Shown: one piece after another, positions 1 to 64,000 of the stretch | How positions within the stretch are numbered: position 1 is the stretch's first letter | Layout of the letters: the number at the start of each line of letters is the position of its first letter | Assembly (NCBI RefSeq): GCF_014267345.1 | Contig: NZ_JACMYD010000005.1 | Coordinates: 1 to 64,000, forward strand | From: Corynebacterium sp. zg-331 | GTDB taxonomy: Bacteria > Actinomycetota > Actinomycetes > Mycobacteriales > Mycobacteriaceae | Direction of reading: 5' to 3' | DNA length: 64,000 bases | Notes under the pieces: generated by a model | Told to the model about the DNA's origin: nothing | Databases searched by the model: none | Seen by the model: only the letters and a program-made list of their open reading frames with translations | Position numbers and translations under genes: made by a program

Positions 1-126
1 AAAGCAGTAGCTCGGTGGATCGAAGTGGTCTACAACCGTCGTAGGCGGCACTCCAAGATCGGGATGATCAGTCCCGTAGAGTTCGAAAACCGGATCAACG
101 ACCAACGACAACAACAAGCAGCTTAA
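1..126 (+). CDS. IS3-family transposase OrfB, C-terminal fragment
   Basis: Partial gene entering from the left edge; 41 codons and a TAA stop are visible. The motif YNRRRRHSKIGMISPVEFE is the typical end of the IS3-family DDE integrase core (rve_3 region). It would catalyse transposition of its own element. Only the tail is visible, so intactness cannot be judged. Confidence 0.85.
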   Translation, partial: KAVARWIEVVYNRRRRHSKIGMISPVEFENRINDQRQQQAA

Positions 127-156
127 CTACGTGTCCACGATTTGCGGGCAACCCCA
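1..156 (+). mobile_element. 3' end of an IS3-family insertion sequence (left part outside window)
   Basis: The first bases encode the C-terminus of an IS3-type transposase. About 30 bp past its stop codon lies the stretch GTGTCCACGATTTGCGGGCA followed by ACCCCA, which looks like an IS3-type terminal inverted repeat reading outward. I place the IS end near 156 because recognisable serine-recombinase codons begin immediately afterwards. The other end of the element is outside the window, so the boundary is inferred. Confidence 0.6.
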
Positions 157-1117
157 GCCGACCTGTGGAGGGTCGATGGATGGCATCTCGGGCACCTCAA
201 AGACCGGTAGCCGCTACTACTCCTGTCTCAACCAGCGTAAGAAGAAGTGCTCAGCCAAGACCGTCCGAAAGAACGAGATCGAGCTGAGAATCGAGGAGAT
301 CGTCGAGTCCTTCCTTCATGAGCCCGAGATGTTGGCCTCACTCGCAGTGAACCTCGCCGACCACTACAAGAAGACCCACGGACGCGGAGACGAGATCCTC
401 AAGGCCCTAGAAGCCCGACGCACGGACGGGGAGATCAAACTCGCCAACTTCGTCAAGGCCATCTCCCAGGTCATCTTCAACGCGAGCACAGCTGAAGCGA
501 TGAACGCTTTGGAGGCACAGAAACAAGAGCTCGACGCTGCCATCCAGGCCGAGCACGTCAAAGCCACCCTCTACGAGGACGAGGCTTCGATTGGCGCGTT
601 CTACAAGAGGTTTGCCGAGGCCACCATGGACACGCCCGAAATCCGCGACCAGCTCTTCGAATACTTCGTAGACAAGATCTTCATCGGACGCGAGCAAATC
701 ATCATCGCGCCCTACTACCACGACAGCGCAGGGCCAATCGAGTTCGAAGAGCTTGAAGAGGCGCTGACCAGCGGACACAGAGCGGGGGAAGTGCGAACCT
801 ACGCTCGAAAGCGAGAGTTCGACGCTTCCCCCTGGAGTGGAGCTAAGGGGGAAGTGACTCGGAACGTGACTACCTGCAAAAATAAGAAATATGAACGCCT
901 CCGTGGGGTTTACGCGGGGTTCTTTACCTGCGAAAACAGAGAAATCACACCCCACGCGCTTGCGGCCCGGGAGCGTCAGAACTCCACCTCCAGACTAGAT
1001 CTGAACCCACCACCCAGCCCCCCGCTTACTCTCCTTCCACTTTTCCCACAACAAATCAATCCCCTTCCCGGCAAGAATATTAAATCCAGAGATAAAGGAC
1101 ATACCCAGAAAAAGTAG
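131..1117 (+). pseudogene. Large serine recombinase, C-terminal remnant truncated by the IS
   Basis: The catalytic N-terminal resolvase domain is absent. From about residue 11 the frame shows the recombinase zinc-ribbon (CGGSMDG, YYSCLNQRKKKCSAKTVRK), then the long helical/coiled-coil C-terminal domain ending in IGREQIIIAPYYHDS. The IS3 end lies directly upstream, so the insertion removed the rest of the gene. Around codon 238 (SGAKG) the frame crosses the left attachment core at 837-850. The sequence after it is prophage DNA that happens to stay open to 1117, so the true remnant probably ends at the core. Serine integrases often end opposite a tRNA gene, and the uninterrupted frame probably once ran antisense into the tRNA-Ala now found at 35193. 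Confidence 0.8.
837..850 (+). repeat. Left attachment core of the first prophage (14-bp direct repeat)
   Basis: GTGGAGCTAAGGGG is identical to 35192-35205, which covers the 3' end of tRNA-Ala (acceptor strand and start of the T-stem). The copy lies inside the serine-recombinase remnant and marks the host/prophage junction distal to the integrase. Two direct repeats TACCTGC(A/G)AAAA at 871-882 and 925-936, just inside the prophage, could be integrase arm sites. Confidence 0.8.
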
Positions 1118-1465
1118 CGAAAAAACAAACGAAGCCTTAAGAAATCCCCACTCGCTAAACGCATAAACCATAATCGCAATCAGAAACATGAACGCCATTA
1201 GCCCGCTCATCAATAGGGGAAATATAACTAGACCACTATCAAGATTAAGCCAATCAAACCTCCCCTTTATCTCCCTACGCCTCTTTCCATCCACCACCGA
1301 TTGAAGATCCTCCACATCCCCTTCCATACTATCTACCCAACGCTGGTGTGCATCTATCACATCAATCTGTGACCTCTTTCGAGAAACCGCAAAGAAAGTT
1401 CCTACCAAAGCAGCAATCACTGGCCCTGCCGTCGAAATAATTGCTATGATTACCTGTTCAGACAT
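995..1465 (-). CDS. Hypothetical membrane protein at prophage end
   Basis: 156 residues, not recognised. An N-terminal hydrophobic segment (residues about 5-25) is followed by a charged helical stretch (about 28-70) and two further transmembrane segments (about 78-100 and 108-130). Codon use is clearly more AT-rich than in the late genes next door. It lies beyond the lysis-operon terminator and next to the attachment site, the usual place for a lysogenic-conversion (moron) gene. Function is unknown. Confidence 0.65.
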   Translation of the reverse strand: MSEQVIIAIISTAGPVIAALVGTFFAVSRKRSQIDVIDAHQRWVDSMEGDVEDLQSVVDGKRRREIKGRFDWLNLDSGLVIFPLLMSGLMAFMFLIAIMVYAFSEWGFLKASFVFSLLFLGMSFISGFNILAGKGIDLLWEKWKESKRGAGWWVQI

Positions 1466-1526
1466 CCCTTTACTTTCTTTCCTATATGTTGAGCTTCAAC
1501 CTCCCTCATTATAATCACGCCTGCGC

Positions 1527-1570
1527 ACAAAAATAAGGCCCCGCCCCAAGAAAAAAAGGGGCGAGGGGCC
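1527..1570 (-). terminator. Rho-independent terminator of the late/lysis operon
   Basis: On the minus strand a GC-rich stem (arms GGCCCCTCGCCCC and GGGGCGGGGCC, one bulge) closes a T-rich loop and is followed by TTATTTTT. It lies about 20 bp after the last lysis gene, whose stop is at 1588. Confidence 0.75.
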
Positions 1571-1587
1571 ACAACCTCATATCACCA

Positions 1588-1947
1588 CTACTTCACGTCC
1601 TCCCGCAGTACCTCCGGCACCGGCGGGCGGCGGGCCACCGGCACCAGGGGATAGAGCACCACGATGTAGTCCACGGCCACGCGGTAGCGCTCCCGCAGCG
1701 CGGCCTCCTCCCCCTCCATCCGGGCTAGATCCCGCCGCAGCTGCTCATACTCCGCCTGCAACGCCCTCAGCTGCGACCGGAGCTCGGAGTTTTCCGCCCA
1801 CAGCTCCTTGCGCAGCCCCTCCAGGTCATGCACAAGGGACTGATACTGGGAAGCCGCAGTCTCCTCCTGGGCGGAGTGGCGCTGCCACAGGCCCACCATC
1901 AGCCCCGACGCGGCGGTCACCACAGCGATAATCAGGCCCTCAGGCAT
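1588..1947 (-). CDS. Membrane-anchored coiled-coil lysis accessory protein (spanin-like?)
   Basis: 119 residues from the ATG at 1947, which follows closely on the upstream stop (8-bp overlap). An N-terminal transmembrane segment (residues 3-20) is followed by a long coiled coil (about 30-90) and a conserved tail VDYIVVLYPLVPVARRPPVP. The second prophage has a homologue at 63069-63428 in the same position with nearly the same tail. An anchored coiled coil after the holin suggests a role in the last step of lysis, comparable to spanins. That is inference from topology and position only. Confidence 0.7.
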   Translation of the reverse strand: MPEGLIIAVVTAASGLMVGLWQRHSAQEETAASQYQSLVHDLEGLRKELWAENSELRSQLRALQAEYEQLRRDLARMEGEEAALRERYRVAVDYIVVLYPLVPVARRPPVPEVLREDVK

Positions 1948-2389
1948 CACGGTGGGCCACCTCCTCAACGACTGCCGGGTCCCCGCGCCCAAAAGCCCAG
2001 GTCCCGAGCGCTGCGACGGTGATGTAGCTCAGCGCGGTGACATACCCGCGATCCGAGGCGCCGGCCGCCCAGGCCGCGATGTAGATCCCGCCCCACATCG
2101 TATGCAGCGCCACCAGGACCCCGGTGACCACCGGCAAAGCCCGTCGTATGCGACCGGCCACACAGATCATGGCCATCACCCCGGCTCCTAGCCACAGGCC
2201 CGACCACGACCACAGCGGCAGGTAATGCTCCAGGGCGGGAATACGATGACCCTCGGGGATCACGGCAGGCAGGTAGCAGATCCCACGGATCAGCGCGGTG
2301 ACCCCGAGGATGACCTCCCCCGCCCACACCGACCGTAGCCACACCCGCACACGCGGACTCATCGACGCCGCCATGCTAGTGCTGCTCAT
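1940..2389 (-). CDS. Four-TM lysis-cassette membrane protein
   Basis: 149 residues with about four hydrophobic segments (about 22-38, 58-78, 84-106, 114-133) and the motif RGICYLPAVIPEGHRIPALE. The second prophage encodes a relative at 63432-63839 (YLPTAVPADYRIPALE). The start at 2389 overlaps the holin 3' end; an alternative ATG at 2374 would begin right after the holin stop. A second holin or holin regulator is possible, but no function is established. Confidence 0.7.
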   Translation of the reverse strand: MSSTSMAASMSPRVRVWLRSVWAGEVILGVTALIRGICYLPAVIPEGHRIPALEHYLPLWSWSGLWLGAGVMAMICVAGRIRRALPVVTGVLVALHTMWGGIYIAAWAAGASDRGYVTALSYITVAALGTWAFGRGDPAVVEEVAHRDA

Positions 2390-2705
2390 CGGGGGACAAT
2401 GCTAAATCCCCACGGGTCTGATCGACCACATCCTCCACCGGAACCGGAGCTGCGGCCTCCAAGCGCGGCGCCATCGACGGAGTAATCGCCCCCGGGGTCG
2501 CAGCATGCACGACCACCTGAAGCACACCGACAACCACGGCGATGGCCACCGCCGCCACCGGAGGCCAATCCGTGGCCTGCGCGGCCACGATATTGACCAT
2601 CTGAAGGATCGTGCCAGCCGTCGCAGCGATCGTGTCTTTTCGGCGAGCAAACCACGGCTGTTCCTCCAGCGCGGCCGCCACTGCCTGCGAAATCGTCACA
2701 TCCAT
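2376..2705 (-). CDS. Phage holin-like protein
   Basis: 109 residues. A polar N-terminus (PWFARRKDT) precedes two hydrophobic segments (about 24-44 and 48-68), and the C-terminus is charged. This matches two-TM class II holins that let endolysin cross the membrane. It lies between the endolysin gene and two other small membrane proteins. The tract HAATPGAITPSMAPRLE is typical of actinophage holin-like proteins. The exact holin family is uncertain. Confidence 0.7.
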   Translation of the reverse strand: MDVTISQAVAAALEEQPWFARRKDTIAATAGTILQMVNIVAAQATDWPPVAAVAIAVVVGVLQVVVHAATPGAITPSMAPRLEAAAPVPVEDVVDQTRGDLALSPDEQH

Positions 2706-2725
2706 CTCAAAGTCCTTTCTTGTTG

Positions 2726-3556
2726 CTACTTCTTCTCGGCCCGGTCCGCCGCAATGGCCTCAGCGATGACCTGGTCGGCATCCACACCGACCTTCTCCGC
2801 GATGGCCTTGACCACCTGGAGCATCGACCAGGTATTAAGGTCCTGTACGGCCATCAGCGCCCGCGGGTGAAATTTGACCTTGGGGTTGACCGCTGAGGTG
2901 ATCGGCTGATCCCAGCTGGCGATCACGTCCCGGGTGGCCTGCGCGGCTAGTTTCGTGTCGTTGAGGGCCGCCTCGTGCACCGCGTTAAACGGCACCGAGC
3001 GCGGGCTTATCGAGATAATCGGGGCGGCGGCGTGCTTCGGGCCCTGGGCCTCACGCACATACCCCAGGAAAACGTCCCAGGGGAAGTTCGGGCCGGGGTC
3101 GGTGTGGTCCGTCCCGCCCCATGCGCGGGTCGCATCGTGGGTCGTGATCCCCGGCAGCCCGCCCACGCCAACTTGTTTGACTGGCCAGTCATACCGCGAG
3201 CACCAGTAGGCGACCACCTCTGCCCCGGCGCGCAGCATCTTTTCCTGGGCTAGCCACTGCGCGCGGCTGTAGTGCGCCCGGAACACGAAGCTAATATGCA
3301 ACAGCAAATTATTGCCCTGGTTGCCGCTCGACCAGGTGATCCAGTCATCGGTGTTTTCCCGCAGGCGCGTACCTGCGGAGTCCACCAGCATGTGGTAGCT
3401 GCCGGACTGGGAGCGGATCTGGTAGTCGGCCACAGCGGACGCGGGGGTACCGGGATCGTTCTCCGTGGTGTGGATACACACTCCCCGCAGGGCGCCGACA
3501 GGGCGCGGGCCGCCGAAAGAAAATCTCGGCGACCAATCAACATCAAAATAGGACAT
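2726..3556 (-). CDS. Endolysin, N-acetylmuramoyl-L-alanine amidase (amidase_2 type)
   Basis: 276 residues from the ATG at 3556, chosen for the strong ribosome-binding site GGGAGGTAA 5 bp upstream. The N-terminal 160 residues show an amidase_2/PGRP-like fold: the first zinc histidine in VCIHTTEND, and later THDATRAWGGTDHTDPGPNF with the second histidine and substrate loop. The C-terminal 100 residues are helical and probably bind the cell wall. It would cut the amide bond between muramic acid and L-alanine of host peptidoglycan. It sits directly upstream of the holin. Confidence 0.88.
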   Translation of the reverse strand: MSYFDVDWSPRFSFGGPRPVGALRGVCIHTTENDPGTPASAVADYQIRSQSGSYHMLVDSAGTRLRENTDDWITWSSGNQGNNLLLHISFVFRAHYSRAQWLAQEKMLRAGAEVVAYWCSRYDWPVKQVGVGGLPGITTHDATRAWGGTDHTDPGPNFPWDVFLGYVREAQGPKHAAAPIISISPRSVPFNAVHEAALNDTKLAAQATRDVIASWDQPITSAVNPKVKFHPRALMAVQDLNTWSMLQVVKAIAEKVGVDADQVIAEAIAADRAEKK

Positions 3557-3587
3557 GGTTTTACCTCCCATGCGTCGGTGAATTTCC

Positions 3588-5654
3588 TTAGCTTTCCGGC
3601 CACCCTTGCGCGGTCATATATACAGCCGTTCCGTGTACGAGATTGGACGCACTTGGAGCGCGCTCAACAAATATCTTCCTGCGTGAACGGTCAATATTTA
3701 TCAAGACTACCCCTACTGGATCGGACAGCCATGTTACTGGGGCATAGCACGGCTCCACTACCGGCAGAAATCCAGCCGGAATAACCGCAGGGATGGAGCT
3801 GCCTCCATTATGCACCTTTACCGTCACCATATTTCCGATTCGGTAAAATGTTGCCCACCCGGATTCTACTGTCAGCATACGCGGGGAAGATATGCCCTTT
3901 TGTATCATATCAAGGACGTATGGACTTAGCCCTGATATTCCATCGGTGCTGTGCGTGTGATTCACCGGGGCGGCCTTTTTTACCTCATCATCGACATACT
4001 TCTTCGTTGCAACAGACCCGCCTGTTTTGGGGGGTTTCGCACACAGGTTACCGGAGTTATCGAGACGCACCAGGCGATTGGCGTATGTCGCGGATTGTGA
4101 CGCGGCCTCCGCATCCACCGCATCGGTAATATCCGCACTGACGTGCTTATGTATCTTAGCAGCCTTGGCTTCCAGGGCTGTAGCGTCAGCCTTTTTGGCA
4201 ACCTCACGATCTACATAACCTTTATTCGTCAGCGCAGAATCATCTGTTGGGGTTCCGTGCTGGATAATCCCATTTGGGCTATTGGAGGTAATTTTCCCCT
4301 TTTGGGAATCCATTACAATGGTTGTACTTAGCCCCATAACCCCAGAACTCGGGATACGGACCAATTTTCCACCGTCACCCGTGAGTCCGTCTACCGCGTC
4401 GGTAATGTCCGCGCTCACATGCGTATGCACTTTATCTGCCTTAGTACCCAGGGCCGCGATATCCGCCTTGGCATCTATTTTATCTGTCAGCCGAGATTCA
4501 ACCGCGTTATCCTGGTCATTGACAAATTTCCTATTGACAGCGTCATTGGGCTGAAAGTTCGTCCCGCCCAGATATATTCGCCCGTCTGGATACACATAAA
4601 TCCGACTTCGCACATTGAGGTCACCACCACTATCGGCGGCGAGAAGTTTCCCCTGATTGCCTTTATTGACAACACTCGTCGAGTCGGTAATATCCGCACT
4701 TACATGCTTATGCGCCTTGTCCGCCTTGGCCCCCAGACCTTCTGCCACCTCCGCCTTGGTAGCCTTGGCGTCGATGTCCGCGCGGACCTCGGGGGAAATC
4801 CCCGACACCGCCGTGGAGGCCGCCTGCTCAGCGCGATCAGCCTCCCCTGATGCGCGGGTGGCCTGCTCCCCAGCGCGCTGCGCAGCAGCATCCGCGGCGG
4901 TGCGCGCGGCGGTGACAGCCTCGGCGGTACCGATACGATCCGCACCCGCAACCGCCCGGCGTGCCGCCTCTTCCGAGCGATCCGCTTCCTGCGCGGCGCG
5001 AGTGATCTGCCCGGCGGTCTCAGTGGCGGACCTACCCGCCTGCGTAGCCGAGTTTTCCGCATCACGGGCAGCCCCCTCCGCCGCAGATTGCCCTTGCATG
5101 GCACGGGTAGCTGCCTGCCCCGCACTCGTAGCAGACGTGCCCGCCGTGGAGGCCGCCTGCTGCGCACGCTGCGCCGCCCCGTCAGCCTCGGTCGCGGACC
5201 GCCCCGCCTGAGTCGCAGACGCGGCAGCCTGATCCCGCAGCGCAGTCGCACCATCCCTAGCGGCCTTAGCCTGAGTAGCGGCAGTACGAGCCTCATCACG
5301 GGAGGCCTCTGCTCGGCGGGCGGCTGTTTCGGCTTTAGCTTGGGTTTTTTGTACTTCGGAGATGACTTCAGGTTCCCAGGTGTAGACCTTGCTGAGAAGA
5401 TCAGTGAAGTTCACATCACTGTCGGGGATAGTCACAACGAGGTCATGAGCGATGTTGTTTCCGGTGATTGTGAATCGTGTGGGGCCAGGAGCAAGGTTGT
5501 CGAAGGTGAACTGGCCCTGGGTGATCCGAGTGGTGCGGCGTTCGCTGGTGATAGCGACTTTTCCTGCGGGGCGGAGGTCTACGGACCAGGCGGTGATAGT
5601 GCCTTCGGTAGGCATTCCGTCGGTGGCTTTGAGGGTGCCGGTGATGCGGGACAT
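3588..5654 (-). CDS. Tail fibre / receptor-binding protein with HxH repeats
   Basis: 688 residues from ATG 5654 (AAGGAAA upstream). Layout: a small beta-type N-terminal domain (about 1-85), a very alanine-rich heptad coiled coil (about 90-290), then a shaft with repeated motifs HKHVSADITD, HTHVSADITD, HKHVSADITD and NHTHSTDGISG, and a C-terminal beta domain ending TAQGWPES. HxH pairs in trimeric fibres such as T4 gp37 bind iron along the axis; a similar role is inferred here. Codon use becomes noticeably AT-richer in the C-terminal half (3600-4700), which suggests the receptor-binding part was exchanged horizontally. Confidence 0.85.
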   Translation of the reverse strand: MSRITGTLKATDGMPTEGTITAWSVDLRPAGKVAITSERRTTRITQGQFTFDNLAPGPTRFTITGNNIAHDLVVTIPDSDVNFTDLLSKVYTWEPEVISEVQKTQAKAETAARRAEASRDEARTAATQAKAARDGATALRDQAAASATQAGRSATEADGAAQRAQQAASTAGTSATSAGQAATRAMQGQSAAEGAARDAENSATQAGRSATETAGQITRAAQEADRSEEAARRAVAGADRIGTAEAVTAARTAADAAAQRAGEQATRASGEADRAEQAASTAVSGISPEVRADIDAKATKAEVAEGLGAKADKAHKHVSADITDSTSVVNKGNQGKLLAADSGGDLNVRSRIYVYPDGRIYLGGTNFQPNDAVNRKFVNDQDNAVESRLTDKIDAKADIAALGTKADKVHTHVSADITDAVDGLTGDGGKLVRIPSSGVMGLSTTIVMDSQKGKITSNSPNGIIQHGTPTDDSALTNKGYVDREVAKKADATALEAKAAKIHKHVSADITDAVDAEAASQSATYANRLVRLDNSGNLCAKPPKTGGSVATKKYVDDEVKKAAPVNHTHSTDGISGLSPYVLDMIQKGISSPRMLTVESGWATFYRIGNMVTVKVHNGGSSIPAVIPAGFLPVVEPCYAPVTWLSDPVGVVLINIDRSRRKIFVERAPSASNLVHGTAVYMTAQGWPES

Positions 5655-5664
5655 AGGCGTTTCC

Positions 5665-6456
5665 TTACTGTTCGTCTGCGGGGCGGGGGCCTTGGATTGG
5701 GTCAGGGGGAGTTTGTGATTCCTCGGCACCAGTAGCGCCGTCTTCCCCTCTGCTTATGTGCTGGACGACGAGGCGGTTCCATGCTGGGCCGCCGAGGATG
5801 GTGCGGCCTACGCCTAGGGAGGTGAGCTCGACCTGGACGAGGTATCCAGGTGATGGTACGACGACGGAGGACACCAGGGTTTGCGTGAGACGGCTACTGG
5901 ATGTCACGGTCGCACGCTGTACGGAGTAGATGCCACCCTGGGGATTTTTGACCACTACCCGCCATTCCATACGGCCGGTGACGATGATCGCGGCATCCGC
6001 TGTCAGCTGGGCTCGGATGTCCCAGAGGCCCTGGTCATCTAGCCGAATACCGTTAGCGTCTAGGTGGCAGCCGCGCATGGGGCCGATTTGGGTACGAAAT
6101 GGCATGACCCCCGTGACATCGAATCCTGAGAGGTTGCCCATGTAAGCGCTGCCGTAGTCCAGTAGCGGGGAGAGCAGATCCGTGCGTCGAGTCAGGGCTT
6201 CCTGGCCATCACGGTAATCTTGGCCTGCGCGCCCGATAGGGGCGAACCAGCTGGTGGGATCGAAGATTCCTCTAAGGGCTTGACCGATGCCGGTGAGCAT
6301 TCCACGTAGGCCTTCGGCTACATGTTGGGATCCAGTGGTGTGGCGAATACGGATGAGGTCTTTAACTGACGCTTCGGTGACATCCTGAAGGCGAGCCAGA
6401 GTAGCGGCGGTGTCTACGCCTTCGGGGACAGGCTTTTGCTTGGGGACGATGCTCAC
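5665..6456 (-). CDS. Minor tail protein
   Basis: 263 residues; the GTG start overlaps the upstream stop (GTGA). A helical N-terminal half is followed by a beta-rich part (about 100-235) and a low-complexity proline-rich end. It lies between a tail-hub-type protein gene and the tail fibre gene, so a baseplate or fibre-connecting role is likely. I do not recognise a named family. Confidence 0.7.
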   Translation of the reverse strand: MSIVPKQKPVPEGVDTAATLARLQDVTEASVKDLIRIRHTTGSQHVAEGLRGMLTGIGQALRGIFDPTSWFAPIGRAGQDYRDGQEALTRRTDLLSPLLDYGSAYMGNLSGFDVTGVMPFRTQIGPMRGCHLDANGIRLDDQGLWDIRAQLTADAAIIVTGRMEWRVVVKNPQGGIYSVQRATVTSSSRLTQTLVSSVVVPSPGYLVQVELTSLGVGRTILGGPAWNRLVVQHISRGEDGATGAEESQTPPDPIQGPRPADEQ

Positions 6457-6812
6457 AGGGCCTCTCCTTCGTCCGGGTCGTTGGTGGTGAGTCTGCGGCG
6501 CAGCTCCTCGCGCGCGGCAGGACTAAGCGCGGTGAGTACCTCGTCGATCTCGTCGCCCTGGGGTGGGTGATCCTCCCACCTACCGGAGGATTGCTCCCAC
6601 AGGGCATCACTGGCAGGCGGGTGATACCAGCGCTGCTGGGCTGTAGGGTCATGGCGGAAACCACAGGCATACAGGTGCGCGGAGAGGTCCTCCATCATCG
6701 GGCGCGGGAGGAGTAACGGCGCTCCGATTTTTCCGCCCATCGACACCAGGGCCCACAGCAGGTGCTCGCGGGGATTATCCATATCCATCTGAGGTTGCAG
6801 CGGTATAGCCAT
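6453..6812 (-). CDS. Small phage tail-region protein (DUF2744-like)
   Basis: 119 residues. The segment HLLWALVSMGGKIGAPLLLP followed by a conserved HLYACGFRHD and a tryptophan-rich loop resembles the actinophage gene-29-type family (DUF2744). It is translationally coupled to its downstream neighbour. No biochemical role is known to me. Confidence 0.6.
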   Translation of the reverse strand: MAIPLQPQMDMDNPREHLLWALVSMGGKIGAPLLLPRPMMEDLSAHLYACGFRHDPTAQQRWYHPPASDALWEQSSGRWEDHPPQGDEIDEVLTALSPAAREELRRRLTTNDPDEGEAL

Positions 6813-8471
6813 TTAGACCACTCCTATATCGTGTAGTGCATCCGTGAGGCCACGGATCTTGCTCAGCGCATACTCCAACGGGTCTTGATCCACCGCCAGA
6901 TCACCTAGTGTGATGTCCCACTGGTGCGGAGTCTCCGCATCCCATGCCAGACTCAGTGCTGAGACCCGCTCGACAACGACCTGACCATCAGGAGCACCCG
7001 GTATCTGGCCACCTACACGGTCACCTAGCCAGAAGTGCCCTCGGCCACGCTCCCCCACCAGGTACGGTGCCCCATCGCCGACCTTCATCGTGTGGCTCGT
7101 GCGCTGCCTCGACCTATAAAACCCGGCGCGCAGAGCCATGACAGCGCTCAGGGTGTAGGCCTTGTCGGCACCGTCTTCGAAGTTCTCGTAGTAGTGGGAC
7201 CATCCGAGGCTGCGAGTTCTGAGGGGTGATTTGAGGGATTGGAAGGCCAGCAGGACGTCGGAGTAGAGGGGTTGGAGGATGGTGTCGAGGGGGCCGCCGA
7301 GGTTGGGGATGAAGGGGATGAAGGCGGAGAGGAGGGCCGGGCCCATTTGGATGGCGGCGGAGATGCCTTCATTGATGCCGGGCATGGAGGAGCCACCGAC
7401 GGTGATTTGTCCGACGGTGGCGGGTTGCCAGGTGAAGCTGGTGGTTTCGGCGGTGTTGGTTCCTTGTTCGGTATCGGTGCGGTAGACCACCCAGGGTTGG
7501 GAGGGGACGACACCGAGGAAGCCGGGGATGGTGTATTGGTCGGTGAGGGTGACTTTTTCGAGGGCGAATCGGGTTTCGTCGATGAGGTTTTCGGCGATGT
7601 CTACGCCGGTGCGGATGAGGCCACCGGCGATGGTGCCGCCGATGGCGGTTTCTTCGAACCACCCGGACTTGTCCTCGATGTCGATGATGAGTTGCCCGTT
7701 GCGGTTGAGGTTTGCTCCTGGCCAGGGTTGGGGGTCGCCGATAAGCCAGCGGCGGCAGGTGACCATGAGCTGGCCGTCCTCCAGAGTGGGGGTGGCCATA
7801 TCTGCCCAGGTTTTAAAACGGGAGTTGATGATCGTCCATTGGGAGTCATCGAGGAGCAGGGAACTGGGCTGAACCAGGATGGGCCAGTCCCTGTAGTTCA
7901 GGGATTGGACCCAGGAGCGAAAGTCCAGGGGGTCATCGGGCAGTCTCCAGAGGTTTCCTTGTAGGCGGAAGAGATTGAGGAACAGGGCGCATTTCAGGGT
8001 CCAGATGGCAGGTCCTGCCAGGAGGAAGGTTTTGGGGAATTGCACGGCAGCAGGGGTAAAGGGGTTGGGCCAGACCTGGATGTGGCGTAGCTCCTCAAAA
8101 TCATGGAGGAACGTGAGCGTGGTGGTACGTAGCCCCATGTCATCTTGGGAGGTGGTGACTTCGCTGAGGCGGCCCGACCAGCGGGCCCCGTCTTTGTCCA
8201 CGGTGATGTGGATGTTTTGGGTGCGGCGCTTCCAGTACTGGGCTACCCAGCGGGCAAGGTGATGCTCGGCGGGGAGTTCCACCGTGCCGGTGCCAGTGTC
8301 GTTGAGCTTCCACTCAAAGGAGGCGGCATATTCCCCGGAGATGCGGCCGCGAAGTTCCCAGGCAGCATCCCACAGGCGCACCAGCGGCGGCTCGCGGCGA
8401 GTGCGGGCACGCCCGGCGCGCTGGGACATGGCGGTGTCCCAGATGCGGTCGAGTTCTTGGGTGGTGGACAT
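6813..8471 (-). CDS. Phage tail hub/baseplate protein (Gp37-like)
   Basis: 552 residues. The opening WELRGRISGEYAASFEWKLN followed by GTGTVELPAEHHLARWV matches the siphovirus Gp37-like tail protein family (ReqiPepy6 Gp37-type) common in actinophages. It follows the distal-tail gene with a 3-bp gap and probably forms part of the tail-tip hub that contacts the fibre. The low-complexity part around residues 330-400 is a poorly conserved loop. Confidence 0.75.
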   Translation of the reverse strand: MSTTQELDRIWDTAMSQRAGRARTRREPPLVRLWDAAWELRGRISGEYAASFEWKLNDTGTGTVELPAEHHLARWVAQYWKRRTQNIHITVDKDGARWSGRLSEVTTSQDDMGLRTTTLTFLHDFEELRHIQVWPNPFTPAAVQFPKTFLLAGPAIWTLKCALFLNLFRLQGNLWRLPDDPLDFRSWVQSLNYRDWPILVQPSSLLLDDSQWTIINSRFKTWADMATPTLEDGQLMVTCRRWLIGDPQPWPGANLNRNGQLIIDIEDKSGWFEETAIGGTIAGGLIRTGVDIAENLIDETRFALEKVTLTDQYTIPGFLGVVPSQPWVVYRTDTEQGTNTAETTSFTWQPATVGQITVGGSSMPGINEGISAAIQMGPALLSAFIPFIPNLGGPLDTILQPLYSDVLLAFQSLKSPLRTRSLGWSHYYENFEDGADKAYTLSAVMALRAGFYRSRQRTSHTMKVGDGAPYLVGERGRGHFWLGDRVGGQIPGAPDGQVVVERVSALSLAWDAETPHQWDITLGDLAVDQDPLEYALSKIRGLTDALHDIGVV

Positions 8472-8474
8472 GAG

Positions 8475-9596
8475 TTACTCCAATCCCCAGGGTCGGGACC
8501 ACTGGCGGTTGATACGTACCTGGGCGGTGGCTCCGGCCATGTTCGCTACCGAGCCGTACGCGCGCACGATGGCCTCTGAGATCACCTCCGGTAGTAGCCC
8601 ACCAATCAGGGTTGGTGAGAGGCGCTCTAGTGCGTCGGGGGTGAGGGCGAGGATGATCTCGCGGATCTTCTGTCCCATCTGTTGCGGGGTCACCGCAACG
8701 AATTTCGATAGGCCTAGTGCGCGGGCCCATTTTTCTACCTCGGTGGCCACGATCTTTTTCAGCCATGTGGGTACGATCCACCCGGTGTGCGGCAGCGGGT
8801 CCACCGCGACCGGGATTCTCGTGGGTGGGGTGTGTGGTGGAATGGGGTAAGAGAAGAACTGTCCTTCCATCTGCGCCCACAACAGGGTCGCATCGTTGGC
8901 GACGATCATCTCCTCCAGCGGGTCGGTATCCACGACCACTTCGCGGCCTAGGGGTTGGAACGGGAGGTCGATCATGCGATCCTGGTGCTCGCCAGCGCGG
9001 AAGGACACGTCCGGCAAAATGAACTTCGCCGGTGCAGTGAGCACCCATTTCGGCCACGCGGGCTGGTCGGTGGGGTTGGAGACCTCCACGGATCCTGAGA
9101 ACCAATTCAGCCCATCGAAGGTGAACGAGTCCTTGTGTTGCTCGGACTCCCACATCGGGTTCGCGGCTACTAGGGGGTAGAGCCACTGGCTGACTCCGTG
9201 GCGATTCGGGTTGATCTCGCCTCGGTACTGCGGCTGTTCCGCTAGACGAACCTTCAGCTGGCGTGCCCCAGATAAATCGGTTTCCACAGTAAGCGTGGCG
9301 TCCTCGGTGTAAGAAAACGCGCGGCGGAAATCCGAATCCAAGCGCGCCCACTCCAACCGGTCGCGGTGATGCACCGTGATCGGTAGCGCGAGGTGACGCT
9401 CTAGGTGGCGGGCAGCAGTAAACGTAGACCCGGACTGCCCGACCCTTGGTTTATAGCTGGTGGTGGTCGGCGCGTCGAAGAGGTCGCCTACCCCGCCTTG
9501 TTCGATGAACACGGACTTATCACGGTGAGAGTGGAGATCCCACCGTGATCCGTCTACGCCGGTGAGGGTGATACGCACCCCACTGGTGATCGCCAT
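8475..9596 (-). CDS. Distal tail protein (Dit-like)
   Basis: 373 residues, directly after the tape measure stop. The N-terminal region (about 1-160) with ITLTGVDGSRWDLHS and later RAFSYTEDATLTVETD resembles siphovirus tail protein N-terminal domains (Sipho_tail/Dit). The C-terminal 100 residues are helical. It should form the ring joining tail tube and tip. The assignment rests on position plus weak motif similarity. Confidence 0.72.
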   Translation of the reverse strand: MAITSGVRITLTGVDGSRWDLHSHRDKSVFIEQGGVGDLFDAPTTTSYKPRVGQSGSTFTAARHLERHLALPITVHHRDRLEWARLDSDFRRAFSYTEDATLTVETDLSGARQLKVRLAEQPQYRGEINPNRHGVSQWLYPLVAANPMWESEQHKDSFTFDGLNWFSGSVEVSNPTDQPAWPKWVLTAPAKFILPDVSFRAGEHQDRMIDLPFQPLGREVVVDTDPLEEMIVANDATLLWAQMEGQFFSYPIPPHTPPTRIPVAVDPLPHTGWIVPTWLKKIVATEVEKWARALGLSKFVAVTPQQMGQKIREIILALTPDALERLSPTLIGGLLPEVISEAIVRAYGSVANMAGATAQVRINRQWSRPWGLE

Positions 9597-12500
9597 TTAT
9601 CGTGCTCCTTTCACCCCGGCATGTGCGCTCGACAGCGCACGCCGGTACATCTGATACATCTCATCGGTATTAGATGCCATGAACGTGATCCCGCCGGAGG
9701 CGATTGCCCCTGCGGCATTACCCACCTGCACCGCCCCCGGCACACCAGCAGCCTGAGCTGCGGCCCCCAAGGCCACCGAGCCTGCCGAGACCGCCTGCGC
9801 AGTTGTCTCCAGCGCCATCGATGCCCCCGCAGACACCGCCGCACCGGCACCGTCAAGCACCGAAAACGCCGCATCAGCAGTCGTATCAATCGCCGCATCC
9901 AGTGCCCCTTTCCCTAGCTGCATGGCCGTATCCACCGCACTATCAAAGAGCTCCTGGCCCCAGGTAGAGACCTGCTCCACCATCGGGGTGATCGACTCCT
10001 CAACAAACTGCGCCACAGGGGAGTTCTCCGCCTGCTCCTTAGCCCAATCCCCCAGAATGTCTTTCGCCTCCCCTGCGGCCTTGACCGCAGGAATGCTCTC
10101 AGGATCAGGCAAGCCCAGCACCTCACGGGCATCTGCCAGCTGCCCATCTACCGCCGTCTGGCCGACCTTGATCGCCTCATCACGCGCCTGGAGTCCTACC
10201 TCATGGATACGCTTACGCGCCTCCTGAAACTCCTCCGAGGCTTGCCCGGCGCGCTTTTCGATGTGTCCGAGGAATCGGTTGGTGATCTCTTCGGCTGAGA
10301 GGCTCTTGGTGATGGTATCGGAGATCTCGGTGATTTTGCGGGCCAGGGGTGTGTTTTTCAGGTCCTCGGTGATTTCGCCTAGTGCGGCGGCCGCGTTAGC
10401 GAGGTCGCGGCCGTTGTCCTCGCCGACGAATTGGGAGAGTGCGCCGTAACCCCAGTCGCCGCCTTTGTAGGCGACGTTGAGTTCTTCCCAGGCTGCGGTG
10501 GCATCAGCATGGAGGTCAGCCTGTCCGGTGCTGATTTCTGCGAGGTAGCCGGTAGCAGCGTCCCAGGCCTGCGGTCCACGGTGAGCTAGATTATCGAGGG
10601 CTGGAACGATACTCGGGAGTGCAGCAGCCACGTCTGGGAGAGTTGCTACTGCGTCCCACTGAGATGAGGTCAGCACGGCTTCCGGTTTCCCGGAGAGATT
10701 GAGTGCCACACCACCGTGGGGCAGCAGCCCGCCGGTGTCGTAGAGACCACCACGGGCAGCGTCTTCCACGTCGCTGGCTCCACCCAGGGCTTCGCGGATG
10801 AGGTCATCGACATTGGTGATTGCCCGCCAGACGGTGCCTAGAGCGTTGCCGATACCGTCGATGGCAGCAAAGGCCCCATCGATGACCGCATCTGTGCCCC
10901 TATCCAGGACGCTGCCGGGGATGGCGGACCACTGCGGCGGCGGGGAGGGCAGTAGACCCTTGATTGGCTCGGTGACCTTATCCATGACCTTGTGGACTGC
11001 ACCGCGTATGGCCTCCACCATCATCGAGGCGGACATGCCACCGCCTTCCCCACCGGAGATAAACGCTCCGTCTGCCCCGATAGGAAGGTGGTACTGCATG
11101 GTGAACTGGGGGTCGTCGGCTCCGGCAGCGCCGATGCCGTACTTGACCATCGAGGGCGCGCCACCGGATTCGACGTTGGTGGCCCCGTAGCTGCCCGCAG
11201 GCCCAAGGGTTCCTGCGGTGTGCCCACCATAGGGACCACCGTTGAAGATGCCGATGGAGAACCCCGAATCCAGGCCCGGCGCGAATCCCTGGGCACCAGG
11301 GCTGGGGAAGCTCATGGTGGCCCAGTAGCGCTGCCAGGGGTTGGTGCCCTGGATGACGGCGGCAATCGCAGCCATGAACCCCGAGCAGTCGAAGGAAGAG
11401 CCTTCGCCGGTGGGACCTGCCCACTGATACGGCTTGCCGTGTTGGGCTTGGGCGAACTCGTGGGCTGCTTCAAGCTGGATCTCGTACATGGGGCGGATTT
11501 CGCCGCCGTCTTTGTAGCCGGGAAGCATCAGGCCGGGGGCAGCACCAGCGAGGTCACCTGCACGGTTGTTGGTGTGGGGTAGGCCGGTGAGTTGGCCTTC
11601 CGCATCCACAGTGAACGGCTGGCCTGCCATGAGCATATGCCGCATGGCATAGACTGCGCTCTGTCCACCGAGGCGGTGCACCTCAGCAGCAGTGAGCATG
11701 TGCTCGCCGTTAGACCCCCACATCAGCACATCATCAGATGTGCCGGTGCCAGGGCCCTTGACCGCACCACCGATAGCGTGCTCAGGGATCCCATCAATCG
11801 GCGATCCTTCAGAGAGCCCAGGCAGGAATCCTGCCATGACGTTCCAGGCGCGCAGAATGCCGTTGTTGTAGACGGTATTGATCATGAAGTTGATCGGCTT
11901 GGCCAGCTTGCCGCGCAGGGAATCCCAGACCTTGCCGATGGCTTCGACTGCGCTACCAAAGAAGCTCTTGACCGCCTCCACGCCCTGCTGGACCTTGTCG
12001 AAAGTGGGCTGGATGATGGTGTTGCGGACGTACTCAATACCATCGCTCATCACCGACCAGGCTTTCTTAATCCCGTCAAAGGCAGGCGCCAAAATGGTGT
12101 TCCACAACCACTGTGCCGCCGTGGCCACCGCATCCCAGGCGGGTTTCAGTACGTTATCCCAGGCGGCCTTCATGAGGCTGGTCATGCTCTCCCAGGTGGC
12201 CTTAATGCCGTCGAAAGCGGGAACCAGAACCGTGTTCCACAACCACTGTGCCGCCGTGGCCACCGCATCCCAGACAGGCTTGAGTACGTTGTCCCACGCC
12301 CACTTAATGCCATCGCTTAAGGCTTTCCACGCGGTTTTGATCCCCTCAAAAGCAGGAACCAGAACCGTGTTCCACAACCACTGTGCCGCCGTGGCCACCG
12401 CATCCCAGGCGGTCTTAATGATGGTCTCCCAGATGACCTTGATCGCGGTGGCCATGACCTGCCAGTGGTCCTTGATCCAGGTAAATGCCGGAGAGAGGAC

Positions 12501-14507
12501 CGATTCCCAAAGCCACTGGGCAGCTGTGGCTATTGCGTCCCAGGCAGGTTTAATCAGACTTTCCCACGCCCACTTGATCCCCTCACTCATCGAATTCCAC
12601 GCAATGAGCAGCGGGGCGAGAATGACCGTACCGATCACACCAAGGGTGACCTGGGCTACCTGCCAGATGAAGTTGAACACCGGCTGGATAATCGAATCCC
12701 AAGCCCACTGGATCGCCCCAGTAAACGTATCCCAGGCACCCTGGATATAGCCCCAGGCCTCGTTCCACATCGGAACCAGCGTGCCGGCGATGAAGCCGAC
12801 GAAGGGATCCCACACGGTGGTTTTGATCCACTCCCAGCCTGTCGAGAGAACCTCGGTAAACCAATTCCACGCATCACGCAGAACACCCATCGCCTGGCTC
12901 CACACGCGCTGACCGGTTTCTGTCTCGGAGAAGAACCACGTCAGCGCACCCACAGCCAAGGTGATACCCGCCACCCAAGGATTGACGAAACGCAGCGCAG
13001 TCATCAATCCCTTTCCTATGGGCTTAAGGATCTTCCCGGCAATACCGGCCGCTTTACCGAAGCCCTCCACGCTCTTACCAGCCTTAGCCAGCACCGGGTT
13101 GGCGTCACCGGAGTACTTCCCCAGCTCCTTAACGCCAGCTACCAATCCCCCGGCGCGCACGAGAGTGGAAGCGGTGGAGGCGGCTTTGCCGACGTTGCCA
13201 ATAGCTGTGGCTGCCCCCACCAGCGGGCCAGCCACAGCAGAGGCTACTTTAAAGCCGCCGATGGCGACCACCATCGCTTTGACCGCACCGGGATTTTCCT
13301 CAGCCAGGCGGGCCACATCCTCTAGCGCGGGAACCAAGAGGTCACGCACGAGGGGCGCAGTGGCATTGATGACGTCCCCGAGAGCCTGCCAGGTAGCCAC
13401 TGAAATCTGCTGGCCGATCGTAAACAAAGTTCCGCCGAGGGACTCCACAGCAGGCCACAGGTTCTCTGCTTCACTACGCACCGAGGAGAACACTTCTCCG
13501 ATGCGCTCCCAGGTGGCAGGATCCACGGCTACCTCGGTGATCTTGACGGCCCACTCCCCTGCCTTCCGCGCGCCCTCGCCCAAAGCCGGGGCAAGGCGGG
13601 TTTCAATCAAGCCGGAGACCTTCTCCACCGCAGGGGCCAGCAACTCTCCGATCTCGGTGGCAGCGGGTTTCAGCGCGGTGGAAAGAGCATCGAAGCTCTT
13701 GCCGATCGCGCCGAACAGTGGCGGGGCGGCAGCGAAGGCCGGGGCGACAAGCTGCTCGCCGAACCGCCCCATTGCGGCATGCATGTTCTTAAATGCGCCT
13801 TGGACGGTCTCACCGGTGCGCTGAGCAGCACCACCTAAGTGTTCTTCCATTGCGGCCTGGAAGGTCTGGAAGTCCACCTCGCCGTTAGAGACCTTCTCTC
13901 GCATCTCCTCGATAGAGACACCCAGGTGATTAGCAATAGCAGCTCCTGCGCCCGTGGCGCGGTCATCGAGCTGGGCGAGGGTTTCACCTGTGACCTTCCC
14001 CGCTCCGGCAATCTTGGCCATAATGGAGGAAACATCATCCATCGAGGTTTGCCCCTGAGCAGCAATATCAGCTGTGAGCTTCAGCGTGCGATCAAGGTTC
14101 TCACCGACCGCCACACCCACCGCAGAGAGCTTCGCTGCCGAGCCGGAGGCCTCATCAAGCCCAAACGCCGTGCCCTTCACGGAAGCAGACACACCATCCA
14201 TCGCGCGGGCGACATCATCGGAAGACATCTTTAAGCCCCGCATCATCGACTGGGCATTATCCAGAGAGGTCAGTCGGCCTAGCCCCTTAGCAATGGACAC
14301 ACCCAGCACGCCACCGGCGGCCACACCGGCGGTAGCCACACCCGCTTTCAGGGTCGTTCCCAGACCGCTGGCGATCTTGGAGCCTAGTCCCTTGCCTGTG
14401 GTCTCCCCGGAAGCCTCTACCCCACCGAGAGCCTTTTTGACCTCCTTAGTGAGCTGGCCGGTATCAGCAACAATGCTGACGTACCCTGTGCCTAGTTCTA
14501 CAGCCAT
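9597..14507 (-). CDS. Tape measure protein with tandem W-rich repeats and an NlpC/P60-like domain
   Basis: 1636 residues from ATG 14507, which has the perfect ribosome-binding site AAGGAGG. The N-terminus is typical of tape measure proteins, with glycine/alanine-rich hydrophobic helices. Residues about 650-815 hold 45-residue repeats (WDAVATAAQWLWN...). Around 1020-1150 a cell-wall hydrolase-like domain shows FDCSGF (Cys1041) and GGHTAGTLG (His1096), matching the Cys/His pair of NlpC/P60-type peptidases. The protein sets tail length and is ejected with the DNA; the hydrolase domain would open peptidoglycan locally. It follows the frameshifted chaperone pair, as expected. Confidence 0.93.
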   Translation of the reverse strand: MAVELGTGYVSIVADTGQLTKEVKKALGGVEASGETTGKGLGSKIASGLGTTLKAGVATAGVAAGGVLGVSIAKGLGRLTSLDNAQSMMRGLKMSSDDVARAMDGVSASVKGTAFGLDEASGSAAKLSAVGVAVGENLDRTLKLTADIAAQGQTSMDDVSSIMAKIAGAGKVTGETLAQLDDRATGAGAAIANHLGVSIEEMREKVSNGEVDFQTFQAAMEEHLGGAAQRTGETVQGAFKNMHAAMGRFGEQLVAPAFAAAPPLFGAIGKSFDALSTALKPAATEIGELLAPAVEKVSGLIETRLAPALGEGARKAGEWAVKITEVAVDPATWERIGEVFSSVRSEAENLWPAVESLGGTLFTIGQQISVATWQALGDVINATAPLVRDLLVPALEDVARLAEENPGAVKAMVVAIGGFKVASAVAGPLVGAATAIGNVGKAASTASTLVRAGGLVAGVKELGKYSGDANPVLAKAGKSVEGFGKAAGIAGKILKPIGKGLMTALRFVNPWVAGITLAVGALTWFFSETETGQRVWSQAMGVLRDAWNWFTEVLSTGWEWIKTTVWDPFVGFIAGTLVPMWNEAWGYIQGAWDTFTGAIQWAWDSIIQPVFNFIWQVAQVTLGVIGTVILAPLLIAWNSMSEGIKWAWESLIKPAWDAIATAAQWLWESVLSPAFTWIKDHWQVMATAIKVIWETIIKTAWDAVATAAQWLWNTVLVPAFEGIKTAWKALSDGIKWAWDNVLKPVWDAVATAAQWLWNTVLVPAFDGIKATWESMTSLMKAAWDNVLKPAWDAVATAAQWLWNTILAPAFDGIKKAWSVMSDGIEYVRNTIIQPTFDKVQQGVEAVKSFFGSAVEAIGKVWDSLRGKLAKPINFMINTVYNNGILRAWNVMAGFLPGLSEGSPIDGIPEHAIGGAVKGPGTGTSDDVLMWGSNGEHMLTAAEVHRLGGQSAVYAMRHMLMAGQPFTVDAEGQLTGLPHTNNRAGDLAGAAPGLMLPGYKDGGEIRPMYEIQLEAAHEFAQAQHGKPYQWAGPTGEGSSFDCSGFMAAIAAVIQGTNPWQRYWATMSFPSPGAQGFAPGLDSGFSIGIFNGGPYGGHTAGTLGPAGSYGATNVESGGAPSMVKYGIGAAGADDPQFTMQYHLPIGADGAFISGGEGGGMSASMMVEAIRGAVHKVMDKVTEPIKGLLPSPPPQWSAIPGSVLDRGTDAVIDGAFAAIDGIGNALGTVWRAITNVDDLIREALGGASDVEDAARGGLYDTGGLLPHGGVALNLSGKPEAVLTSSQWDAVATLPDVAAALPSIVPALDNLAHRGPQAWDAATGYLAEISTGQADLHADATAAWEELNVAYKGGDWGYGALSQFVGEDNGRDLANAAAALGEITEDLKNTPLARKITEISDTITKSLSAEEITNRFLGHIEKRAGQASEEFQEARKRIHEVGLQARDEAIKVGQTAVDGQLADAREVLGLPDPESIPAVKAAGEAKDILGDWAKEQAENSPVAQFVEESITPMVEQVSTWGQELFDSAVDTAMQLGKGALDAAIDTTADAAFSVLDGAGAAVSAGASMALETTAQAVSAGSVALGAAAQAAGVPGAVQVGNAAGAIASGGITFMASNTDEMYQMYRRALSSAHAGVKGAR
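12060..12560 (-). repeat. 135-bp tandem repeats inside the tape measure gene
   Basis: The block CCACAACCACTGTGCCGCCG recurs at exactly 135-bp spacing (around 12105, 12240, 12375), with a diverged fourth unit near 12510. Each unit encodes 45 residues with the motif TAAQWLWN. Near-identity of three units over tens of bases indicates recent duplication or gene conversion. Confidence 0.85.
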
Positions 14508-14532
14508 AAGAAGCCTCCTTATAAGCGGTGCA

Positions 14533-15251
14533 TTACTCCCAGCCCAACCACGTGTTAAGCGCATCCACAGGGGTTGGCACACCCATAAACACGCCAGATT
14601 CTTCTTCCTTGAACGGGTCACCCTGTGGTGCCTCCCGGCGCGCGGCTGTGGGTGTGCCGTGGGAGCGGATACCTGGGCGTGGGATGGGTTTGGGTTTGGT
14701 GTGTGCTTTGCCGCCGGAGCGTTGCCAGTTGGCTCCGTTGAGTGCGTCTACGGCGGCGGCGAGGAGTTGTTCGGTCAGACCCCAGGGTTCGTCCTCGCCG
14801 GTGAGGTGGGCGTAGATCGCGTCACCGTGTCGTGTGGTGCGGATGAGAGTGATCAAGTCACCCCAGCTGAGGCGGTCGGTGCCGTCGGCGAGCCATCGTA
14901 GGCGGAGGCCTGCGGTGATGAGGTCGCGCTCAACGGCGAGGCGGAAATCATCGTTGAGCGCCAGATCGTCGGCTAGGCCTCGGATTCCCCCAGGGAAGCG
15001 GATCGGCCTTCCTGCCAGGAACGGGAGAAGCGATTGAACTCCCGGAGGGGGAGATCAAGGATCTTCTCGTATGCCTTGGCGTTGGTGTCGTTCATGGCGG
15101 CGACGTGCTCAAGGGCAGGCCAGACTCCTTCCTCGTTGAGGCGGGTGGCGTTGTCGCGGGCCCAGCGAGCGGATACGACGTCTTCCATATAGGGGAAGGC
15201 AATCTTGGTGTCACCATCGGTGGTGGCGAAGTGGAACTTTTCAAGAGCCAT
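14533..15251 (-). CDS. Tail assembly chaperone, long form (GT) made by -1 frameshift
   Basis: The 0 frame from ATG 15251 ends at 14973. A -1 shift at the slippery run 14985-14991 joins it to a downstream frame that stays open to 14533 and adds about 153 residues, with no good independent start between. The joined product is about 240 residues. The G/GT pair directly before a tape measure gene is a hallmark of lambda-like siphoviruses: G binds the tape measure and the T part recruits tail tube protein. Confidence 0.8.
14973..15251 (-). CDS. Tail assembly chaperone, short form (G)
   Basis: 92 residues, beginning MALEKFHFAT with GAAAGGA upstream and ending SLGESEA. Small, acidic and helical, like gpG-type chaperones. 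It follows the major tail protein and shares its start with the frameshifted long form. It coats the tape measure protein before tail tube assembly and is absent from the virion in related phages. Confidence 0.8.
   Translation of the reverse strand: MALEKFHFATTDGDTKIAFPYMEDVVSARWARDNATRLNEEGVWPALEHVAAMNDTNAKAYEKILDLPLREFNRFSRSWQEGRSASLGESEA
14985..14991 (-). promoter_or_regulatory. Programmed -1 frameshift site (GGGGGAA)
   Basis: Read on the minus strand in the 0 frame the site is CTG GGG GAA TCC. Slipping one base back gives GGG GGA, so the P-site codon re-pairs perfectly. It lies 10-16 bp before the 0-frame stop, and the -1 frame is open through it into the T part. Confidence 0.75.
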
Positions 15252-15384
15252 GACGAGTGTCCTTTCAGTTGAGTTATGTAGGGGTTGGTGTGTCCTTCGC
15301 TTCCGCACATTGGCGGTGGGAAGGGTCGAGGTGAGGAGAAAGGACACAGTAAAGTCCTCACCTCGACCAGCTGTTGGGGGTTAT

Positions 15385-16017
15385 TTAGCCTTCGGAGAGA
15401 CCCTCAGACCGACCAACCCCTGCTGTGGTGGCCTTTTCGTCAGCACGCTTAATCAGCGAGATCAGCTTCTTGTTGTCCACGTCGAAGCATTCCAAGGTCG
15501 CCTCGTACTTGATGACGTCGGCACGCACGTAGGAGACGTCGCCCACGGAGGTGCACTGGACGTCCGGGGCGAAGACGCGAATCTTCGAGCCCCGGCCGCC
15601 CTTGATCTCAAAGGCGATGGATCGGTGCGGTAGTTCATCGGCGTTGTCGATGACCTTGATCGTGTCGCCTTCTTCGACGGTGACGTTATCTTCGCCTGCG
15701 ATGATCTTCAGGACATCGGCATTAGCAGCCTCCATGAACGTCAGCGTCAGGGTCACAGAGTGGTCAGACTGGGTGATCAGGATGGTGTCGCCGTTCCAGT
15801 CCTTGATCTTTTCGGTGGAGCGGTCCACGGTCTTCGAGACACCGTCTTCGGAGATGTAGCCTGCGGGCACCATCTTGAGCTCGGTGGAGAGCTCCTCGGT
15901 AGCAGAGCTCGGGAAATGCTCGGATTTGGTGGCCACGGGTCCGATAAGGATACCGCCGGACGCAGTAACGTCGGGCGCTCCGACGAGGACGTTGCGGCGG
16001 TTACGCATGTCAGCCAT
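15385..16017 (-). CDS. Major tail (tube) protein
   Basis: 210 residues from ATG 16017 (MADMRNRRNVLVG). Beta-rich, with alternating hydrophobic strands (DHSVTLTLTFMEAANADVLK; SIAFEIKGGRGSKIRVFAPD) as in siphovirus tail tube proteins. It lies between the tail-terminator-type gene and the chaperone pair, the standard place. Two later in-frame methionines give slightly shorter alternatives. Confidence 0.82.
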   Translation of the reverse strand: MADMRNRRNVLVGAPDVTASGGILIGPVATKSEHFPSSATEELSTELKMVPAGYISEDGVSKTVDRSTEKIKDWNGDTILITQSDHSVTLTLTFMEAANADVLKIIAGEDNVTVEEGDTIKVIDNADELPHRSIAFEIKGGRGSKIRVFAPDVQCTSVGDVSYVRADVIKYEATLECFDVDNKKLISLIKRADEKATTAGVGRSEGLSEG

Positions 16018-16058
16018 GAGAAATTTTTGCCTTTCTGATGTGAAATCCCCCACCTGGT

Positions 16059-16415
16059 TTAGGTGAGGGTGTAGATCAACTGCCCGGTGAGCTGCCACCG
16101 GGTATCGGGAATGTCGGGATCGGGGAACTCCACAAGCGTGTGCTCACCCCACCCAAATACGAGGGGGTCGTCTGCGTCGATGCGATCGGTCAGGTACTGG
16201 CGGCACGCGGAGACCGTGGTGAGGACTTCTTCAAGATCGAGGCCGTAGACCTGAATTATGACCAAGGCCTGAGCGTGGACGGGTGACAGGGCTCGTGAGG
16301 TGGAAGAGTCCACCCGCACGAACAGCGGTGGGCGCGGGTTAGGCACCTTGGAGACCACCGGGGCGGTGGTCACGCGGCGCAGCCCGCGTTGAACGAGTTC
16401 GATGGGGGTTATCAC
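16059..16415 (-). CDS. Tail terminator-like protein
   Basis: 118 residues. The GTG start overlaps the upstream stop (GTGA). The core RPPLFVRVDSST and the strand/helix pattern YGLDLEEVLTTVSACRQYL resemble minor capsid or tail-terminator proteins that cap the tail tube. The call rests on size, pattern and position just before the tube gene. Confidence 0.68.
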   Translation of the reverse strand: MITPIELVQRGLRRVTTAPVVSKVPNPRPPLFVRVDSSTSRALSPVHAQALVIIQVYGLDLEEVLTTVSACRQYLTDRIDADDPLVFGWGEHTLVEFPDPDIPDTRWQLTGQLIYTLT

Positions 16416-16702
16416 CAGCCACCGCCTAGATGCTTAACCAGGGTGTTATTCCGGGCGTTATCGCGGGCAGCCTTGCGGGTCGCTGGGTAGACAATCGCGC
16501 GGTAGCGGCCCTGGTAGCCCGCGCCTCTACGCGGGTTCCAGGCAGGGGCTGGGCCTTTCTCGCCCTGGCGGGCATCCCACTCGTATCCGCGCCCAGAAGC
16601 CATAGCGATGCGCTCGGCGTGGCGCTCGACCTCACGCTGCACCGGCGGAGAACGGCGCAGCTGCTCAAAGCCCTTGTTAAAGGGCACGAACCGAATACCC
16701 AT
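16412..16702 (-). CDS. Head-tail joining protein (HK97 gp10-like)
   Basis: 96 residues. The N-terminal helix LRRSPPVQREVERHAERIA and the C-terminal YRAIVYPATRKAARDNA resemble small basic tail-completion proteins of the HK97 gp10 type. It lies between the connector and terminator genes. Confidence 0.65.
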   Translation of the reverse strand: MGIRFVPFNKGFEQLRRSPPVQREVERHAERIAMASGRGYEWDARQGEKGPAPAWNPRRGAGYQGRYRAIVYPATRKAARDNARNNTLVKHLGGGW

Positions 16703-16705
16703 GAT

Positions 16706-16897
16706 CTATCTCCCCTGATCCTGGGTAGTGGTAGCCAATCGGAATCTCACCCACTGGCCCGGCGCGAATCCGGCGAGGAAGCCGGATTGGTCTGCGCGGT
16801 AGACCACGAGTGCTCCTTCCATGATCTCGATGGCGGTGGAGGGGAATCGGTAGATGGTTAGTGATTCGTGTTCATCAGTAGCGAGGACTTCGAGCAT
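16706..16897 (-). CDS. Small structural-region protein
   Basis: 63 residues from ATG 16897, chosen for GGAAGGAT 5 bp upstream. It starts MLEVLATDEHESLTIYRF. It sits between two connector-type genes and is probably a minor head-tail interface component. No family recognised. Confidence 0.6.
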   Translation of the reverse strand: MLEVLATDEHESLTIYRFPSTAIEIMEGALVVYRADQSGFLAGFAPGQWVRFRLATTTQDQGR

Positions 16898-16899
16898 GG

Positions 16900-17244
16900 T
16901 TATCCTTCCGTCTTGGTGCAGGTGATGGTAACGAGGCCGGGTTGCCACCAGGGGCCGTTATCGAAGCGTTGGGGGTGGCCTTGGACTTCCCAGGTGGTGT
17001 TATCGGGCAGGCGGATGAGGTCGGCTGGTTGGGCGGGGTGGTTGGCGTCCATGTAAACCAGGAGGCGCTCGGTGGTACGAAGCGCTGAGTCGCCGGTTTC
17101 CTCTTGGGTTGAGTTGATTGCCCAGCCTGCTACCGCGTGGGTTTCCCAGTGGCCGGGGCCTGCTATTTGGTCGCCGAAGCGGTTGGTGGTGACCGTGGGG
17201 GTGTAGACCTCTACGGTTTGGCGCAGGGGGACGAAAGGGCTCAT
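16900..17244 (-). CDS. Head-tail adaptor / head closure protein
   Basis: 114 residues, ATGA-coupled to the upstream gene. A beta-barrel-like pattern (VEVYTPTVTTNRFGDQIAG; LIRLPDNTTWEVQGHPQRF) fits SPP1 gp16/HK97-type head closure proteins. Position after the Gp15/Gp19-type adaptor supports this. Confidence 0.68.
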   Translation of the reverse strand: MSPFVPLRQTVEVYTPTVTTNRFGDQIAGPGHWETHAVAGWAINSTQEETGDSALRTTERLLVYMDANHPAQPADLIRLPDNTTWEVQGHPQRFDNGPWWQPGLVTITCTKTEG

Positions 17245-17705
17245 GGGTAGTGGCCTTTCGGCGTGAGGTGGTCTGGGCCGTTGACCCAGGCAGATTCTAG
17301 GGGGTGGCGCGGCGGTGATGCCGGGGTCATGTCAAGCCCGGCGTGGCGCTTCGCGCCGCCGGTGAGGATCGCGCGGTGCATCGGGGTGAGATGCAGGCCT
17401 GTGCCGATGGTCTCGGTGCCGAAGGTGGTCTGCTCGGTGAACACGCCTGCGGTGTTGGATTTCTGGCGCACCCCGTCGGGGTTTTTGAGCACCTGGGAGA
17501 CCAGCTGTACCTCCACGAGAGTGACGCGGCGTAGCCACTCCCCTCCGGGGTCATGGGCCATTTTCTCGGCCACGTGCGGGTACTCGGCCAGGATGAGTGT
17601 CTCGGCGTCATCGAGCCAGGCCTGGATGAGGGTGTCCGCAGGTAGTGCCTCGGTGGCGACCCAGCGGGCGCGGACATCGGCGGGGGTGGCCCAGGTGTTC
17701 GCCAT
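17241..17705 (-). CDS. Head-tail connector adaptor (Gp19/Gp15-like)
   Basis: 154 residues. The helical N-terminus (TPADVRARWVATEALPADTL, then WLDDAETLILAEYP) is the usual start of the Gp19/Gp15/Gp16 adaptor family that docks under the portal. The C-terminal part is a flexible loop region. It follows the capsid gene. Confidence 0.75.
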   Translation of the reverse strand: MANTWATPADVRARWVATEALPADTLIQAWLDDAETLILAEYPHVAEKMAHDPGGEWLRRVTLVEVQLVSQVLKNPDGVRQKSNTAGVFTEQTTFGTETIGTGLHLTPMHRAILTGGAKRHAGLDMTPASPPRHPLESAWVNGPDHLTPKGHYP

Positions 17706-17720
17706 GATGGTCCCTTTTCG

Positions 17721-18677
17721 CTAGCTGTTGGTCTCGGCGGCGAGCTTGGCCGGGGTGAGCACGCCTGCGGGGTAGATCTTCTTGCTGCGGCCTACCCGGG
17801 TGGCGGGGGCGGCTACCTGGTAGCCCAGGCGCATCACCACGCGCAGAGCCTTGGCGTCCTGCTGCATGAGGTTGAAGAGGACCTTGCCGTTCGCGTCGGT
17901 GATCACGCCCTCGGAGAAGAGGTCATAGGTGACATCCTGGCGGATACCGACGACGAATCGGGACCAGTCCACGGCGATCAGCTTGGCTTTGGCGGCATCG
18001 AAGCCGCCGGTGTAGACCTCATCGAGCGGGCGGCCAAAGAGGGTGTCCGGCTGCCCCTCGGCAATCGAGGGAGCGTAGATCGGTGCTCCCTGGGCGGTGC
18101 GCAGGCCGATGAGTTCCCAGTTCAGCCCTGGCTCCGAGAGGAAACCGTTGACCTGGTAGCCCTGCTTGGCAACCTTGCCTGCCAAAGTGGCCACATCCAC
18201 GCCCAAATCAGCACCGTCTCCTGCAGCCACGGTGTTGCCCGCCTTGATCGCGGCCGGAACTAGACCCTCGGGCCACGAGTCCGGCTTATCCACCCCAAAT
18301 AGGGCTGCGGCGTCGATCTTCTGCCCGATGGCCTCCACGATCAGCGGCTTGATCTGCTCCCACAGCGGCACCTGGGCATCAGCGACCAGGGCGTCCGGGA
18401 TGGGCACAATGACAGCCAGCTCCTCAGCAGTCATCGTGAGGTTCTCCCAGCCCGTGGTGGTGGTCTGCTTTAAGCCTGTGTCACCATCGACCCAGAACGC
18501 TTCTGGCAGAGTGCTCAAAACCGGCTGCTTGGACTTCGCCGAACTCATCGCCACCCGGCGCGCCCGGGATAGGACGACGGACTGGGCGGGGGCCTCGGCG
18601 AAGATTTCGGTGAGGACCTGGTCGGGTAGGTGCGCCTCGGATACGGCGGCGCGACCGACGATGTCATTGTATGCCAT
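17721..18677 (-). CDS. Major capsid protein (HK97 fold)
   Basis: 318 residues. Features of HK97-type capsid proteins are visible: E-loop region (SAKSKQPVLSTLPEAFWVDG), spine helix (VPLWEQIKPLIVEAIGQKID), the P-domain segment TLFGRPLDEVYTG, and the C-terminal strand DGTL-like region VITDANGKVLFNLMQQDAKA with ALRVVMRLGYQV. It follows the scaffold gene and precedes the connectors. Confidence 0.9.
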   Translation of the reverse strand: MAYNDIVGRAAVSEAHLPDQVLTEIFAEAPAQSVVLSRARRVAMSSAKSKQPVLSTLPEAFWVDGDTGLKQTTTTGWENLTMTAEELAVIVPIPDALVADAQVPLWEQIKPLIVEAIGQKIDAAALFGVDKPDSWPEGLVPAAIKAGNTVAAGDGADLGVDVATLAGKVAKQGYQVNGFLSEPGLNWELIGLRTAQGAPIYAPSIAEGQPDTLFGRPLDEVYTGGFDAAKAKLIAVDWSRFVVGIRQDVTYDLFSEGVITDANGKVLFNLMQQDAKALRVVMRLGYQVAAPATRVGRSKKIYPAGVLTPAKLAAETNS

Positions 18678-18701
18678 GATGTTCTCCTTCGATTGAGGCT
18701 T

Positions 18702-19187
18702 TTAGTGTTGGCTGAGCTTGTTGCGCAGCCAGTCGGTGTGCGGGGTGGAGACCTGGCCACGACCCTCCCCGGGCACGACCGGGGCCGTCGGCGCGGGTGC
18801 TGCGGCCTTAATCGCTGCGGCGATCTTTTCTGCGTGTGCGGCCAGCTCCTCTTCGGTGGCCCCGGCAAGCAGGTCGGCGTCGAGGTGATGCTCGGCAGCG
18901 ATACGAGCCCGCGCACCGGCAAGCCGCTCGGCAGCGAGCTCGGCTTCCAGAGCGGTGATACGCTCGGTGGCCTTCTGCTCTGCGGTCTTCTTGGCCTCCT
19001 GGGCCTCGTCGTACTTGGCGGCCTTGGCCTTGTACTCGTCATGGCCCTGGTACTTCGCTCGTTCGCGGGCAATGCGGGCCTCGATGATGCGGTCCAGATC
19101 CTCCTGCGTGGCCGGGGGCTGGTAGTCGCTCGTGCTGGCCGGGGCCGGCGCGGGCGCGTCCGGGGCGTCGGTGGTTTCGGTGGTCAT
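18702..19187 (-). CDS. Capsid scaffolding protein
   Basis: 161 residues from ATG 19187 (GAAAGGGAG upstream). The N-terminus is disordered and alanine/proline-rich. A long charged coiled coil (about 30-115, with EAKKTAEQKATERITALEAE) and a short basic C-terminal hook (WLRNKLSQH) follow, the classic scaffold design. It would guide procapsid assembly and then leave. It is separated from the upstream genes by about 200 bp of structured intergenic sequence. Confidence 0.82.
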   Translation of the reverse strand: MTTETTDAPDAPAPAPASTSDYQPPATQEDLDRIIEARIARERAKYQGHDEYKAKAAKYDEAQEAKKTAEQKATERITALEAELAAERLAGARARIAAEHHLDADLLAGATEEELAAHAEKIAAAIKAAAPAPTAPVVPGEGRGQVSTPHTDWLRNKLSQH

Positions 19188-19286
19188 GGTCTCCCTTTCT
19201 TCTCCCCCGCTACCAAGGGCGGGGTGGTGATGGTGTCCGTCCCTCCCCAAAGGTGGGCAGGGTCGTGGGTTTCCACCCGCGCATGA

Positions 19287-19322
19287 CAAAACCCCGGCCA
19301 CCATGACGATGATCGGGGTTTA
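19287..19322 (-). terminator. Hairpin, possible terminator before the scaffold gene
   Basis: Minus-strand stem AAACCCCG/CGGGGTTT with a 17-nt loop and a final run of four T. It follows the tRNA-like hairpin and may end transcripts coming from the MuF/immunity genes or reduce read-through into the capsid genes. Confidence 0.5.
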
Positions 19323-19333
19323 ACCTGGGGGTG

Positions 19334-19386
19334 TGGTTCCTCGCCCGGGAGTCGAACCCGGCGCGCCCACCGTACCAGGGGCGAGG
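19334..19386 (-). ncRNA. tRNA-like minihelix (acceptor stem plus canonical T-arm)
   Basis: On the minus strand a 6-bp outer stem (CCTCGC at 19381-19386 with GCGAGG at 19339-19344) encloses 19 nt and a perfect T-arm: stem CCGGG/CCCGG (19345-19361) with the canonical T-loop TTCGACT. The 3' end continues AACCA, close to a CCA end. D and anticodon arms are absent; the total is 53 nt. It begins about 10 bp after the stop of the small gene at 19397. It could be an RNase P/RNase Z substrate for transcript processing, or a decoy for the neighbouring EndoU-type nuclease. Neither is shown. Confidence 0.55.
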
Positions 19387-19396
19387 ATGTGCTTGG

Positions 19397-19705
19397 TTAT
19401 GCGGCCTGTGCCGCCGCCGAGCGCAGTGTGGTGATGCTGGCGACGAGCCCGCAGTAGTCCTTCGTGCGGTTCATCTCATCTTCGACCTCATCGAGCAAGC
19501 TGCCGGGGACGGTTAGTCCGTGGTGCGCGGCGTACCACAGCGCGTAATCCATGCCGACCCATGCGTCCCCGTAGTATCCGTCCTCAACAACCTGAGCCTG
19601 TACTTCATGCGGCAGGTTGCCCCAGAGCAGCGACACCACGTTGAAAGGAATCGGATCATCTTCGTACTCGTTTTTCATGCCCTCGAAAGTTACTGCGAGC
19701 TTCAT
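19397..19705 (-). CDS. Candidate immunity protein for the MuF-EndoU toxin
   Basis: 102 residues, acidic, soluble, no recognised family. The start overlaps the stop of the MuF-EndoU gene (ATGA), so the two are translationally coupled. An extra small acidic gene directly after a toxin-tailed protein, and outside the standard head gene order, is the normal arrangement for an immunity protein. The function is inferred from context. Confidence 0.6.
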   Translation of the reverse strand: MKLAVTFEGMKNEYEDDPIPFNVVSLLWGNLPHEVQAQVVEDGYYGDAWVGMDYALWYAAHHGLTVPGSLLDEVEDEMNRTKDYCGLVASITTLRSAAAQAA

Positions 19706-20844
19706 CGTTTGCTCTCCATTCCTTTCTCATCAAACGGTTCAATCAAGCGAGTTCCGTCTTTCGTATTACGGTACACCGCATCGCCGGATTTGGGATATGC
19801 CGTACGGAAAATCGGCGTGCCCGTGGCCTCGTCGGGCACGTAGTACTGTGCCTCGACGATCACCCGGGATCCGTGGCGCTGGACGATGCGTCTGAGCACG
19901 CGGCGGTCACCGATGTAGATAGAGCTATGCGGGTCATCGAATGTTTCCTGCACGCTGTCGATAATATCTGCATCCGACCAGCTGGGAGGAAACTCCGTTT
20001 TGCGTCGCCTGCTGGTACCTGCTCTATGCCCACCTTGGCGGGGATTATCTGGCTCCCCATCAAGGATGTGTCGGATGGCCTTGTCTGTAAGCGCCGGGCG
20101 TGGATCATCTGCTGGAACCTCCATGATAAACCGTGCGCTGCGGCGTGTGGGGCGTGTGCGCTTGATGTGTTCGCGCCACGCGGCCGCTTGGTCGGCTACC
20201 GGGCCGCGCCCAGTGTAGGTGGCTTCGTACCACTCTGCCTCCAAGTCCTTGACGATCTGAGGCACATCAGCGTCGCTGAGCACCTCCCTGGCACTGCACG
20301 AGCAGTTGTCGTGATACCGCGCGCCTTCCGGGCGCTTCGCTTTCTTTCCTACCGCCAGCACGGTGTCTTTGGCATATACCGCGCCACGGGAGGCCAGCAT
20401 GAGGCAAAACGCACACGCCCTGGGGCCCGGTACTCGGACATAGCCGGTCCCGGCTACCCTCGTGGACTCCCAGACCGTATCGCGCGCTGCCTGCCGCACC
20501 ATCCGCCCCACCGGGCCCGCAAGCCTGCGCGCCGCAGTGGGAAAATCACCGTCTGCTTGGTTGATCGCCCAGGACACCGTGGAGCGTGTCTGATCGATGT
20601 TCACCGGCTCGGCGGGCACCGGGGCCGGAAGATCCCGTGCACCGGCTTCCAAGCGGCCGGACTCCAACGCAATGAGTGCCGAGGCCACCGCCACCTGCCC
20701 GTACTGCTGCACCAGCAGGGTCACGAGCGCCTCGAACTCTAACTTGCTCATGGAAGGCCGCGCATCGGTGGTCTTTATCAGCGTATCCACCGCACGAATC
20801 ACCGCCAGGCGCAGGTGCTCATTGTGCTCATCCCACACACCCAC
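19702..20844 (-). CDS. MuF-type minor head protein with C-terminal EndoU-like toxin domain
   Basis: 380 residues. The N-terminal 130 residues are helical. Residues about 133-190 form the MuF zinc-containing core (Cys144, Cys147, His178, Cys181, Cys183 in VPGPRACAFC and YHDNCSCSA). Residues about 252-360 add an unrelated domain: AIRHILDGE, GGHRAG (His273), KTEFPPSWSDADIIDSV, HGSRVIVEAQYYV, FRTAYPKSG. This pattern matches bacterial EndoU ribonuclease toxins found at the ends of polymorphic and contact-dependent toxins. MuF proteins bind the portal and can enter the host with DNA. The immunity gene follows directly. Confidence 0.82.
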   Translation of the reverse strand: MGVWDEHNEHLRLAVIRAVDTLIKTTDARPSMSKLEFEALVTLLVQQYGQVAVASALIALESGRLEAGARDLPAPVPAEPVNIDQTRSTVSWAINQADGDFPTAARRLAGPVGRMVRQAARDTVWESTRVAGTGYVRVPGPRACAFCLMLASRGAVYAKDTVLAVGKKAKRPEGARYHDNCSCSAREVLSDADVPQIVKDLEAEWYEATYTGRGPVADQAAAWREHIKRTRPTRRSARFIMEVPADDPRPALTDKAIRHILDGEPDNPRQGGHRAGTSRRRKTEFPPSWSDADIIDSVQETFDDPHSSIYIGDRRVLRRIVQRHGSRVIVEAQYYVPDEATGTPIFRTAYPKSGDAVYRNTKDGTRLIEPFDEKGMESKR

Positions 20845-20861
20845 CTACCCCACCTCCCTTT

Positions 20862-22316
20862 CTATGGGGCCATAGTCACCCCGGTGTGCTCCTCGTCGCT
20901 GGCAGCGATCAGGGCCTCCGGGGTGGGCTCTTCATCCTCGTTGGCCATGAGGTCGTGGAGCATCTGCTGGCCTTGGTCGCGGAGGGCCTCGGCTTCTAGG
21001 CGGCTGATAGTGACAGGGTCGAGGCCCAAGCGTTCCCAGGTGACCCGGGAGCGCGCGGGGTACACCCCGGCCTGCACCAGGGACATCACCGATTGGGCGT
21101 CCGCCGCCCGCGTAGGGGTGGCAGGATCGCGCCACTGGGCCTGGAGACCTGCCATGCGCTCATCCGGGATGCCATCGCGGATGTGCTGGGCGATGCGAAT
21201 GACCTCGACCCACTCGGCGCCGTAGACGGCCTGGGCGCGCTCGGCGATCTTGACCAGCTCGGCTTCTCCGACGCGGATAGCGTCTGCCGAGGAGGGATTG
21301 TCATGGATGATGCCGAGTGCTCCAGGTGGGATGCCGGTTTCCCCGGAGACCAGCATGGCAATCGCCTTGAGCTGTTCGATGTGCGGGGCTGGGGAGGCCG
21401 CGCCGAAGGTTCCTACTTCAGGCTTCGCGCCGCCGTCCTCGGCGGGGCTGAGCACTAGCAGGCGGTTGAGGTAGGTGGTGAAGGTGTCCTGGTCGAAGTC
21501 CTCCGGCTGGGCGTTGAGGATGTAGCGCTGGGGGAAGGAGAAGAACTCCGCGGTTCCCTCCATCCGTAGCAGGGTGCGCGCGGCGGAATCCGTGGCATCC
21601 ATCAAGGGCCGCGAGATCCGCGACATGCCGTAACGCTTAGTCATACGAGGCCGATACGGCAGCATCACCATCGGCACCCGGCCCAGGCTATGCGGGCGAC
21701 GGTCGATGGCCACGGCGTTGCCGTCCTGCCAGCAGGTGACCACGCGGTCTTCCATCCACAGGCAGACCTGATCAGGCTCCACTCCGGGGATACCCGGGTT
21801 GATGGTCATGCCCGCGACGATGCGGCGAGCACGGTTGGACCACAAGGCCGAAGCCTCGGTCGCGGAGCGCGCGGAGATCACCACGTCCGGCTCACCGGCT
21901 AGCGGGTCACCCTGGGTGATCGTCACGAAGGCGACGCCGTGGATCATGGAGTCAATGTGGATCATCGAGGACTCGGTGAGCAGGTGGTTATCGGTGACGA
22001 TCTCCTGGACACCCTCATCCTGGTCGGCCTCGCCCCGAATCACAAAGCCCTGGAGGTCCAGGCGGTTATCGAGTACCTCGATGGCTTTGGCAGGCCATCC
22101 CAGCACCGTGGAGATACGCTCCATGACCGGCGGAATGGCAATCCCCATCCGGCCTGCGGCGCGCAGCGAGTGCTCACCGTCGTAGTACGCGCTGCGCAGC
22201 AGGTTCCGGCTGAGGTTGGCTGACCAGGTTGAGGCGAGCTGGCCCAGGAGCCGGGCCTCGACGGCATCCAGGCCCGGCGCGCTGAGGATGCGGTGGATCA
22301 TGTTTGTGGTGGTCAT
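20862..22316 (-). CDS. Portal protein (SPP1 Gp6-like)
   Basis: 484 residues. The region LRSAYYDGEHSL, then VRVGEAELVKIAERAQ and WEVIRIA-type helices, is typical of actinophage Gp6-like portal proteins that form the dodecameric vertex for DNA passage. It lies between the large terminase gene (4-bp ATGA overlap) and the MuF gene, the canonical order. Confidence 0.88.
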   Translation of the reverse strand: MTTTNMIHRILSAPGLDAVEARLLGQLASTWSANLSRNLLRSAYYDGEHSLRAAGRMGIAIPPVMERISTVLGWPAKAIEVLDNRLDLQGFVIRGEADQDEGVQEIVTDNHLLTESSMIHIDSMIHGVAFVTITQGDPLAGEPDVVISARSATEASALWSNRARRIVAGMTINPGIPGVEPDQVCLWMEDRVVTCWQDGNAVAIDRRPHSLGRVPMVMLPYRPRMTKRYGMSRISRPLMDATDSAARTLLRMEGTAEFFSFPQRYILNAQPEDFDQDTFTTYLNRLLVLSPAEDGGAKPEVGTFGAASPAPHIEQLKAIAMLVSGETGIPPGALGIIHDNPSSADAIRVGEAELVKIAERAQAVYGAEWVEVIRIAQHIRDGIPDERMAGLQAQWRDPATPTRAADAQSVMSLVQAGVYPARSRVTWERLGLDPVTISRLEAEALRDQGQQMLHDLMANEDEEPTPEALIAASDEEHTGVTMAP

Positions 22317-24067
22317 GAAAGTTTGATCCTCCTTGCTCCGCGCGGGCGGTGAGTGGTGACCTTGGGGTTGCGGAGGGCGATCTGGCGGCCCATGCGCGCG
22401 CCGACCATCGTGACGGCGTAGTCCACGCGCTTATCCGATGATCTGTTGATCTTGCCGAGGCCTACGCCCCATTGGTTGGGACGGCGGCGGGCGTTGTGGA
22501 CGTGGCGGCGCAACATGGGGTCACCGTCGTGGGTGAGGGTGCCCTCGTCGATGTCGGTGACGGTCTGCATCGCGGCATCCGTGAAGGCCCTGTTGCGGGC
22601 GACGGATCCTGGCTGGGAGGTACGCATGTCAAATAGGACGCTGTGGCCGCCTGCGCCGGGGGTGGCCCAGACTTTGAGTTTCCGTTGGAAGTCCCGGTGC
22701 CAGGCGTCGATGAGTGGCATCCAGTAGAGGTGCTCGGTCTCATCATCGGTCGCTGGTGAGGGATCAACCCCAAACCACGCCACGCGGTAGAAGGCGAAGG
22801 CCTCGCGGACCACGGCATCGACGACTTCGCGGGGTGCGAGCCAGTCCTCGCCGCGCGCGCCGTGCGGGCGCTGCCAACCACCAAGGCTGATGACGTGCCC
22901 GTCGGAGAGGCGGCACGCCGAAAGTGTGGTCGCGTCGCTGGATTTCGAGCAGTCTAAGAACATCGCTATTGGTTCGCCTTCGTCTACGACGATGTCCCGG
23001 CGCGCGCACCCGTCGAATGCTGCAGGGTCTACCCAGGCGTCCTCGGCGGTGGCTAAGCCGTTGAAGTAGAACCGGATGGTATCCGCCGCGCTGGTGCGGC
23101 TATCTGTAGCCTCCGCTGCGAGTCGATCCAGGTCTGCCCACGGTGCATCCGAGTATGCCTGGACTAGGCCGTTGCGTAGTTGCTCTGGCTTGGTGATGTC
23201 GAGACGGGGGTCTGCCTCCACGGAGTCGTAGAGGATGTCTGTACGCTCCGCGCCGTGTTCGGCGACCTGTTCCTGCCAGGCTTCAAAGGATTTCTCGGCA
23301 ACGGAATCTTGCCCCACCTGGTGGGCATTGGTCAGCTCCAGCAGGCGGGCTTGGATGGATGCGGGGGATTTGCCGACGTTGCGGCGTGCCACCTTCGCCA
23401 GACGTCCCCCGCCAGATGAGGCAGTCATGTGGTGGGTCTCGTTGAGCAGTACGGCAGTCGCCGGTGTGCCCTCTGTGGAGCGCTCCGAGGCGGTCAGCAG
23501 CTCGATGCGCGAGCCGGAGGGCAGCATGGTGCGTGTCTGGCCGATTTCTAGGCCGAGCGTGGCCCGCAGCCTGGGGCTGATCATCTGGTTGACCACTTGC
23601 AACACCTCCTTGGCCTGGTCTTGGGAGTTCGCTCCGATCTGGACTTTCGCCGCCCGGCGCGGGCGGCCTACCGGGTGGCCGTTGCTGATCTTCCCGGTGT
23701 ACTCGACCGGGCCACATAGCTCGGCGAGAGCGATGACCGCGGCGACGGGGTCTTTGCCCACGCCCTTGGCACCGCGCTTGATCCCGGAGCGGTAGCGCAG
23801 GCGGCCGGTGGCTGGGTCAAGTGCCCACCACATGTGGATGAAGCGGCGTTGCCCGGGGGTGAGCACGATAGGGTCGCCGGTCTGATGGTGGACGAGCCAG
23901 TGCTGGGCCCACAAGATGATCTGTGGGCCCAGGGAAGGCGGAAGGAGCGCAAGGCGCTCCGGTGCGGCCATCGGTAGCCCAGGGTCACCCGGCCACGGCA
24001 GCGTGGTCCATGCCCCTGTCTCGGCGTCGATCTGGTAGCCCGGCAGCAGTAGCTCAGGTCTACCCAT
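22313..24067 (-). CDS. Terminase large subunit
   Basis: 584 residues. The ATPase part has a Walker A-like loop RGAKGVGKD (about 99-106) and Walker B AVLLNETHH (about 205-212). The C-terminal nuclease part begins near IAMFLDCSKSSDATTL with a metal-binding aspartate. It packages phage DNA into the procapsid and cuts concatemers. Full length and apparently intact; overlaps the small subunit by 8 bp. Confidence 0.93.
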   Translation of the reverse strand: MGRPELLLPGYQIDAETGAWTTLPWPGDPGLPMAAPERLALLPPSLGPQIILWAQHWLVHHQTGDPIVLTPGQRRFIHMWWALDPATGRLRYRSGIKRGAKGVGKDPVAAVIALAELCGPVEYTGKISNGHPVGRPRRAAKVQIGANSQDQAKEVLQVVNQMISPRLRATLGLEIGQTRTMLPSGSRIELLTASERSTEGTPATAVLLNETHHMTASSGGGRLAKVARRNVGKSPASIQARLLELTNAHQVGQDSVAEKSFEAWQEQVAEHGAERTDILYDSVEADPRLDITKPEQLRNGLVQAYSDAPWADLDRLAAEATDSRTSAADTIRFYFNGLATAEDAWVDPAAFDGCARRDIVVDEGEPIAMFLDCSKSSDATTLSACRLSDGHVISLGGWQRPHGARGEDWLAPREVVDAVVREAFAFYRVAWFGVDPSPATDDETEHLYWMPLIDAWHRDFQRKLKVWATPGAGGHSVLFDMRTSQPGSVARNRAFTDAAMQTVTDIDEGTLTHDGDPMLRRHVHNARRRPNQWGVGLGKINRSSDKRVDYAVTMVGARMGRQIALRNPKVTTHRPRGARRIKLS

Positions 24068-24464
24068 AGATCGCCTCCGGGGCGATCGTCACGACCTCCG
24101 CGCCATCGTCGTGCTGCCCGGCGCGCTCCAGCTCAACGCGGACGCGGCGCCGCGCACCCTCCGTGGTCAGCAGGTCAGTCATCATCGAGAGGATCTGGGA
24201 GATCATCCCGGCGCGGGGTTTCTCGCGCCGCATCTCGTCGCTGAGGAGTGTGGCGCACAGCTGGGCGTGCGCCCAGTCCGATGGCTCGTAGAAAATCGCT
24301 TGGCCGGAGTGCCGTAGGCTGCGGTACCAGCGCTTTGCGGCGATGTGCCACGAGCGATCCTCCGCTGGTGGTCTAACCTGCGCCGCCCCGGCGATACGGG
24401 TGACCTCAGGGGTGACGTTACGTCTGACACGCTGGTCAGAGCGTTTCGGAACAGGGCCACGCAT
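24060..24464 (-). CDS. Terminase small subunit
   Basis: 134 residues, starting MRGPVPKRSDQRVRRN with a central helical part (WYRSLRHSGQ, SDWAHAQLCATLL, ISQILSMMTDLL). This is typical of actinophage small terminase subunits that recognise the packaging site. A good ribosome-binding site (AAGGAGGTGAT) precedes it. Confidence 0.85.
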   Translation of the reverse strand: MRGPVPKRSDQRVRRNVTPEVTRIAGAAQVRPPAEDRSWHIAAKRWYRSLRHSGQAIFYEPSDWAHAQLCATLLSDEMRREKPRAGMISQILSMMTDLLTTEGARRRVRVELERAGQHDDGAEVVTIAPEAIYG

Positions 24465-24479
24465 AGGATCACCTCCTTC

Positions 24480-24567
24480 AGAGCAACCCCGCTAGCGCGG
24501 GGAAAATCGCGATCCTGCCGTAGTGCGGCGGAGCGTCCGGGGCTCACCCCCGCTAGCGCGGGAAAAT
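24480..24567 (-). CRISPR. Two-repeat, one-spacer type I-E-like unit (or packaging-site repeats)
   Basis: Two 27-28-bp repeats (24480-24507 and 24541-24567) share the palindromic core CCCCGCTAGCGCGGG and end GGAAAAT. They are 61 bp apart, leaving a 33-nt spacer (24508-24540). 28+33 is exactly type I-E geometry. Read on the minus strand the first repeat ends GGGGGTGAGCC, like actinobacterial I-E 5' handles, and the second is degenerate at its 3' end, as terminal repeats are. No cas genes are nearby. The position between HNH and terminase genes also fits cos/terminase-binding repeats. Confidence 0.5.
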
Positions 24568-24636
24568 ACTTATCTACCAGCAAAAACGCTGAAACCCGTA
24601 CACAGTTTTAGGCCCTATGCCCTCCGGTAAGTCGGA

Positions 24637-25050
24637 TCAAGGGGAGGGGGTATCCCCCACCCCCTCCTGGCGGCGTTCCCACTCGGGGTAGTTGTAGTAG
24701 ATCGATCCATCGTCCCGGTAAAGGTAGCCAGGAGGCAGCTTGCCAGGCGTTGGATCAGACCCAGGCCGAGGAGCCGGTGGCCGTTTACGGGAGAACTTCG
24801 CGCGAGCGCGTTGCGCTTCCTCCTGTGTCTTGATCTTGTGGCACGATTCGCACACGGATTGGAGGTTGTGCACCTTGTCCGTGCCTCCCTCGGCCACAGG
24901 AATGATGTGATCCACCATCGTCGCAGTGACTGAGCAATATGGGCCCTGGATTTGGCACACCTTGCGATCCCTAGCAAGGATTCGTCGGCGTAGCTTCGTG
25001 GGCACACCACGAGAGCGAGGGCCAAGCGAGTTCGACGTGAATCCAGACAT
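24637..25050 (-). CDS. Phage HNH endonuclease
   Basis: 137 residues from ATG 25050, chosen for the perfect AAGGAGGTGA upstream. The HNH core is TMVDHIIPVAEGGTDK, then NLQSVCESCHKIKT, with zinc cysteines in CQIQGPYC and CESC. HNH proteins encoded next to terminase genes cooperate with terminase in cutting cos ends in several phages, which fits the location directly before the small subunit. Confidence 0.88.
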   Translation of the reverse strand: MSGFTSNSLGPRSRGVPTKLRRRILARDRKVCQIQGPYCSVTATMVDHIIPVAEGGTDKVHNLQSVCESCHKIKTQEEAQRARAKFSRKRPPAPRPGSDPTPGKLPPGYLYRDDGSIYYNYPEWERRQEGVGDTPSP

Positions 25051-25135
25051 CCGATTCACCTCCTTACACCAGGTGGTTGATGCAGGTGACCTAGTCACAC
25101 GCACATCATGCGAACAGCATAGCATTAGTGCTGTT

Positions 25136-25780
25136 TCACTTGGCACACTTTGCACCTTGACCAGCAAAAACGCGCTTCTGTCGCAGCAATGAACGCACCT
25201 CATCAACCCACACATGGATCACACCATGATGAACCTCAGACGTCACGATCTCATCGCGCGCCCAACGCCACAGCGTCGCACGCGAACACGCAAAGCCTTG
25301 ACGTGAAAGCAGCTGAGCTGCTGCTGCACAAGGCATCGACACCGAAGCCCGCGCTACCAGCACCTGCGGAGACTCACCCTCACGGCGCACCAGTGGTGCA
25401 GGATCCACCAGCCGCCGCAGCGCGGCCACAGGAGGCACGATCTCCCCCAGAGCATCCGGTGCCCATGAGGCGGTGGCCATCTGCCCCAGGTGGATACGCA
25501 TCCACCTAGCCCGAGGTACAAGACCCCGCACCCCAGGTGGAGATACCCCCCGGTCATCCGCCAACACCGCAGACCAACCAAACACCGGGGGCTCTAAACC
25601 ACGCTTGACCTCTAGGACATCGGCCACCAAGGGCACGCGAGAACCAGGGGATGTACGACCACCTACCCGATCACCAGCAGCGCGCGGTGTCGGCAGCAAC
25701 ATCCCATCGAGAAACGGCACCAGCCGCTCTATATCCACCAGAGCAGATTCAAGAACATAGCGATCAGCATCATCGATCAT
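25136..25780 (-). CDS. Hypothetical phage protein with C-terminal helix-turn-helix
   Basis: 214 residues. A possible DNA-binding helix-turn-helix lies at about 155-180 (AAQLLSRQGFACSRATLWRW). The N-terminal 120 residues show no recognised domain. It overlaps the upstream gene end by 11 bp and precedes the HNH gene. A regulatory role for late genes is conceivable but not shown. Confidence 0.65.
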   Translation of the reverse strand: MIDDADRYVLESALVDIERLVPFLDGMLLPTPRAAGDRVGGRTSPGSRVPLVADVLEVKRGLEPPVFGWSAVLADDRGVSPPGVRGLVPRARWMRIHLGQMATASWAPDALGEIVPPVAALRRLVDPAPLVRREGESPQVLVARASVSMPCAAAAQLLSRQGFACSRATLWRWARDEIVTSEVHHGVIHVWVDEVRSLLRQKRVFAGQGAKCAK

Positions 25781-26903
25781 TCTGCTTACCCTCCCCGGTT
25801 CTTGCCCAGAACCTCCAAGATTTTAAAGACCCTCCCTTATTGATCCTGCGATCCTTCCTACGTTCCAGGGGTAGAGGTATGTAACCTTCCCGTCCCGTCC
25901 CGGCGAATCCCGACCCGTCACCCTTCGGAGTTGAATCCCGGCTCAATTCCGGCTCAATTTTCTCACCCAGTGAGATAGCAGCGTTATCGCAGGTGGAGGC
26001 GTCATTTTCGTCCGTATGCTCCTCCGAAGTGGGCAGATTAGTGGGATCGTGGTCGGTCGAGATGGCAGTGGCAGTCGGCTCAGTCGAGGCAGGAACATCT
26101 GGTGCGGCGGCACGTGGGGTAGCGATCGGGCCGGTGACCCAATCCGGGGCATCATCGAGGGGATCATCAAACCCAGCAGCAGGCGCAGCAGAGGCACCAG
26201 CCGCACGCTTGATCACCCCGGGTATCGGTAGGCGCGTCTGGCTCGCCGCGATACGCACGCCGTTGTCCCTCGCCCACGAGGAGGCGTTGATGAACTCTGC
26301 GGTCTTTTCGGTGTACCACGGTGTCTCCGGGGCAGGACGCAACGTGAGCTCTTCTCCTCGACCGCGCTTGGAATTGCACGTGCGGCAGGACACCACGAGG
26401 GTATCCACGGTGGAGTCCACATGACCGTTGAGGCTGTCGATGGTCGCACCCCTCCCGGATTTCTGATCGCCCCACTTAACTGATTTGCCACACCAACGGC
26501 ACTGATCCCCGTCCCTGATCTTGACTGGGATCATCAGATCCGGGCGGCGGCCATCGTTCTTCCGGCGGCGGTCAATATCCACCTCCGCCTTAAGCCGCAT
26601 GTGGAGAAGCTCATCGATGTCGGTGATCTTCCACATCTCGTAGCCGTCCTCGTCTGTGATCTTGCTGACGAGTCCCGCGGTCTCGAGGACGTCCATAATC
26701 TCCGGGAAGCGACCTGGGGCGATCATGGCCACCAGTCCCGGATCAACGACGTAGTCCGTGCATTGCTGGGCAGACACCGAGGCCATGAGCACGAGCGCGC
26801 CGTAGGCCTCGTTGCGCAGCGCGATGTTGCCGCCACAGGCACGCAGCAACTTAAACATCATGGGGTGGGTTAGGGTCTCATCGCCGATACGGAGCCAGGG
26901 CAT
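25770..26903 (-). CDS. Phage replication-region protein with zinc/HNH-like motif
   Basis: 377 residues from ATG 26903 (GAAAGGAA upstream). Residues 1-105 resemble the winged-helix N-terminus of phage replication initiators (ETLTHPMMFKLLRACGG). A zinc-binding HNH-like segment follows (CRWCGKSVKW ... SCRTCNSKRG). The C-terminal half is a low-complexity linker with a basic end. A role in replication initiation is inferred from position between clamp-like/WhiB genes and packaging genes. Confidence 0.65.
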   Translation of the reverse strand: MPWLRIGDETLTHPMMFKLLRACGGNIALRNEAYGALVLMASVSAQQCTDYVVDPGLVAMIAPGRFPEIMDVLETAGLVSKITDEDGYEMWKITDIDELLHMRLKAEVDIDRRRKNDGRRPDLMIPVKIRDGDQCRWCGKSVKWGDQKSGRGATIDSLNGHVDSTVDTLVVSCRTCNSKRGRGEELTLRPAPETPWYTEKTAEFINASSWARDNGVRIAASQTRLPIPGVIKRAAGASAAPAAGFDDPLDDAPDWVTGPIATPRAAAPDVPASTEPTATAISTDHDPTNLPTSEEHTDENDASTCDNAAISLGEKIEPELSRDSTPKGDGSGFAGTGREGYIPLPLERRKDRRINKGGSLKSWRFWARTGEGKQNDR

Positions 26904-26980
26904 GGGGGGTTCCTTTCGTTTAGGGGTGAGTAAAACCAGCAAGCAACGGCGCTTGCTGGCAAGGTGCTTTATGCAGCGGA

Positions 26981-27403
26981 TCACCGAAGCTCTGCTGCGG
27001 TGTCAGGGGTATGGGCAGCGCGGTAGCAGCTGCGGCATAGGTTGTCTCTGAAAAGCCGGATTCGGTATTTACTAGGAGGCTGGTCTTTCCGTCTGGTCAT
27101 ACGTCCGCATCCGCGGCAGTGGCTGGTGCGGTCTGCTGGGGTGAGTGCGGCGACAACCCCGTCGATCTCTATACCTAGAGCGCTATACCGCTTGGTGCGC
27201 TTTAGGCAAGCATCGAGTGCGGGGCACTGCTGGCACAATGCGGTGGCCCGAGCGAAGCGGCGATCACGATCTGCCGGGCGCTCATTATGCTGCGATTCCC
27301 ATAAAGAGGGTTCCCCTGCGCGTGGAGCGTAGTCCTCCAAGCAACAAATCGCCTGGTCGAAGCGGCCCATAAAATCGGATTCGATGCGATGCTGGGAGTC
27401 CAT
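26981..27403 (-). CDS. WhiB-like iron-sulfur transcription factor (phage-encoded)
   Basis: 140 residues. Four cluster cysteines are visible: Cys20 or 21, then Cys57, Cys60 and Cys66 (CQQCPALDAC). The following GIEIDGVVAALTPADR takes the place of the G[VI]WGG turn. A C-terminal zinc ribbon (Cys96, Cys99, Cys123, Cys126) is an addition compared with host WhiB proteins. WhiB proteins bind sigma-A region 4 and steer transcription; mycobacteriophage WhiB proteins can interfere with host WhiB. The start follows the upstream stop closely. Confidence 0.85.
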   Translation of the reverse strand: MDSQHRIESDFMGRFDQAICCLEDYAPRAGEPSLWESQHNERPADRDRRFARATALCQQCPALDACLKRTKRYSALGIEIDGVVAALTPADRTSHCRGCGRMTRRKDQPPSKYRIRLFRDNLCRSCYRAAHTPDTAAELR

Positions 27404-27404
27404 T

Positions 27405-28205
27405 TCATACCGCCCTCAGCGGGGAGACAGTCACCCGCGCGACATCCGGGGTGTGGTGGGGCGATGGGGTCTCCCCCGACTGCTCAGCACCCTCATCATC
27501 AAAGGAGCACTCCACGCCACCTAGCAGGGCATCCTCGGAGTCCGGGGTGCCCTCAGCTATCTGGGCTCGGGCGCAGATCACGCTCATCCGGGCACAGCCA
27601 GAGAGCATCAGTACTCGGGTTCTGCGCTCGGGAGTCGGCGGGAGCGCCATCATCACCATCGGCTCATCAAGTGCCATAGCGACCTTTCCTATCAGCGACC
27701 ACTGCTGCGGGGTCAGCTCCGGGACGATCTCGCTGCTTTCCGGTGGGGCCTCGTCCAATTCTGCTGCGAGCCCCTCTAGCGAGACGGGGATGTTTCCCAA
27801 GGTCTCCGGGTGAGCGCGGCGTACTCGTACCTGGCGGATACCCAGGCCCAGGCCAGACTCATCGGTACGGCGCACAGAGCGCTCCCCGATGAGCAGCCCC
27901 ACCCGAGGTTTATCCTCGGGGTCCTCCTTGGCCATCTTCATCGCAGACAGCACACGGGCCTCAGCACGGGTGATCTCCACTGCCTCATCCCGGCCGCTAA
28001 TGATGTCAGCCATCATCGTAGAGACCACCATCGAGAACACCTGCCCATCACCTGCCGCGCAGACATGCAGCATTCCTTGGTGGGTGCGCAGTTGGATCAC
28101 GGCGCGGGGGTCATTGGCCTTGGTCGGGGCCACGGCGATAGCGGCGCGCAAGGCCGTGGCAAATTCGCCTGCGTCTACCACGATCTTGGAAATGTCAGTC
28201 TCCAT
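27405..28205 (-). CDS. Phage early protein, possibly a DNA sliding-clamp relative
   Basis: 266 residues from ATG 28205 (AGGAGG at 9 bp). The N-terminal part (VDAGEFATALRAAIAVAP, then a ligand-like strand MLHVCAAGDGQVFSMVV) resembles DnaN-type clamp domains seen in actinophages. Similarity is weak and the C-terminal 50 residues are acidic and disordered. Called an early replication protein by context; the clamp identity is tentative. Confidence 0.55.
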   Translation of the reverse strand: METDISKIVVDAGEFATALRAAIAVAPTKANDPRAVIQLRTHQGMLHVCAAGDGQVFSMVVSTMMADIISGRDEAVEITRAEARVLSAMKMAKEDPEDKPRVGLLIGERSVRRTDESGLGLGIRQVRVRRAHPETLGNIPVSLEGLAAELDEAPPESSEIVPELTPQQWSLIGKVAMALDEPMVMMALPPTPERRTRVLMLSGCARMSVICARAQIAEGTPDSEDALLGGVECSFDDEGAEQSGETPSPHHTPDVARVTVSPLRAV

Positions 28206-28347
28206 GAGATACGTCCTCCTCATCCCAAAAAGGCAACTGCCCAGGGGCCATAGCCTCATAGGTGGGGGTGCTGATCCAGCGGTGAATCTGCTCTTTGCGG
28301 GTGGTGGGCAGGCTGGCCCACCAGGTATCCGGATCCATCTCGCTCAT
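28195..28347 (-). CDS. 50-residue early protein
   Basis: A short ORF beginning MSEMDPDTWWASLPTTRKEQ and ending EEDVSHGD. The start overlaps the upstream stop (ATGA) and its end overlaps the next gene, so it fills the gap in a tightly packed operon. Tryptophan-rich and acidic. Function unknown; it was found by reading the gap between the two larger genes. Confidence 0.65.
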   Translation of the reverse strand: MSEMDPDTWWASLPTTRKEQIHRWISTPTYEAMAPGQLPFWDEEDVSHGD

Positions 28348-29084
28348 GCGCGTAGCTCCTCAACCTGGCCGTCGCCGCCGAGGGCATCCCAAGCGTCCTC
28401 ATCGTGCAAGACCTCGGGGACACCCTCGACCTGCCAACGGCCCCGGCGCAGTTTCGTGGCCACGATAGGCTGCATGCCGTCATGACCTCGGACCACCGCC
28501 TGCGACTCTAGGACAACGAACTCGCTCCACCCGATCGGGGTGGCCTCAGCCAAGACTGGCTTAGCATCATCGACTGCTGCGGGCGTCTCGGTGCCACTGG
28601 GGTGTGCCTCCTCCGGATACTCGTCTGCCTCGTCCTCCACCACAGCCTCATCGTCCTCATCTCCCTCGATAGGCAGGAGCTCCTCCCAGTCCGCTGGCGG
28701 GACAGGATGCCCCCGGTAATCCCAGGCCCTGGCCTGGGAAAGCACCGTGATCTCGTCGAGATCTACAGTCACCAGGTCTGGGGACGGCGACGTGGAGGAG
28801 CACAACATCGCTCGGGCATCGTCGATGACCGCGACAGCCACCCACAAGCCCCTGTGTCCCTCGATAAGGCAGAAAGCTCCTGGTAGGTGAGCGCGTTCAG
28901 CGGCAGGCAGGTCAGCGGCGGTCGTGCGCGGGATCATCTCAGCGATGGTCTCCGCCAAGGCCGTGGCCATCTGGCCGGCCTCCGGTAACCCGCCGGTGTG
29001 GCATGCGGCAATCAGGACGTTGAGGTCCTGGGCGATCTGGCGCAGGTCAGCCTCGGCCACGGTAGTCGTGCGAGTAGTCGTCAT
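28344..29084 (-). CDS. Hypothetical early phage protein
   Basis: 246 residues from ATG 29084 (AAAGGAGA upstream). A helical N-terminus is followed by a beta-rich central domain, an acidic linker (EGDEDDEAVVEDEADEYPEE) and a small beta C-terminal domain. No family recognised. It belongs to the early operon and overlaps both neighbours by 4 bp. Confidence 0.65.
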   Translation of the reverse strand: MTTTRTTTVAEADLRQIAQDLNVLIAACHTGGLPEAGQMATALAETIAEMIPRTTAADLPAAERAHLPGAFCLIEGHRGLWVAVAVIDDARAMLCSSTSPSPDLVTVDLDEITVLSQARAWDYRGHPVPPADWEELLPIEGDEDDEAVVEDEADEYPEEAHPSGTETPAAVDDAKPVLAEATPIGWSEFVVLESQAVVRGHDGMQPIVATKLRRGRWQVEGVPEVLHDEDAWDALGGDGQVEELRA

Positions 29085-29371
29085 TGCGAGTCTCCTTTGG
29101 TGATTCCTAGTGCAGCACGCAGGTGCGGCGGGCAAGGGATGCCTCTACGAGTCGGCAGCCCGGTACAGGCAGTGCGGTGGTGCGCCCACAGGGGTGTGCC
29201 CTCAGCGTGGGCGACATCTAGATCCACATCGCTTAAGCGGCGGACCCTCCCCGGGGAGACCTCCTCGTAGACTCCCTGCGGGTCAGGCGAGGGAATCAAC
29301 GCGATCTTTTTCCCATTGGTGGTGGTAGCCACGCGGATAGGCTGGCTACAGACCTTGCAGTAGCTGGGCAT
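29081..29371 (-). CDS. Small zinc-binding early protein
   Basis: 96 residues. An N-terminal CKVC pair (YCKVCSQPIRV) and later cysteines (TACTG, IPCPP) suggest a zinc ribbon. The middle segment VYEEVSPGRVRRLSDVDLDV is beta-like. Overlaps the next gene by 4 bp. Function unknown. Confidence 0.6.
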   Translation of the reverse strand: MPSYCKVCSQPIRVATTTNGKKIALIPSPDPQGVYEEVSPGRVRRLSDVDLDVAHAEGTPLWAHHRTACTGLPTRRGIPCPPHLRAALGITKGDSQ

Positions 29372-29503
29372 CTAAACCACCCCGAGAGCCCACATCATCG
29401 CGTAGGCAATCACGCCGAGGATCACGGCAGTGACCAGGATGGTGGTGAAGGGATCACGGCGCCGGCGCGGTATGCGGTGCCTGGGGTACGCGCGGTGAGT
29501 CAT
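29372..29503 (-). CDS. 43-residue single-TM early protein
   Basis: A very basic N-terminus (HRIPRRRRDP) precedes one hydrophobic helix (TTILVTAVILGVIAYAMMWA). The ATG overlaps the upstream stop by one base (TGATG) and its stop abuts the next start. Position and coupling support a real gene. Function unknown. Confidence 0.6.
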   Translation of the reverse strand: MTHRAYPRHRIPRRRRDPFTTILVTAVILGVIAYAMMWALGVV

Positions 29504-29748
29504 CAGGCTGCCTCCCGTTCGTATTCAACTGGGGCCGTGGCGGCCTTCTCTGCGGCGGGATCAGGGATCACCTGGTAGGCCTTGATCTCGGCATCAAGGC
29601 GGGTGATGATCGCCTCAGCTTTGGTGAGGTCATCATCCATAGCGTTGTTGGCGGTGATGATCTCGGCGATCTTTTTCTCTTGCCGCCACTGGGTCCAGGC
29701 CACCAGAGCGAGGGCTGCCAAGCAGATCAGAACGAGGGTGAAGCTCAT
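29503..29748 (-). CDS. Single-TM coiled-coil early protein
   Basis: 81 residues from ATG 29748 (AAAGGA upstream). One N-terminal transmembrane helix (SFTLVLICLAALALVAW) is followed by a charged coiled coil (EKKIAEIITANNAMDDDLTK). Function unknown; membrane-anchored early proteins sometimes affect superinfection. Confidence 0.62.
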   Translation of the reverse strand: MSFTLVLICLAALALVAWTQWRQEKKIAEIITANNAMDDDLTKAEAIITRLDAEIKAYQVIPDPAAEKAATAPVEYEREAA

Positions 29749-29814
29749 GAGGGGTCCTTTCTCGAGGAGGTTGAGGGCGTGTGCCTTCCCCAGCACGCGC
29801 CCTATGCGGGGTGG

Positions 29815-29997
29815 TTAGGCGATTTTGTAGGTGCCTTCTTTAGCCAGGCCGTCGATCTCGTCGCGGATGTAGAGCAGCTTGCGGGGGCTGATCCGTACCC
29901 GGGAGATACGGCCCTGGCGGGCATACCGGCGCAAGGTGTCCGGGGAGACATGCAGGTGCTCGCACGCCTGTGCCACGGTCATGTATGCCTGGGTCAT
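29815..29997 (-). CDS. Excisionase-like HTH protein
   Basis: 60 residues with a MerR/excisionase-type winged helix (MTVAQACEHLHVSPDTLRRY, then RQGRISRVRISPRKLLYIRD). Such small proteins bend DNA at attachment sites for prophage excision or act as early regulators. It is ATGA-coupled to the preceding small gene. Distance from the integrase (about 4 kb) leaves a regulatory role equally possible. Confidence 0.8.
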   Translation of the reverse strand: MTQAYMTVAQACEHLHVSPDTLRRYARQGRISRVRISPRKLLYIRDEIDGLAKEGTYKIA

Positions 29998-30161
29998 CGC
30001 TGTTCCTTTCGAGCCGGTGGGATAGTGCGGGTGGCCGCCGCGCGGGCGCGGGCCTGCTGGATCGGGGTGGTCTTAGGCTCCCGGGCGGCACCGCGCATGC
30101 GTTGGTGGGCGCCGCCACGGAGACGGCCACGGCGGAGAAAATTCGCCATTTCCCGGATCAT
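29994..30161 (-). CDS. 55-residue very basic early protein
   Basis: Starts MIREMANFLRRGRLRGGAHQ and ends ARKEQR; strongly arginine-rich. The ATG overlaps the upstream TAA by one base and its stop overlaps the excisionase-like start (ATGA). Probably DNA- or RNA-binding by charge only. Confidence 0.6.
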   Translation of the reverse strand: MIREMANFLRRGRLRGGAHQRMRGAAREPKTTPIQQARARAAATRTIPPARKEQR

Positions 30162-30691
30162 TACTGCTTCCTCCCGGTAGAGTCCTGGTCATGGGTTTTC
30201 TGCTTCTCGTCTCGTCCCGCCGCCGCGTCGAACTCCCCGATGTGGTTCTGGCTAACGCTTTGGATGCCGTTCAGCTCGCCTTCCTGCGCCGGGGGTTGGT
30301 CTCGGTGTGCTTCTGGGAGGGGGACCAGGGCGGCTACGTCCAGGTAGATGCGTCCCGGGCCGTCGATCCCAACGAGAGAATCAGCAACGGCCGTCAGGGG
30401 GAGTACGGTCTTGCTGCGACGGCGGTTTATGCCGGAGACTCTGATGAGGCGGAGGCTGCCATCGACGAGATATTCGTCGAGAAGCTCGCGGACCTCATGG
30501 AGAAAACGGGAGGCTGTCTTGTTATCTCCCGCGATCAAGAGCTTGTCAGCGACCTTGATACGGCACGGCACATACTCCGTGGGGCCACTCGGATCAGCCG
30601 CCCCATCCTTGACCACCCCGGGGTCTAGATCCCCGTGCCAGTCGGCCTCATCTTTGGGTGAGGCCTCGTTGATTTTTTGATTATTGAGCAT
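30161..30691 (-). CDS. Hypothetical early phage protein
   Basis: 176 residues, start preceded by AGGAGAAG. The folded-looking middle (RIKVADKLLIAGDNKTASRF, then GRIYLDVAALVPL) is followed by a polar tail. It is coupled to the genes downstream. A convincing 145-residue ORF lies antisense (30191-30628), so the strand choice rests on the ribosome-binding site and operon overlap. Function unknown. Confidence 0.58.
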   Translation of the reverse strand: MLNNQKINEASPKDEADWHGDLDPGVVKDGAADPSGPTEYVPCRIKVADKLLIAGDNKTASRFLHEVRELLDEYLVDGSLRLIRVSGINRRRSKTVLPLTAVADSLVGIDGPGRIYLDVAALVPLPEAHRDQPPAQEGELNGIQSVSQNHIGEFDAAAGRDEKQKTHDQDSTGRKQ

Positions 30692-30771
30692 GGGTTTTCT
30701 TCTCCTAGTCCCCCTCTCGCCGGGTAGCGTTACCGCTAGGGCAACCAGCCCTGGGAGGGAGGTGATTATCT

Positions 30772-31101
30772 ATGGCTCCGCAAGAGATTTCGTTTGAAGA
30801 GTTCGAAGATTTCTTCGATGGACGTGACGGTGAAGGTGTAGCGACCTTGACTGTCGGTGACTGTGCCCTCAATGGGCATCCGTTGCTCATCGAGTACCTG
30901 GCAGCACGAATTGAGCGAATCCTTGAATCGGATCGGGGGTTCGACTGGTTGGAATTCGGCACGGGCAAGCCGGACGCGCCCTACAGGTCGGTCTTGGTCA
31001 CTAGTTCCACACCGATCACGATTCAATGGCCACCCGGTTTTGAACCGTTCGTTCAGCCGAATGAGCTGGTTGAGAAACTTCAAGGAACAGACACGAAGTA
31101 G
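30772..31101 (+). CDS. Small acidic phage protein on the opposite strand
   Basis: 109 residues with a strong ribosome-binding site (GGAGGTGAT) 6 bp upstream. Starts MAPQEISFEEFEDFFDGRDG. Acidic, mixed alpha/beta pattern, no recognised family. It lies against the direction of the early operon, so it could be expressed in the lysogen. Function unknown. Confidence 0.6.
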   Translation: MAPQEISFEEFEDFFDGRDGEGVATLTVGDCALNGHPLLIEYLAARIERILESDRGFDWLEFGTGKPDAPYRSVLVTSSTPITIQWPPGFEPFVQPNELVEKLQGTDTK

Positions 31102-31178
31102 TCTCACCAACCCTGCGCGTATAGGTGTGCAGCCACCGAGCGCGCGGGGGCTTTGCTTCCCATTCATAGCTCTCACCC

Positions 31179-31406
31179 CTACGCCGCGAGGGGTTCTGCT
31201 GTGCGGACAACCGCAGCGCGAATGTCCGTGATTCGGGCGGCTTGGATGAGCTTCATCGCGGTGGCGAAGCTGGGCTGCCGGCCTCGGCGGATTCCACTGA
31301 TGGTGCCGAGGGAGAGTCCTAGCTCGCGGGCGAGATGCTCGTCGGAGCTTAGGCCTCTGTCGGCGCGGATCTTGTCGAGCACCTGTGGTCGTATCTGATA
31401 GGTCAT
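31179..31406 (-). CDS. Cro-like HTH regulator
   Basis: 75 residues from ATG 31406 (CGGAGGTG upstream). A compact XRE-type helix-turn-helix is clear (SSDEHLARELGLSLGTISGI, RRGRQPSFATAMKL). It is the first gene leftward of the divergent control region and faces the repressor gene, as Cro does. It probably represses the lysogenic promoter. Confidence 0.82.
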   Translation of the reverse strand: MTYQIRPQVLDKIRADRGLSSDEHLARELGLSLGTISGIRRGRQPSFATAMKLIQAARITDIRAAVVRTAEPLAA

Positions 31407-31417
31407 GGACACCTCCG

Positions 31418-31557
31418 AGTATGCAACGTGCGTTACATTTCGCAAATATACATATACAGCGCGTCATGCGCAACAGTGCCTGGAAAATTGCCTCCCCAAC
31501 AGGGGAAATGTGGCTTCGCATGTTGCGCACACACCTCAGTGCGTGTACATTTGCGCA
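31418..31557 (+). promoter_or_regulatory. Divergent lysis-lysogeny control region with two operator-like sites
   Basis: Two related sites are visible: TGCGTTACATTTCGCA (31429-31444) and TGCGTGTACATTTGCGCA (31540-31557), both TGCG...CGCA palindromes. The leftward promoter is TTGCGA (31440-31445 complement), a 16-bp spacer and CATACT (31418-31423 complement), overlapped by the first site. The rightward promoter is TTGCGC (31523-31528), 18 bp and TACATT (31547-31552), which would start at or next to the repressor ATG and is overlapped by the second site. Confidence 0.6.
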
Positions 31558-31559
31558 GC

Positions 31560-32102
31560 ATGGAACACACGAAGTGGTTCACCCGACTCACCAACGGAGC
31601 ATCAGCGCTGGCAGCCTCAAAGCAGGCATCGCCGCAGCTCAACAACGCCACACTTTCCCGACAGCTCAACCGAGGAACCTTCAGCGCCGAAGTAGTCATC
31701 GCGCTCGCACGCGGCTACAACGCCTCCCCCGTAGAAGCCCTCGCACAGACTGGCTACCTGCGCACCTCTGAGGCGACAGGCCAGGCCCCCGAGGCCATCG
31801 CGCAGCTACTCAGTGATCAGGATCTGATCCGGGAGCTGGCGCGGCGGATCGACGATGATGCCAGCGCGTGGAGCGACACCTTCGACCACACCCTCCAGTC
31901 CGCCACCACAAGCGTACCCGCTGCGGAGGATGATTTGGCCGCTCGGCGGGAGGGAAAACCCGAGGCGAAATCCGAGACAGGCGCCCCGGCGGCGGCTTAT
32001 GATGATATGAGCGATGATGAGCTGATTGATCGGATTAACGCTGGTCAGGAGCGGATCGTCGCGCAGAAGCGGACTCCCCCGCTTGAGGAGGAGTGGACCT
32101 AG
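31560..32102 (+). CDS. Prophage repressor (CI-like), probably leaderless
   Basis: 180 residues from ATG 31560, with no ribosome-binding site and a promoter ending a few bases upstream, so a leaderless transcript is likely. Residues 1-65 look like an XRE-type helix-turn-helix (SPQLNNATLSRQLNRGTFSA). The rest is an acidic linker and helical tail (DDMSDDELIDRINAGQERIV). It is followed by an ImmA-type protease gene, the standard partner that cleaves such repressors upon damage. Confidence 0.75.
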   Translation: MEHTKWFTRLTNGASALAASKQASPQLNNATLSRQLNRGTFSAEVVIALARGYNASPVEALAQTGYLRTSEATGQAPEAIAQLLSDQDLIRELARRIDDDASAWSDTFDHTLQSATTSVPAAEDDLAARREGKPEAKSETGAPAAAYDDMSDDELIDRINAGQERIVAQKRTPPLEEEWT

Positions 32103-32118
32103 TCGCTAGGGGTCAATT

Positions 32119-32526
32119 ATGTCCAGTACCGGGGACGTGCATCTGGATCGGTGGGCAGAGGAGCTGGGCGTGGTCATCGTGGACACTCCTCGGCTGCACC
32201 CGAGGCTAAATGCGTGCTATCACCACGGCGCGCGGCGCGTGTTCGTCTCGAGCCGGATTGATGGGGTGACGCGGCGGTGTGCGATCGCGCACGAGCTTGG
32301 CCATGCAGCGTATGGGCATGAGCGCGCGGAGGACGAGGAGTACACCCAGCGGCAGGAGCGGCAGGCGGACCTCGCCGCGCTCGAACGGCTGATCACCGTG
32401 GAGGCGTACCGGCAGGCTGAACAGGCGGTGGGGCATCACCCTAGCGCGATCGCGGCGGAGCTACGGGTCACCCCGTACTACGTGGAGCTGTGGCGCAGCC
32501 GCCACCAACGAGAGTCCAGCGCGTAG
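32119..32526 (+). CDS. ImmA/IrrE-family metallopeptidase
   Basis: 135 residues. The zinc motif HELGH is at 58-62 within CAIAHELGHAAYGHE, with a downstream glutamate (ERQADLAALERL). It follows the repressor by 16 bp. In the ICEBs1-type switch ImmA cleaves the repressor after damage; the same is inferred here. The C-terminal segment (AELRVTPYYVELWRSRH) looks like a short recognition helix. Confidence 0.85.
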   Translation: MSSTGDVHLDRWAEELGVVIVDTPRLHPRLNACYHHGARRVFVSSRIDGVTRRCAIAHELGHAAYGHERAEDEEYTQRQERQADLAALERLITVEAYRQAEQAVGHHPSAIAAELRVTPYYVELWRSRHQRESSA

Positions 32527-32614
32527 GGCTGACTCTAGACACAGGTGCTCTGACCACGTTTTCTTTATAAAATTTTACCTCCTGGTTGTGTACCAGCACC
32601 GCGCGCTATAGACT

Positions 32615-32725
32615 AGTCAACCTAGGCACCAACCCGAAAAGGATCAGAGCTGGGTTCCCGAATGGGAGTAGGGCTTTTACGTCCGAGAATTCCTTTGCCC
32701 CAGGGGTCGGTGCCTATTTATTTTA
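32615..32725 (+). ncRNA. Candidate structured small RNA with own promoter and terminator
   Basis: In a roughly 300-bp gap without genes. A perfect 8-bp closing stem TAGGCACC (32623-32630) / GGTGCCTA (32709-32716) encloses about 78 nt. Inside are AACCC/GGGTT (32631-32635 with 32652-32656), TCCC/GGGA (32656-32659 with 32664-32667), and GGGC/GCCC (32671-32674 with 32697-32700). The loop AAAGGA (32638-32643) can pair with TCCTTT (32691-32696), making a pseudoknot. TATTTATTTTATG follows the closing stem, like a terminator, and TATAGACT upstream could be a -10. Family unknown. Confidence 0.5.
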
Positions 32726-32822
32726 TGTAAAGCCTTTTACTAACACGACCAAGGCACCCGTATAGTGGCAGAATTAGTAAAGATTTCAACCCACCGGGAT
32801 CGAACAGAGGCACTACCTCCGA

Positions 32823-33218
32823 CTATTCAGATAAACTAAACGGAAATATAGCTTTCACCACAATACATGCTACAACAAATATAATCATCGCTATCACGAT
32901 AAAGCGAAGCGCTAGATCTAAAAAGGTGCATATTTTTGATACCCACGCATGATCTTTGCAGTAGGCGGCTATTCTTTCTTCTTCTGTGGGACTGTTGTAT
33001 TGCCTTACAGCACGGTAGGCGATATAGTCAAAAAATGGGTTTACGGATAGTAGTGAACTCAGCGCCGCACCACCCGGTATGGAATCAATCCCACCAGATG
33101 ATACGGACAAAGATGCAGTCTGCGCTGACCTATCCACCTCCTCACCTTGGCTATATAGTGAATCAAACTCACCTTGGCTAACCTGGTAGCTTTCGCCACA
33201 GGGGTCATCTGCGCTCAT
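32823..33218 (-). CDS. Hypothetical C-tail membrane protein paired with an ImmA-like protease
   Basis: 131 residues. A soluble polar N-terminus (about 1-55), a helical part and a C-terminal transmembrane segment (about 104-126, RFIVIAMIIFVVACIVVKAI). ATGA overlap with the ImmA-like gene upstream. AT-richer than most of the prophage. It may be a substrate or anchor of that protease; no function is known. Confidence 0.65.
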   Translation of the reverse strand: MSADDPCGESYQVSQGEFDSLYSQGEEVDRSAQTASLSVSSGGIDSIPGGAALSSLLSVNPFFDYIAYRAVRQYNSPTEEERIAAYCKDHAWVSKICTFLDLALRFIVIAMIIFVVACIVVKAIFPFSLSE

Positions 33219-33724
33219 GGACGTAACCCGAGATTCTTGATACGGAACTCAACAGAATCAAGAGAAACTTGCAACCGCTTAGCAATACTTAGATCATCAA
33301 AGCCAGAATCAACGAGATGTGCCATCACATCGCGAGGCATCAGCAAAGACGCCGCGAAGCCATTAGCAAATATCTCTTCTTCATCGGTTCCGCAGGAAGC
33401 AAGGTATGCTCTTTTGAGAGCGTACTTATCACATGCGGGTGGAGCCATTTCCTTGCGTTGAAAATAATGCCCTAGTTCATGCGCTACCGTGAAGCGCTGC
33501 CGCACGGGGGCATGTTGCTCATTGATGAATATGTCTGGTGCATATTCCGCGCCGCGCTTGATGATGTAACCCGAGATACCGGCGGCCATTGGAGCCTTAT
33601 AGACATTGATGCCTAGATCACGGGCAATAATGATAGGATCCACAGACATAGCACCCGGCATGCTGTCATACCATCGTTCATCAAGAACCTTTTGAGCCGC
33701 AGCTTCGTAGCTCACTACCATCAC
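33215..33724 (-). CDS. Second ImmA/IrrE-family metallopeptidase
   Basis: 169 residues with HELGH at 82-86 (TVAHELGHYFQRKE), the downstream glutamates DEEEIFANGFAASLLMP, and a C-terminal helix-turn-helix-like segment LSIAKRLQVSLDSVEFR. This is the full IrrE/ImmA plan and closer to textbook than the gene at 32119. It is not next to a repressor but coupled to a tail-anchored membrane protein gene, and sits between integrase and immunity. Possibly a defence or exclusion module. Confidence 0.85.
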   Translation of the reverse strand: MMVVSYEAAAQKVLDERWYDSMPGAMSVDPIIIARDLGINVYKAPMAAGISGYIIKRGAEYAPDIFINEQHAPVRQRFTVAHELGHYFQRKEMAPPACDKYALKRAYLASCGTDEEEIFANGFAASLLMPRDVMAHLVDSGFDDLSIAKRLQVSLDSVEFRIKNLGLRP

Positions 33725-33776
33725 CCCTATCTATGTGGCACACATGCTAGTCGTCTAGCAGGAAAAATCCTAGCCA

Positions 33777-34955
33777 TCAGCCCAAGATTTTTTGGTTCAC
33801 CTGGTCCAAGATCTGATCTCGAGCTGCTTTCGAGTACCGCATGTACACCTCGGTGATCGTGCGTAGATCTCGCTGGCCCAGGATCTCCCCCACTGCGGGG
33901 ATCGGCATGCCTGCCTCCGCGAGCGTGGTGATCAGCCAGACTCGCCCGTAGTGCGGACTCAGCCGCACGTCTGCATACCCGGCGCGTTGTTTGGCGCGGG
34001 TGAGGGTGGTTCTGTAGGAGGTGTCCATGACGATGTTGCCTTCTGCGGTGGCGCAGAGGGGTGCGTCGGGGTGGTCGCGGGTGATGTGGGTGAGGTGCCA
34101 GCGGATGTCGTTGTGGAATCGGGCGAAGATGGGGACGTCGCGGTAGCCTGCGGTGGTTTTGGTGGTGTCTTTGCGGATCATGCCGCCGTCTTTTGATCGG
34201 TAGGCGTTGCCTTTGATGTGGATGGTGATGGTGTCTCCATCATCGGTGATGTCGCGGCGGCGGAGGCCGAGGGCTTCGCCGATGCGGAGGCCGTGGAAGA
34301 AGGTGAGGATGGCGATGATTTTGTAGCGGCCGTCGATGCGGGGGTGGCGGTGGTCAAGGGCGTCGGTGATGGCGTTCATGACGTCGGCTTCGGGGAGGTC
34401 TTTGCGGTGGGGTGTGGGGCGTTTGCGGGCATCGGGCACGCTGACGGGGTTGGTGGTGATGAGGTCGCGGTCGACGGCGGCTTGGATGGCGGTGTGGAGG
34501 CGTAGGTAGGCGGCGCGGTTGGTGGGTGGGGTGTCGAAGGTGGTGGTAATGGCGTCCCACCAGGAGGCGACGTCGCGGCGGGTGAGCCGGGAGAGGGGTA
34601 TGGCGCGGAGTTTGGCGGCATCGCCGGTGGTGTCCAGGATGCGCCAGCGGAGGGTTTTCTCGTAGTTTTCCCAGGTGGAGGGTTCTAGGGCTGTGGTGCC
34701 TCGGCGGCGCATGTCGAGCCATTTTGTGAGCCATTCGCCGACGGTGGTGTCGGCGGTGCGGGTTGAGGATTCTGGTGGTGTCCAGGCGTCGAACTCGATG
34801 AGTTTTTCTTGTTGGCGTAGCCAGCCTGCGGCGTCGTCACGGGAGTGGTAGGTCTGGGGTGCTTTGTGGCGGCGGCCATCGGGCCCGGTGTAGCGGGCGC
34901 GGTAGCGCCCGGAGGGGAGCTTGGAGATCTCGCCGAAGGAGCGTCGCTGTGCCAT
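33777..34955 (-). CDS. int: Prophage tyrosine integrase
   Basis: 392 residues. An N-terminal arm-binding domain (about 1-65, with GRYRARYTGPDGRRHKAPQT) and a core-binding domain (about 70-170) precede the catalytic domain: Arg224 (HGLRIGEALGLR), His335 and Arg338 (SPHYGRVW), Gln361 in place of the usual His (LGQRDLRTITEVY) and the nucleophile Tyr371. It catalyses site-specific recombination at the tRNA-Ala site 237 bp upstream. Full length and apparently intact. Confidence 0.95.
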   Translation of the reverse strand: MAQRRSFGEISKLPSGRYRARYTGPDGRRHKAPQTYHSRDDAAGWLRQQEKLIEFDAWTPPESSTRTADTTVGEWLTKWLDMRRRGTTALEPSTWENYEKTLRWRILDTTGDAAKLRAIPLSRLTRRDVASWWDAITTTFDTPPTNRAAYLRLHTAIQAAVDRDLITTNPVSVPDARKRPTPHRKDLPEADVMNAITDALDHRHPRIDGRYKIIAILTFFHGLRIGEALGLRRRDITDDGDTITIHIKGNAYRSKDGGMIRKDTTKTTAGYRDVPIFARFHNDIRWHLTHITRDHPDAPLCATAEGNIVMDTSYRTTLTRAKQRAGYADVRLSPHYGRVWLITTLAEAGMPIPAVGEILGQRDLRTITEVYMRYSKAARDQILDQVNQKILG

Positions 34956-35016
34956 GCGGTTCCTTGTCTGGGGTTCAAAATTCTGCGCTCCCCCAGGTCG
35001 CGGTGTGGTGACTGTG

Positions 35017-35114
35017 TGGGGAGTGCATGGGGCAAATGTGGGGCTATCGTGGGGTTGTGGGGTAGAAATGGGGAGCGAAAGCGTCTTACTGCACGCTACT
35101 GCACGCTATAGCAC
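35017..35114 (+). promoter_or_regulatory. Phased TGGGG boxes and tandem repeats between int and the attachment core
   Basis: Six TGGGG boxes start at 35017, 35028, 35039, 35050, 35058 and 35069, mostly 11 bp apart (one helical turn). Two exact 10-bp repeats TACTGCACGC follow at 35087-35096 and 35097-35106. Repeats of this kind between an integrase gene and its core site usually bind integrase arm domains or excisionase. Confidence 0.55.
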
Positions 35115-35151
35115 ACTTGCCATACCCGCAGGTCAGGGCGTTGCATCAAAG

Positions 35152-35187
35152 AAAAAATCCCCCTCACCTTGGCACTTGGTGAGAGGG
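35152..35187 (-). terminator. Terminator downstream of tRNA-Ala
   Basis: On the minus strand a stem formed by CCCTCTCACC and GGTGAGGG around a short loop is followed by GATTTTTT. It lies 6 bp beyond the tRNA 3' end, on the prophage side of the core repeat, so the phage brought it along. Confidence 0.75.
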
Positions 35188-35191
35188 TGTG

Positions 35192-35205
35192 GTGGAGCTA
35201 AGGGG
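35192..35205 (+). repeat. Right attachment core in the tRNA-Ala 3' end
   Basis: GTGGAGCTAAGGGG, identical to 837-850, covers the discriminator base, the 3' acceptor strand and the first T-stem bases of the tRNA. Recombination here keeps the tRNA intact because the phage copy replaces the lost 3' end. Confidence 0.8.
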
Positions 35206-35265
35206 AATCGAACCCCTGACCTTTGCATTGCGAACGCAACGCTCTACCAACTGAGCTATAGCCCC
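35193..35265 (-). tRNA. tRNA-Ala (anticodon CGC)
   Basis: 73 nt on the minus strand. Acceptor GGGGCTA pairs with TAGCTCC including the G3:U70 pair that identifies alanine tRNAs. D-arm GCTCAGTTGGTAGAGC, anticodon loop TTCGCAA (CGC at 34-36), T-arm AGGGG-TTCGATT-CCCCT, discriminator A. CCA is not encoded. It is the integration site of the first prophage. Confidence 0.95.
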
Positions 35266-35318
35266 AATGGCTCACTATGCTAGCACCGCGCCGCGAATTG
35301 CACGAATCCGCAGGTCAA

Positions 35319-36335
35319 TCACACCGCGGCCCGGCGCTCGTAGCCATTATCCGGGGCGTTGTCCCTCCCCATTCCCGCAGTGGAACGCACCTCCAGGTGG
35401 TGGAAGTCGGGGCTTTCGTCGTCCATCTCCACCACCACGGCGCCGGGTCGCAGGAGCTGGCGGGGAATCTTGAGGGCCTCGTCGTCGCGATGACGCACGC
35501 CCATGCGGGCACGACGCAGCTGGCGGATGCGGCGACGCCGCAGGGCCTCCTCCTGGCGCACCTGGGCGCGTAGCGCGAAGAGGTAGACGAGCAGCAGCAG
35601 GGCGAAGGCCCCCGGCGCGGCCCAGACCCAGCCGCCGAAGATCAACGCCAGGATGGCGGCCAGGGCGGTGGCTCCGCCGAGCCCCATGAGGGTGCGCTGG
35701 CGGCGCTGGTAGCGATCGGCGGAGTGGGCGGCGTCGGTCTCGGGGTCCCAGCCGCCGCGACCGCGCCTGCTGGCGGCGAACTCCAGTTCCTCCTCGCTGA
35801 GTTCATCCTCGTTCCCCTCCGCCTCGGCCGGGATTTCTTCGGCCTGCGGGGCCTCGGCGGCCCGCGCCTCCGGGGCCTGCTCGCCGGTGCGGTAGAGCAG
35901 GTCCTCCGGGGTGGTGTAGGTCTCGTCCACCTCGTAAGTTTCGGCGTCCTCCGCCTCGTCGGTGGTCTCGGGCTCCTCCTCGGCCTCCGTTTCCCTGGCG
36001 CCCGCCTCCAGCTCGTGCACCACGTCGCCCTCGAGGTACACCTCGGGCACCTCGTCCTCGCGTTCCTCGGCGCGATCGGACTGCACCTCCTCGGAGGCCA
36101 CGACCTCGTAGTCCTCGGCGGGCTTGTCCTCGGGGTAACGGATGTCCTCGGCCTTAATCTTGGGTTTGCGCCGCATGATCCCGGAGAGCGCGCTGCCGCC
36201 CTCGTAGACCACGCGGGTCTCCTCGAGGGCCTCCCCGGTCTTGCGGATGGGTTTATTATCTCGCTGCAAAAGGGGGATGAGTACAAAGAGCCAGAGCACG
36301 ATGATGAGGAGAATCAGCAAGCCACCGGTCGTCAC
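35319..36335 (-). CDS. glpR: GlpR (SepX-type), membrane receptor of gephyrin-like Glp
   Basis: 338 residues. An N-terminal transmembrane segment (LLILLIIVLWLFVLIPLL), a long acidic disordered region (about 60-200), then two more hydrophobic segments (about 215-255) and a basic C-terminus. This matches the actinobacterial SepX/GlpR divisome protein, which in corynebacteria anchors the gephyrin-like protein Glp at the septum. The glp gene is two genes upstream, which supports the identification. Confidence 0.8.
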   Translation of the reverse strand: MTTGGLLILLIIVLWLFVLIPLLQRDNKPIRKTGEALEETRVVYEGGSALSGIMRRKPKIKAEDIRYPEDKPAEDYEVVASEEVQSDRAEEREDEVPEVYLEGDVVHELEAGARETEAEEEPETTDEAEDAETYEVDETYTTPEDLLYRTGEQAPEARAAEAPQAEEIPAEAEGNEDELSEEELEFAASRRGRGGWDPETDAAHSADRYQRRQRTLMGLGGATALAAILALIFGGWVWAAPGAFALLLLVYLFALRAQVRQEEALRRRRIRQLRRARMGVRHRDDEALKIPRQLLRPGAVVVEMDDESPDFHHLEVRSTAGMGRDNAPDNGYERRAAV

Positions 36336-36423
36336 GAGATTGCACCTTCCAGGGTAGGGGTAAACGCCTGTAGAATAGCCGCCCGCGCGGTCGGGACGGT
36401 CGAGGCACGCCGAGGTGCGGATC

Positions 36424-37023
36424 TCAGCGGATCAGCCCGGCGCGCCGCAGCCTGCTCACACAACTTCCGCCGTGCTCCCCGGCCACCTGGGCCACGAGGT
36501 GGTGGTCGCGCCAGGCACCATCGATGTGGAGGTTGGCCCGCAGGTAGCCCTCCTCGCGGTACCCGTTGCGGTGGAGCACGGTGCCGGAGGCGGGGTTGGT
36601 TGGCAGGTAGGTGGCGGTCACGCGGTGCAGGCCGAGCGGGCCCAGCGCATAGTCGGTGCCCAGGGCGCAGGCGGCGGTGGCCACGCCCCTGCCGGTGTAG
36701 CCCGCGTGCACCCAGTAGCCGATCCAGCATTCCGAGGCCGCGCCGCGCTGGATGCCGCCGAGGGTGAGCTGTCCGGCAAACTGCCCATCGACCTCGATGG
36801 CCAGGGCCACGGTATCGCCCCGCCTGGTGCTGCGTCGCAAGTGACGGTGGTAGCGCCACCACTGCCACGGGGTGTGGTGGGCGGCCCAGTCGCCGCGCAG
36901 GGTGGGTTCCACGGGGCGCAGCTGCGCCTCGTTGGCCCGGCGTTGCCGGCACCATTGGGGTCCGTCGCTCAGGCGCAGCGGGCGCAGGAGCACCGTGGCA
37001 CCGTCGGGCAGGACGACGCTCAT
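36424..37023 (-). CDS. GNAT acetyltransferase, RimJ/RimL type
   Basis: 199 residues. The GNAT core is visible: VALAIEVDGQFAGQLTLGGI, the acetyl-CoA loop GYTGRGVATAACALG and NPASGTVLHRNGYREEGYLR, typical of ribosomal-protein N-acetyltransferases. Overlaps glp by 4 bp and probably shares its transcript. Substrate unknown. Confidence 0.85.
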   Translation of the reverse strand: MSVVLPDGATVLLRPLRLSDGPQWCRQRRANEAQLRPVEPTLRGDWAAHHTPWQWWRYHRHLRRSTRRGDTVALAIEVDGQFAGQLTLGGIQRGAASECWIGYWVHAGYTGRGVATAACALGTDYALGPLGLHRVTATYLPTNPASGTVLHRNGYREEGYLRANLHIDGAWRDHHLVAQVAGEHGGSCVSRLRRAGLIR

Positions 37024-38282
37024 GACCCCTGGGAAAGGAAGAGAACCTCCACGATGTCGCCGGGACGGATCTCGGCGGCGGAATCGGGGATGCGGATCAT
37101 GGCGTTGGCCGCCGATAGCCCGGCCAGCAGGTGGGCGGGCGCGCCGGTGGCCCCGCCCAATCCCTCCACGAGGTAATCGTGGGTCTCGGCGTCGCGCATG
37201 AGCCGGGCGCGCACGAATCCTCGCCGCCCCGGTATCGAGGTGACGTGGTTGAGCGCGCGGGCGCGCACCACGCGACGCTGGGCGTTGCGTTTGCCCAGGC
37301 AGAGCCGCACCAGAGGGCGCGCGAAGACCTCGAAGGTGACGAGCGCGGAGACGGGGTTGGCGGGCAGCAGGAACACCGGGACGCGGTCGTCTCCGAGCAG
37401 GCCGAATCCCTGCACGGAACCGGGGTGCATAGCCACGCGGGTGGTGTCAATGTCCCCGAGTTCCTCAAGGACGGCACGCACGCGCTGGGAGCCGGTGCCG
37501 CCCACGGCCCCGGAGATCACCAAGATCTCGCTGCGCATCATCTGGCCCTCGATGATCTCGCGCAGGCGGCGGCTCTCCCCCTCCGCGATGCCCACGCGGT
37601 GCACGTCCGCGCCAGCCTCTTTGGCGGCGGCGGACAGGCAATAGGAATTGACATCGTAGACCTGCCCGAGGCCGGGGTCGCGGTGGATGTCCACCAGCTC
37701 CGCCCCCACGGAAATCACGGAGACGCGGGGGCGCGGGTAGACCAGCACCTTGGAGCGGCCCACGGCGGCGAGCAAGCCGATCTGAGCCGGTCCCAGCACC
37801 GCCCCGGAGGAGACCGCCACGTCGCCCTTGTTGATGTCGTCGCCCGCCCGGCGCACGAAATCCCCGGAGCGCACGGGGCGCTGGGCGGAAACGCGCTTGC
37901 GCCCGCGGTCGCTCCAGTCGAGCGGCAGGACGGCGTCGGCCAACGTGGGCAGGGGTGCCCCGGTGTGCACGCGCACGGCCTGCTTGGGTTGCAGCCGCAG
38001 GGGTTGCTGGGAGCCCGCGGCCACCTCCCCCACCACGGGCAGGGATTTTTCTAGGGGCACCAGCGGCCCGGCGGAGGAGCTCAAGCCCCGCTCCCCGCCC
38101 ACGTCCACGGCGCGCACGGCGTAGCCGTCGATGGCCGCCTGGGCGAAACCGGGAAGCGGGTTGCTCGCCTGCACCTCCTCGGCGCACATGAGCCCGAGCG
38201 CGTCCGCGATGGAAATACGCACCGGCTCGGGGGTCACCGCAGCATCCGTCACCAGGGCTAGCTGCTCGTCCACGGACCGCAC
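37020..38282 (-). CDS. glp: Gephyrin-like protein Glp (MoeA family)
   Basis: 420 residues with the MoeA domain series: N-terminal region (FAQAAIDGYAVRA), MoaB/Mog-like domain III (VYPRPRVSVISVGAELV; ILVISGAVGGTG; GFGLLGDDRVPVFLLPANPV) and C-terminal domain IV. In corynebacteria the MoeA paralogue in this locus is Glp, which binds FtsZ and GlpR and works in division rather than mainly in molybdenum cofactor synthesis. The adjacent glpR supports Glp. Residual MoeA activity cannot be judged. Confidence 0.82.
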   Translation of the reverse strand: MRSVDEQLALVTDAAVTPEPVRISIADALGLMCAEEVQASNPLPGFAQAAIDGYAVRAVDVGGERGLSSSAGPLVPLEKSLPVVGEVAAGSQQPLRLQPKQAVRVHTGAPLPTLADAVLPLDWSDRGRKRVSAQRPVRSGDFVRRAGDDINKGDVAVSSGAVLGPAQIGLLAAVGRSKVLVYPRPRVSVISVGAELVDIHRDPGLGQVYDVNSYCLSAAAKEAGADVHRVGIAEGESRRLREIIEGQMMRSEILVISGAVGGTGSQRVRAVLEELGDIDTTRVAMHPGSVQGFGLLGDDRVPVFLLPANPVSALVTFEVFARPLVRLCLGKRNAQRRVVRARALNHVTSIPGRRGFVRARLMRDAETHDYLVEGLGGATGAPAHLLAGLSAANAMIRIPDSAAEIRPGDIVEVLFLSQGS

Positions 38283-38293
38283 TGGCCGCCTCC

Positions 38294-39238
38294 TTACTCC
38301 TTGTGCCCTCGTGATCCTAGCCGGGTTTCTTCCTCGTACCGGGCCAGGATCTCCTCGATGGCCTCCTTCAGCCCCGGCCCGTACACCGGGTGGCGCAGCC
38401 CAAAGTCCACGCAGGCCGGGATGTAGCCGCCCGGGTTGCCGAGGTCGTGCCGGGTACCCTCGTGGATCACCACGTGCACCGGGTGGCCCTCAGTGATCAG
38501 CAGCTCGATGGCGTCGGTGAGCTGCAGCTCGCCGCCCTTGCCGGGGGTGATGCGGCGCAGCGCATCGAAGATCGCCCGGTCGAGCAGGTAACGCCCGGTG
38601 GCCACGAAGTTCGAGGGGGCCTGGGCGGGGTCCGGCTTTTCCACCATGCCCACCACGCGCTTGACGTCCCCGCGCTCGGTGTCCTGCACGTCAAACACGC
38701 CATAGTTGTACACCTCCTGGTGCGGCACCACGAAGGCGCACAGCACCGACCCACCGTATTCTGCGCGCACGGCGGCCATCTTTTCCATCACGCCCATGGG
38801 AAGCACCAGGTCGTCGGGGAGCATGACGGCCACCACGTCCTCGTCTTCATCCAGGATGCTCTCCGCCAGGCCCACGGCATGCCCCAGGCCGAGGGGGTGC
38901 TCCTGGGTGACGGGCACGGCGTCGATGATGCCGCTGGCGTGACGAACCTTGCGCAGCTGCTCGTCCTTACCGCGGGTGTGCAGGGTGTCCTCCAGCTCCG
39001 GGGCGGGGGCAAAGTGCGCTAGCACTCCCTCCTTGTGCGGCGCGGTGACCACGGCCAGGCGCGAGGCCCCCAGGGCCACGGCCTCATCCGCGATGAGCTC
39101 GATGCCCGGCGTGTCTACCACCGGGAGCAGTTCCTTGGGCACCGTCTTGGTGGCGGGAAGGAAGCGGGTACCCAGCCCGGCGGCGGGAACAACGACCGTT
39201 TTGACCGCGTGCGGGTGTTCCGAAGTGGGTGCATTCAT
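38294..39238 (-). CDS. galU: UTP-glucose-1-phosphate uridylyltransferase
   Basis: 314 residues. The nucleotide-binding signature PAAGLGTRFLPATKTVPKEL and LPVVDTPGIELIADEAVALG, plus VVAVMLPDDLVLP and EKPDPAQAPSNF, are those of GalU. It makes UDP-glucose for trehalose, cell-wall and polysaccharide synthesis. Divergent from the folate gene at 39301. Confidence 0.95.
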   Translation of the reverse strand: MNAPTSEHPHAVKTVVVPAAGLGTRFLPATKTVPKELLPVVDTPGIELIADEAVALGASRLAVVTAPHKEGVLAHFAPAPELEDTLHTRGKDEQLRKVRHASGIIDAVPVTQEHPLGLGHAVGLAESILDEDEDVVAVMLPDDLVLPMGVMEKMAAVRAEYGGSVLCAFVVPHQEVYNYGVFDVQDTERGDVKRVVGMVEKPDPAQAPSNFVATGRYLLDRAIFDALRRITPGKGGELQLTDAIELLITEGHPVHVVIHEGTRHDLGNPGGYIPACVDFGLRHPVYGPGLKEAIEEILARYEEETRLGSRGHKE

Positions 39239-39300
39239 AACCTCACACCCTACCCATGCCCGCCCCGCCTCCCGTGCAGCGCCACGGTAGCCTGGGATAG

Positions 39301-39882
39301 GTGAGCAAAGAAGAACTGCGCCGCCTCCTGCTCCAGGCCCGCCGCCACCGCCGCGACAAGTCGCGTGACGACGCCGCCCTGGCCACCCAGTGTCTGCTCC
39401 TGTTGGAGACCTGCGGCCCCGGCCCCGTGGCCGCCTATCACCCGCTCCCCACCGAGCCCGGTCACGGCGCCCTGGTCGAGGTGCTGCGCGCCACCGGCCG
39501 CCGCCCTTTGCTCCCCATCGCGCTGCCCGACGGCACCCTGGCCTGGGCCTTCGACGGCCCCACCGCCCCCGGCGCGCTGGGGATAGCGGAACCCACCGGA
39601 TCTCGATACGGCGTGTCCGCGCTCCGAGAGTGCGCCCTGATCCTGGTGCCCGCCCTGGGGATCACCCCGCGCGGGTACCGGCTGGGCAAGGGCGGCGGTT
39701 ACTACGATCGCACGCTGGCCGAGCTCTCCTCCCCGCGACCGCCCGTAGCGGCCCTGGCCTATCCGGAGGAGATCCGCCCCGACATCCCCGTGGAACCCCA
39801 CGACCAGGCGGTGGACTACCTCGTGGAACCGAGCGGGTGGCGCCCGCAGTCCAAGGAGGTATGTTCGCCCGGCTCCTGCTGA
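39301..39882 (+). CDS. 5-formyltetrahydrofolate cyclo-ligase
   Basis: 193 residues from GTG 39301. No ribosome-binding site precedes it and TAGCCT lies about 9 bp upstream, so a leaderless transcript is likely. Family motifs: VAAYHPLPTEPG, LILVPALGITPRGYRLGKGG and GYYDRTLAEL. It converts 5-formyl-THF to 5,10-methenyl-THF using ATP. Confidence 0.9.
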   Translation: MSKEELRRLLLQARRHRRDKSRDDAALATQCLLLLETCGPGPVAAYHPLPTEPGHGALVEVLRATGRRPLLPIALPDGTLAWAFDGPTAPGALGIAEPTGSRYGVSALRECALILVPALGITPRGYRLGKGGGYYDRTLAELSSPRPPVAALAYPEEIRPDIPVEPHDQAVDYLVEPSGWRPQSKEVCSPGSC

Positions 39883-40451
39883 TCCTGCGCACCCCCGGCT
39901 GGCGGCGCACCACCCTGCTGCGGCGCGCCCTGGCCGCGATGCTGCTGCTGTGCGCCCTCGTCCTCGCGGTCACGCCCCAAGGTACCCCGGTGCTCTTCTT
40001 CCGAGCGGAGCTGGCCACCGGCCAGGAGATCGCGGCGGGGGACGTGGAAATCCGCCGAGCCGCGCCCGCCCTCGTCCCCGGCACCGCGTTGCGCCGCCCC
40101 GAAGATGCCCTGGGCAAGGTTCTCATCGCCCCGGCGGTGCCCGGCGAACCGGTAACCCCCTCCCGGCTCCTCACCCCGGCCGCCCTGGACGGGCAGGTGG
40201 CGGTTCCCGTGCCGCTGTCCACCCCGGAGATCATGCACCACGGCGACGTAGTCTCCGTGGTCGCCCAGGGCGAGGAGGCTCAGCCGGACGTCATCGCCGC
40301 CGGGGTGACGGTACTCTTACCCCCTGGCCCGGATCGCCCCACGGCCCTGCTGTCTCTGCCGGAACGCGACGCCGCCCGGGTGGCCACCGCGGCCTTATCC
40401 ACCCCGCTCACGGTGTTTTTTACTAGGGTAGGTTACGCATCTGTCGAATAA
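39861..40451 (+). CDS. SAF-domain membrane-anchored protein (CpaB-like)
   Basis: 196 residues from ATG 39861 (AAGGAGGT directly upstream; 22-bp overlap with the folate gene). One transmembrane segment (about 22-45) is followed by a SAF domain (ELATGQEIAAGDVEIRR, GTALRRPEDALGKVL) and a beta-rich C-terminus. SAF domains occur in Flp pilus protein CpaB and related cell-surface proteins. No pilus genes are nearby. Confidence 0.8.
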   Translation: MFARLLLILRTPGWRRTTLLRRALAAMLLLCALVLAVTPQGTPVLFFRAELATGQEIAAGDVEIRRAAPALVPGTALRRPEDALGKVLIAPAVPGEPVTPSRLLTPAALDGQVAVPVPLSTPEIMHHGDVVSVVAQGEEAQPDVIAAGVTVLLPPGPDRPTALLSLPERDAARVATAALSTPLTVFFTRVGYASVE

Positions 40452-40471
40452 TGTCTCATAGGAGGTTCCGC

Positions 40472-40906
40472 ATGCTGAAGGGCTTTAAGGACTTCATTTT
40501 GCGCGGTAACGTCATCGAATTAGCCGTGGCCGTGGTCATCGGCTCCGCCTTTACCGCGATCGTCACCGCCTTTACCGATAGCATCATCAACCCCCTCATC
40601 GCCGCGCTGGGCACGAGCCCGGAGGTCGATGGCCTGGCCATCGAGCTGCGCGCGGGCGACGCCGCCACCCGCGTCGATTTCGGCGCCGTGATCAGCGCCG
40701 GACTCAACTTCCTCATCATCGCCGCCGTGGTGTACTTCATCCTGGTGGCCCCGATGAACAAGCTCAACGAGATGCAGGCCAAGCGCCACGGGATCGAGGA
40801 GGACAAGGAGGAGAAGGTGTCTATCGAGGCCAACCTGCTCTCCGAGATCCGCGACCTGCTCAAGGAGCAGGAGGCCGACGCTACGGGCGGGAATCACCGC
40901 GCATAG
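40472..40906 (+). CDS. mscL: Large-conductance mechanosensitive channel
   Basis: 144 residues from ATG 40472 (GGAGG upstream). The diagnostic N-terminus MLKGFKDFILRGNVIELAVA and pore helix VVIGSAFTAIVTAF are followed by a second transmembrane helix (about 70-92) and a charged cytoplasmic tail. It releases solutes on hypo-osmotic shock. It overlaps no essential signal of the SAF gene and probably shares its transcript. Confidence 0.95.
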   Translation: MLKGFKDFILRGNVIELAVAVVIGSAFTAIVTAFTDSIINPLIAALGTSPEVDGLAIELRAGDAATRVDFGAVISAGLNFLIIAAVVYFILVAPMNKLNEMQAKRHGIEEDKEEKVSIEANLLSEIRDLLKEQEADATGGNHRA

Positions 40907-41046
40907 TGATGCGGCGGGCGCTGCTGGCGAAAGAACTCCTCGCTGCGGCGCTCAAAGAACTCCCGGTGCGGGGTATCGGCCCGGCGGTCGATATTCTGCG
41001 CCGAGCTGGGGCGTATCTTCCTGCGTCTCTTCTTCATCGCACTCAC
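40894..41046 (-). CDS. Small basic hypothetical protein downstream of mog
   Basis: 50 residues from GTG 41046 (or 47 from ATG 41037), starting directly after the Mog stop and ending 13 bp into the mscL 3' end on the other strand. Very basic (KKRRRKIRPSS, REFFERRSEEFFRQQRPP). It fills an otherwise empty 140-bp gap. A gene is plausible but unproven. Confidence 0.4.
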   Translation of the reverse strand: MSAMKKRRRKIRPSSAQNIDRRADTPHREFFERRSEEFFRQQRPPHHYAR

Positions 41047-41598
41047 CTAGGGCAACTCGTCGATGACGTGGTGCGCCAGGGGCGCCAGGGTGGCCATGCC
41101 ATCGCGGATCGCCGGACGCGATCCCGCTAGGTTCACGATCACGGTGGAGCCGGACACCCCGGCGATCCCCCGCGAGGTCGCCGCGTCCACCGCCCCACAG
41201 CCCAGCCCCGAGGAGCGGAGCGCCTGGGCGATGCCGGGAACCAGCTGATCGAGCACCGCCCGAGTGGCCTCCGGGGTCTTATCCCTGGGGCCCACCCCCG
41301 TACCGCCGACGGTGAGCACCAGATCCACCCCGCCCACCACGGCGGTCTCGATCGCCTGGCGGATGCGCGACTTCTTAGACTTGACCGTCACGATCCCGCC
41401 CACGCTAAACTCCGCTTCCTCCAACAGCTCGGCCACCAGTGCGCCGGTGCTCGCATCGCCCTGGTCGCTGACCAGCACCACCAAGGCCTTGTGTCGTTCC
41501 CGCGGTTGATCCTCCCGCTCGGCGGCCAGCAGGTCACCGACATCGGGTTCCAGATCGGGCAAAGGCGACGAGGACACGGAGGCCAGGCGATGTTCCAT
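41047..41598 (-). CDS. MogA/MoaB-family molybdopterin-binding protein
   Basis: 183 residues with an unusual 30-residue N-terminal extension. MoaB/Mog signature: ALVVLVSDQGDAST, LVLTVGGTGVGPRDKTPEAT and GVSGSTVIVNLAGSRPAI. Such proteins adenylate molybdopterin. It follows the htrA-like gene with a 10-bp gap, as in C. glutamicum. Confidence 0.9.
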   Translation of the reverse strand: MEHRLASVSSSPLPDLEPDVGDLLAAEREDQPRERHKALVVLVSDQGDASTGALVAELLEEAEFSVGGIVTVKSKKSRIRQAIETAVVGGVDLVLTVGGTGVGPRDKTPEATRAVLDQLVPGIAQALRSSGLGCGAVDAATSRGIAGVSGSTVIVNLAGSRPAIRDGMATLAPLAHHVIDELP

Positions 41599-41608
41599 AG
41601 GGAATAAC

Positions 41609-42799
41609 TTAGCTGTCCGTGAGCGTTACCTCTACTGAATGCGGCCCCGACTCCCCCGGGGAGAGCACCTCCAGGGTCACCGTTTCCCCAAAGTCGTGGG
41701 AGCGGGCGGCCGCGATGAGGGCATCCGAGGAGTCGATCGGGCGGTCGTTGAGCCTGGTCACCACGTCGCCCTCCTTGAGGCCCGCGCGGGCGGCGGGCCC
41801 GTCCGGGTTCACCCCGTTGATCACCGCCCCCTTCACCGGCGTGCGAGCAACCATGCCGAGGTCGTCGCGCAGCACGCTGACCCCCAGCATGGGCTGGCTG
41901 GCCTTGCCCTCGCGCACCAATTGATCCGCCACCCTCTTGGCAAAGGAGGAGGGGATGGCAAAGCCCAGGCCGATGGAACCAGCCTGATCCGTGCCGCTGC
42001 TCAGCGAGGCGATCACGGAGTTCATGCCAATGAGGTTGCCGCTCATGTCCACCAACGGCCCACCGGAGTTGCCGGGATTGATGGCGGCATCGGTCTGAAT
42101 GGCATCGATGAGCGAGGACTCACCACCGGCCGCCGAGGCCCGCACGGGGCGATCCATCGCGGAGACGATGCCCGTGGTCACCGTGGAGGACAGCCCCAGC
42201 GGGGAACCGATGGCGATCACGGACTGCCCCACCTGCACCTGGTGGGAATCGCCGAAGGAGATGGCCGGCAGATCCTTCACGTCGCGGATCTTTATCACGG
42301 CGATATCCGTGGCGGCGTCCGCGCCCACCAGGTCGGCCGGGTGGACGCTGCCGTCGTTCAAAGTGACCTGAAGCTGAGAGTTGCGATCCCCCGCCACGTG
42401 CGCGTTGGTGAGCACCAGGCCGTCGGAGGAGATGATCGACCCGGAGCCCTCCTCCCCGCCGCGCATGCTCGCCACCTGGATGGAAACCACGGAGGGCAGC
42501 ACCGACTGCGCCACCTGCTCCACGGAGCCGGCGGGGGCCTCCCGCTTAGCGGTCTGCTGCAGGGACGGCTGCTGTAAGGAGTTCACCACCTGGGTATTCT
42601 CGCTCTGCCGACTGACCACCATCCCGGTCACCGCGCCCGCTGCGATGGCGGAGACAGTCATGAGCGCCACGGTGGGCACCACGCCGAAGGAAACCCTCTT
42701 TTTTTCATCCCGTCGAGGTTGCGCGATTACCTCGGTCTCCTCGTGACGCGGCTGCTCCCAGCCCCAATTCTGCCCGTTGGTGCCGTTGTTCTTATCCAT
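41609..42799 (-). CDS. HtrA/DegP-like trypsin serine protease with PDZ domain
   Basis: 396 residues. Cytoplasmic N-terminus, one transmembrane helix (about 38-62), protease domain with the triad His in LTNAHVAG, Asp in TDIAVIK and Ser in NPGNSGGPL, then a PDZ domain (ARAGLKEGDVVTRLNDRPID). It works outside the membrane in envelope protein quality control. Confidence 0.93.
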   Translation of the reverse strand: MDKNNGTNGQNWGWEQPRHEETEVIAQPRRDEKKRVSFGVVPTVALMTVSAIAAGAVTGMVVSRQSENTQVVNSLQQPSLQQTAKREAPAGSVEQVAQSVLPSVVSIQVASMRGGEEGSGSIISSDGLVLTNAHVAGDRNSQLQVTLNDGSVHPADLVGADAATDIAVIKIRDVKDLPAISFGDSHQVQVGQSVIAIGSPLGLSSTVTTGIVSAMDRPVRASAAGGESSLIDAIQTDAAINPGNSGGPLVDMSGNLIGMNSVIASLSSGTDQAGSIGLGFAIPSSFAKRVADQLVREGKASQPMLGVSVLRDDLGMVARTPVKGAVINGVNPDGPAARAGLKEGDVVTRLNDRPIDSSDALIAAARSHDFGETVTLEVLSPGESGPHSVEVTLTDS

Positions 42800-42894
42800 G
42801 GCACCCGATTATGCCCCCGACCGCTGACGCTTCGCTGCGAGGGGCGTTCCAGCTCCATGAGAGTTACTGCCCACTTCCTGTGCGCTTACTGCAT

Positions 42895-42922
42895 AAAAAA
42901 AATCGTGCCCCGAGGGGCACGA
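42895..42922 (-). terminator. Terminator after rpmF
   Basis: Minus-strand stem CGTGCCCC/GGGGCACG with a short loop followed by ATTTTTTTT. It ends the rpmE2-rpmF transcript. Confidence 0.85.
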
Positions 42923-42940
42923 CAGGGCCGGGACCGGAGC

Positions 42941-43114
42941 CTAGAACTGCTCCACGTCCACCAGGCCGAGCTGGGCGGCCTTGACCAGGCGGCGCGGGAT
43001 GCGCACGGTCTGGCCGTCGATGGTCACCTCCTGGAGGGCGACGTTGTTGGCCTTCCACTGCGAGCGACGCGCGTGCGTGTTGGCGCGGGACTTGCGGAAC
43101 TTAGGTACTGCCAT
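42941..43114 (-). CDS. rpmF: Ribosomal protein L32, cysteine-free form
   Basis: 57 residues, beginning [20 protein letters not shown] and ending [14 protein letters not shown]. The zinc cysteine pairs of many L32 proteins are absent, so this is the zinc-independent version. It lies 20 bp after rpmE2 in the same direction. Too short to stand out as a long ORF but unmistakable. Confidence 0.92.
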
Positions 43115-43134
43115 TTTCTTCTTCCCTCCTTACC

Positions 43135-43407
43135 TTAAGCCTGGGTCTTCTTCTTACGGCGAGCCATGCCACCGAAGCGACGCTGGAACTTCTCCACGCG
43201 GCCGGCGGTATCCATGACGCGCTGAGCGCCGGTCCAGAACGGGTGCGACTCGCTGGTCACGTCCACCACGATGAGCGGGTACTCGTTGCCGTCCTCCCAC
43301 TCCACGGTGCGGTTGCTGGTGGCGGTGGAACGCGTCAGGAACTTCTGGCCAGTGCCAGCGTCCTGGAACACCACCGGGTGGTAATCCGGGTGGATATCCT
43401 TCTTCAT
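43135..43407 (-). CDS. rpmE2: Ribosomal protein L31 type B
   Basis: 90 residues, starting [20 protein letters not shown]. It lacks the CxxC motif of zinc-binding L31 and has the longer C-terminus of type B ([12 protein letters not shown]). Type B L31 usually replaces the zinc form under zinc shortage. First gene of the rpmE2-rpmF pair. Confidence 0.93.
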
Positions 43408-43482
43408 ATCTCTCGATTCCTAAGGTTGTACACTAGGTCGGTTCCCAGGGGGATCGTGCCTAGGTCGGCTCGGTCAAATCCT

Positions 43483-44292
43483 TTAGCACCCTACTATATG
43501 GGGTCCGCGTTCCGAAAATCCCCGCCGCCGCAGGATCCCCGCCGCCACCAGCGCCTGCACACCGCCGAACAACGCCACCCAGGCCGCATCACAACCCTGC
43601 GGCACCACCAGCCAGGGAATCAGGCTATTGATCATGTGCATGCCTCCGTGAGTGGCCACCCCAGCCCAGAGGGAACCCGTAGTCAGCCGCAGCGCCCCCG
43701 CCAACAGCCCCATCCCCAGGGGAAGTATCAGGTAGATCACCCGGTCCCCCGGGCTCTCCTGCCCACCGGAGGAAAGAAGATGGATGATCGTGAAGGCCGC
43801 CGTGGTCCAGGCCAGGGTAAGGCGCGGATATCGCGCGTGACGTCGGCCAGCCAGCCGCGATAGACCAGCTCCTCCGGCAACCCCTGAAGAATATAGGAAC
43901 GCACGAAGGCAAAGATCACGCTGCCCACCAACACCCACCCGGTGGGATACTGCCCCAGAAACTCCGTGGTGACCGCGCCCCGCAGGTAGCCGATCCCGAT
44001 ATAAAGAAGATGCACCACGAGCATCAACGGCACGATGATCGCGGTACCCAGCCAGAAGGTTCCCGGCCGCGCCAGAACCCCCCGCATCGGCCGTCCTTCC
44101 ACCCAGCGCATCCACGCCACCGTGAACGCGACGATGAGCAGGCAGCTCATCAGGTACCACGCCGCCCACCGCCGCGGGGTTGTCCTCGCCCCGCGGACGC
44201 ACCGCATTGCCTGTAAAAAGCACCGCACAGGCCATCACCGCGCGCAGCGTAAGGCCCCACCAGTTCACCGGAATACGCGGAAAAGTCGTCAT
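43483..44292 (-). pseudogene. CPBP-family intramembrane protease, broken by two frameshifts
   Basis: The N-terminus (MTTFPRIPVNWWGL) and the C-terminal part (FTIIHLLSSGG; HGGMHMINSLIPW) lie in one frame. The middle (AWYLMSCLLIVAFTVAWMRW to GLPEELVYRGWLADVTRD) lies in another. All three CPBP motifs (EELVYRGW, FxxxH, HxxxN) exist but not in one frame. The shifts are near 44150-44215 and near 43828-43838. Either a decayed gene or sequencing errors; neighbouring genes show similar lesions. Confidence 0.75.
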
Positions 44293-44380
44293 GGCTTCAC
44301 TCAACCGCCGCCGCGACCCACGCACCAGGCCCCGCGGTCACGCATAATCATGACCCCGGTCATGGGTAGACCTAGGTAGC

Positions 44381-45413
44381 GTGGAAACCATGCCCGCCGT
44401 CCCGCGCTTTTACCTCCACCTGCTTTTCGGCCTGGCACTTGTCCTCTATACCTTGGCCTTCGTCGGATCGCGGCACGCGCCGCTTGGCGCCGCCCTCGGA
44501 CTCGCGCTGTGCGCCCTGTGGTCGCGCGGCGTCGCTCCCCGCCTGACCGGGCTAGCCTTTTGCCTGGTATCCCTAGCCTGCTACATCACCGCCAATTGGG
44601 TATCCAGCGCCATCGTTTTGTTCCTGGCCATCCTTGTGCCCGTCTTCAGCATTCACCGGGTAGCGGCGCTGATCTTCCTAGCCCTCGTCACGGCCCTCAC
44701 CGGTATCATCCATCTCTCTACGGGTCATCCCACCCGGGCCCTGTCCGAATCCCTCTCTATCGGCGCGCTGCTGGGCGTGGGCTACGCCTTCGCCGCCCAG
44801 ATCCAGCAGCTCCAGCGCCAGGCCACCATGGCTCAGGATCTTCTCCTGACCCGCGAGCGCGAGCGCACGGCCCGCTCGCTCTACGACGGCCTGGGCCACC
44901 GCCTCACCGCCGTCGTCCTCGGCATCGACGCCGCGCTGCGACTGCCCGCCGATCCAGCCCGCCGGGAACTCACCAGGGCCCGCGACACCGCTATCGCGGC
45001 CCTGGACGACATGGGCGCCACGGTGCGGGCCATGACGCCCATCGAGCTGCGCGACGGCGACCTCATACAGACCCTGCGCTCCGTAGCCGACTCCTTTTCC
45101 TCTACCACGCTGCGCGTCCACGTCACGGGCGGCGGGCAGGCCCCGGAACCCCTGGCGTTGCTGGCCCTGCGCTTTACCCAGGAGGCCCTGACCAACGTAG
45201 TACGCCACAGCGACGCCGGTACGCATCGAAGTCCAGGCCGAGCACGGCGGGTTACGCATCCAGGCCCGGGACGACGGCTCCCCCACCTCTTTTACTCCCG
45301 GTTATGAGATCACCTCGCTCGATCGCCGCGCCCGGGAGATCGGCGGGCGCGTCACCGCCTCCGCCGACGAGGGGTTCCGCCTGCGCATGGAGGTGCTGTG
45401 CGCGTCATACTGA
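44381..45413 (+). pseudogene. NarL-type sensor histidine kinase with a 5-bp deletion
   Basis: About five transmembrane segments (about 8-130), then the HisKA_3 region (RERERTARSLYDGLGHRLTA) with the phospho-accepting histidine. The ATPase domain starts correctly (FTQEALTNVVRHSDAG) but shifts frame at 45218-45222. The correct continuation (VRIEVQAEHGGLRIQARDDG) is in the next frame and ends at 45413, overlapping the regulator start. The sequence suggests loss of one copy of a GGTAC tandem. The kinase should be inactive. Confidence 0.8.
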
Positions 45414-45973
45414 TCGACGATCATCAGGTGGTTCTCCACGGCCTGCGCATGGTGCTGGAAACGTTCCCGGACGTCGAGGTCGTCGCCACCGCCACCGATG
45501 GTTCCCTGGTGAGCGCCCTGATCCGCGCCCACCACCCGGACATCGTGGTCACCGACGCCGCCATGCCGGGTTGCAGCGGCCTGGACGTGCTGGTGCTCAC
45601 CACCTTCGACCAACCGGGCTTGGTCTCCTCCCTCATCGAGGCCGGCGCCTCCGGTTATATCCTCAAGGGGGTATCCCCGGAGGAACTTGTCTCCGCCATG
45701 CGCGCGGCTCTCGCTGGCGGCCTGGCGCTCGATCCCCGGGTGACCCGTTATGCCCACAGCGAGCTGGCCCTGCTGACCCGCACGGAAAAGACCGTGGCAC
45801 GACTCGTGGCGTGGGGCCTGAGCAACAGGGAGATCGCCGAGGAATTGGTCCTGGCCGAGGGCACCGTGAAAAATCACGTCTCCGCCCTGCTGCGCAAGCT
45901 GCGCGCTCGCGACCGCACCAACCTGGCCCTCCGGCTGGCCCGACAATTAGGAGATTTGGGCCCGAGGCGCTAG
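45398..45973 (+). CDS. NarL/LuxR-type response regulator with shortened receiver domain
   Basis: 191 residues from GTG 45398. Receiver residues Asp7/Asp8 (LIDDH), Asp53 (VVTDAAMPG), Thr68/69 (LTTFD) and Lys90 (ILKG) are present. But GCSGLD runs straight into VLVLTTFD, so about 15 residues (helix 3 and the start of strand 4) are missing. The LuxR-type DNA-binding domain (TEKTVARLVAWGLSNREIAE, GTVKNHVSALLRKL) is intact. The receiver probably does not fold normally. Confidence 0.82.
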   Translation: MRVILIDDHQVVLHGLRMVLETFPDVEVVATATDGSLVSALIRAHHPDIVVTDAAMPGCSGLDVLVLTTFDQPGLVSSLIEAGASGYILKGVSPEELVSAMRAALAGGLALDPRVTRYAHSELALLTRTEKTVARLVAWGLSNREIAEELVLAEGTVKNHVSALLRKLRARDRTNLALRLARQLGDLGPRR

Positions 45974-46068
45974 GATTGTCGATTGCTGTTGTCGAAAAAC
46001 ATTCGTCTTCGCCCCCGTCTGCTGACTTTTAGTGCTTTGACGTGGGCGGCTAGGAGAAAGTTACACCC

Positions 46069-46305
46069 ATGTCGGCTATTTGCCAGGTCACGGGACGCAA
46101 GCCGCAGTTCGGCAAGTCCGTCTCGCACTCGCACCGCCGTACGTCGCGCCGTTGGAACCCCAACATCCAGCGCCGTCGGTTCTATCTGCCCTCCGAGGGC
46201 CGTACCATCACCCTCAACGTGTCCACCAAGGGCCTGAAGGTCATCGACCGCGATGGCATTGAGGCCGTGGTCGCCAAGATTCGAGCACGTGGGGAGAAGA
46301 TCTAA
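46069..46305 (+). CDS. rpmB: Ribosomal protein L28, zinc-independent form
   Basis: 78 residues. [20 protein letters not shown] and the core [16 protein letters not shown] are L28 hallmarks. The paired zinc cysteines are lost (only Cys5 remains). First gene of a four-gene ribosomal protein operon with 3-13 bp gaps. Confidence 0.94.
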
Positions 46306-46308
46306 CAG

Positions 46309-46473
46309 ATGGCACGCAACGACGTTCGCCCGATCATCAAGCTGAAGTCGACGGCTGGCACCGGTTACACCTATGTCACCCGGAAGAACAAGCGCAACAA
46401 CCCGGATCGCATCACGCTGAAGAAGTACGATCCGGTAGCCCGCAAGCACGTCGAGTTCCGCGAGGAGCGATAA
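46309..46473 (+). CDS. rpmG: Ribosomal protein L33, cysteine-free form
   Basis: 54 residues: [20 protein letters not shown], then [19 protein letters not shown]. The four zinc cysteines are replaced. It starts 3 bp after the rpmB stop and lies 3 bp before rpsN. Confidence 0.93.
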
Positions 46474-46476
46474 TTC

Positions 46477-46782
46477 ATGGCTAAGAAGTCCAAGATCGCC
46501 AAGAATGAGCAGCGCAAGGAAGTTGTCGCCCGCTACGCGGAGCGTCGCGCCGAGCTCAAGGCCATTATCAAGAACCCGAACTCGTCCGATGAGGAGCGCC
46601 TGGACGCGCAGTTCGAGCTGAACCGTCAGCCGCGCGACGCCTCCCCCGTCCGTGTTCGCAACCGTGACTCCCACGACGGCCGTCCGCGCGGTTACCTCCG
46701 CAAGTTCGGCCTCTCTCGCGTGCGCATGCGCGAGATGGCTCACCGCGGTGAGCTGCCGGGTGTCCGTAAGTCCAGCTGGTAG
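46477..46782 (+). CDS. rpsN: Ribosomal protein S14, cysteine-free long form
   Basis: 101 residues ([40 protein letters not shown]). The long S14 form without the CxxC-x12-CxxC zinc site. Third gene of the operon. Confidence 0.95.
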
Positions 46783-46795
46783 GAGTTGTGCATCA

Positions 46796-47044
46796 ATGAA
46801 GCGTAACAACGCAAAGCGCGCTCGCGTGGAGCAGAGCCGTCGCCCCAAGAAGAACCCGCTGAAGGCAGCGGGCATCGAAACGGTGGACTACAAGGACATC
46901 AACACCCTTCGTCAGTTCATCTCCGATCGCCACAAGATCCGTTCGCGCCGCGTCACGGGGCTGACCCCAAAGCAGCAGCGCGAGGTCGCCACCGCCGTGA
47001 AGAACGCGCGCGAGATGGCTCTCCTGCCGTTCACCAGTCGCTAA
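46796..47044 (+). CDS. rpsR: Ribosomal protein S18
   Basis: 82 residues from ATG 46796 ([40 protein letters not shown]). It lacks the N-terminal cysteines of zinc-type S18. Last gene of the operon; a strong hairpin follows. Confidence 0.94.
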
Positions 47045-47068
47045 CTGGGAAGAATCACAACAGCGGAT

Positions 47069-47100
47069 GAACCCGCCCACTCTTGGTAGTGGGCGGGTTC
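47069..47100 (+). terminator. Hairpin terminator after rpsR
   Basis: A perfect 12-bp stem GAACCCGCCCAC/GTGGGCGGGTTC with an 8-nt loop, 24 bp after rpsR. The T-tract is weak, so it may also protect the 3' end. Confidence 0.7.
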
Positions 47101-47121
47101 CTGCCATTTATGCTAGTACCC

Positions 47122-47814
47122 ATGCACCCTTCGCTGACCGATCTTCTCGACCAGGCTCCCGCCTGCGCCGAGCCCGCCCAGCTGCGCGGCTTCATCGCGG
47201 AGTCCCACGACCTGGCCCGCAACGCGCTGCGCCACGGCGAGGCGGCCGTGACCGTGGCACGGTGGTACTCCCGGCTCACCGCACGCCTCCTGGGTTCCCC
47301 CTCCCTGGCAGATGAGCCCCCCGTGATCCCGGTGGGCGCGCTCGCCCGCGGCGAGGCGCTGCCCTCCACGCCCCTGCTGTGGGTGGCCCCGCGGATCCCC
47401 AGTGTGCAATCCGGTTTCTGGGAGATGGGCCGTGATCTTGGCACGTCCCCGGCCCCGCCCTCGCTCGACCAGGCCCTGCGGCAGCGCCCACCGGCCATGC
47501 GCACCCTCGACGGCCTGCCGGATCTCGATGCCACCGTGAGCATCCAGGAGCATCTCCTCGGCCCGGCCGCCCTCCTACGGCAGTGCGCACACCACCTCAC
47601 GCAGGAGGAAAACGAGTCCCTCACCCAGGCCTGGATCACCGGCATGGAGCTAGAGGCGCAGCGCTGGCGCGATCGCGTCCCCTCCACGCTGCCCGCGCGC
47701 GACCTACCGGCCCTACAGCGCAGCGCCTTCGGCGCCGCCGCCCGATCGCTCTCCCTCGTGATCCGCTCGGTGGCCGCGCGCAATACCATCACCATCGACA
47801 CCGACGTTTCATAA
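47122..47814 (+). CDS. Conserved hypothetical protein upstream of amtR
   Basis: 230 residues from ATG 47122; TATGCT lies about 8 bp upstream, so the transcript is probably leaderless. Mostly helical, with the segment LLWVAPRIPSVQSGFWEMGR and a C-terminal helical bundle. It may be related to nucleotidyltransferase-like DUF294 proteins, but I cannot confirm this. It is 12 bp from amtR and probably co-transcribed. Confidence 0.7.
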   Translation: MHPSLTDLLDQAPACAEPAQLRGFIAESHDLARNALRHGEAAVTVARWYSRLTARLLGSPSLADEPPVIPVGALARGEALPSTPLLWVAPRIPSVQSGFWEMGRDLGTSPAPPSLDQALRQRPPAMRTLDGLPDLDATVSIQEHLLGPAALLRQCAHHLTQEENESLTQAWITGMELEAQRWRDRVPSTLPARDLPALQRSAFGAAARSLSLVIRSVAARNTITIDTDVS

Positions 47815-47826
47815 GGAGCCAGCGCT

Positions 47827-48498
47827 ATGGCAGGAGCAGTGGGACGACCCCGCAAGAACAGCCCGCGCCGTCGCGGCAATACCGCGCGCGAGGAGATCCT
47901 CGACGCCGCCTCGGAGCTTTTTACCGTGCAGGGCTTTGCCACCACCTCCACGCATCAGATCGCCGATGCCGTGGGAATCCGGCAGGCCTCCCTGTACTAT
48001 CACTTCCCGTCCAAGGCGGAGATCTTCCTCACCCTCTTGAAGTCCACCATCGAACCCTCGGCGCAGCTCGCGGACTACCTGGGGGCCACGGAGGCCTCCG
48101 CGCCCCAGCGGCTGTGGTCGCTGGTGGCGGCGGAATCCCGACTCCTGCTTTCGAGCCGGTGGAACGTGGGGCGACTCTACCAGCTGCCCATCGCCGCCTC
48201 CGAGGAATTCGCGGAGTACCACGCCCAGCGCGAGGGCCTGCGCACCACCTTCGAGGCCCTGGCGGCGGACATCGTGGGGGCCGGAGATCCCCGCTGTATG
48301 CTGCCCTTCCACATCGCCATGTCCGTGATCGAGATGCGCGATAATACCGGCGTGGCCCCCCACCAGGGCGAGGGTCTGCCCCCCACGGCCATCATGCTGG
48401 CGGACGCCGCCCTCGACGTGTTGCACACCCCCCCGCCCGAGGAACGGGTGGCACGCACCCTCGAGTTGCTCAGTGCGCGAAGTGCCGCGCGCCCGTGA
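47827..48498 (+). CDS. amtR: AmtR, TetR-family master regulator of nitrogen metabolism
   Basis: 223 residues. The N-terminus [18 protein letters not shown] and the HTH region [20 protein letters not shown] are nearly those of C. glutamicum AmtR, and [11 protein letters not shown] and [12 protein letters not shown] in the ligand domain also match. AmtR represses amt, gln and urease-type genes and is released by adenylylated GlnK. Its 3' end overlaps purH (convergent) by 29 bp. Confidence 0.93.
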
Positions 48499-50002
48499 GG
48501 TACATCGTCACCCCGGCCTTCTTCGCGGCCTCGATCACCTCGTCGTCGCGGATGGAGCCGCCAGGCTGCACCACGGCCTTGACCCCGGCCTGAGCCAGCA
48601 CCTCGAAGCCGTCGGCGAAGGGGAAGAAGGCGTCGGAGGCCGCCACGGCCCCCTCCGTGCGATTGCCCTCGCCCAAGGTGTTGGCGCGCTCCACCGCGAG
48701 CTTGGCGGAGTCCACGCGATTGACCTGCCCCATGCCCACCCCCACGGTGGCTCCCTCGCGGGCAATGAGGATGGCGTTGGACTTCACCGCGCGCACGGTG
48801 CGCCAGGCAAACTCCAGTTCCTTGCGCACCTGCTCGGAATCCTCGCCGGCCACCAGCGTCCAGGCGGCGGGATCGTCGCCCTCGGCGTCGAGAGCGTCGC
48901 TGCGCTGCACCAGCAGGCCGCCGGAAATCTGCTTGATCTCCTTCGCCCCGCGCTCGGGGGCCTCGGCCTCCAGGATGCGCAGGTTCTTCTTGGTCCGGAG
49001 CAGGTCCAGCGCCTCCGGGGCGTAGGAGGGTGCGATGACCACCTCGGTGAAGATCGGCTTGATCTGCTCGGCCATCGCCAGGGTCACCTCGCGGTTAGCG
49101 GCGATCACCCCGCCGTACGCGGAGAGCGAATCGCAGGCGTGGGCGGCGGCGTGAGCGGCGGCGATGTCCCCGGCCACCGCGATGCCGCAGGGATTGGCGT
49201 GCTTGATGATGGCCACGCACGGCTCGGCGTGATCCCAGGCGGCACGCCAGGCGGCGTCGGCGTCCTGGTAGTTGTTGTAGCTCATCTCCTTGCCGTGGTG
49301 CTGGGTGGCACCGGCCAGGCCACCGCCGGCCACGTACAGCGCGGCGTCCTGGTGCGGGTTCTCGCCGTAGCGCAGCTCGTGGGCCAGGCGGTAGGAGCCC
49401 CCCACCCACTGCCCCTCGGAGATCCAGGTGGCCACGGCGATGTCGTACTCGGCGGTGTGTCGGAAGGCCTCGGCGGCCAGCGCCCGGCGCTGCTCCAGGT
49501 CAAATCCGCCGTCCGCCACGGCGCGGGCCACCTCCGCGTAGCGTTCGGGATTGACCACCACGGCCACCGAGGGGTGGTTCTTGGCCGCGGCGCGCACCAT
49601 CGAGGGGCCTCCGATATCGATCTGCTCCACGCAGGCGTCAAAATCCGCCCCCGAGGCCACCGTTTGGCTAAACGGGTAGAGGTTGACCACCACCAGCTCG
49701 AACGGCTCCACGCCCAGCTCCTCGAGCTGGGCCAGGTGATCCTCCTTGCGGGTATCGGCCAGGATGCCGGCGTGGACGCGCGGGTGCAGGGTCTTGACCC
49801 GGCCCTCCAGGCACTCCGGGAAGCCGGTGAGTTCCTCCACCCGGGTCACCGGCAGCCCGGCGCCCGCCACGGTCGCGGCGGTGGAGCCGGTGGAGACGAT
49901 CTCCACCCCCGCCTGGTGCAGGGCGGTGGCCAGTTCCACCAGGCCGGTCTTGTCATAGACGCTCAGCAGGGCGCGCTTGATGCCCTTGCGGCTTTCGCTC
50001 AT
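48470..50002 (-). CDS. purH: Bifunctional AICAR transformylase / IMP cyclohydrolase
   Basis: 510 residues. The IMP cyclohydrolase (MGS-like) domain comes first ([26 protein letters not shown]). The transformylase domain follows ([45 protein letters not shown]). It catalyses the last two steps of IMP synthesis. Overlaps purN by 4 bp. Confidence 0.96.
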
Positions 50003-50550
50003 CTGAGATTCTCCTGTTGCTGTGCGGATAGCACCCGCACAATGAGTTGGCGTTCAACGGTCTTAATGCGCTCGTGCAGCATGGCCTCGTCGTCCCCCGG
50101 CTCCACCCGCACCGGCTCCTGCGCGATGATCGGGCCGGTGTCCACGCCCTCATCGACGTAGTGCACGGTCGAACCGGTGACCTTCACCCCGTAGGCAAGG
50201 GCGTCGCGCACGGCGTGCGCCCCGGGGAAGGCCGGCAGCAGGGCCGGGTGGGTATTGATGGTGCGCCCCCCGAAGCGATCGAGGAAGGCCGGTCCCAGGA
50301 TCTTCATGAACCCGGCGGAGACCACCAGGTCGGGGGAGCCCACGGCGTCGGCAAGCGTGACATTCCAGGCGTGGCGATCGGGCTGCATGGCCACGACCTC
50401 GGTGGGCACCCCGACGTCCGCCGCGCGCTCCAGGGCGCGACAGGGTTGATCGGCGATCACCTTGGTCACCCGGTAGCCCCCCTGATGATCCAGGATAGCC
50501 TGGAGCAGCGTTCCGCTGCCGGATACCAAAACCACAACATTCAATGTCAC
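49999..50550 (-). CDS. purN: Phosphoribosylglycinamide formyltransferase
   Basis: 183 residues. [14 protein letters not shown], the formyl-folate loop [18 protein letters not shown] and [20 protein letters not shown] are PurN signatures with the catalytic Asn-His-Asp set. Third step of purine synthesis. Coupled to purH and overlapped by the membrane protein gene upstream. Confidence 0.95.
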
Positions 50551-51602
50551 GCGCTCAGCCTACCCGCCGCGGTGCGCACCAACCCAGCCGCGACCCCCAC
50601 CCCGGCCACCCAGACAAAGGCCAGCGGTCCCGCCAGCCAGGCCAGCGGCCCGGTCGCCCCGTAGACCCCCAGCTCACCGCCGGCCAGGTGGGTACCCACC
50701 AGGGTCAGCACCCCCGCGCAGCCGCCCGCGTACACCGCCTCGCGCCAGGTCGGTGTCCGCCGCCACCACAGCGTCACGGCCGCCCCGGCCGGGATCGCCA
50801 ACAGACTCACGGCCCAGGGCCAGGCCTGCCCCGGCACCGCGAAGAGCGGCAGCGGCGGCAGCGGCACCAGGTGAATACTAAAGAGGCTGATCGACGCCTC
50901 CCCCGCATGGAACTCCGCCCCCAGTAACACTGCCGCCGCCGCGATCACCGCGTTGGGCAGATAGAGCAGGCTCACCGCCACCGCGCCGGGTCCCACCTCC
51001 CGCCAGTTCCACACCAACGCCACCAGCCACACCACCGCCGCGGCGCCGAGGAGATACAGGAGGTAACGCACCGCGTCCCGGGCCCACTGCGGCCGGGGGC
51101 GGCCCAGCAGCAGCGCCAGGGTATGCACGATGAGGGTGGTGAGGAAGGCCCAGGGGGAGGGCACATCGACGGGGTAGACAGCGCGGGCATCGAGAAGCAT
51201 GAGCCAGGCGATCCCGGTGAGCGCCAGCGGCACACCCAGCAACAGGCCCACCTCGAATCGGCGGGTGGGTCGGGCACGGCTGAGCAGCCAAATCATGCCC
51301 GCGGCGGGCAGCAGGGGTAGAAAGCCCAGGGTGATCCCGCCCAGCCGAATGGGGGCCATGTTGAGGATCAGCCAGAGTTGCGCCGTCGCGGCGGGCATGG
51401 CCCCCAGGGAGGTGGAGGTCACGAGCAGGCCGGTCATGGCGATGACCACGATGACTAACAGCACCACCACGTGCGGCAAGAGCACCGTGGGCAGGTAGCG
51501 CTGAGCGGCCTTATCCCGCTGCGCGGTGGGCGCGGTCACCTCGCGGTGGGCGCGGCGCCGGGAATCTCCGGGGCGTCTATTACTGCTCATCTTCTTGCTC
51601 AC
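50547..51602 (-). CDS. DUF6350-type polytopic membrane protein (PerM-like)
   Basis: 351 residues. A basic disordered N-terminus (SSNRRPGDSRRRAHREVTAP) is followed by about nine or ten transmembrane segments. This gene next to purN fits the actinobacterial DUF6350 family; the mycobacterial member has been linked to division under stress. Overlaps purN by 4 bp. Confidence 0.78.
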   Translation of the reverse strand: MSKKMSSNRRPGDSRRRAHREVTAPTAQRDKAAQRYLPTVLLPHVVVLLVIVVIAMTGLLVTSTSLGAMPAATAQLWLILNMAPIRLGGITLGFLPLLPAAGMIWLLSRARPTRRFEVGLLLGVPLALTGIAWLMLLDARAVYPVDVPSPWAFLTTLIVHTLALLLGRPRPQWARDAVRYLLYLLGAAAVVWLVALVWNWREVGPGAVAVSLLYLPNAVIAAAAVLLGAEFHAGEASISLFSIHLVPLPPLPLFAVPGQAWPWAVSLLAIPAGAAVTLWWRRTPTWREAVYAGGCAGVLTLVGTHLAGGELGVYGATGPLAWLAGPLAFVWVAGVGVAAGLVRTAAGRLSA

Positions 51603-51705
51603 CGTGCCAGCATATCTCCGATATAGGGCAAAACAGGTTGCCCCGCTCCCACCGAGACGCTATCGTTACACTTCGTAGATAACGAAAGGGTCACGATTCG
51701 CTAAC

Positions 51706-52482
51706 GTGGCGTTACTTCGACGGATGGAAGTGAACGAGTTGGGCAGGCACCACAAATTCAATCCCTCTCAGACGACCAAGGGCCGCATCGCCCTCATGGC
51801 CGTAGCCACGGGCGCCGTTTCTACCGCGGGGGCGGGCGGGGCCGCCGCCGCGCAGCACTCCGGCTCCCACTCCGTCAATTACGCCCTGGCCAGCGATGCC
51901 GAGGAGCTTCCCGCCTCCTCCCCGCAGATCCTGGCGATCTCCGAGTTCAAGCCGGCCACCGGCATCGAAGATCAGCTCGGCAAGGCCGTCAAGTACGCCT
52001 CCGAGCGCGCCGAGGCGGCCAAGGCCGCCCTGCTGACCGCCCAGTCCTCCACCGCCCCCGGCCAGGAGGGCTCCTCCACCGCCGTGGCCAACGCCCTCGG
52101 TGCGGTCAAGCCCGCCATCGGGGTATTCACCTCCGCCTTCGAGGTGCGCTGGGGCACCTTCCACAAGGGCGTGGACATCGCCAACGCCGAGGGCACCCCC
52201 ATCCGGGCCGTGCTCGACGGCACCGTGATCGACTCCGGCCCGGCCTCCGGCTTCGGCCAGTGGATCCGCATCCGCCACGATGACGGCACCGTCACCGTCT
52301 ACGGCCACATGTCCACCCTCTCGGTCAGCGTGGGCGAGCGCGTCACCGCCGGCCAGGTCATCGCCGGGATGGGCAGCCTGGGCTTCTCCACCGGCCCCCA
52401 CCTCCACTTCGAGGTGCACCCCGCCGGCGGCGACGCCATCGACCCCGTGCCGTGGCTCGCCGCGCACGGCATCTCCCTATAG
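51706..52482 (+). CDS. Secreted M23-family peptidase (LytM/NlpD-like)
   Basis: 258 residues from GTG 51706; the ATG at 51724 is an alternative. A signal-like hydrophobic segment (RIALMAVATGAVSTAGAGGA), a helical linker, then the M23 domain: HKGVDIA (zinc His and Asp), GSLGFSTGPHLHFEVH (catalytic HLH). It would cut peptidoglycan cross-bridges or activate an amidase at division. Related corynebacterial genes belong to the MtrAB regulon; no site was identified here. Confidence 0.88.
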   Translation: MALLRRMEVNELGRHHKFNPSQTTKGRIALMAVATGAVSTAGAGGAAAAQHSGSHSVNYALASDAEELPASSPQILAISEFKPATGIEDQLGKAVKYASERAEAAKAALLTAQSSTAPGQEGSSTAVANALGAVKPAIGVFTSAFEVRWGTFHKGVDIANAEGTPIRAVLDGTVIDSGPASGFGQWIRIRHDDGTVTVYGHMSTLSVSVGERVTAGQVIAGMGSLGFSTGPHLHFEVHPAGGDAIDPVPWLAAHGISL

Positions 52483-54594
52483 CTTCTCCATCGGCAACCC
52501 GCCGATGAGCATCAGGCGCACCGTCCCGGCCGAACCGAAATCGATAGTCACCGTAGCGTGTGCGCCTATTCCGTCTGCGGCAATCACGGTGCCCAGGCCG
52601 TACTTGGCGTGATTGACCCGATCCCCCACCACCAGGTGCAGGCTGTTGTTCCTGGTGCGCTGGGGGGCCATCTTTTTCTTCCCTTTCTCCTCGTCCTTCC
52701 ACTCGATAAGGTTCGAGGGGATCTCCTGCAGAAAGCGGCTGGGCGGATTGTTGATCGGGTTGCCCCAGGCCGAGCGCAGCGTGGCGCGGGTAAGGTACAG
52801 CCGCTCCCGCGCGCGAGTAATCCCCACGTAGGCTAATCGACGCTCCTCCGCCAGCTCCCTGGGATCGCCCAGGGAACGCAGGTGCGGGAACTGACCGTCC
52901 TCCCACCCAATGAGGAACACCACCGGGAACTCCAGTCCCTTGGCCGTGTGCAGGGTCATCAGCGTCACCATGCCCTGTTCCTCGTCCGGGATCTGATCCG
53001 CGTCCGCCACCAGGGAGACGCGCTCGAGGAAGGCCTGGAGGCTGCCGTCGAAGTCCTCCCGGTGGGCGGCCTCGGAGGAAAACTCGCGCCCCACGGAGAC
53101 CAGCTCGTTGAGGTTGTCTAGCCTCGCACCGTCCTGAGGATCGCTGGATCCCTCCAGCTGCGTGCGATAGCCGGTGGCCTCCAGGATCTCGTTGATGAGC
53201 TCCCCGATGTTCTCGGACATGTTCTCCCGCAGCCTAGCCATCATCTGCACGAAGCGCCCCACCGCGTTGCGGCCCCGAACCCCAAGCATGTCCACCTTAC
53301 CCGCCGCGGCATCCTCCAGCGCCCGGCTAAAAGAGATCCCCTCCTGCTCGGCGTGCAGCGCGATGAACGACTGCGCGCGCTCACCGATCCCGCGCTTGGG
53401 CGTATTGACGATCCGCCGCGCACTCACCGTGTCCTCCGGGTTATCCAGGACCCGCAGGTAGGCCACCACGTCGCGGATCTCGCGGCGCTCATAAAAGCGA
53501 GTACCGCCCACCACCTTGTACGGCACCCCCGTGCGGATGAACACGTCCTCCAGCGCCCGCGAGGAGTTATTGGTGCGATACATCACCGCGATGTCGGAGT
53601 ACGTCATTCCGCTATCGACGAGCCGATCCACCTCCGCCGCGATATAACGAGCCTCGTCGTGCTCGTTATCCGCCACATAGCCCAGGATCTTCTCCCCCTG
53701 TCCCAGGGCGGTCCACAGGCGCTTGTCTCGGCGATTCTCGTTCCGCGCGATCACCGCGTTGGCGGCGTCCAGGATGGTCTGGGTGGAGCGGTAATTCTGT
53801 TCCAGCAGCACCGTGCGCGCGTCCGGAAAATCCCGTTCGAACTCCTCGATGTTGCGGATCGTGGCCCCGCGGAAGGCGTAGATGGACTGGTCGGAATCGC
53901 CCACCACGCACAGCTCGCTGGCCCCCTCGCCGCGGCCCACCAGGGTAGACACCAGCTCGTACTGGGCGTGGTTGGTGTCCTGGTATTCGTCGATGAGCAC
54001 GTGCCGGAAGCGGCGCCGATAGTACTCCACTACCTGCGGATAGTCCCAGAAGATCCGCACCACCTCCCCGATGAGGTCGTCAAAGTCCACGGCATTGGCC
54101 TGGCGCAGGCGCGCCTGGTATTCCGCGTAGACCCGCGCCAGCGTCGCCTCCTCGGGCTCGGTAAGCTCGTTTTTGGCATGGGAGATCGCCGCGGCCAGCG
54201 CCCGAGGGGTCAGCCGCTTGGGATCGAGGTTCATTTCCTTGGCGATCATGCCCAGCAGGCGGCGGGAATCGTCCGCATCGTAAATGGTGAAGTTCTGCTT
54301 CAGGCCCGCAAGCTGCGCCTGCTGGCGCAGGATCCGCACGCACACGGAGTGGAAGGTAGACACCCACATGCGCTGCGCAATGGGCCCCAGCCGCTCGCGC
54401 ATTTCCGCGGCCGCCTTATTGGTGAAGGTGATGGCCAGGATCTGCCCCGGCTGCACCCCCCGGTGGCGCATCAGGTAGTCGATGCGCCGGGTGAGCACGG
54501 CGGTCTTGCCCGAGCCCGCACCCGCCACGATGAGCAGCGGGGAGCCCGTGTGCTCCACCGCCGCGCGTTGCTGTTCATTGAGAGAATAATCCAT
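52477..54594 (-). CDS. pcrA: ATP-dependent DNA helicase PcrA/UvrD type
   Basis: 705 residues from ATG 54594 (MDYSLNEQQRAAVEHTGSPL). Motif I AGAGSGKTAVLTRRI, motif II LIDEYQDTNHAQYE, motif III GDSDQSIYAFRGA, motif IV EQNYRSTQ and motif VI AYVGITRARERLYL are present; the C-terminal tail ends with the UvrD-type small domain. It unwinds DNA in repair. The gene is divergent from chorismate mutase, with about 40 bp between starts. The 3' end overlaps the M23 gene by 6 bp. Confidence 0.95.
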   Translation of the reverse strand: MDYSLNEQQRAAVEHTGSPLLIVAGAGSGKTAVLTRRIDYLMRHRGVQPGQILAITFTNKAAAEMRERLGPIAQRMWVSTFHSVCVRILRQQAQLAGLKQNFTIYDADDSRRLLGMIAKEMNLDPKRLTPRALAAAISHAKNELTEPEEATLARVYAEYQARLRQANAVDFDDLIGEVVRIFWDYPQVVEYYRRRFRHVLIDEYQDTNHAQYELVSTLVGRGEGASELCVVGDSDQSIYAFRGATIRNIEEFERDFPDARTVLLEQNYRSTQTILDAANAVIARNENRRDKRLWTALGQGEKILGYVADNEHDEARYIAAEVDRLVDSGMTYSDIAVMYRTNNSSRALEDVFIRTGVPYKVVGGTRFYERREIRDVVAYLRVLDNPEDTVSARRIVNTPKRGIGERAQSFIALHAEQEGISFSRALEDAAAGKVDMLGVRGRNAVGRFVQMMARLRENMSENIGELINEILEATGYRTQLEGSSDPQDGARLDNLNELVSVGREFSSEAAHREDFDGSLQAFLERVSLVADADQIPDEEQGMVTLMTLHTAKGLEFPVVFLIGWEDGQFPHLRSLGDPRELAEERRLAYVGITRARERLYLTRATLRSAWGNPINNPPSRFLQEIPSNLIEWKDEEKGKKKMAPQRTRNNSLHLVVGDRVNHAKYGLGTVIAADGIGAHATVTIDFGSAGTVRLMLIGGLPMEKL

Positions 54595-54636
54595 GATGCC
54601 TACCAACCTACCCGGCGGCCGTGGCAATATAGTTCC

Positions 54637-54888
54637 ATGAGCACCGAGGACGAGATCCAGCGCTACCGCGAGGAAATCAACAGGCTCGACCAGGAGATTC
54701 TCGACGCCGTCAAGCGCCGCACCGAGATCTCCCGGATCATCGGCCGCACCCGCCGCGACTCCGGCGGCACCCGCCTGGTGCACGCCCGCGAGGTGGCCAT
54801 CATCAATCACTTCCGCGAGGAGATCGGGGAGGAAGGACCCGCCCTGGCCGCTATTCTGCTGCGCATGGGGCGGGGAAAATTGGGTTAA
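54637..54888 (+). CDS. Chorismate mutase (AroQ type)
   Basis: 83 residues from ATG 54637, with TATAGT about 5 bp before the start region, so leaderless expression is likely. AroQ helix pattern: EINRLDQEILDAVKRRTEIS, then RIIGRTRRDSGGTRLVH, with Arg and Lys of the active site visible. Makes prephenate for Phe/Tyr. Between pgi and pcrA as in other corynebacteria, although four extra genes now separate it from pgi. Confidence 0.92.
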   Translation: MSTEDEIQRYREEINRLDQEILDAVKRRTEISRIIGRTRRDSGGTRLVHAREVAIINHFREEIGEEGPALAAILLRMGRGKLG

Positions 54889-55477
54889 TAAAATGGATCA
54901 CGCCCAGGCAAGCAATCAGTATTTCTACCGCTGCCAGGACGGGCGAAATGCCAAGGCCCGTCGAATTGCCGAATAGGAAGAATAGGGACGGAAACCAGCC
55001 CGTGCTTCCCAGAAACAAGGCGACGATAAGGGCCAACCACGCCGCGAGGCGGCGAGAAAAACCCCAAAGAATGAGAAGAATGCCGACCGCCAGCGCACTG
55101 TGGAGGCACACCACGAGGATAAGGCTCGGCACGCAATAGCGGGCTACGAGCACCAAGACAAGCAATCCCACTTCGGCCGTCACCAGGGCGATGAGCAGTG
55201 CTTTTGCGCCCCGCACGTCCCTGGCCGTAATGGATCGCTCGTACAAGTAATCCCATCGGGATAACAGCAGCAGGAACAGCACCACGACCACCGCGCAGGG
55301 GAGGAAATTGGCCAGATGATTCTCTGGTTGAATAAAATCTCCCAGGGGGTGCGGCAGCGCCGTATCGTACTTCCATGCCGCCGCCAGCGCCATGAGAAAA
55401 ACCAGGGAACTCGCGCCCCACTGGCGCACGTGAAAATAACCTACCACGGCCCCACCGCCGTATTGGGATCTGCGCAC
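54851..55477 (-). CDS. Polytopic membrane protein of the ABC/secreted-peptide operon
   Basis: 208 residues with about six hydrophobic segments. Last gene of a four-gene minus-strand operon; overlaps the gene upstream by 37 bp in a different frame. A GTG nearer the upstream stop is an alternative start. Its 3' end overlaps chorismate mutase (convergent) by 38 bp. Probably a second membrane subunit of the transporter or an immunity-type protein. No family recognised. Confidence 0.65.
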   Translation of the reverse strand: MRRSQYGGGAVVGYFHVRQWGASSLVFLMALAAAWKYDTALPHPLGDFIQPENHLANFLPCAVVVVLFLLLLSRWDYLYERSITARDVRGAKALLIALVTAEVGLLVLVLVARYCVPSLILVVCLHSALAVGILLILWGFSRRLAAWLALIVALFLGSTGWFPSLFFLFGNSTGLGISPVLAAVEILIACLGVIHFINPIFPAPCAAE

Positions 55478-56688
55478 TTCTCCAACTCCATGACGTAGGG
55501 CTTTATCTCCCGGGCGAGCGCATCGGCATCGGTTCGATCCCCCATCCAGTCGCTAATCCTGCCATCGTGCGTAGAAAAAGAAACATACCTGGGAGCACCC
55601 GGAAAAAGAATCCTTTTGGCCACAAGCCCAATCTCGAATCCTATAGTCTCGTAGAAACTGGGATCATAATCCACGCATCCCCGCATCTGATCACGAAGAT
55701 ACGACGAAGCTACAGTAGACAGCATCGCCGCCTGGTGTCTGATGGAATCCAGCGTGGGATTGCCATCTGCCCTCGGAAAATCGCGCAAAGAATGCGTGGT
55801 GGTTATGCCCTCGGGAACGCGCACCCCGGCCCCCCGGAGGAAATCGACATATTCGGGCCACTTGCCGTTCAAGGCCTCGATATAGACACGACTTTCCTCC
55901 CACCCGCAGACCCTGCTTCCCCGATACTCATCGGTGCAGGAAAGCCTCTGCGGAAGGGCTCGGGGCACCAGGTCATACCCCGGGACCAGGACCGCAAGAA
56001 GAATCAGCAACGCGGCACACAGCGAGGATACCGCCACCCTCCCCTTTCTTCCCACCAGAAGAAATAAAAGGCAAAGCCAAAGGAACACCATGAGGGAGAA
56101 GACCGAGGCAATGCCATGCCCCACGGAGAGAGAAAGATCTACCCGATCGCCCAGCCCCTCCGCCGGGGGAACCACGATCGGGAGGGGAGAAAACGCATGG
56201 TGATACTTCCCCGCAAGAACTAGGAGGGCGGCGAAGAAAAAGGCCGCCACGGGGGCCAGAATCTTTTTACCGTGCAGCACCACCCCCATCGCCATCCCGG
56301 CGGCGCCGGCCGCAGGCGGCCAGAGAAGATAGTACCCTGCCAACCACCACCAGGGCTCGCCGCCCGGGGTCACCGCCATCAGCTTCCAGAGCAGGATACC
56401 GAGAGAGGCCCCGAGGAAAAGATACCCGCCCATCAGCACGGGGAGCATGAGTAAGAAGAAGAACCTCACCCCAGACCTGGAGCAGGATCGCAGGTACTCC
56501 ACGCGGGCACCCGCCACCGACCACGCGGCCCCCAGGGCAAGGAGCATACCGCCGAGGGTGATCACGTTCCAGGCCTGGGCGTTAAAGGAGGGCCAGTACC
56601 CAAAAACCTGCGCCCCGCCCAGGGCATAGGCCAAGACGGGCAGAGGCATCAAAGGTATTATTATCCTCAGAAAACGAAACCCAAGCAC
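55441..56688 (-). CDS. ABC transporter permease-like membrane protein with external domain
   Basis: 415 residues. About six transmembrane segments (about 10-245) are followed by a 170-residue soluble domain (DEYRGSRVCGWEESRVYIEA to PYVMELEKCADPN) with several cysteines, probably outside the cell. It lies 2 bp after the ABC ATPase gene, so it should be its permease. Distinct from the common ABC-2 families by its large C-terminal domain. Confidence 0.7.
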   Translation of the reverse strand: MLGFRFLRIIIPLMPLPVLAYALGGAQVFGYWPSFNAQAWNVITLGGMLLALGAAWSVAGARVEYLRSCSRSGVRFFFLLMLPVLMGGYLFLGASLGILLWKLMAVTPGGEPWWWLAGYYLLWPPAAGAAGMAMGVVLHGKKILAPVAAFFFAALLVLAGKYHHAFSPLPIVVPPAEGLGDRVDLSLSVGHGIASVFSLMVFLWLCLLFLLVGRKGRVAVSSLCAALLILLAVLVPGYDLVPRALPQRLSCTDEYRGSRVCGWEESRVYIEALNGKWPEYVDFLRGAGVRVPEGITTTHSLRDFPRADGNPTLDSIRHQAAMLSTVASSYLRDQMRGCVDYDPSFYETIGFEIGLVAKRILFPGAPRYVSFSTHDGRISDWMGDRTDADALAREIKPYVMELEKCADPNTAVGPW

Positions 56689-56690
56689 GA

Positions 56691-57404
56691 CTACCCCTCC
56701 GTGAGCATCTCGAAGGCGGATTCCATATCGCCATATTCCCGCATGAAGCTATCCGCTTTTCCGCTCGCAACGATTCTTCCGTGCGCGAGGAATGCGACGC
56801 GATCCGTCTGCATGACATCCTCGGCCACGTGCGTGCTCATCACAATGGCCGTCCCCGCCGCTGCCCGTTTTTGCAAAATGGACATGATCGATCGCCTGTT
56901 CTTGGGATCCAATCCCGCGGTCGGTTCATCGAGCAGCAGCAGCGAGGGATCGTGCACCAGCCCGGCGGCAATCACCAGCCTCCTGCGCAGTCCGCCGGAC
57001 AGATTGCCGGCCTTATCGCCACCGCGATCCTCCAGACCCACCTGCCGCAGGGAACGGGCGATGGCCTCCTCCCTATCGGCGCGCTTCACGCCCCGCAACC
57101 AGGCGACATCGCGCATAATGGACTGTACTTTCTGCGATGAATCGAAGGGAAAATCCTGGGGCACCCATCCCACGGAGGAGCGAATCCTCCGCACCGATCC
57201 CCCATCAAGGTCCTCACCGGCCACCACCACCGTGCCGTCATATCCGGAGGTCACCTCCGTGGCCAGGATCCTCATGAGGGTCGATTTTCCCGCGCCGTTT
57301 TCACCCAACAGAGAGACCAGCCCTTCTTTATGGGAAAAGCTGACCCCGTTGAGAACGGGCCGAGAGCGAGAATACCGGTAGTGAAGATTCTCCACCTCGA
57401 TCAT
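56691..57404 (-). CDS. ABC transporter ATP-binding protein
   Basis: 237 residues from ATG 57404 (MIEVENLHYRYSRSRPVLNG). Walker A GENGAGKST, Q-loop GWVPQDFPF, signature LSGGLRRRLVIA, Walker B SLLLLDEPTAGLDP and switch His (STHVAED). A stand-alone CcmA-type exporter ATPase. It begins 12 bp after the secreted peptide gene, with the permease gene following. Confidence 0.93.
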   Translation of the reverse strand: MIEVENLHYRYSRSRPVLNGVSFSHKEGLVSLLGENGAGKSTLMRILATEVTSGYDGTVVVAGEDLDGGSVRRIRSSVGWVPQDFPFDSSQKVQSIMRDVAWLRGVKRADREEAIARSLRQVGLEDRGGDKAGNLSGGLRRRLVIAAGLVHDPSLLLLDEPTAGLDPKNRRSIMSILQKRAAAGTAIVMSTHVAEDVMQTDRVAFLAHGRIVASGKADSFMREYGDMESAFEMLTEG

Positions 57405-57415
57405 CGCGGCCTCAC

Positions 57416-57724
57416 CTAGCCCAGCCACGCACTGGCGGAAACGATCCTGGACCAGCCACCACACTTGGTAGAGAAGGACACCGTTTCCCCAGGACCAATA
57501 GACTTCCGCACATGCGGGTTGTGCCAATTAGGCTGGCAATCAACGTACAGATTAGCAGTGGTCACCGATCCGGTGGGGTTATGGCAGATGGCGGTCACCC
57601 CCGAATTATCATTATTAAGCGCCGTTTTGCAGTTTTCATCCGCCGACGCCGTGGCGACCGTCATGCCGCCGAGAGAAATGAACGCTGCCGCAAAAGCGGC
57701 AGCGGCCTTACGAGATATGCGCAT
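57416..57724 (-). CDS. Small secreted four-cysteine peptide
   Basis: 102 residues with GGGAGGG before the ATG. A clear signal peptide (RKAAAAFAAAFISLGGMTVA, cleavage after TASA about residue 28) leaves a 74-residue mature part with Cys32, Cys47, Cys63 and Cys88. No family recognised; small secreted disulfide-bonded peptides next to an ABC exporter suggest a bacteriocin-like or signalling role. First gene of the operon. Confidence 0.75.
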   Translation of the reverse strand: MRISRKAAAAFAAAFISLGGMTVATASADENCKTALNNDNSGVTAICHNPTGSVTTANLYVDCQPNWHNPHVRKSIGPGETVSFSTKCGGWSRIVSASAWLG

Positions 57725-57741
57725 AGCACCCTCCCATATCC

Positions 57742-57781
57742 TTAGTGTCCGGCATTACCATTTAGTAATTCCGGACACTAA
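57742..57781. repeat. 40-bp near-perfect palindrome upstream of the secreted-peptide operon
   Basis: Outer arms TTAGTGTCCGG (57742-57752) and CCGGACACTAA (57771-57781) are perfect inverted repeats. Inside them ATTAC and GTAAT pair again, leaving a 6-nt loop and one mismatch. It lies 18-57 bp before the peptide gene start and about 100 bp before pgi. It could be a regulator-binding site or an RNA hairpin in the leader. Confidence 0.75.
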
Positions 57782-57881
57782 GCTACACCCCTGCGGGTTA
57801 GCTGTAAAGAGCACGCCAAAAAATAGGCACTAAAGTATATTTGTCCCCGTAGCCCCTACCCCGTCAAAGAAAGCAGAGGCC

Positions 57882-59441
<1,560 letters not shown>

Positions 59442-60635
59442 TGCCCCCAGTTATAGGACCAGGTCGCGTACCGCGGCCTGGCCAACGGGCCTTCGGGCAG
59501 CGTGGCGAGGGTGGTGCCGTCCCGGAACGTCCATCGACACACTCCGGAGTGCGTCATGAACATCCTAGCCTCGTCGAAAGTCAGCATGTTGTGGTGCTTC
59601 CGGCACAGGCAGGCCAGGTTAGTCAGCGCGGTCGGGCCGCCCACCTCGTACTCAATGACGTGGTGCAACTCCGTGCGCTGCGCGCTACACCCCGGGTAGC
59701 GGCAGCCGCCGTCGCGCAGCCGAACTGCGACCGCGAGCACCTCGGAGGGATCGTGGCCGATCGACTCGCGCACCGTGCTTAAGTCGCGGCGATGCGTAAT
59801 CCGCCTCGCCCAGAATCTCCCCTGCGCGGCCACGAGATCGCCCGCTCCCACCATGTGTACCGGGCCGGTACCGTCACCGAAGAGGTGCAGGGTCACCCGG
59901 AACTCCCCCGCCTGCGTGGCCAGGTGGAACAACGCCTCAGAGAGACAGCAGTCTTCCCGCCGAGCGATCGCCGCGAGCGCCTGATAGACCGCGTGTGCCT
60001 GATCCCTCGGCAGACGCAGATCAAAACGGGACAGCCCCTCGCCGTGGCGCAGCACCCGCCGCGGGGCTTCTCGTGCATAAAAATTCGGTAGTAGGGAGTC
60101 CACAAAGGAACGCAGGCGCCGCACGATGGCGCGTCGGCTGGGCAGAACCTGCATCGGTACCTGCGGGGTGAGGTAGTCGGACAGGTGAGCATCGACGGCC
60201 GCCCAGTGCTCCTCCGGCACTCCGCGCAGGCTTAAGGCCACGCCCACCACCCGATCCATGTCTAGCAGGCCCGCACCGGCAACTTTGGCGTAAAGCCTCG
60301 GTAGCTTGTGCAACACGGCAGCTGCATAGATGTGATGGCGCACCGAGGCTGGGCTGCACCCCATGCGCGGAGCCAGGGACTCCACGACCTGGCTAAACTC
60401 GTCTTCCTCCAAGTCCGGTACCATCGCCTCCCACAGGGCTAGATCCTCCTTGTTCCGGCTCATGTAGCGCCGGGCCATGGGATCCTCGGGTGCGGCACAC
60501 AGGTAGCACGGCGTATCTAGTACCAGCCGGTGCGCCAGCGCGGTATCCAGTGCCTCGTCGGCAAAACTAACGGTCATCGTGTCCCCCTCGTGAGCGTTCC
60601 CCTGCCCACAAGAATAGCACCTTCTCCCGCACCGA

Positions 60636-60651
60636 ACAAACATACGTTCGA
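60636..60651. promoter_or_regulatory. LexA-like SOS box upstream of the DUF222/HNH gene
   Basis: ACAAACATACGTTCGA matches the actinobacterial SOS palindrome TCGAACATACGTTCGA (consensus TCGAA-N6-TTCGA class) except at two positions of the left arm. It is 59 bp before the start codon, where a promoter is expected. Confidence 0.55.
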
Positions 60652-60903
60652 TGAACATCCTTGCCCACCCTCCGCGATATGAGCCAGCAGGACGTCCCCC
60701 GAGTTGCCCCCGTTCACAATCCTCTCGTTCCGGATTGCGCTTTTCCAGATCACGGGTATTCGTCACCTGCAGATTTCCCGTTTGCGCAGGTCAAGGCCAT
60801 ACGTCAAATGTGACTAAAATGGGAAAAATGGTCGCTATGGAGGCTCGTGCGGGATTTTTGCGGGATTGCACGAGACGTATAGCGGCTGCTCTAGCCTGGG
60901 ATC
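60652..60903. other. Intergenic junction between host and second prophage region
   Basis: About 250 bp with no convincing gene. It changes from host-like GC-rich sequence to more A-rich sequence near 60800 (AAAATGGGAAAAATGGTCGC). The phage/host junction may lie here, but no attachment repeat can be recognised because the other end of the element is outside the window. Confidence 0.4.
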
Positions 60904-61099
60904 ATGCTGCTGATCGACGCCGATAATGGCCACTGGCAAGCCGTCGACACCCCCGCCGAGCTGACCGCCACGCTGATTGCCCGCCTGCCCACACCCTAGA
61001 GGGCGGTGACCTCGCCACGCTCACCGCTCTTGCGGTGGGCTGCCAGCCCGGCGACGTCATCATCGAGGACGTCGCCCAACCTCGACAGGCCAGGTGAGA
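60904..61099 (+). pseudogene. Small phage gene with a frameshift
   Basis: The first frame gives MLLIDADNGHWQAVDTPAEL and LTATLIARLPTP before a stop at 60999. The next frame continues sensibly from about 60993 (LEGGDLATLTALAVGCQPGD, then VIIEDVAQPRQAR) to TGA 61097-61099. Together they would form one protein of about 64 residues. A one-base loss or gain near 60985-60998 explains it. Function unknown. Confidence 0.5.
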
Positions 61100-61118
61100 T
61101 AAAGGTCATATCATATCA

Positions 61119-61149
61119 AGTTGGCATAAATATACCCAGTTGGTATATA
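61119..61149 (+). promoter_or_regulatory. Promoter with operator-like palindrome for the 61185-63072 operon
   Basis: -35 TTGGCA (61121-61126), a 17-bp spacer and -10 TATATA (61144-61149) form a strong promoter. The palindrome TATACC-CAGTT-GGTATA (61131-61147) overlaps the -10, and AGTTGG(C/T)ATA is repeated at 61119 and 61138. A repressor bound here would block the promoter. Confidence 0.65.
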
Positions 61150-61184
61150 CTAGGGGTACAAGCAAAACAGAAAGGAATAACAAA

Positions 61185-61532
61185 ATGAGCACCTACTTCC
61201 GTATCCAGCCCGCCGACCGCCCCAACATCCTCAATCCCGAGAACCAGACCTCCAGCTCCTGGAACGACCTTGGCGACGACGACCGCATCCGCCACGGCGT
61301 GAGCGTCTGCGACTCCCGCGAAGAACTCGCCGAATATCTCGCCCAGGTCGCCATCCCCTTCACCGACACCTGGGAGCTACTCGAGGTCGAGGGCCATGAC
61401 TCCGGCGACACCGACGAAGATGCCCACCTCGGCGCTCGACTAATCATCCCGACTGCGATCGTTGCCCGCGAGCCCCTCGGTGAGAGCTTCGCCGAGGAAA
61501 TCATGGACGCATACGAAGCCCTCGCCGCCTAA
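61185..61532 (+). CDS. Hypothetical acidic phage protein
   Basis: 115 residues from ATG 61185 (AAAGGA upstream), starting MSTYFRIQPADRPNILNPEN. Acidic alpha/beta protein of a type often seen in actinobacterial mobile elements (SREELAEYLAQ; IPFTDTWELLEVEG). Function unknown. First gene of a three-gene operon. Confidence 0.72.
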   Translation: MSTYFRIQPADRPNILNPENQTSSSWNDLGDDDRIRHGVSVCDSREELAEYLAQVAIPFTDTWELLEVEGHDSGDTDEDAHLGARLIIPTAIVAREPLGESFAEEIMDAYEALAA

Positions 61533-61567
61533 CACCAGCCCCACCCAACCCGAATAGGAGCACCCCA

Positions 61568-61966
61568 ATGACCACCTGGACCGACCTCATCACCCGCATC
61601 GCCACCACCAATGACCTCGACTACGACGTAGCCGAAAATCTCACCCAGGCCTACGCAGATCAGCTCCACGACCTCGACGGCACCACCATCGACGAGGACA
61701 ACATCGATGACGACACCGCTGGCTTCCTCGCCGGATGCGTAGCCACCAGCCAGGAAGACCGCACCGTCGTGCCCCTGCAACGAGTCGAGGAGCACGCCGA
61801 AGAGTACCGCGCAGCCGCGCAGACCGCCCAGGACTACCGCAGCGAGCTTGAGAAGGCGATTCGGCACGCACGCGCAGAAGGAGCGACCTACGCGCAGCTT
61901 ATTGCTGCCTCCGGGCTGTCTACCTCTCAGATACAAAAAGCTGTCCAGGCCGGCAATGCACAATGA
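61568..61966 (+). CDS. Hypothetical phage protein with C-terminal HTH-like segment
   Basis: 132 residues. A helical acidic N-terminal half is followed by a coiled coil (HAEEYRAAAQTAQDYRSELE) and a short HTH-like end (AEGATYAQLIAASGLSTSQI). Overlaps the next gene by 4 bp. Function unknown. Confidence 0.7.
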   Translation: MTTWTDLITRIATTNDLDYDVAENLTQAYADQLHDLDGTTIDEDNIDDDTAGFLAGCVATSQEDRTVVPLQRVEEHAEEYRAAAQTAQDYRSELEKAIRHARAEGATYAQLIAASGLSTSQIQKAVQAGNAQ

Positions 61967-63072
61967 CCGCAGTGTGTAAAGTCCCCGGATGTCACAAACC
62001 CATCTTCACCAAGAAATCCGGTCTATGCGGCACCCACTACAAGCAGCAGCGCAATGGCCGCCTTGAAGACAGTGCCCCACCGCCGGTAGGCAGCCTTGAC
62101 GGCTATGGCCTCTATGGGATTCTTGACGATGACGGGCAGACGGTGCTGTGCCACGAGTGCGGGTTTCGCTACCCCGCCCTGGGAAATCACGTATTCGCTG
62201 TCCATGAAATGACTGCCCGTGACTACAAGGTAGCCCACGGGCTGCCAAAAACCCGGTCGTTGAACTCCACAGCGGTAAGCAAAAAGCAGTCCAAGCGAGC
62301 AAAAGAGCGCGTGGGCTCTGCTGGGTGGAAGGCCTTTGAGGCGCGTCGTGATCCTGTCATGGCGTCGCACTCTCGTGATGAGGAAGCATTCAAGCTCCCC
62401 GCTGCCCGGGACTTTGCCATCGCGGCATTTACGCAGAATCTCACGTCGGCGGGCCGGGCTGCTAAGAAACACACCTGCCCTATCTGTGAAGCCTCCTATA
62501 CGGGCTCAGGGGCGACATGCGGTGATGAAGTTTGCCGTCGTTTAGCGCGCGAAAAACCGCTCGATCTGGATGCACTTATCGAGCGGGTCTACCTCATCGA
62601 GGTAGAGGGCTGTTCGTATTCTGAGGCAGGGCGCAGGCTCGGAATTAGTCATGCCGCAGTACGCAACTCCTACCTACGGTATAAGCGCCGCCTAGAGAAT
62701 CAGCGTGTGATCGCCCGAAGAAAAGGCCCACACCAGCGTAGCTGCGTGGTATGCGGCGACCCCCTTTACAATAATAATCCCCAAGCGACGTCTTGCGGTG
62801 ATCCCGCGTGCAGGCGCTCCCTGTTGCTGAAGAACACTCAGATTAATGTAGAGGAGGCTCGCGCCCGGGTGCAGCTTATTGATGTTGAGGGGATGACGTT
62901 TATGGCTGCTGCGCGCAAGCTCAATATGAGCCACCAAGCATTGAGAAGATCTTACCGCGCGTACAAAAAGCAGCAACGTGATTTAGTATTGATTAACCAC
63001 CGACGCTTCATCAACGACCTACCCGCCCTGGACTCCATACACCCTAGCCCGCCCCCCTTAAGAGGCGACTAG
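61963..63072 (+). CDS. Multi-zinc-finger phage protein with MucR/Ros-like domain and two ribbon-HTH repeats
   Basis: 369 residues. Module 1: a zinc finger (Cys5, Cys10, Cys22, His25). Module 2: a Ros/MucR-like domain (Cys63, Cys66, His76, His81 in CHECGFRYPALGNHVFAVHE, followed by MTARDYKVAHGLP). Modules 3 and 4: two copies of zinc ribbon plus helix-turn-helix (Cys172/175/186/191 with SYSEAGRRLGISHAAVRNSY; Cys261/264/278/283 with TFMAAARKLNMSHQALRRSY). It should bind DNA or RNA at several points. Its stop codon overlaps the convergent lysis gene stop in the palindrome CTAG. Confidence 0.75.
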   Translation: MTAVCKVPGCHKPIFTKKSGLCGTHYKQQRNGRLEDSAPPPVGSLDGYGLYGILDDDGQTVLCHECGFRYPALGNHVFAVHEMTARDYKVAHGLPKTRSLNSTAVSKKQSKRAKERVGSAGWKAFEARRDPVMASHSRDEEAFKLPAARDFAIAAFTQNLTSAGRAAKKHTCPICEASYTGSGATCGDEVCRRLAREKPLDLDALIERVYLIEVEGCSYSEAGRRLGISHAAVRNSYLRYKRRLENQRVIARRKGPHQRSCVVCGDPLYNNNPQATSCGDPACRRSLLLKNTQINVEEARARVQLIDVEGMTFMAAARKLNMSHQALRRSYRAYKKQQRDLVLINHRRFINDLPALDSIHPSPPPLRGD

Positions 63073-63428
63073 GACACATCGCCGCGCAGCTCCTCGGGCA
63101 CCGGCGGGCGGCGAGCCACCGGCACCAGGCCACGCAGCCGGACGATATAATCCACCGCCGCACGATACCGCTCCCGCCAGGAGCGCATATCCTCCTCCAC
63201 CTTCGCCAGAGCAGTACGCAGAAGCGTGGTCTCCTCCTGTAGCGCCTGGATACGCGCATCACGCTCCTCCAGGCGCTCATTCGTCCACTGCCGCATCTCC
63301 GCCACCAGGCCCCGGTACTGCTCAGAGACGGACTTCTCCTTAGCGCCACGGCTGGTGACCCACGACCCCGCCAGACCAGACAGCGCAGTCATGACGACTC
63401 CCGCAAAGGCCAGTATTGCTGCGGTCAT
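63069..63428 (-). CDS. Membrane-anchored coiled-coil lysis accessory protein, second prophage
   Basis: 119 residues. N-terminal transmembrane segment (about 3-22), coiled coil (about 35-90) and the tail VDYIVRLRGLVPVARRPPVP. Same length and plan as the gene at 1588-1947, with a diverged middle and conserved tail, which marks the tail as functional. Last gene of the lysis cassette. Confidence 0.72.
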   Translation of the reverse strand: MTAAILAFAGVVMTALSGLAGSWVTSRGAKEKSVSEQYRGLVAEMRQWTNERLEERDARIQALQEETTLLRTALAKVEEDMRSWRERYRAAVDYIVRLRGLVPVARRPPVPEELRGDVS

Positions 63429-63431
63429 AGG

Positions 63432-63839
63432 TCAATCGTCTCCTTGGCCTCGCCCGAATCCCCAGTATGTCAGGGCCACAACCATAAAGTAGGTCAAAGC
63501 GCTCGCGTAGCCGCGTGAGGATTCATGGAGTGCCCAGGCAGACAGGTACAGTAGCCCCCACAGGAAGTGCAGCGATACGCACACGCCGACAGCGGGGGCG
63601 AGTCCACGGCGCGTCGCTAGGCACACGAGACAAAACGCCCCAGCCGATAGCCACACGACCGCCCATACAGTCAGCGGCAGCACGCCCTCTAGGGCGGGGA
63701 TGCGATAGTCAGCGGGCACCGCTGTCGGCAGGTAGCACACGCCACGCAGCAGCACGCCTACCGTGAGGATCAAGAGCCCTACCCACCGGGAGCGCAGGAT
63801 CAACTCCACCGGGGGCCTGTGCATCACCCGCTGACACAT
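63432..63839 (-). CDS. Four-TM lysis-cassette membrane protein, second prophage
   Basis: 135 residues, homologous to 1940-2389 (RGVCYLPTAVPADYRIPALE; SSRGYASALTYFMVVALTYW). About four transmembrane segments. Follows the holin gene by 3 bp. Function unknown. Confidence 0.7.
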   Translation of the reverse strand: MCQRVMHRPPVELILRSRWVGLLILTVGVLLRGVCYLPTAVPADYRIPALEGVLPLTVWAVVWLSAGAFCLVCLATRRGLAPAVGVCVSLHFLWGLLYLSAWALHESSRGYASALTYFMVVALTYWGFGRGQGDD

Positions 63840-63842
63840 CGC

Positions 63843-64000
63843 CTACCCCTCCTGACCGCGGAGGCCAGACACAACCGCAGCGGTCCCAGACTCCCCCACC
63901 CCCGCAGACGCGATCGACGTCAGCACGGAGATCACCGCAGCGGTAGCCGCAATACCCAGCGCCTCTACCCAGGCGATCTCATAGATCGGGGTGCCCACCG
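63843..64000 (-). CDS. Holin, r1t type, C-terminal part (cut by window edge)
   Basis: 52 codons visible. A hydrophobic segment ALGIAATAAVISVLTSIASA followed by GVGESGTAAVVSG matches the conserved end of r1t-type actinophage holins. The N-terminus is outside the window. It differs from the holin of the first prophage although the two downstream genes are related. Confidence 0.75.
   Translation of the reverse strand, partial: VGTPIYEIAWVEALGIAATAAVISVLTSIASAGVGESGTAAVVSGLRGQEG

Follow-up and report, generated by a model that had tools for sequence, protein, structure and literature searches.

A type I-E-like repeat-spacer-repeat unit between the cos flank and the terminase genes of a Corynebacterium prophage

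The prophage and its packaging region

The window, that is, the whole stretch of 64,000 nt analysed here, contains a complete-looking prophage of approximately 34.4 kb. Its integrase gene (33777–34955, minus strand) is followed by a tRNA-Ala gene (35190–35265), in which the likely attachment core GTGGAGCTAAGGGG (35192–35205) is found, with a second copy of the core at 837–850. Because this core lies in tRNA-Ala, the possibility that the prophage had inserted into a CRISPR array was rejected. The terminase large subunit TerL (22313–24067, minus strand; PHROG 9, E = 3e-70) and small subunit TerS (24060–24464, minus strand; Pfam Terminase_7, E = 4e-43) were confirmed by profile matches, in agreement with the original prediction, which placed a repeat-spacer-repeat unit ahead of the terminase genes; the best PHROG match of TerS carries the label minor tail protein. 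On one side of this unit, the prophage encodes endolysin, tail, tape measure, head and portal proteins, TerL and TerS; the other side is occupied by an HNH endonuclease adjoining cos (24637–25215, minus strand), a repressor-like gene, a metallo-protease and the integrase, and then tRNA-Ala. Like known mini-arrays, the unit resides in a viral genome, as judged from the prophage gene order, the likely attachment core and the lack of any cas match among the 20 prophage proteins (a subset of its proteins) that were scanned with PADLOC. The metallo-protease (33215–33724), which adjoins the integrase, has CapP as its best PADLOC match (E = 1e-23) and, together with the repressor-like gene (31428–32102), may act as a phage switch or form a pair linked to defence.

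When read on the minus strand and framed by the 28-nt repeat of the host, the unit (24480–24568) consists of a 33-nt spacer between two 28-nt repeats. The core CCCCGCTAGCGCGGG occurs in two exact copies (24487–24501 and 24548–24562) whose starts are 61 nt apart, which upholds the predicted 61-bp period with its 28-nt repeat and 33-nt spacer. This is the spacing of mini-arrays, which have one or two spacers between repeats, and it contradicts the partner-free arrangement (no second repeat within 100 bp) of Racr or solitary repeat units. From base composition, 0.0014 exact matches to the core would be expected on both strands of the 64,000-nt window. With up to three mismatches allowed, the window yielded 15 matches against 8.5 expected, a count reached in 1 of 100 shuffles, and the two copies in the unit were the only exact ones among them.

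The first repeat, R1 (TATTTTCCCGCGCTAGCGGGGGTGAGCC, 24541–24568, minus strand), is identical to the host repeat GTGTTCCCCGCGCTAGCGGGGATGAGCC at 23 of 28 positions, with changes at positions 1, 2, 3, 6 and 22, and the handle GGTGAGCC directly follows its hairpin. The second repeat, R2 (ATTTTCCCCGCGCTAGCGGGGTTGCTCT, 24480–24507, minus strand), is identical at 22 of 28 positions, with changes at positions 1, 3, 22, 25, 26 and 28; two of these fall within the first 21 nt, and the handle part, changed at four of seven positions, is degenerate. Both the minus-strand handle and the degenerate last repeat had been foreseen, and both stand when measured against the host repeat; the span assigned to the unit had the correct start at 24480 and ended at 24567, one base short of the end of R1. 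The spacer (CCGGACGCTCCGCCGCACTACGGCAGGATCGCG, 24508–24540, minus strand) has 33 nt when the 29th repeat position is counted with its 32 nt. The position of Cas6e cleavage in type I-E systems is known from E. coli, and the predicted mature crRNA (24487–24547, minus strand) would contain an 8-nt handle, the 32-nt spacer and a 21-nt stem part. Its length of 61 nt equals that expected of the host crRNAs.

The unit borders on phage sequence flanking cos (24569–24616, minus strand), of which positions 24576–24616 match bases 1–40 of the phages Poushou, Colleen, TouchMeNot and Arianna; the first 60 bases are identical among these four phages. Phage records of the Poushou group usually begin at the cohesive end, so the left end of the virion DNA is placed at 24616. 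We infer that this is its first base and that the unit lies approximately 50 nt from it. On the minus strand from 24616 to 24464, the inferred left end is followed by 47 nt of the cos side, R1, the spacer, R2, the ribosome-binding site GAAGGAGGTGATCC and the terS start. The last base of R2 is separated from the terS start codon by 15 nt, and the end of the R2 hairpin (24487) by 22 nt. The cos flank also includes one copy (24576–24589) of a 14-nt direct repeat, ACCAGCAAAAACGC, the other copy of which (25160–25173) is located near the 3' end of a frame at 25136–25780, upstream of the HNH gene.

The core of the cos flank is also present in the viral contig L132 and in the genus locus L127, whose sequences are the same, and a genome of the genus carries 2688 bp of DNA with 100% identity to phage Poushou, for which C. 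vitaeruminis is the recorded host. The hairpin words of the unit are absent from the first 1500–3000 bases of Poushou, Colleen, TouchMeNot and Arianna and from 10 kb of L132 (= L127). They were not found at 13 TerS loci of the genus either (L119–L131, approximately 1.5 kb on each side; 11 further genomes; two weak matches), and nine more distant viral TerS loci have no such repeats, with unrelated hairpin-like words in three. A cos-site element would be expected to be conserved among phages of the same cos or terminase, and in those that were read the unit is not. The sole second copy that we found is an IMG/VR record of the same prophage, identical over 12,092 nt, in collections that may omit near-identical records. 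As these comparisons indicate, the unit is an insertion between the conserved cos flank and terS in one phage lineage.

The type I-E system of the host and the divergence of the unit

The host genome (2.16 Mb, 24 contigs) encodes a complete type I-E operon, cas3-cas8e-cas11e-cas7e-cas5e-cas6e-cas1e-cas2e, on another contig than the prophage. The core is found in this genome in 45 exact copies, including the two in the prophage. Among the other 43, 41 belong to two arrays, whose period is 61 bp apart from one interval of 63 bp, with 27 copies on contig 12 and 14 on contig 19; a further copy lies 404 bp beyond the contig 12 array and one is beside the cas genes on contig 22. Both arrays employ the 28-nt repeat given above, have spacers of 33 nt except for a single one of 35 nt, and end in intact repeats. 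The type I-E-like nature ascribed to the unit is favoured by this comparison, that is, by 41 array repeats with an identical core and a complete cas operon. The unit therefore shows two further features of mini-arrays, namely similarity to the host repeats (15-nt core identical; 23 and 22 of 28 positions overall) and a matching cas operon in the host. The core is present as repeat pairs in at least 10 of 242 genomes of the genus, the source genome included, and in the other nine, among the matches listed, these are runs of ordinary arrays. We conclude that the unit is almost certainly derived from CRISPR and matched to the type I-E system of the host.

Several other features of the host loci were observed. 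On contig 22 (L011:8316), what comes after the cas operon is a leader-like stretch with one exact core only, and the full arrays are on other contigs, so the cas-side array has apparently been reduced to a single repeat. This lone cas2-side repeat and R1 have GTATT plus GGTGAGCC in common, which is a hint at the origin of the unit and a pointer to that origin only. The lone repeat on contig 12 (L009:16197–16224), 404 bp past the point where the array ends, is fully intact. In the contig 19 array (L010:6441–6535), two adjacent spacers are identical and the 35-nt spacer is close by.

Differences from the host repeat are unevenly distributed over R1 and R2: they affect 4 of 44 positions in the crRNA-forming and Cas6e-hairpin parts as opposed to 7 of 12 outside them (Fisher p = 0.0008), in a partition that follows known type I-E processing and was chosen after the sequence had been seen. 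Since the last repeats of both host arrays are intact, the decayed end of R2 was not inherited from the end of a host array. Folded singly, R1 and R2 each give the expected simple stem (16 and 11 of 200 shuffles, respectively, were as good); folding of the whole unit, as 96 nt, predicts pairing of R1 with R2 instead of two hairpins (z = -1.5; 14 of 200 shuffles were as good). A search of the sigma-70 type found no promoter consensus, and a search of the unit against Rfam produced one sub-threshold match alone (15.7 bits versus 50). When the flank of the unit was compared with the host leaders, p was 0.0007 for C12, 0.44 for C22 and 0.51 for C19. A first alignment had suggested that a host CRISPR leader was carried along with R1, and this claim was dropped because the same flank is found in Poushou, which has no array. 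No leader of the kind that adjoins the first repeat in host type I-E arrays was found here, the flank being phage DNA common with Poushou.

Target search and possible roles of the unit

No protospacer with up to three mismatches was detected in the genome of the host and 241 other genomes of the genus, nor was any found in the same 242 genomes with positions 6, 12, 18, 24 and 30 freed. Two patterns run against viral contigs matched the spacer only in the IMG/VR copy of this prophage, and blastn of the spacer against phages and plasmids (E up to 10) returned matches at E = 0.5 or worse only. When genome contigs were searched with a 20-base seed pattern, three partial matches emerged, which differ from the 32-nt guide at 8, 9 and 12 positions. 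The nearest of these (L167), located in an uncultured actinobacterium, could pair with 22 of the first 23 nt, and three overlapping frames examined across it gave no Pfam match. A rough estimate is that a collection of this size would hold a few such seed matches, and we take the three to be due to chance, less surely so in the case of L167. As a control, the 39 spacers of the host arrays were compared with the same phage collection, which yielded repeat-driven matches and one marginal match, apparently to a spacer (E = 0.04); the missing target is therefore weak evidence. Spacers of mini-arrays match a related virus but not their carrier; that of the unit does not match its carrier, and our searches found no virus that it matches. 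Of the 39 host spacers, even the closest has 9 mismatches to the window, so there is no sign that the lysogen currently needs an anti-CRISPR.

The sequence features described above suggest that the unit probably works as a guide array, i.e., a leaderless phage mini-CRISPR that employs the Cas6e and Cascade of the host, probably for inter-phage exclusion. Its transcription, cutting by Cas6e and loading into Cascade we infer as follows. The unit would be read on the minus strand from the packaging-side transcript, and both repeat hairpins would be cut by the host Cas6e. The product would be a single 61-nt crRNA, made up of the handle GUGAGCCC, a 32-nt guide and the R2 stem, which would be loaded into the host Cascade and most likely used for the exclusion of a rival phage or plasmid bearing the target of the spacer. 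Since a single lysogen combines the one-guide array with a complete cas operon of the matching type and two host arrays, both the processing of the guide and exclusion among phages could be tested directly in this strain.

The position of the unit between cos and terS also raises the question of whether guide release is linked to late transcription. With considerable doubt, one may picture the mini-array as part of the 5' untranslated region of the packaging operon. By cutting the R2 hairpin, 22 nt upstream of terS, Cas6e would then release the guide and at the same time give the late mRNA a new 5' end. The layout behind this proposal is the succession of cos flank, guide unit, a strong ribosome site and terS, in which no terminator was found. 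If it is true, guide production would be tied to late expression and the late operon could sense a type I-E host. The position suggests such a tie, and the coupling is speculation.

Other explanations of the unit can be evaluated against the same data. An RNA anti-CRISPR of the Racr kind, whose hairpins would draw Cas6e and Cas7e into non-productive complexes regardless of spacer content, is unlikely here, even though the host has a matching type I-E system, the spacer has no known target, and two working type I-E Racr candidates are described in Camara-Wilpert 2023 (PMC10651486). For a solitary repeat, two repeats at the exact crRNA spacing and the retention of the crRNA-forming parts would be superfluous, and the host spacers, none of which comes within 8 mismatches of the window, create no present need for protection; moreover, the published finder of solitary repeat units excludes clustered repeats and treats them as arrays (PMC10651486). 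The unit could also be a relic without function: recombination would have brought part of a host array to the cos side, where it is now in decay. This would agree with the 5 and 6 of 28 bases that differ from the host repeat, with the failure of our searches to find a target, a host leader or a promoter, and with hairpins that, folded separately, only modestly beat their shuffles. We nevertheless regard it as improbable, given that decay is concentrated outside the crRNA-forming parts, that R1 and R2 each still fold to a simple stem and that the unit leaves a tight packaging region unbroken.

Terminase-binding sites of other phages lie between the cos end and terS, and the unit, with the inferred cos end (24616) on one side and terS on the other, occupies just such a place. 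The rival reading offered with the original prediction, under which the repeats are two palindromes at cos that bind terminase, is nevertheless very hard to sustain, because relatives with the same cos flank (Poushou, Colleen, TouchMeNot and Arianna, over their first 1500–3000 bases, and L132/L127) or with a related TerS (the 13 genus loci, over approximately 1.5 kb on each side) do not have the repeats, and because the core and its period are those of the host CRISPR. That reading had been expected to show itself in virion ends at the site together with repeats conserved among phages whose hosts have no type I-E system: the former nearly holds, with an inferred end approximately 50 nt away, and the latter fails, the repeats being absent from relatives. 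Degenerate repeats and a spacer without a full target are features of CreR-type RNAs, and the unit resembles these in both respects. A Cas-dependent regulator of this type, in which a short guide partially pairs with a host or phage promoter, is still highly improbable: no seed match was found in 18 kb of sequence that includes the cas operon, the best seed matches in the window and in two other array stretches pair at no more than 20 of 32 positions, and the rest of the genome was covered by the search with up to three mismatches. Of these explanations, a guide array served by the host type I-E system remains the one we prefer.

Related units in other phages

Mini-CRISPR arrays of bacteriophages and archaeal viruses are reportedly treated in Faure 2019. 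According to several papers, phage mini-arrays lack a host leader, their repeats are similar to those of the host, and their one or two spacers are directed at related viruses (PMC6858448, PMC8616872, PMC11656645, PMC7099407, PMC9944170), and these leaderless units have a single spacer with two repeats or with one full and one truncated repeat (PMC6858448, PMC8616872, PMC11656645, PMC7099407). The mini-CRISPR arrays described there (Medvedeva 2019, PMC6858448; PMC11656645) resemble the prophage unit in having one spacer, two host-like repeats, no cas genes and no host leader shown; the difference is that most reported spacers match related viruses, whereas no target was found for ours. Single repeats can act as RNA anti-CRISPRs, and such Racr or solitary repeat units are likewise prophage-borne mimics of the host repeat in hosts of the matching subtype, but have one repeat in place of two at array spacing (PMC10651486). 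Mini-arrays are thus known already, and the prophage unit belongs among them by features other than target matching. What sets it apart is its location in the cos–terS gap, immediately before terS and at a distance of approximately 50 nt from the inferred end of the virion DNA; this placement next to cos, probably within the packaging operon leader, is the unusual part. A figure legend on viral CRISPR loci in Koonin and Makarova 2024 names TerS and TerL (PMC11656645), so closeness to terminase genes, as far as a legend can tell, may not be new.

Two scans of viral sequences gave, among the matches listed, 166 loci, from which 43 distinct two-repeat units were kept after leaving out 3 loci without a strict pair, 105 with three or more hairpins or pairs in the vicinity, 6 that were unorientable or at a contig end and 9 with a repeated spacer. 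Among these 43 listed units, R1 keeps its handle and R2 is degenerate in 27, both handles are kept in 16, and the reverse was not seen; 30 units came from the scan that required the R1 handle, and the remaining 13 give 8, 5 and 0, respectively. A degenerate last repeat is common in ordinary arrays too, so the pattern of the viral units is a likeness and not a proof. Three of the viral loci (L047, L059 and L064) have the same hairpins and trailer with wholly different spacers. Comparison of the 43 listed spacers with the collected loci gave five matches, three of them within the same locus (1, 4 and 6 mismatches) and two, each with 6 mismatches, in two copies of one contig type. A terminase neighbourhood as a general rule was considered and rejected, as 93 viral units vary in position and, judged by eye, in the kind of neighbour. 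A pattern with a type I-E hairpin directly before a terS-like start matched this prophage alone, along with three sites without such a gene.

Using the repeats of the host arrays, we identified an unannotated type I-E-like unit in seven isolated phages of Corynebacterium xerosis (12 records), namely Stiles, StAB, SamW, Lederberg, Bran, Dina and Troy, mostly of Samwavirus. It has three repeats and two spacers and is flanked by the lysis genes and the integrase side (L241–L247, locus positions approximately 2490–2660), with a terminator-like hairpin and a T run directly after it. We found no publication on these units, nor any on a corynephage mini-array, including one combined with terminase, as judged by titles and abstract openings. 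The C. xerosis units resemble the prophage unit in being carried by corynephages, in their type I-E-like repeat (CCCCGCGCCAGCGGGG hairpin) and in a last repeat that follows ATTTT or ATCTT and has a degenerate handle. They differ in the number of repeats and spacers, the lysis-integrase position, the trailing hairpin and their near-invariant spacers. The spacers are nearly identical across all seven phages, which is unlike an arms race, and nothing else in the phage collection matched them convincingly. These seven isolated phages represent laboratory-grown material for the question of guide release. The innermost pair of the first hairpin is C-G in Stiles and A-T in the other six, a paired change that keeps the stem, and Dina has one broken pair in the last hairpin.
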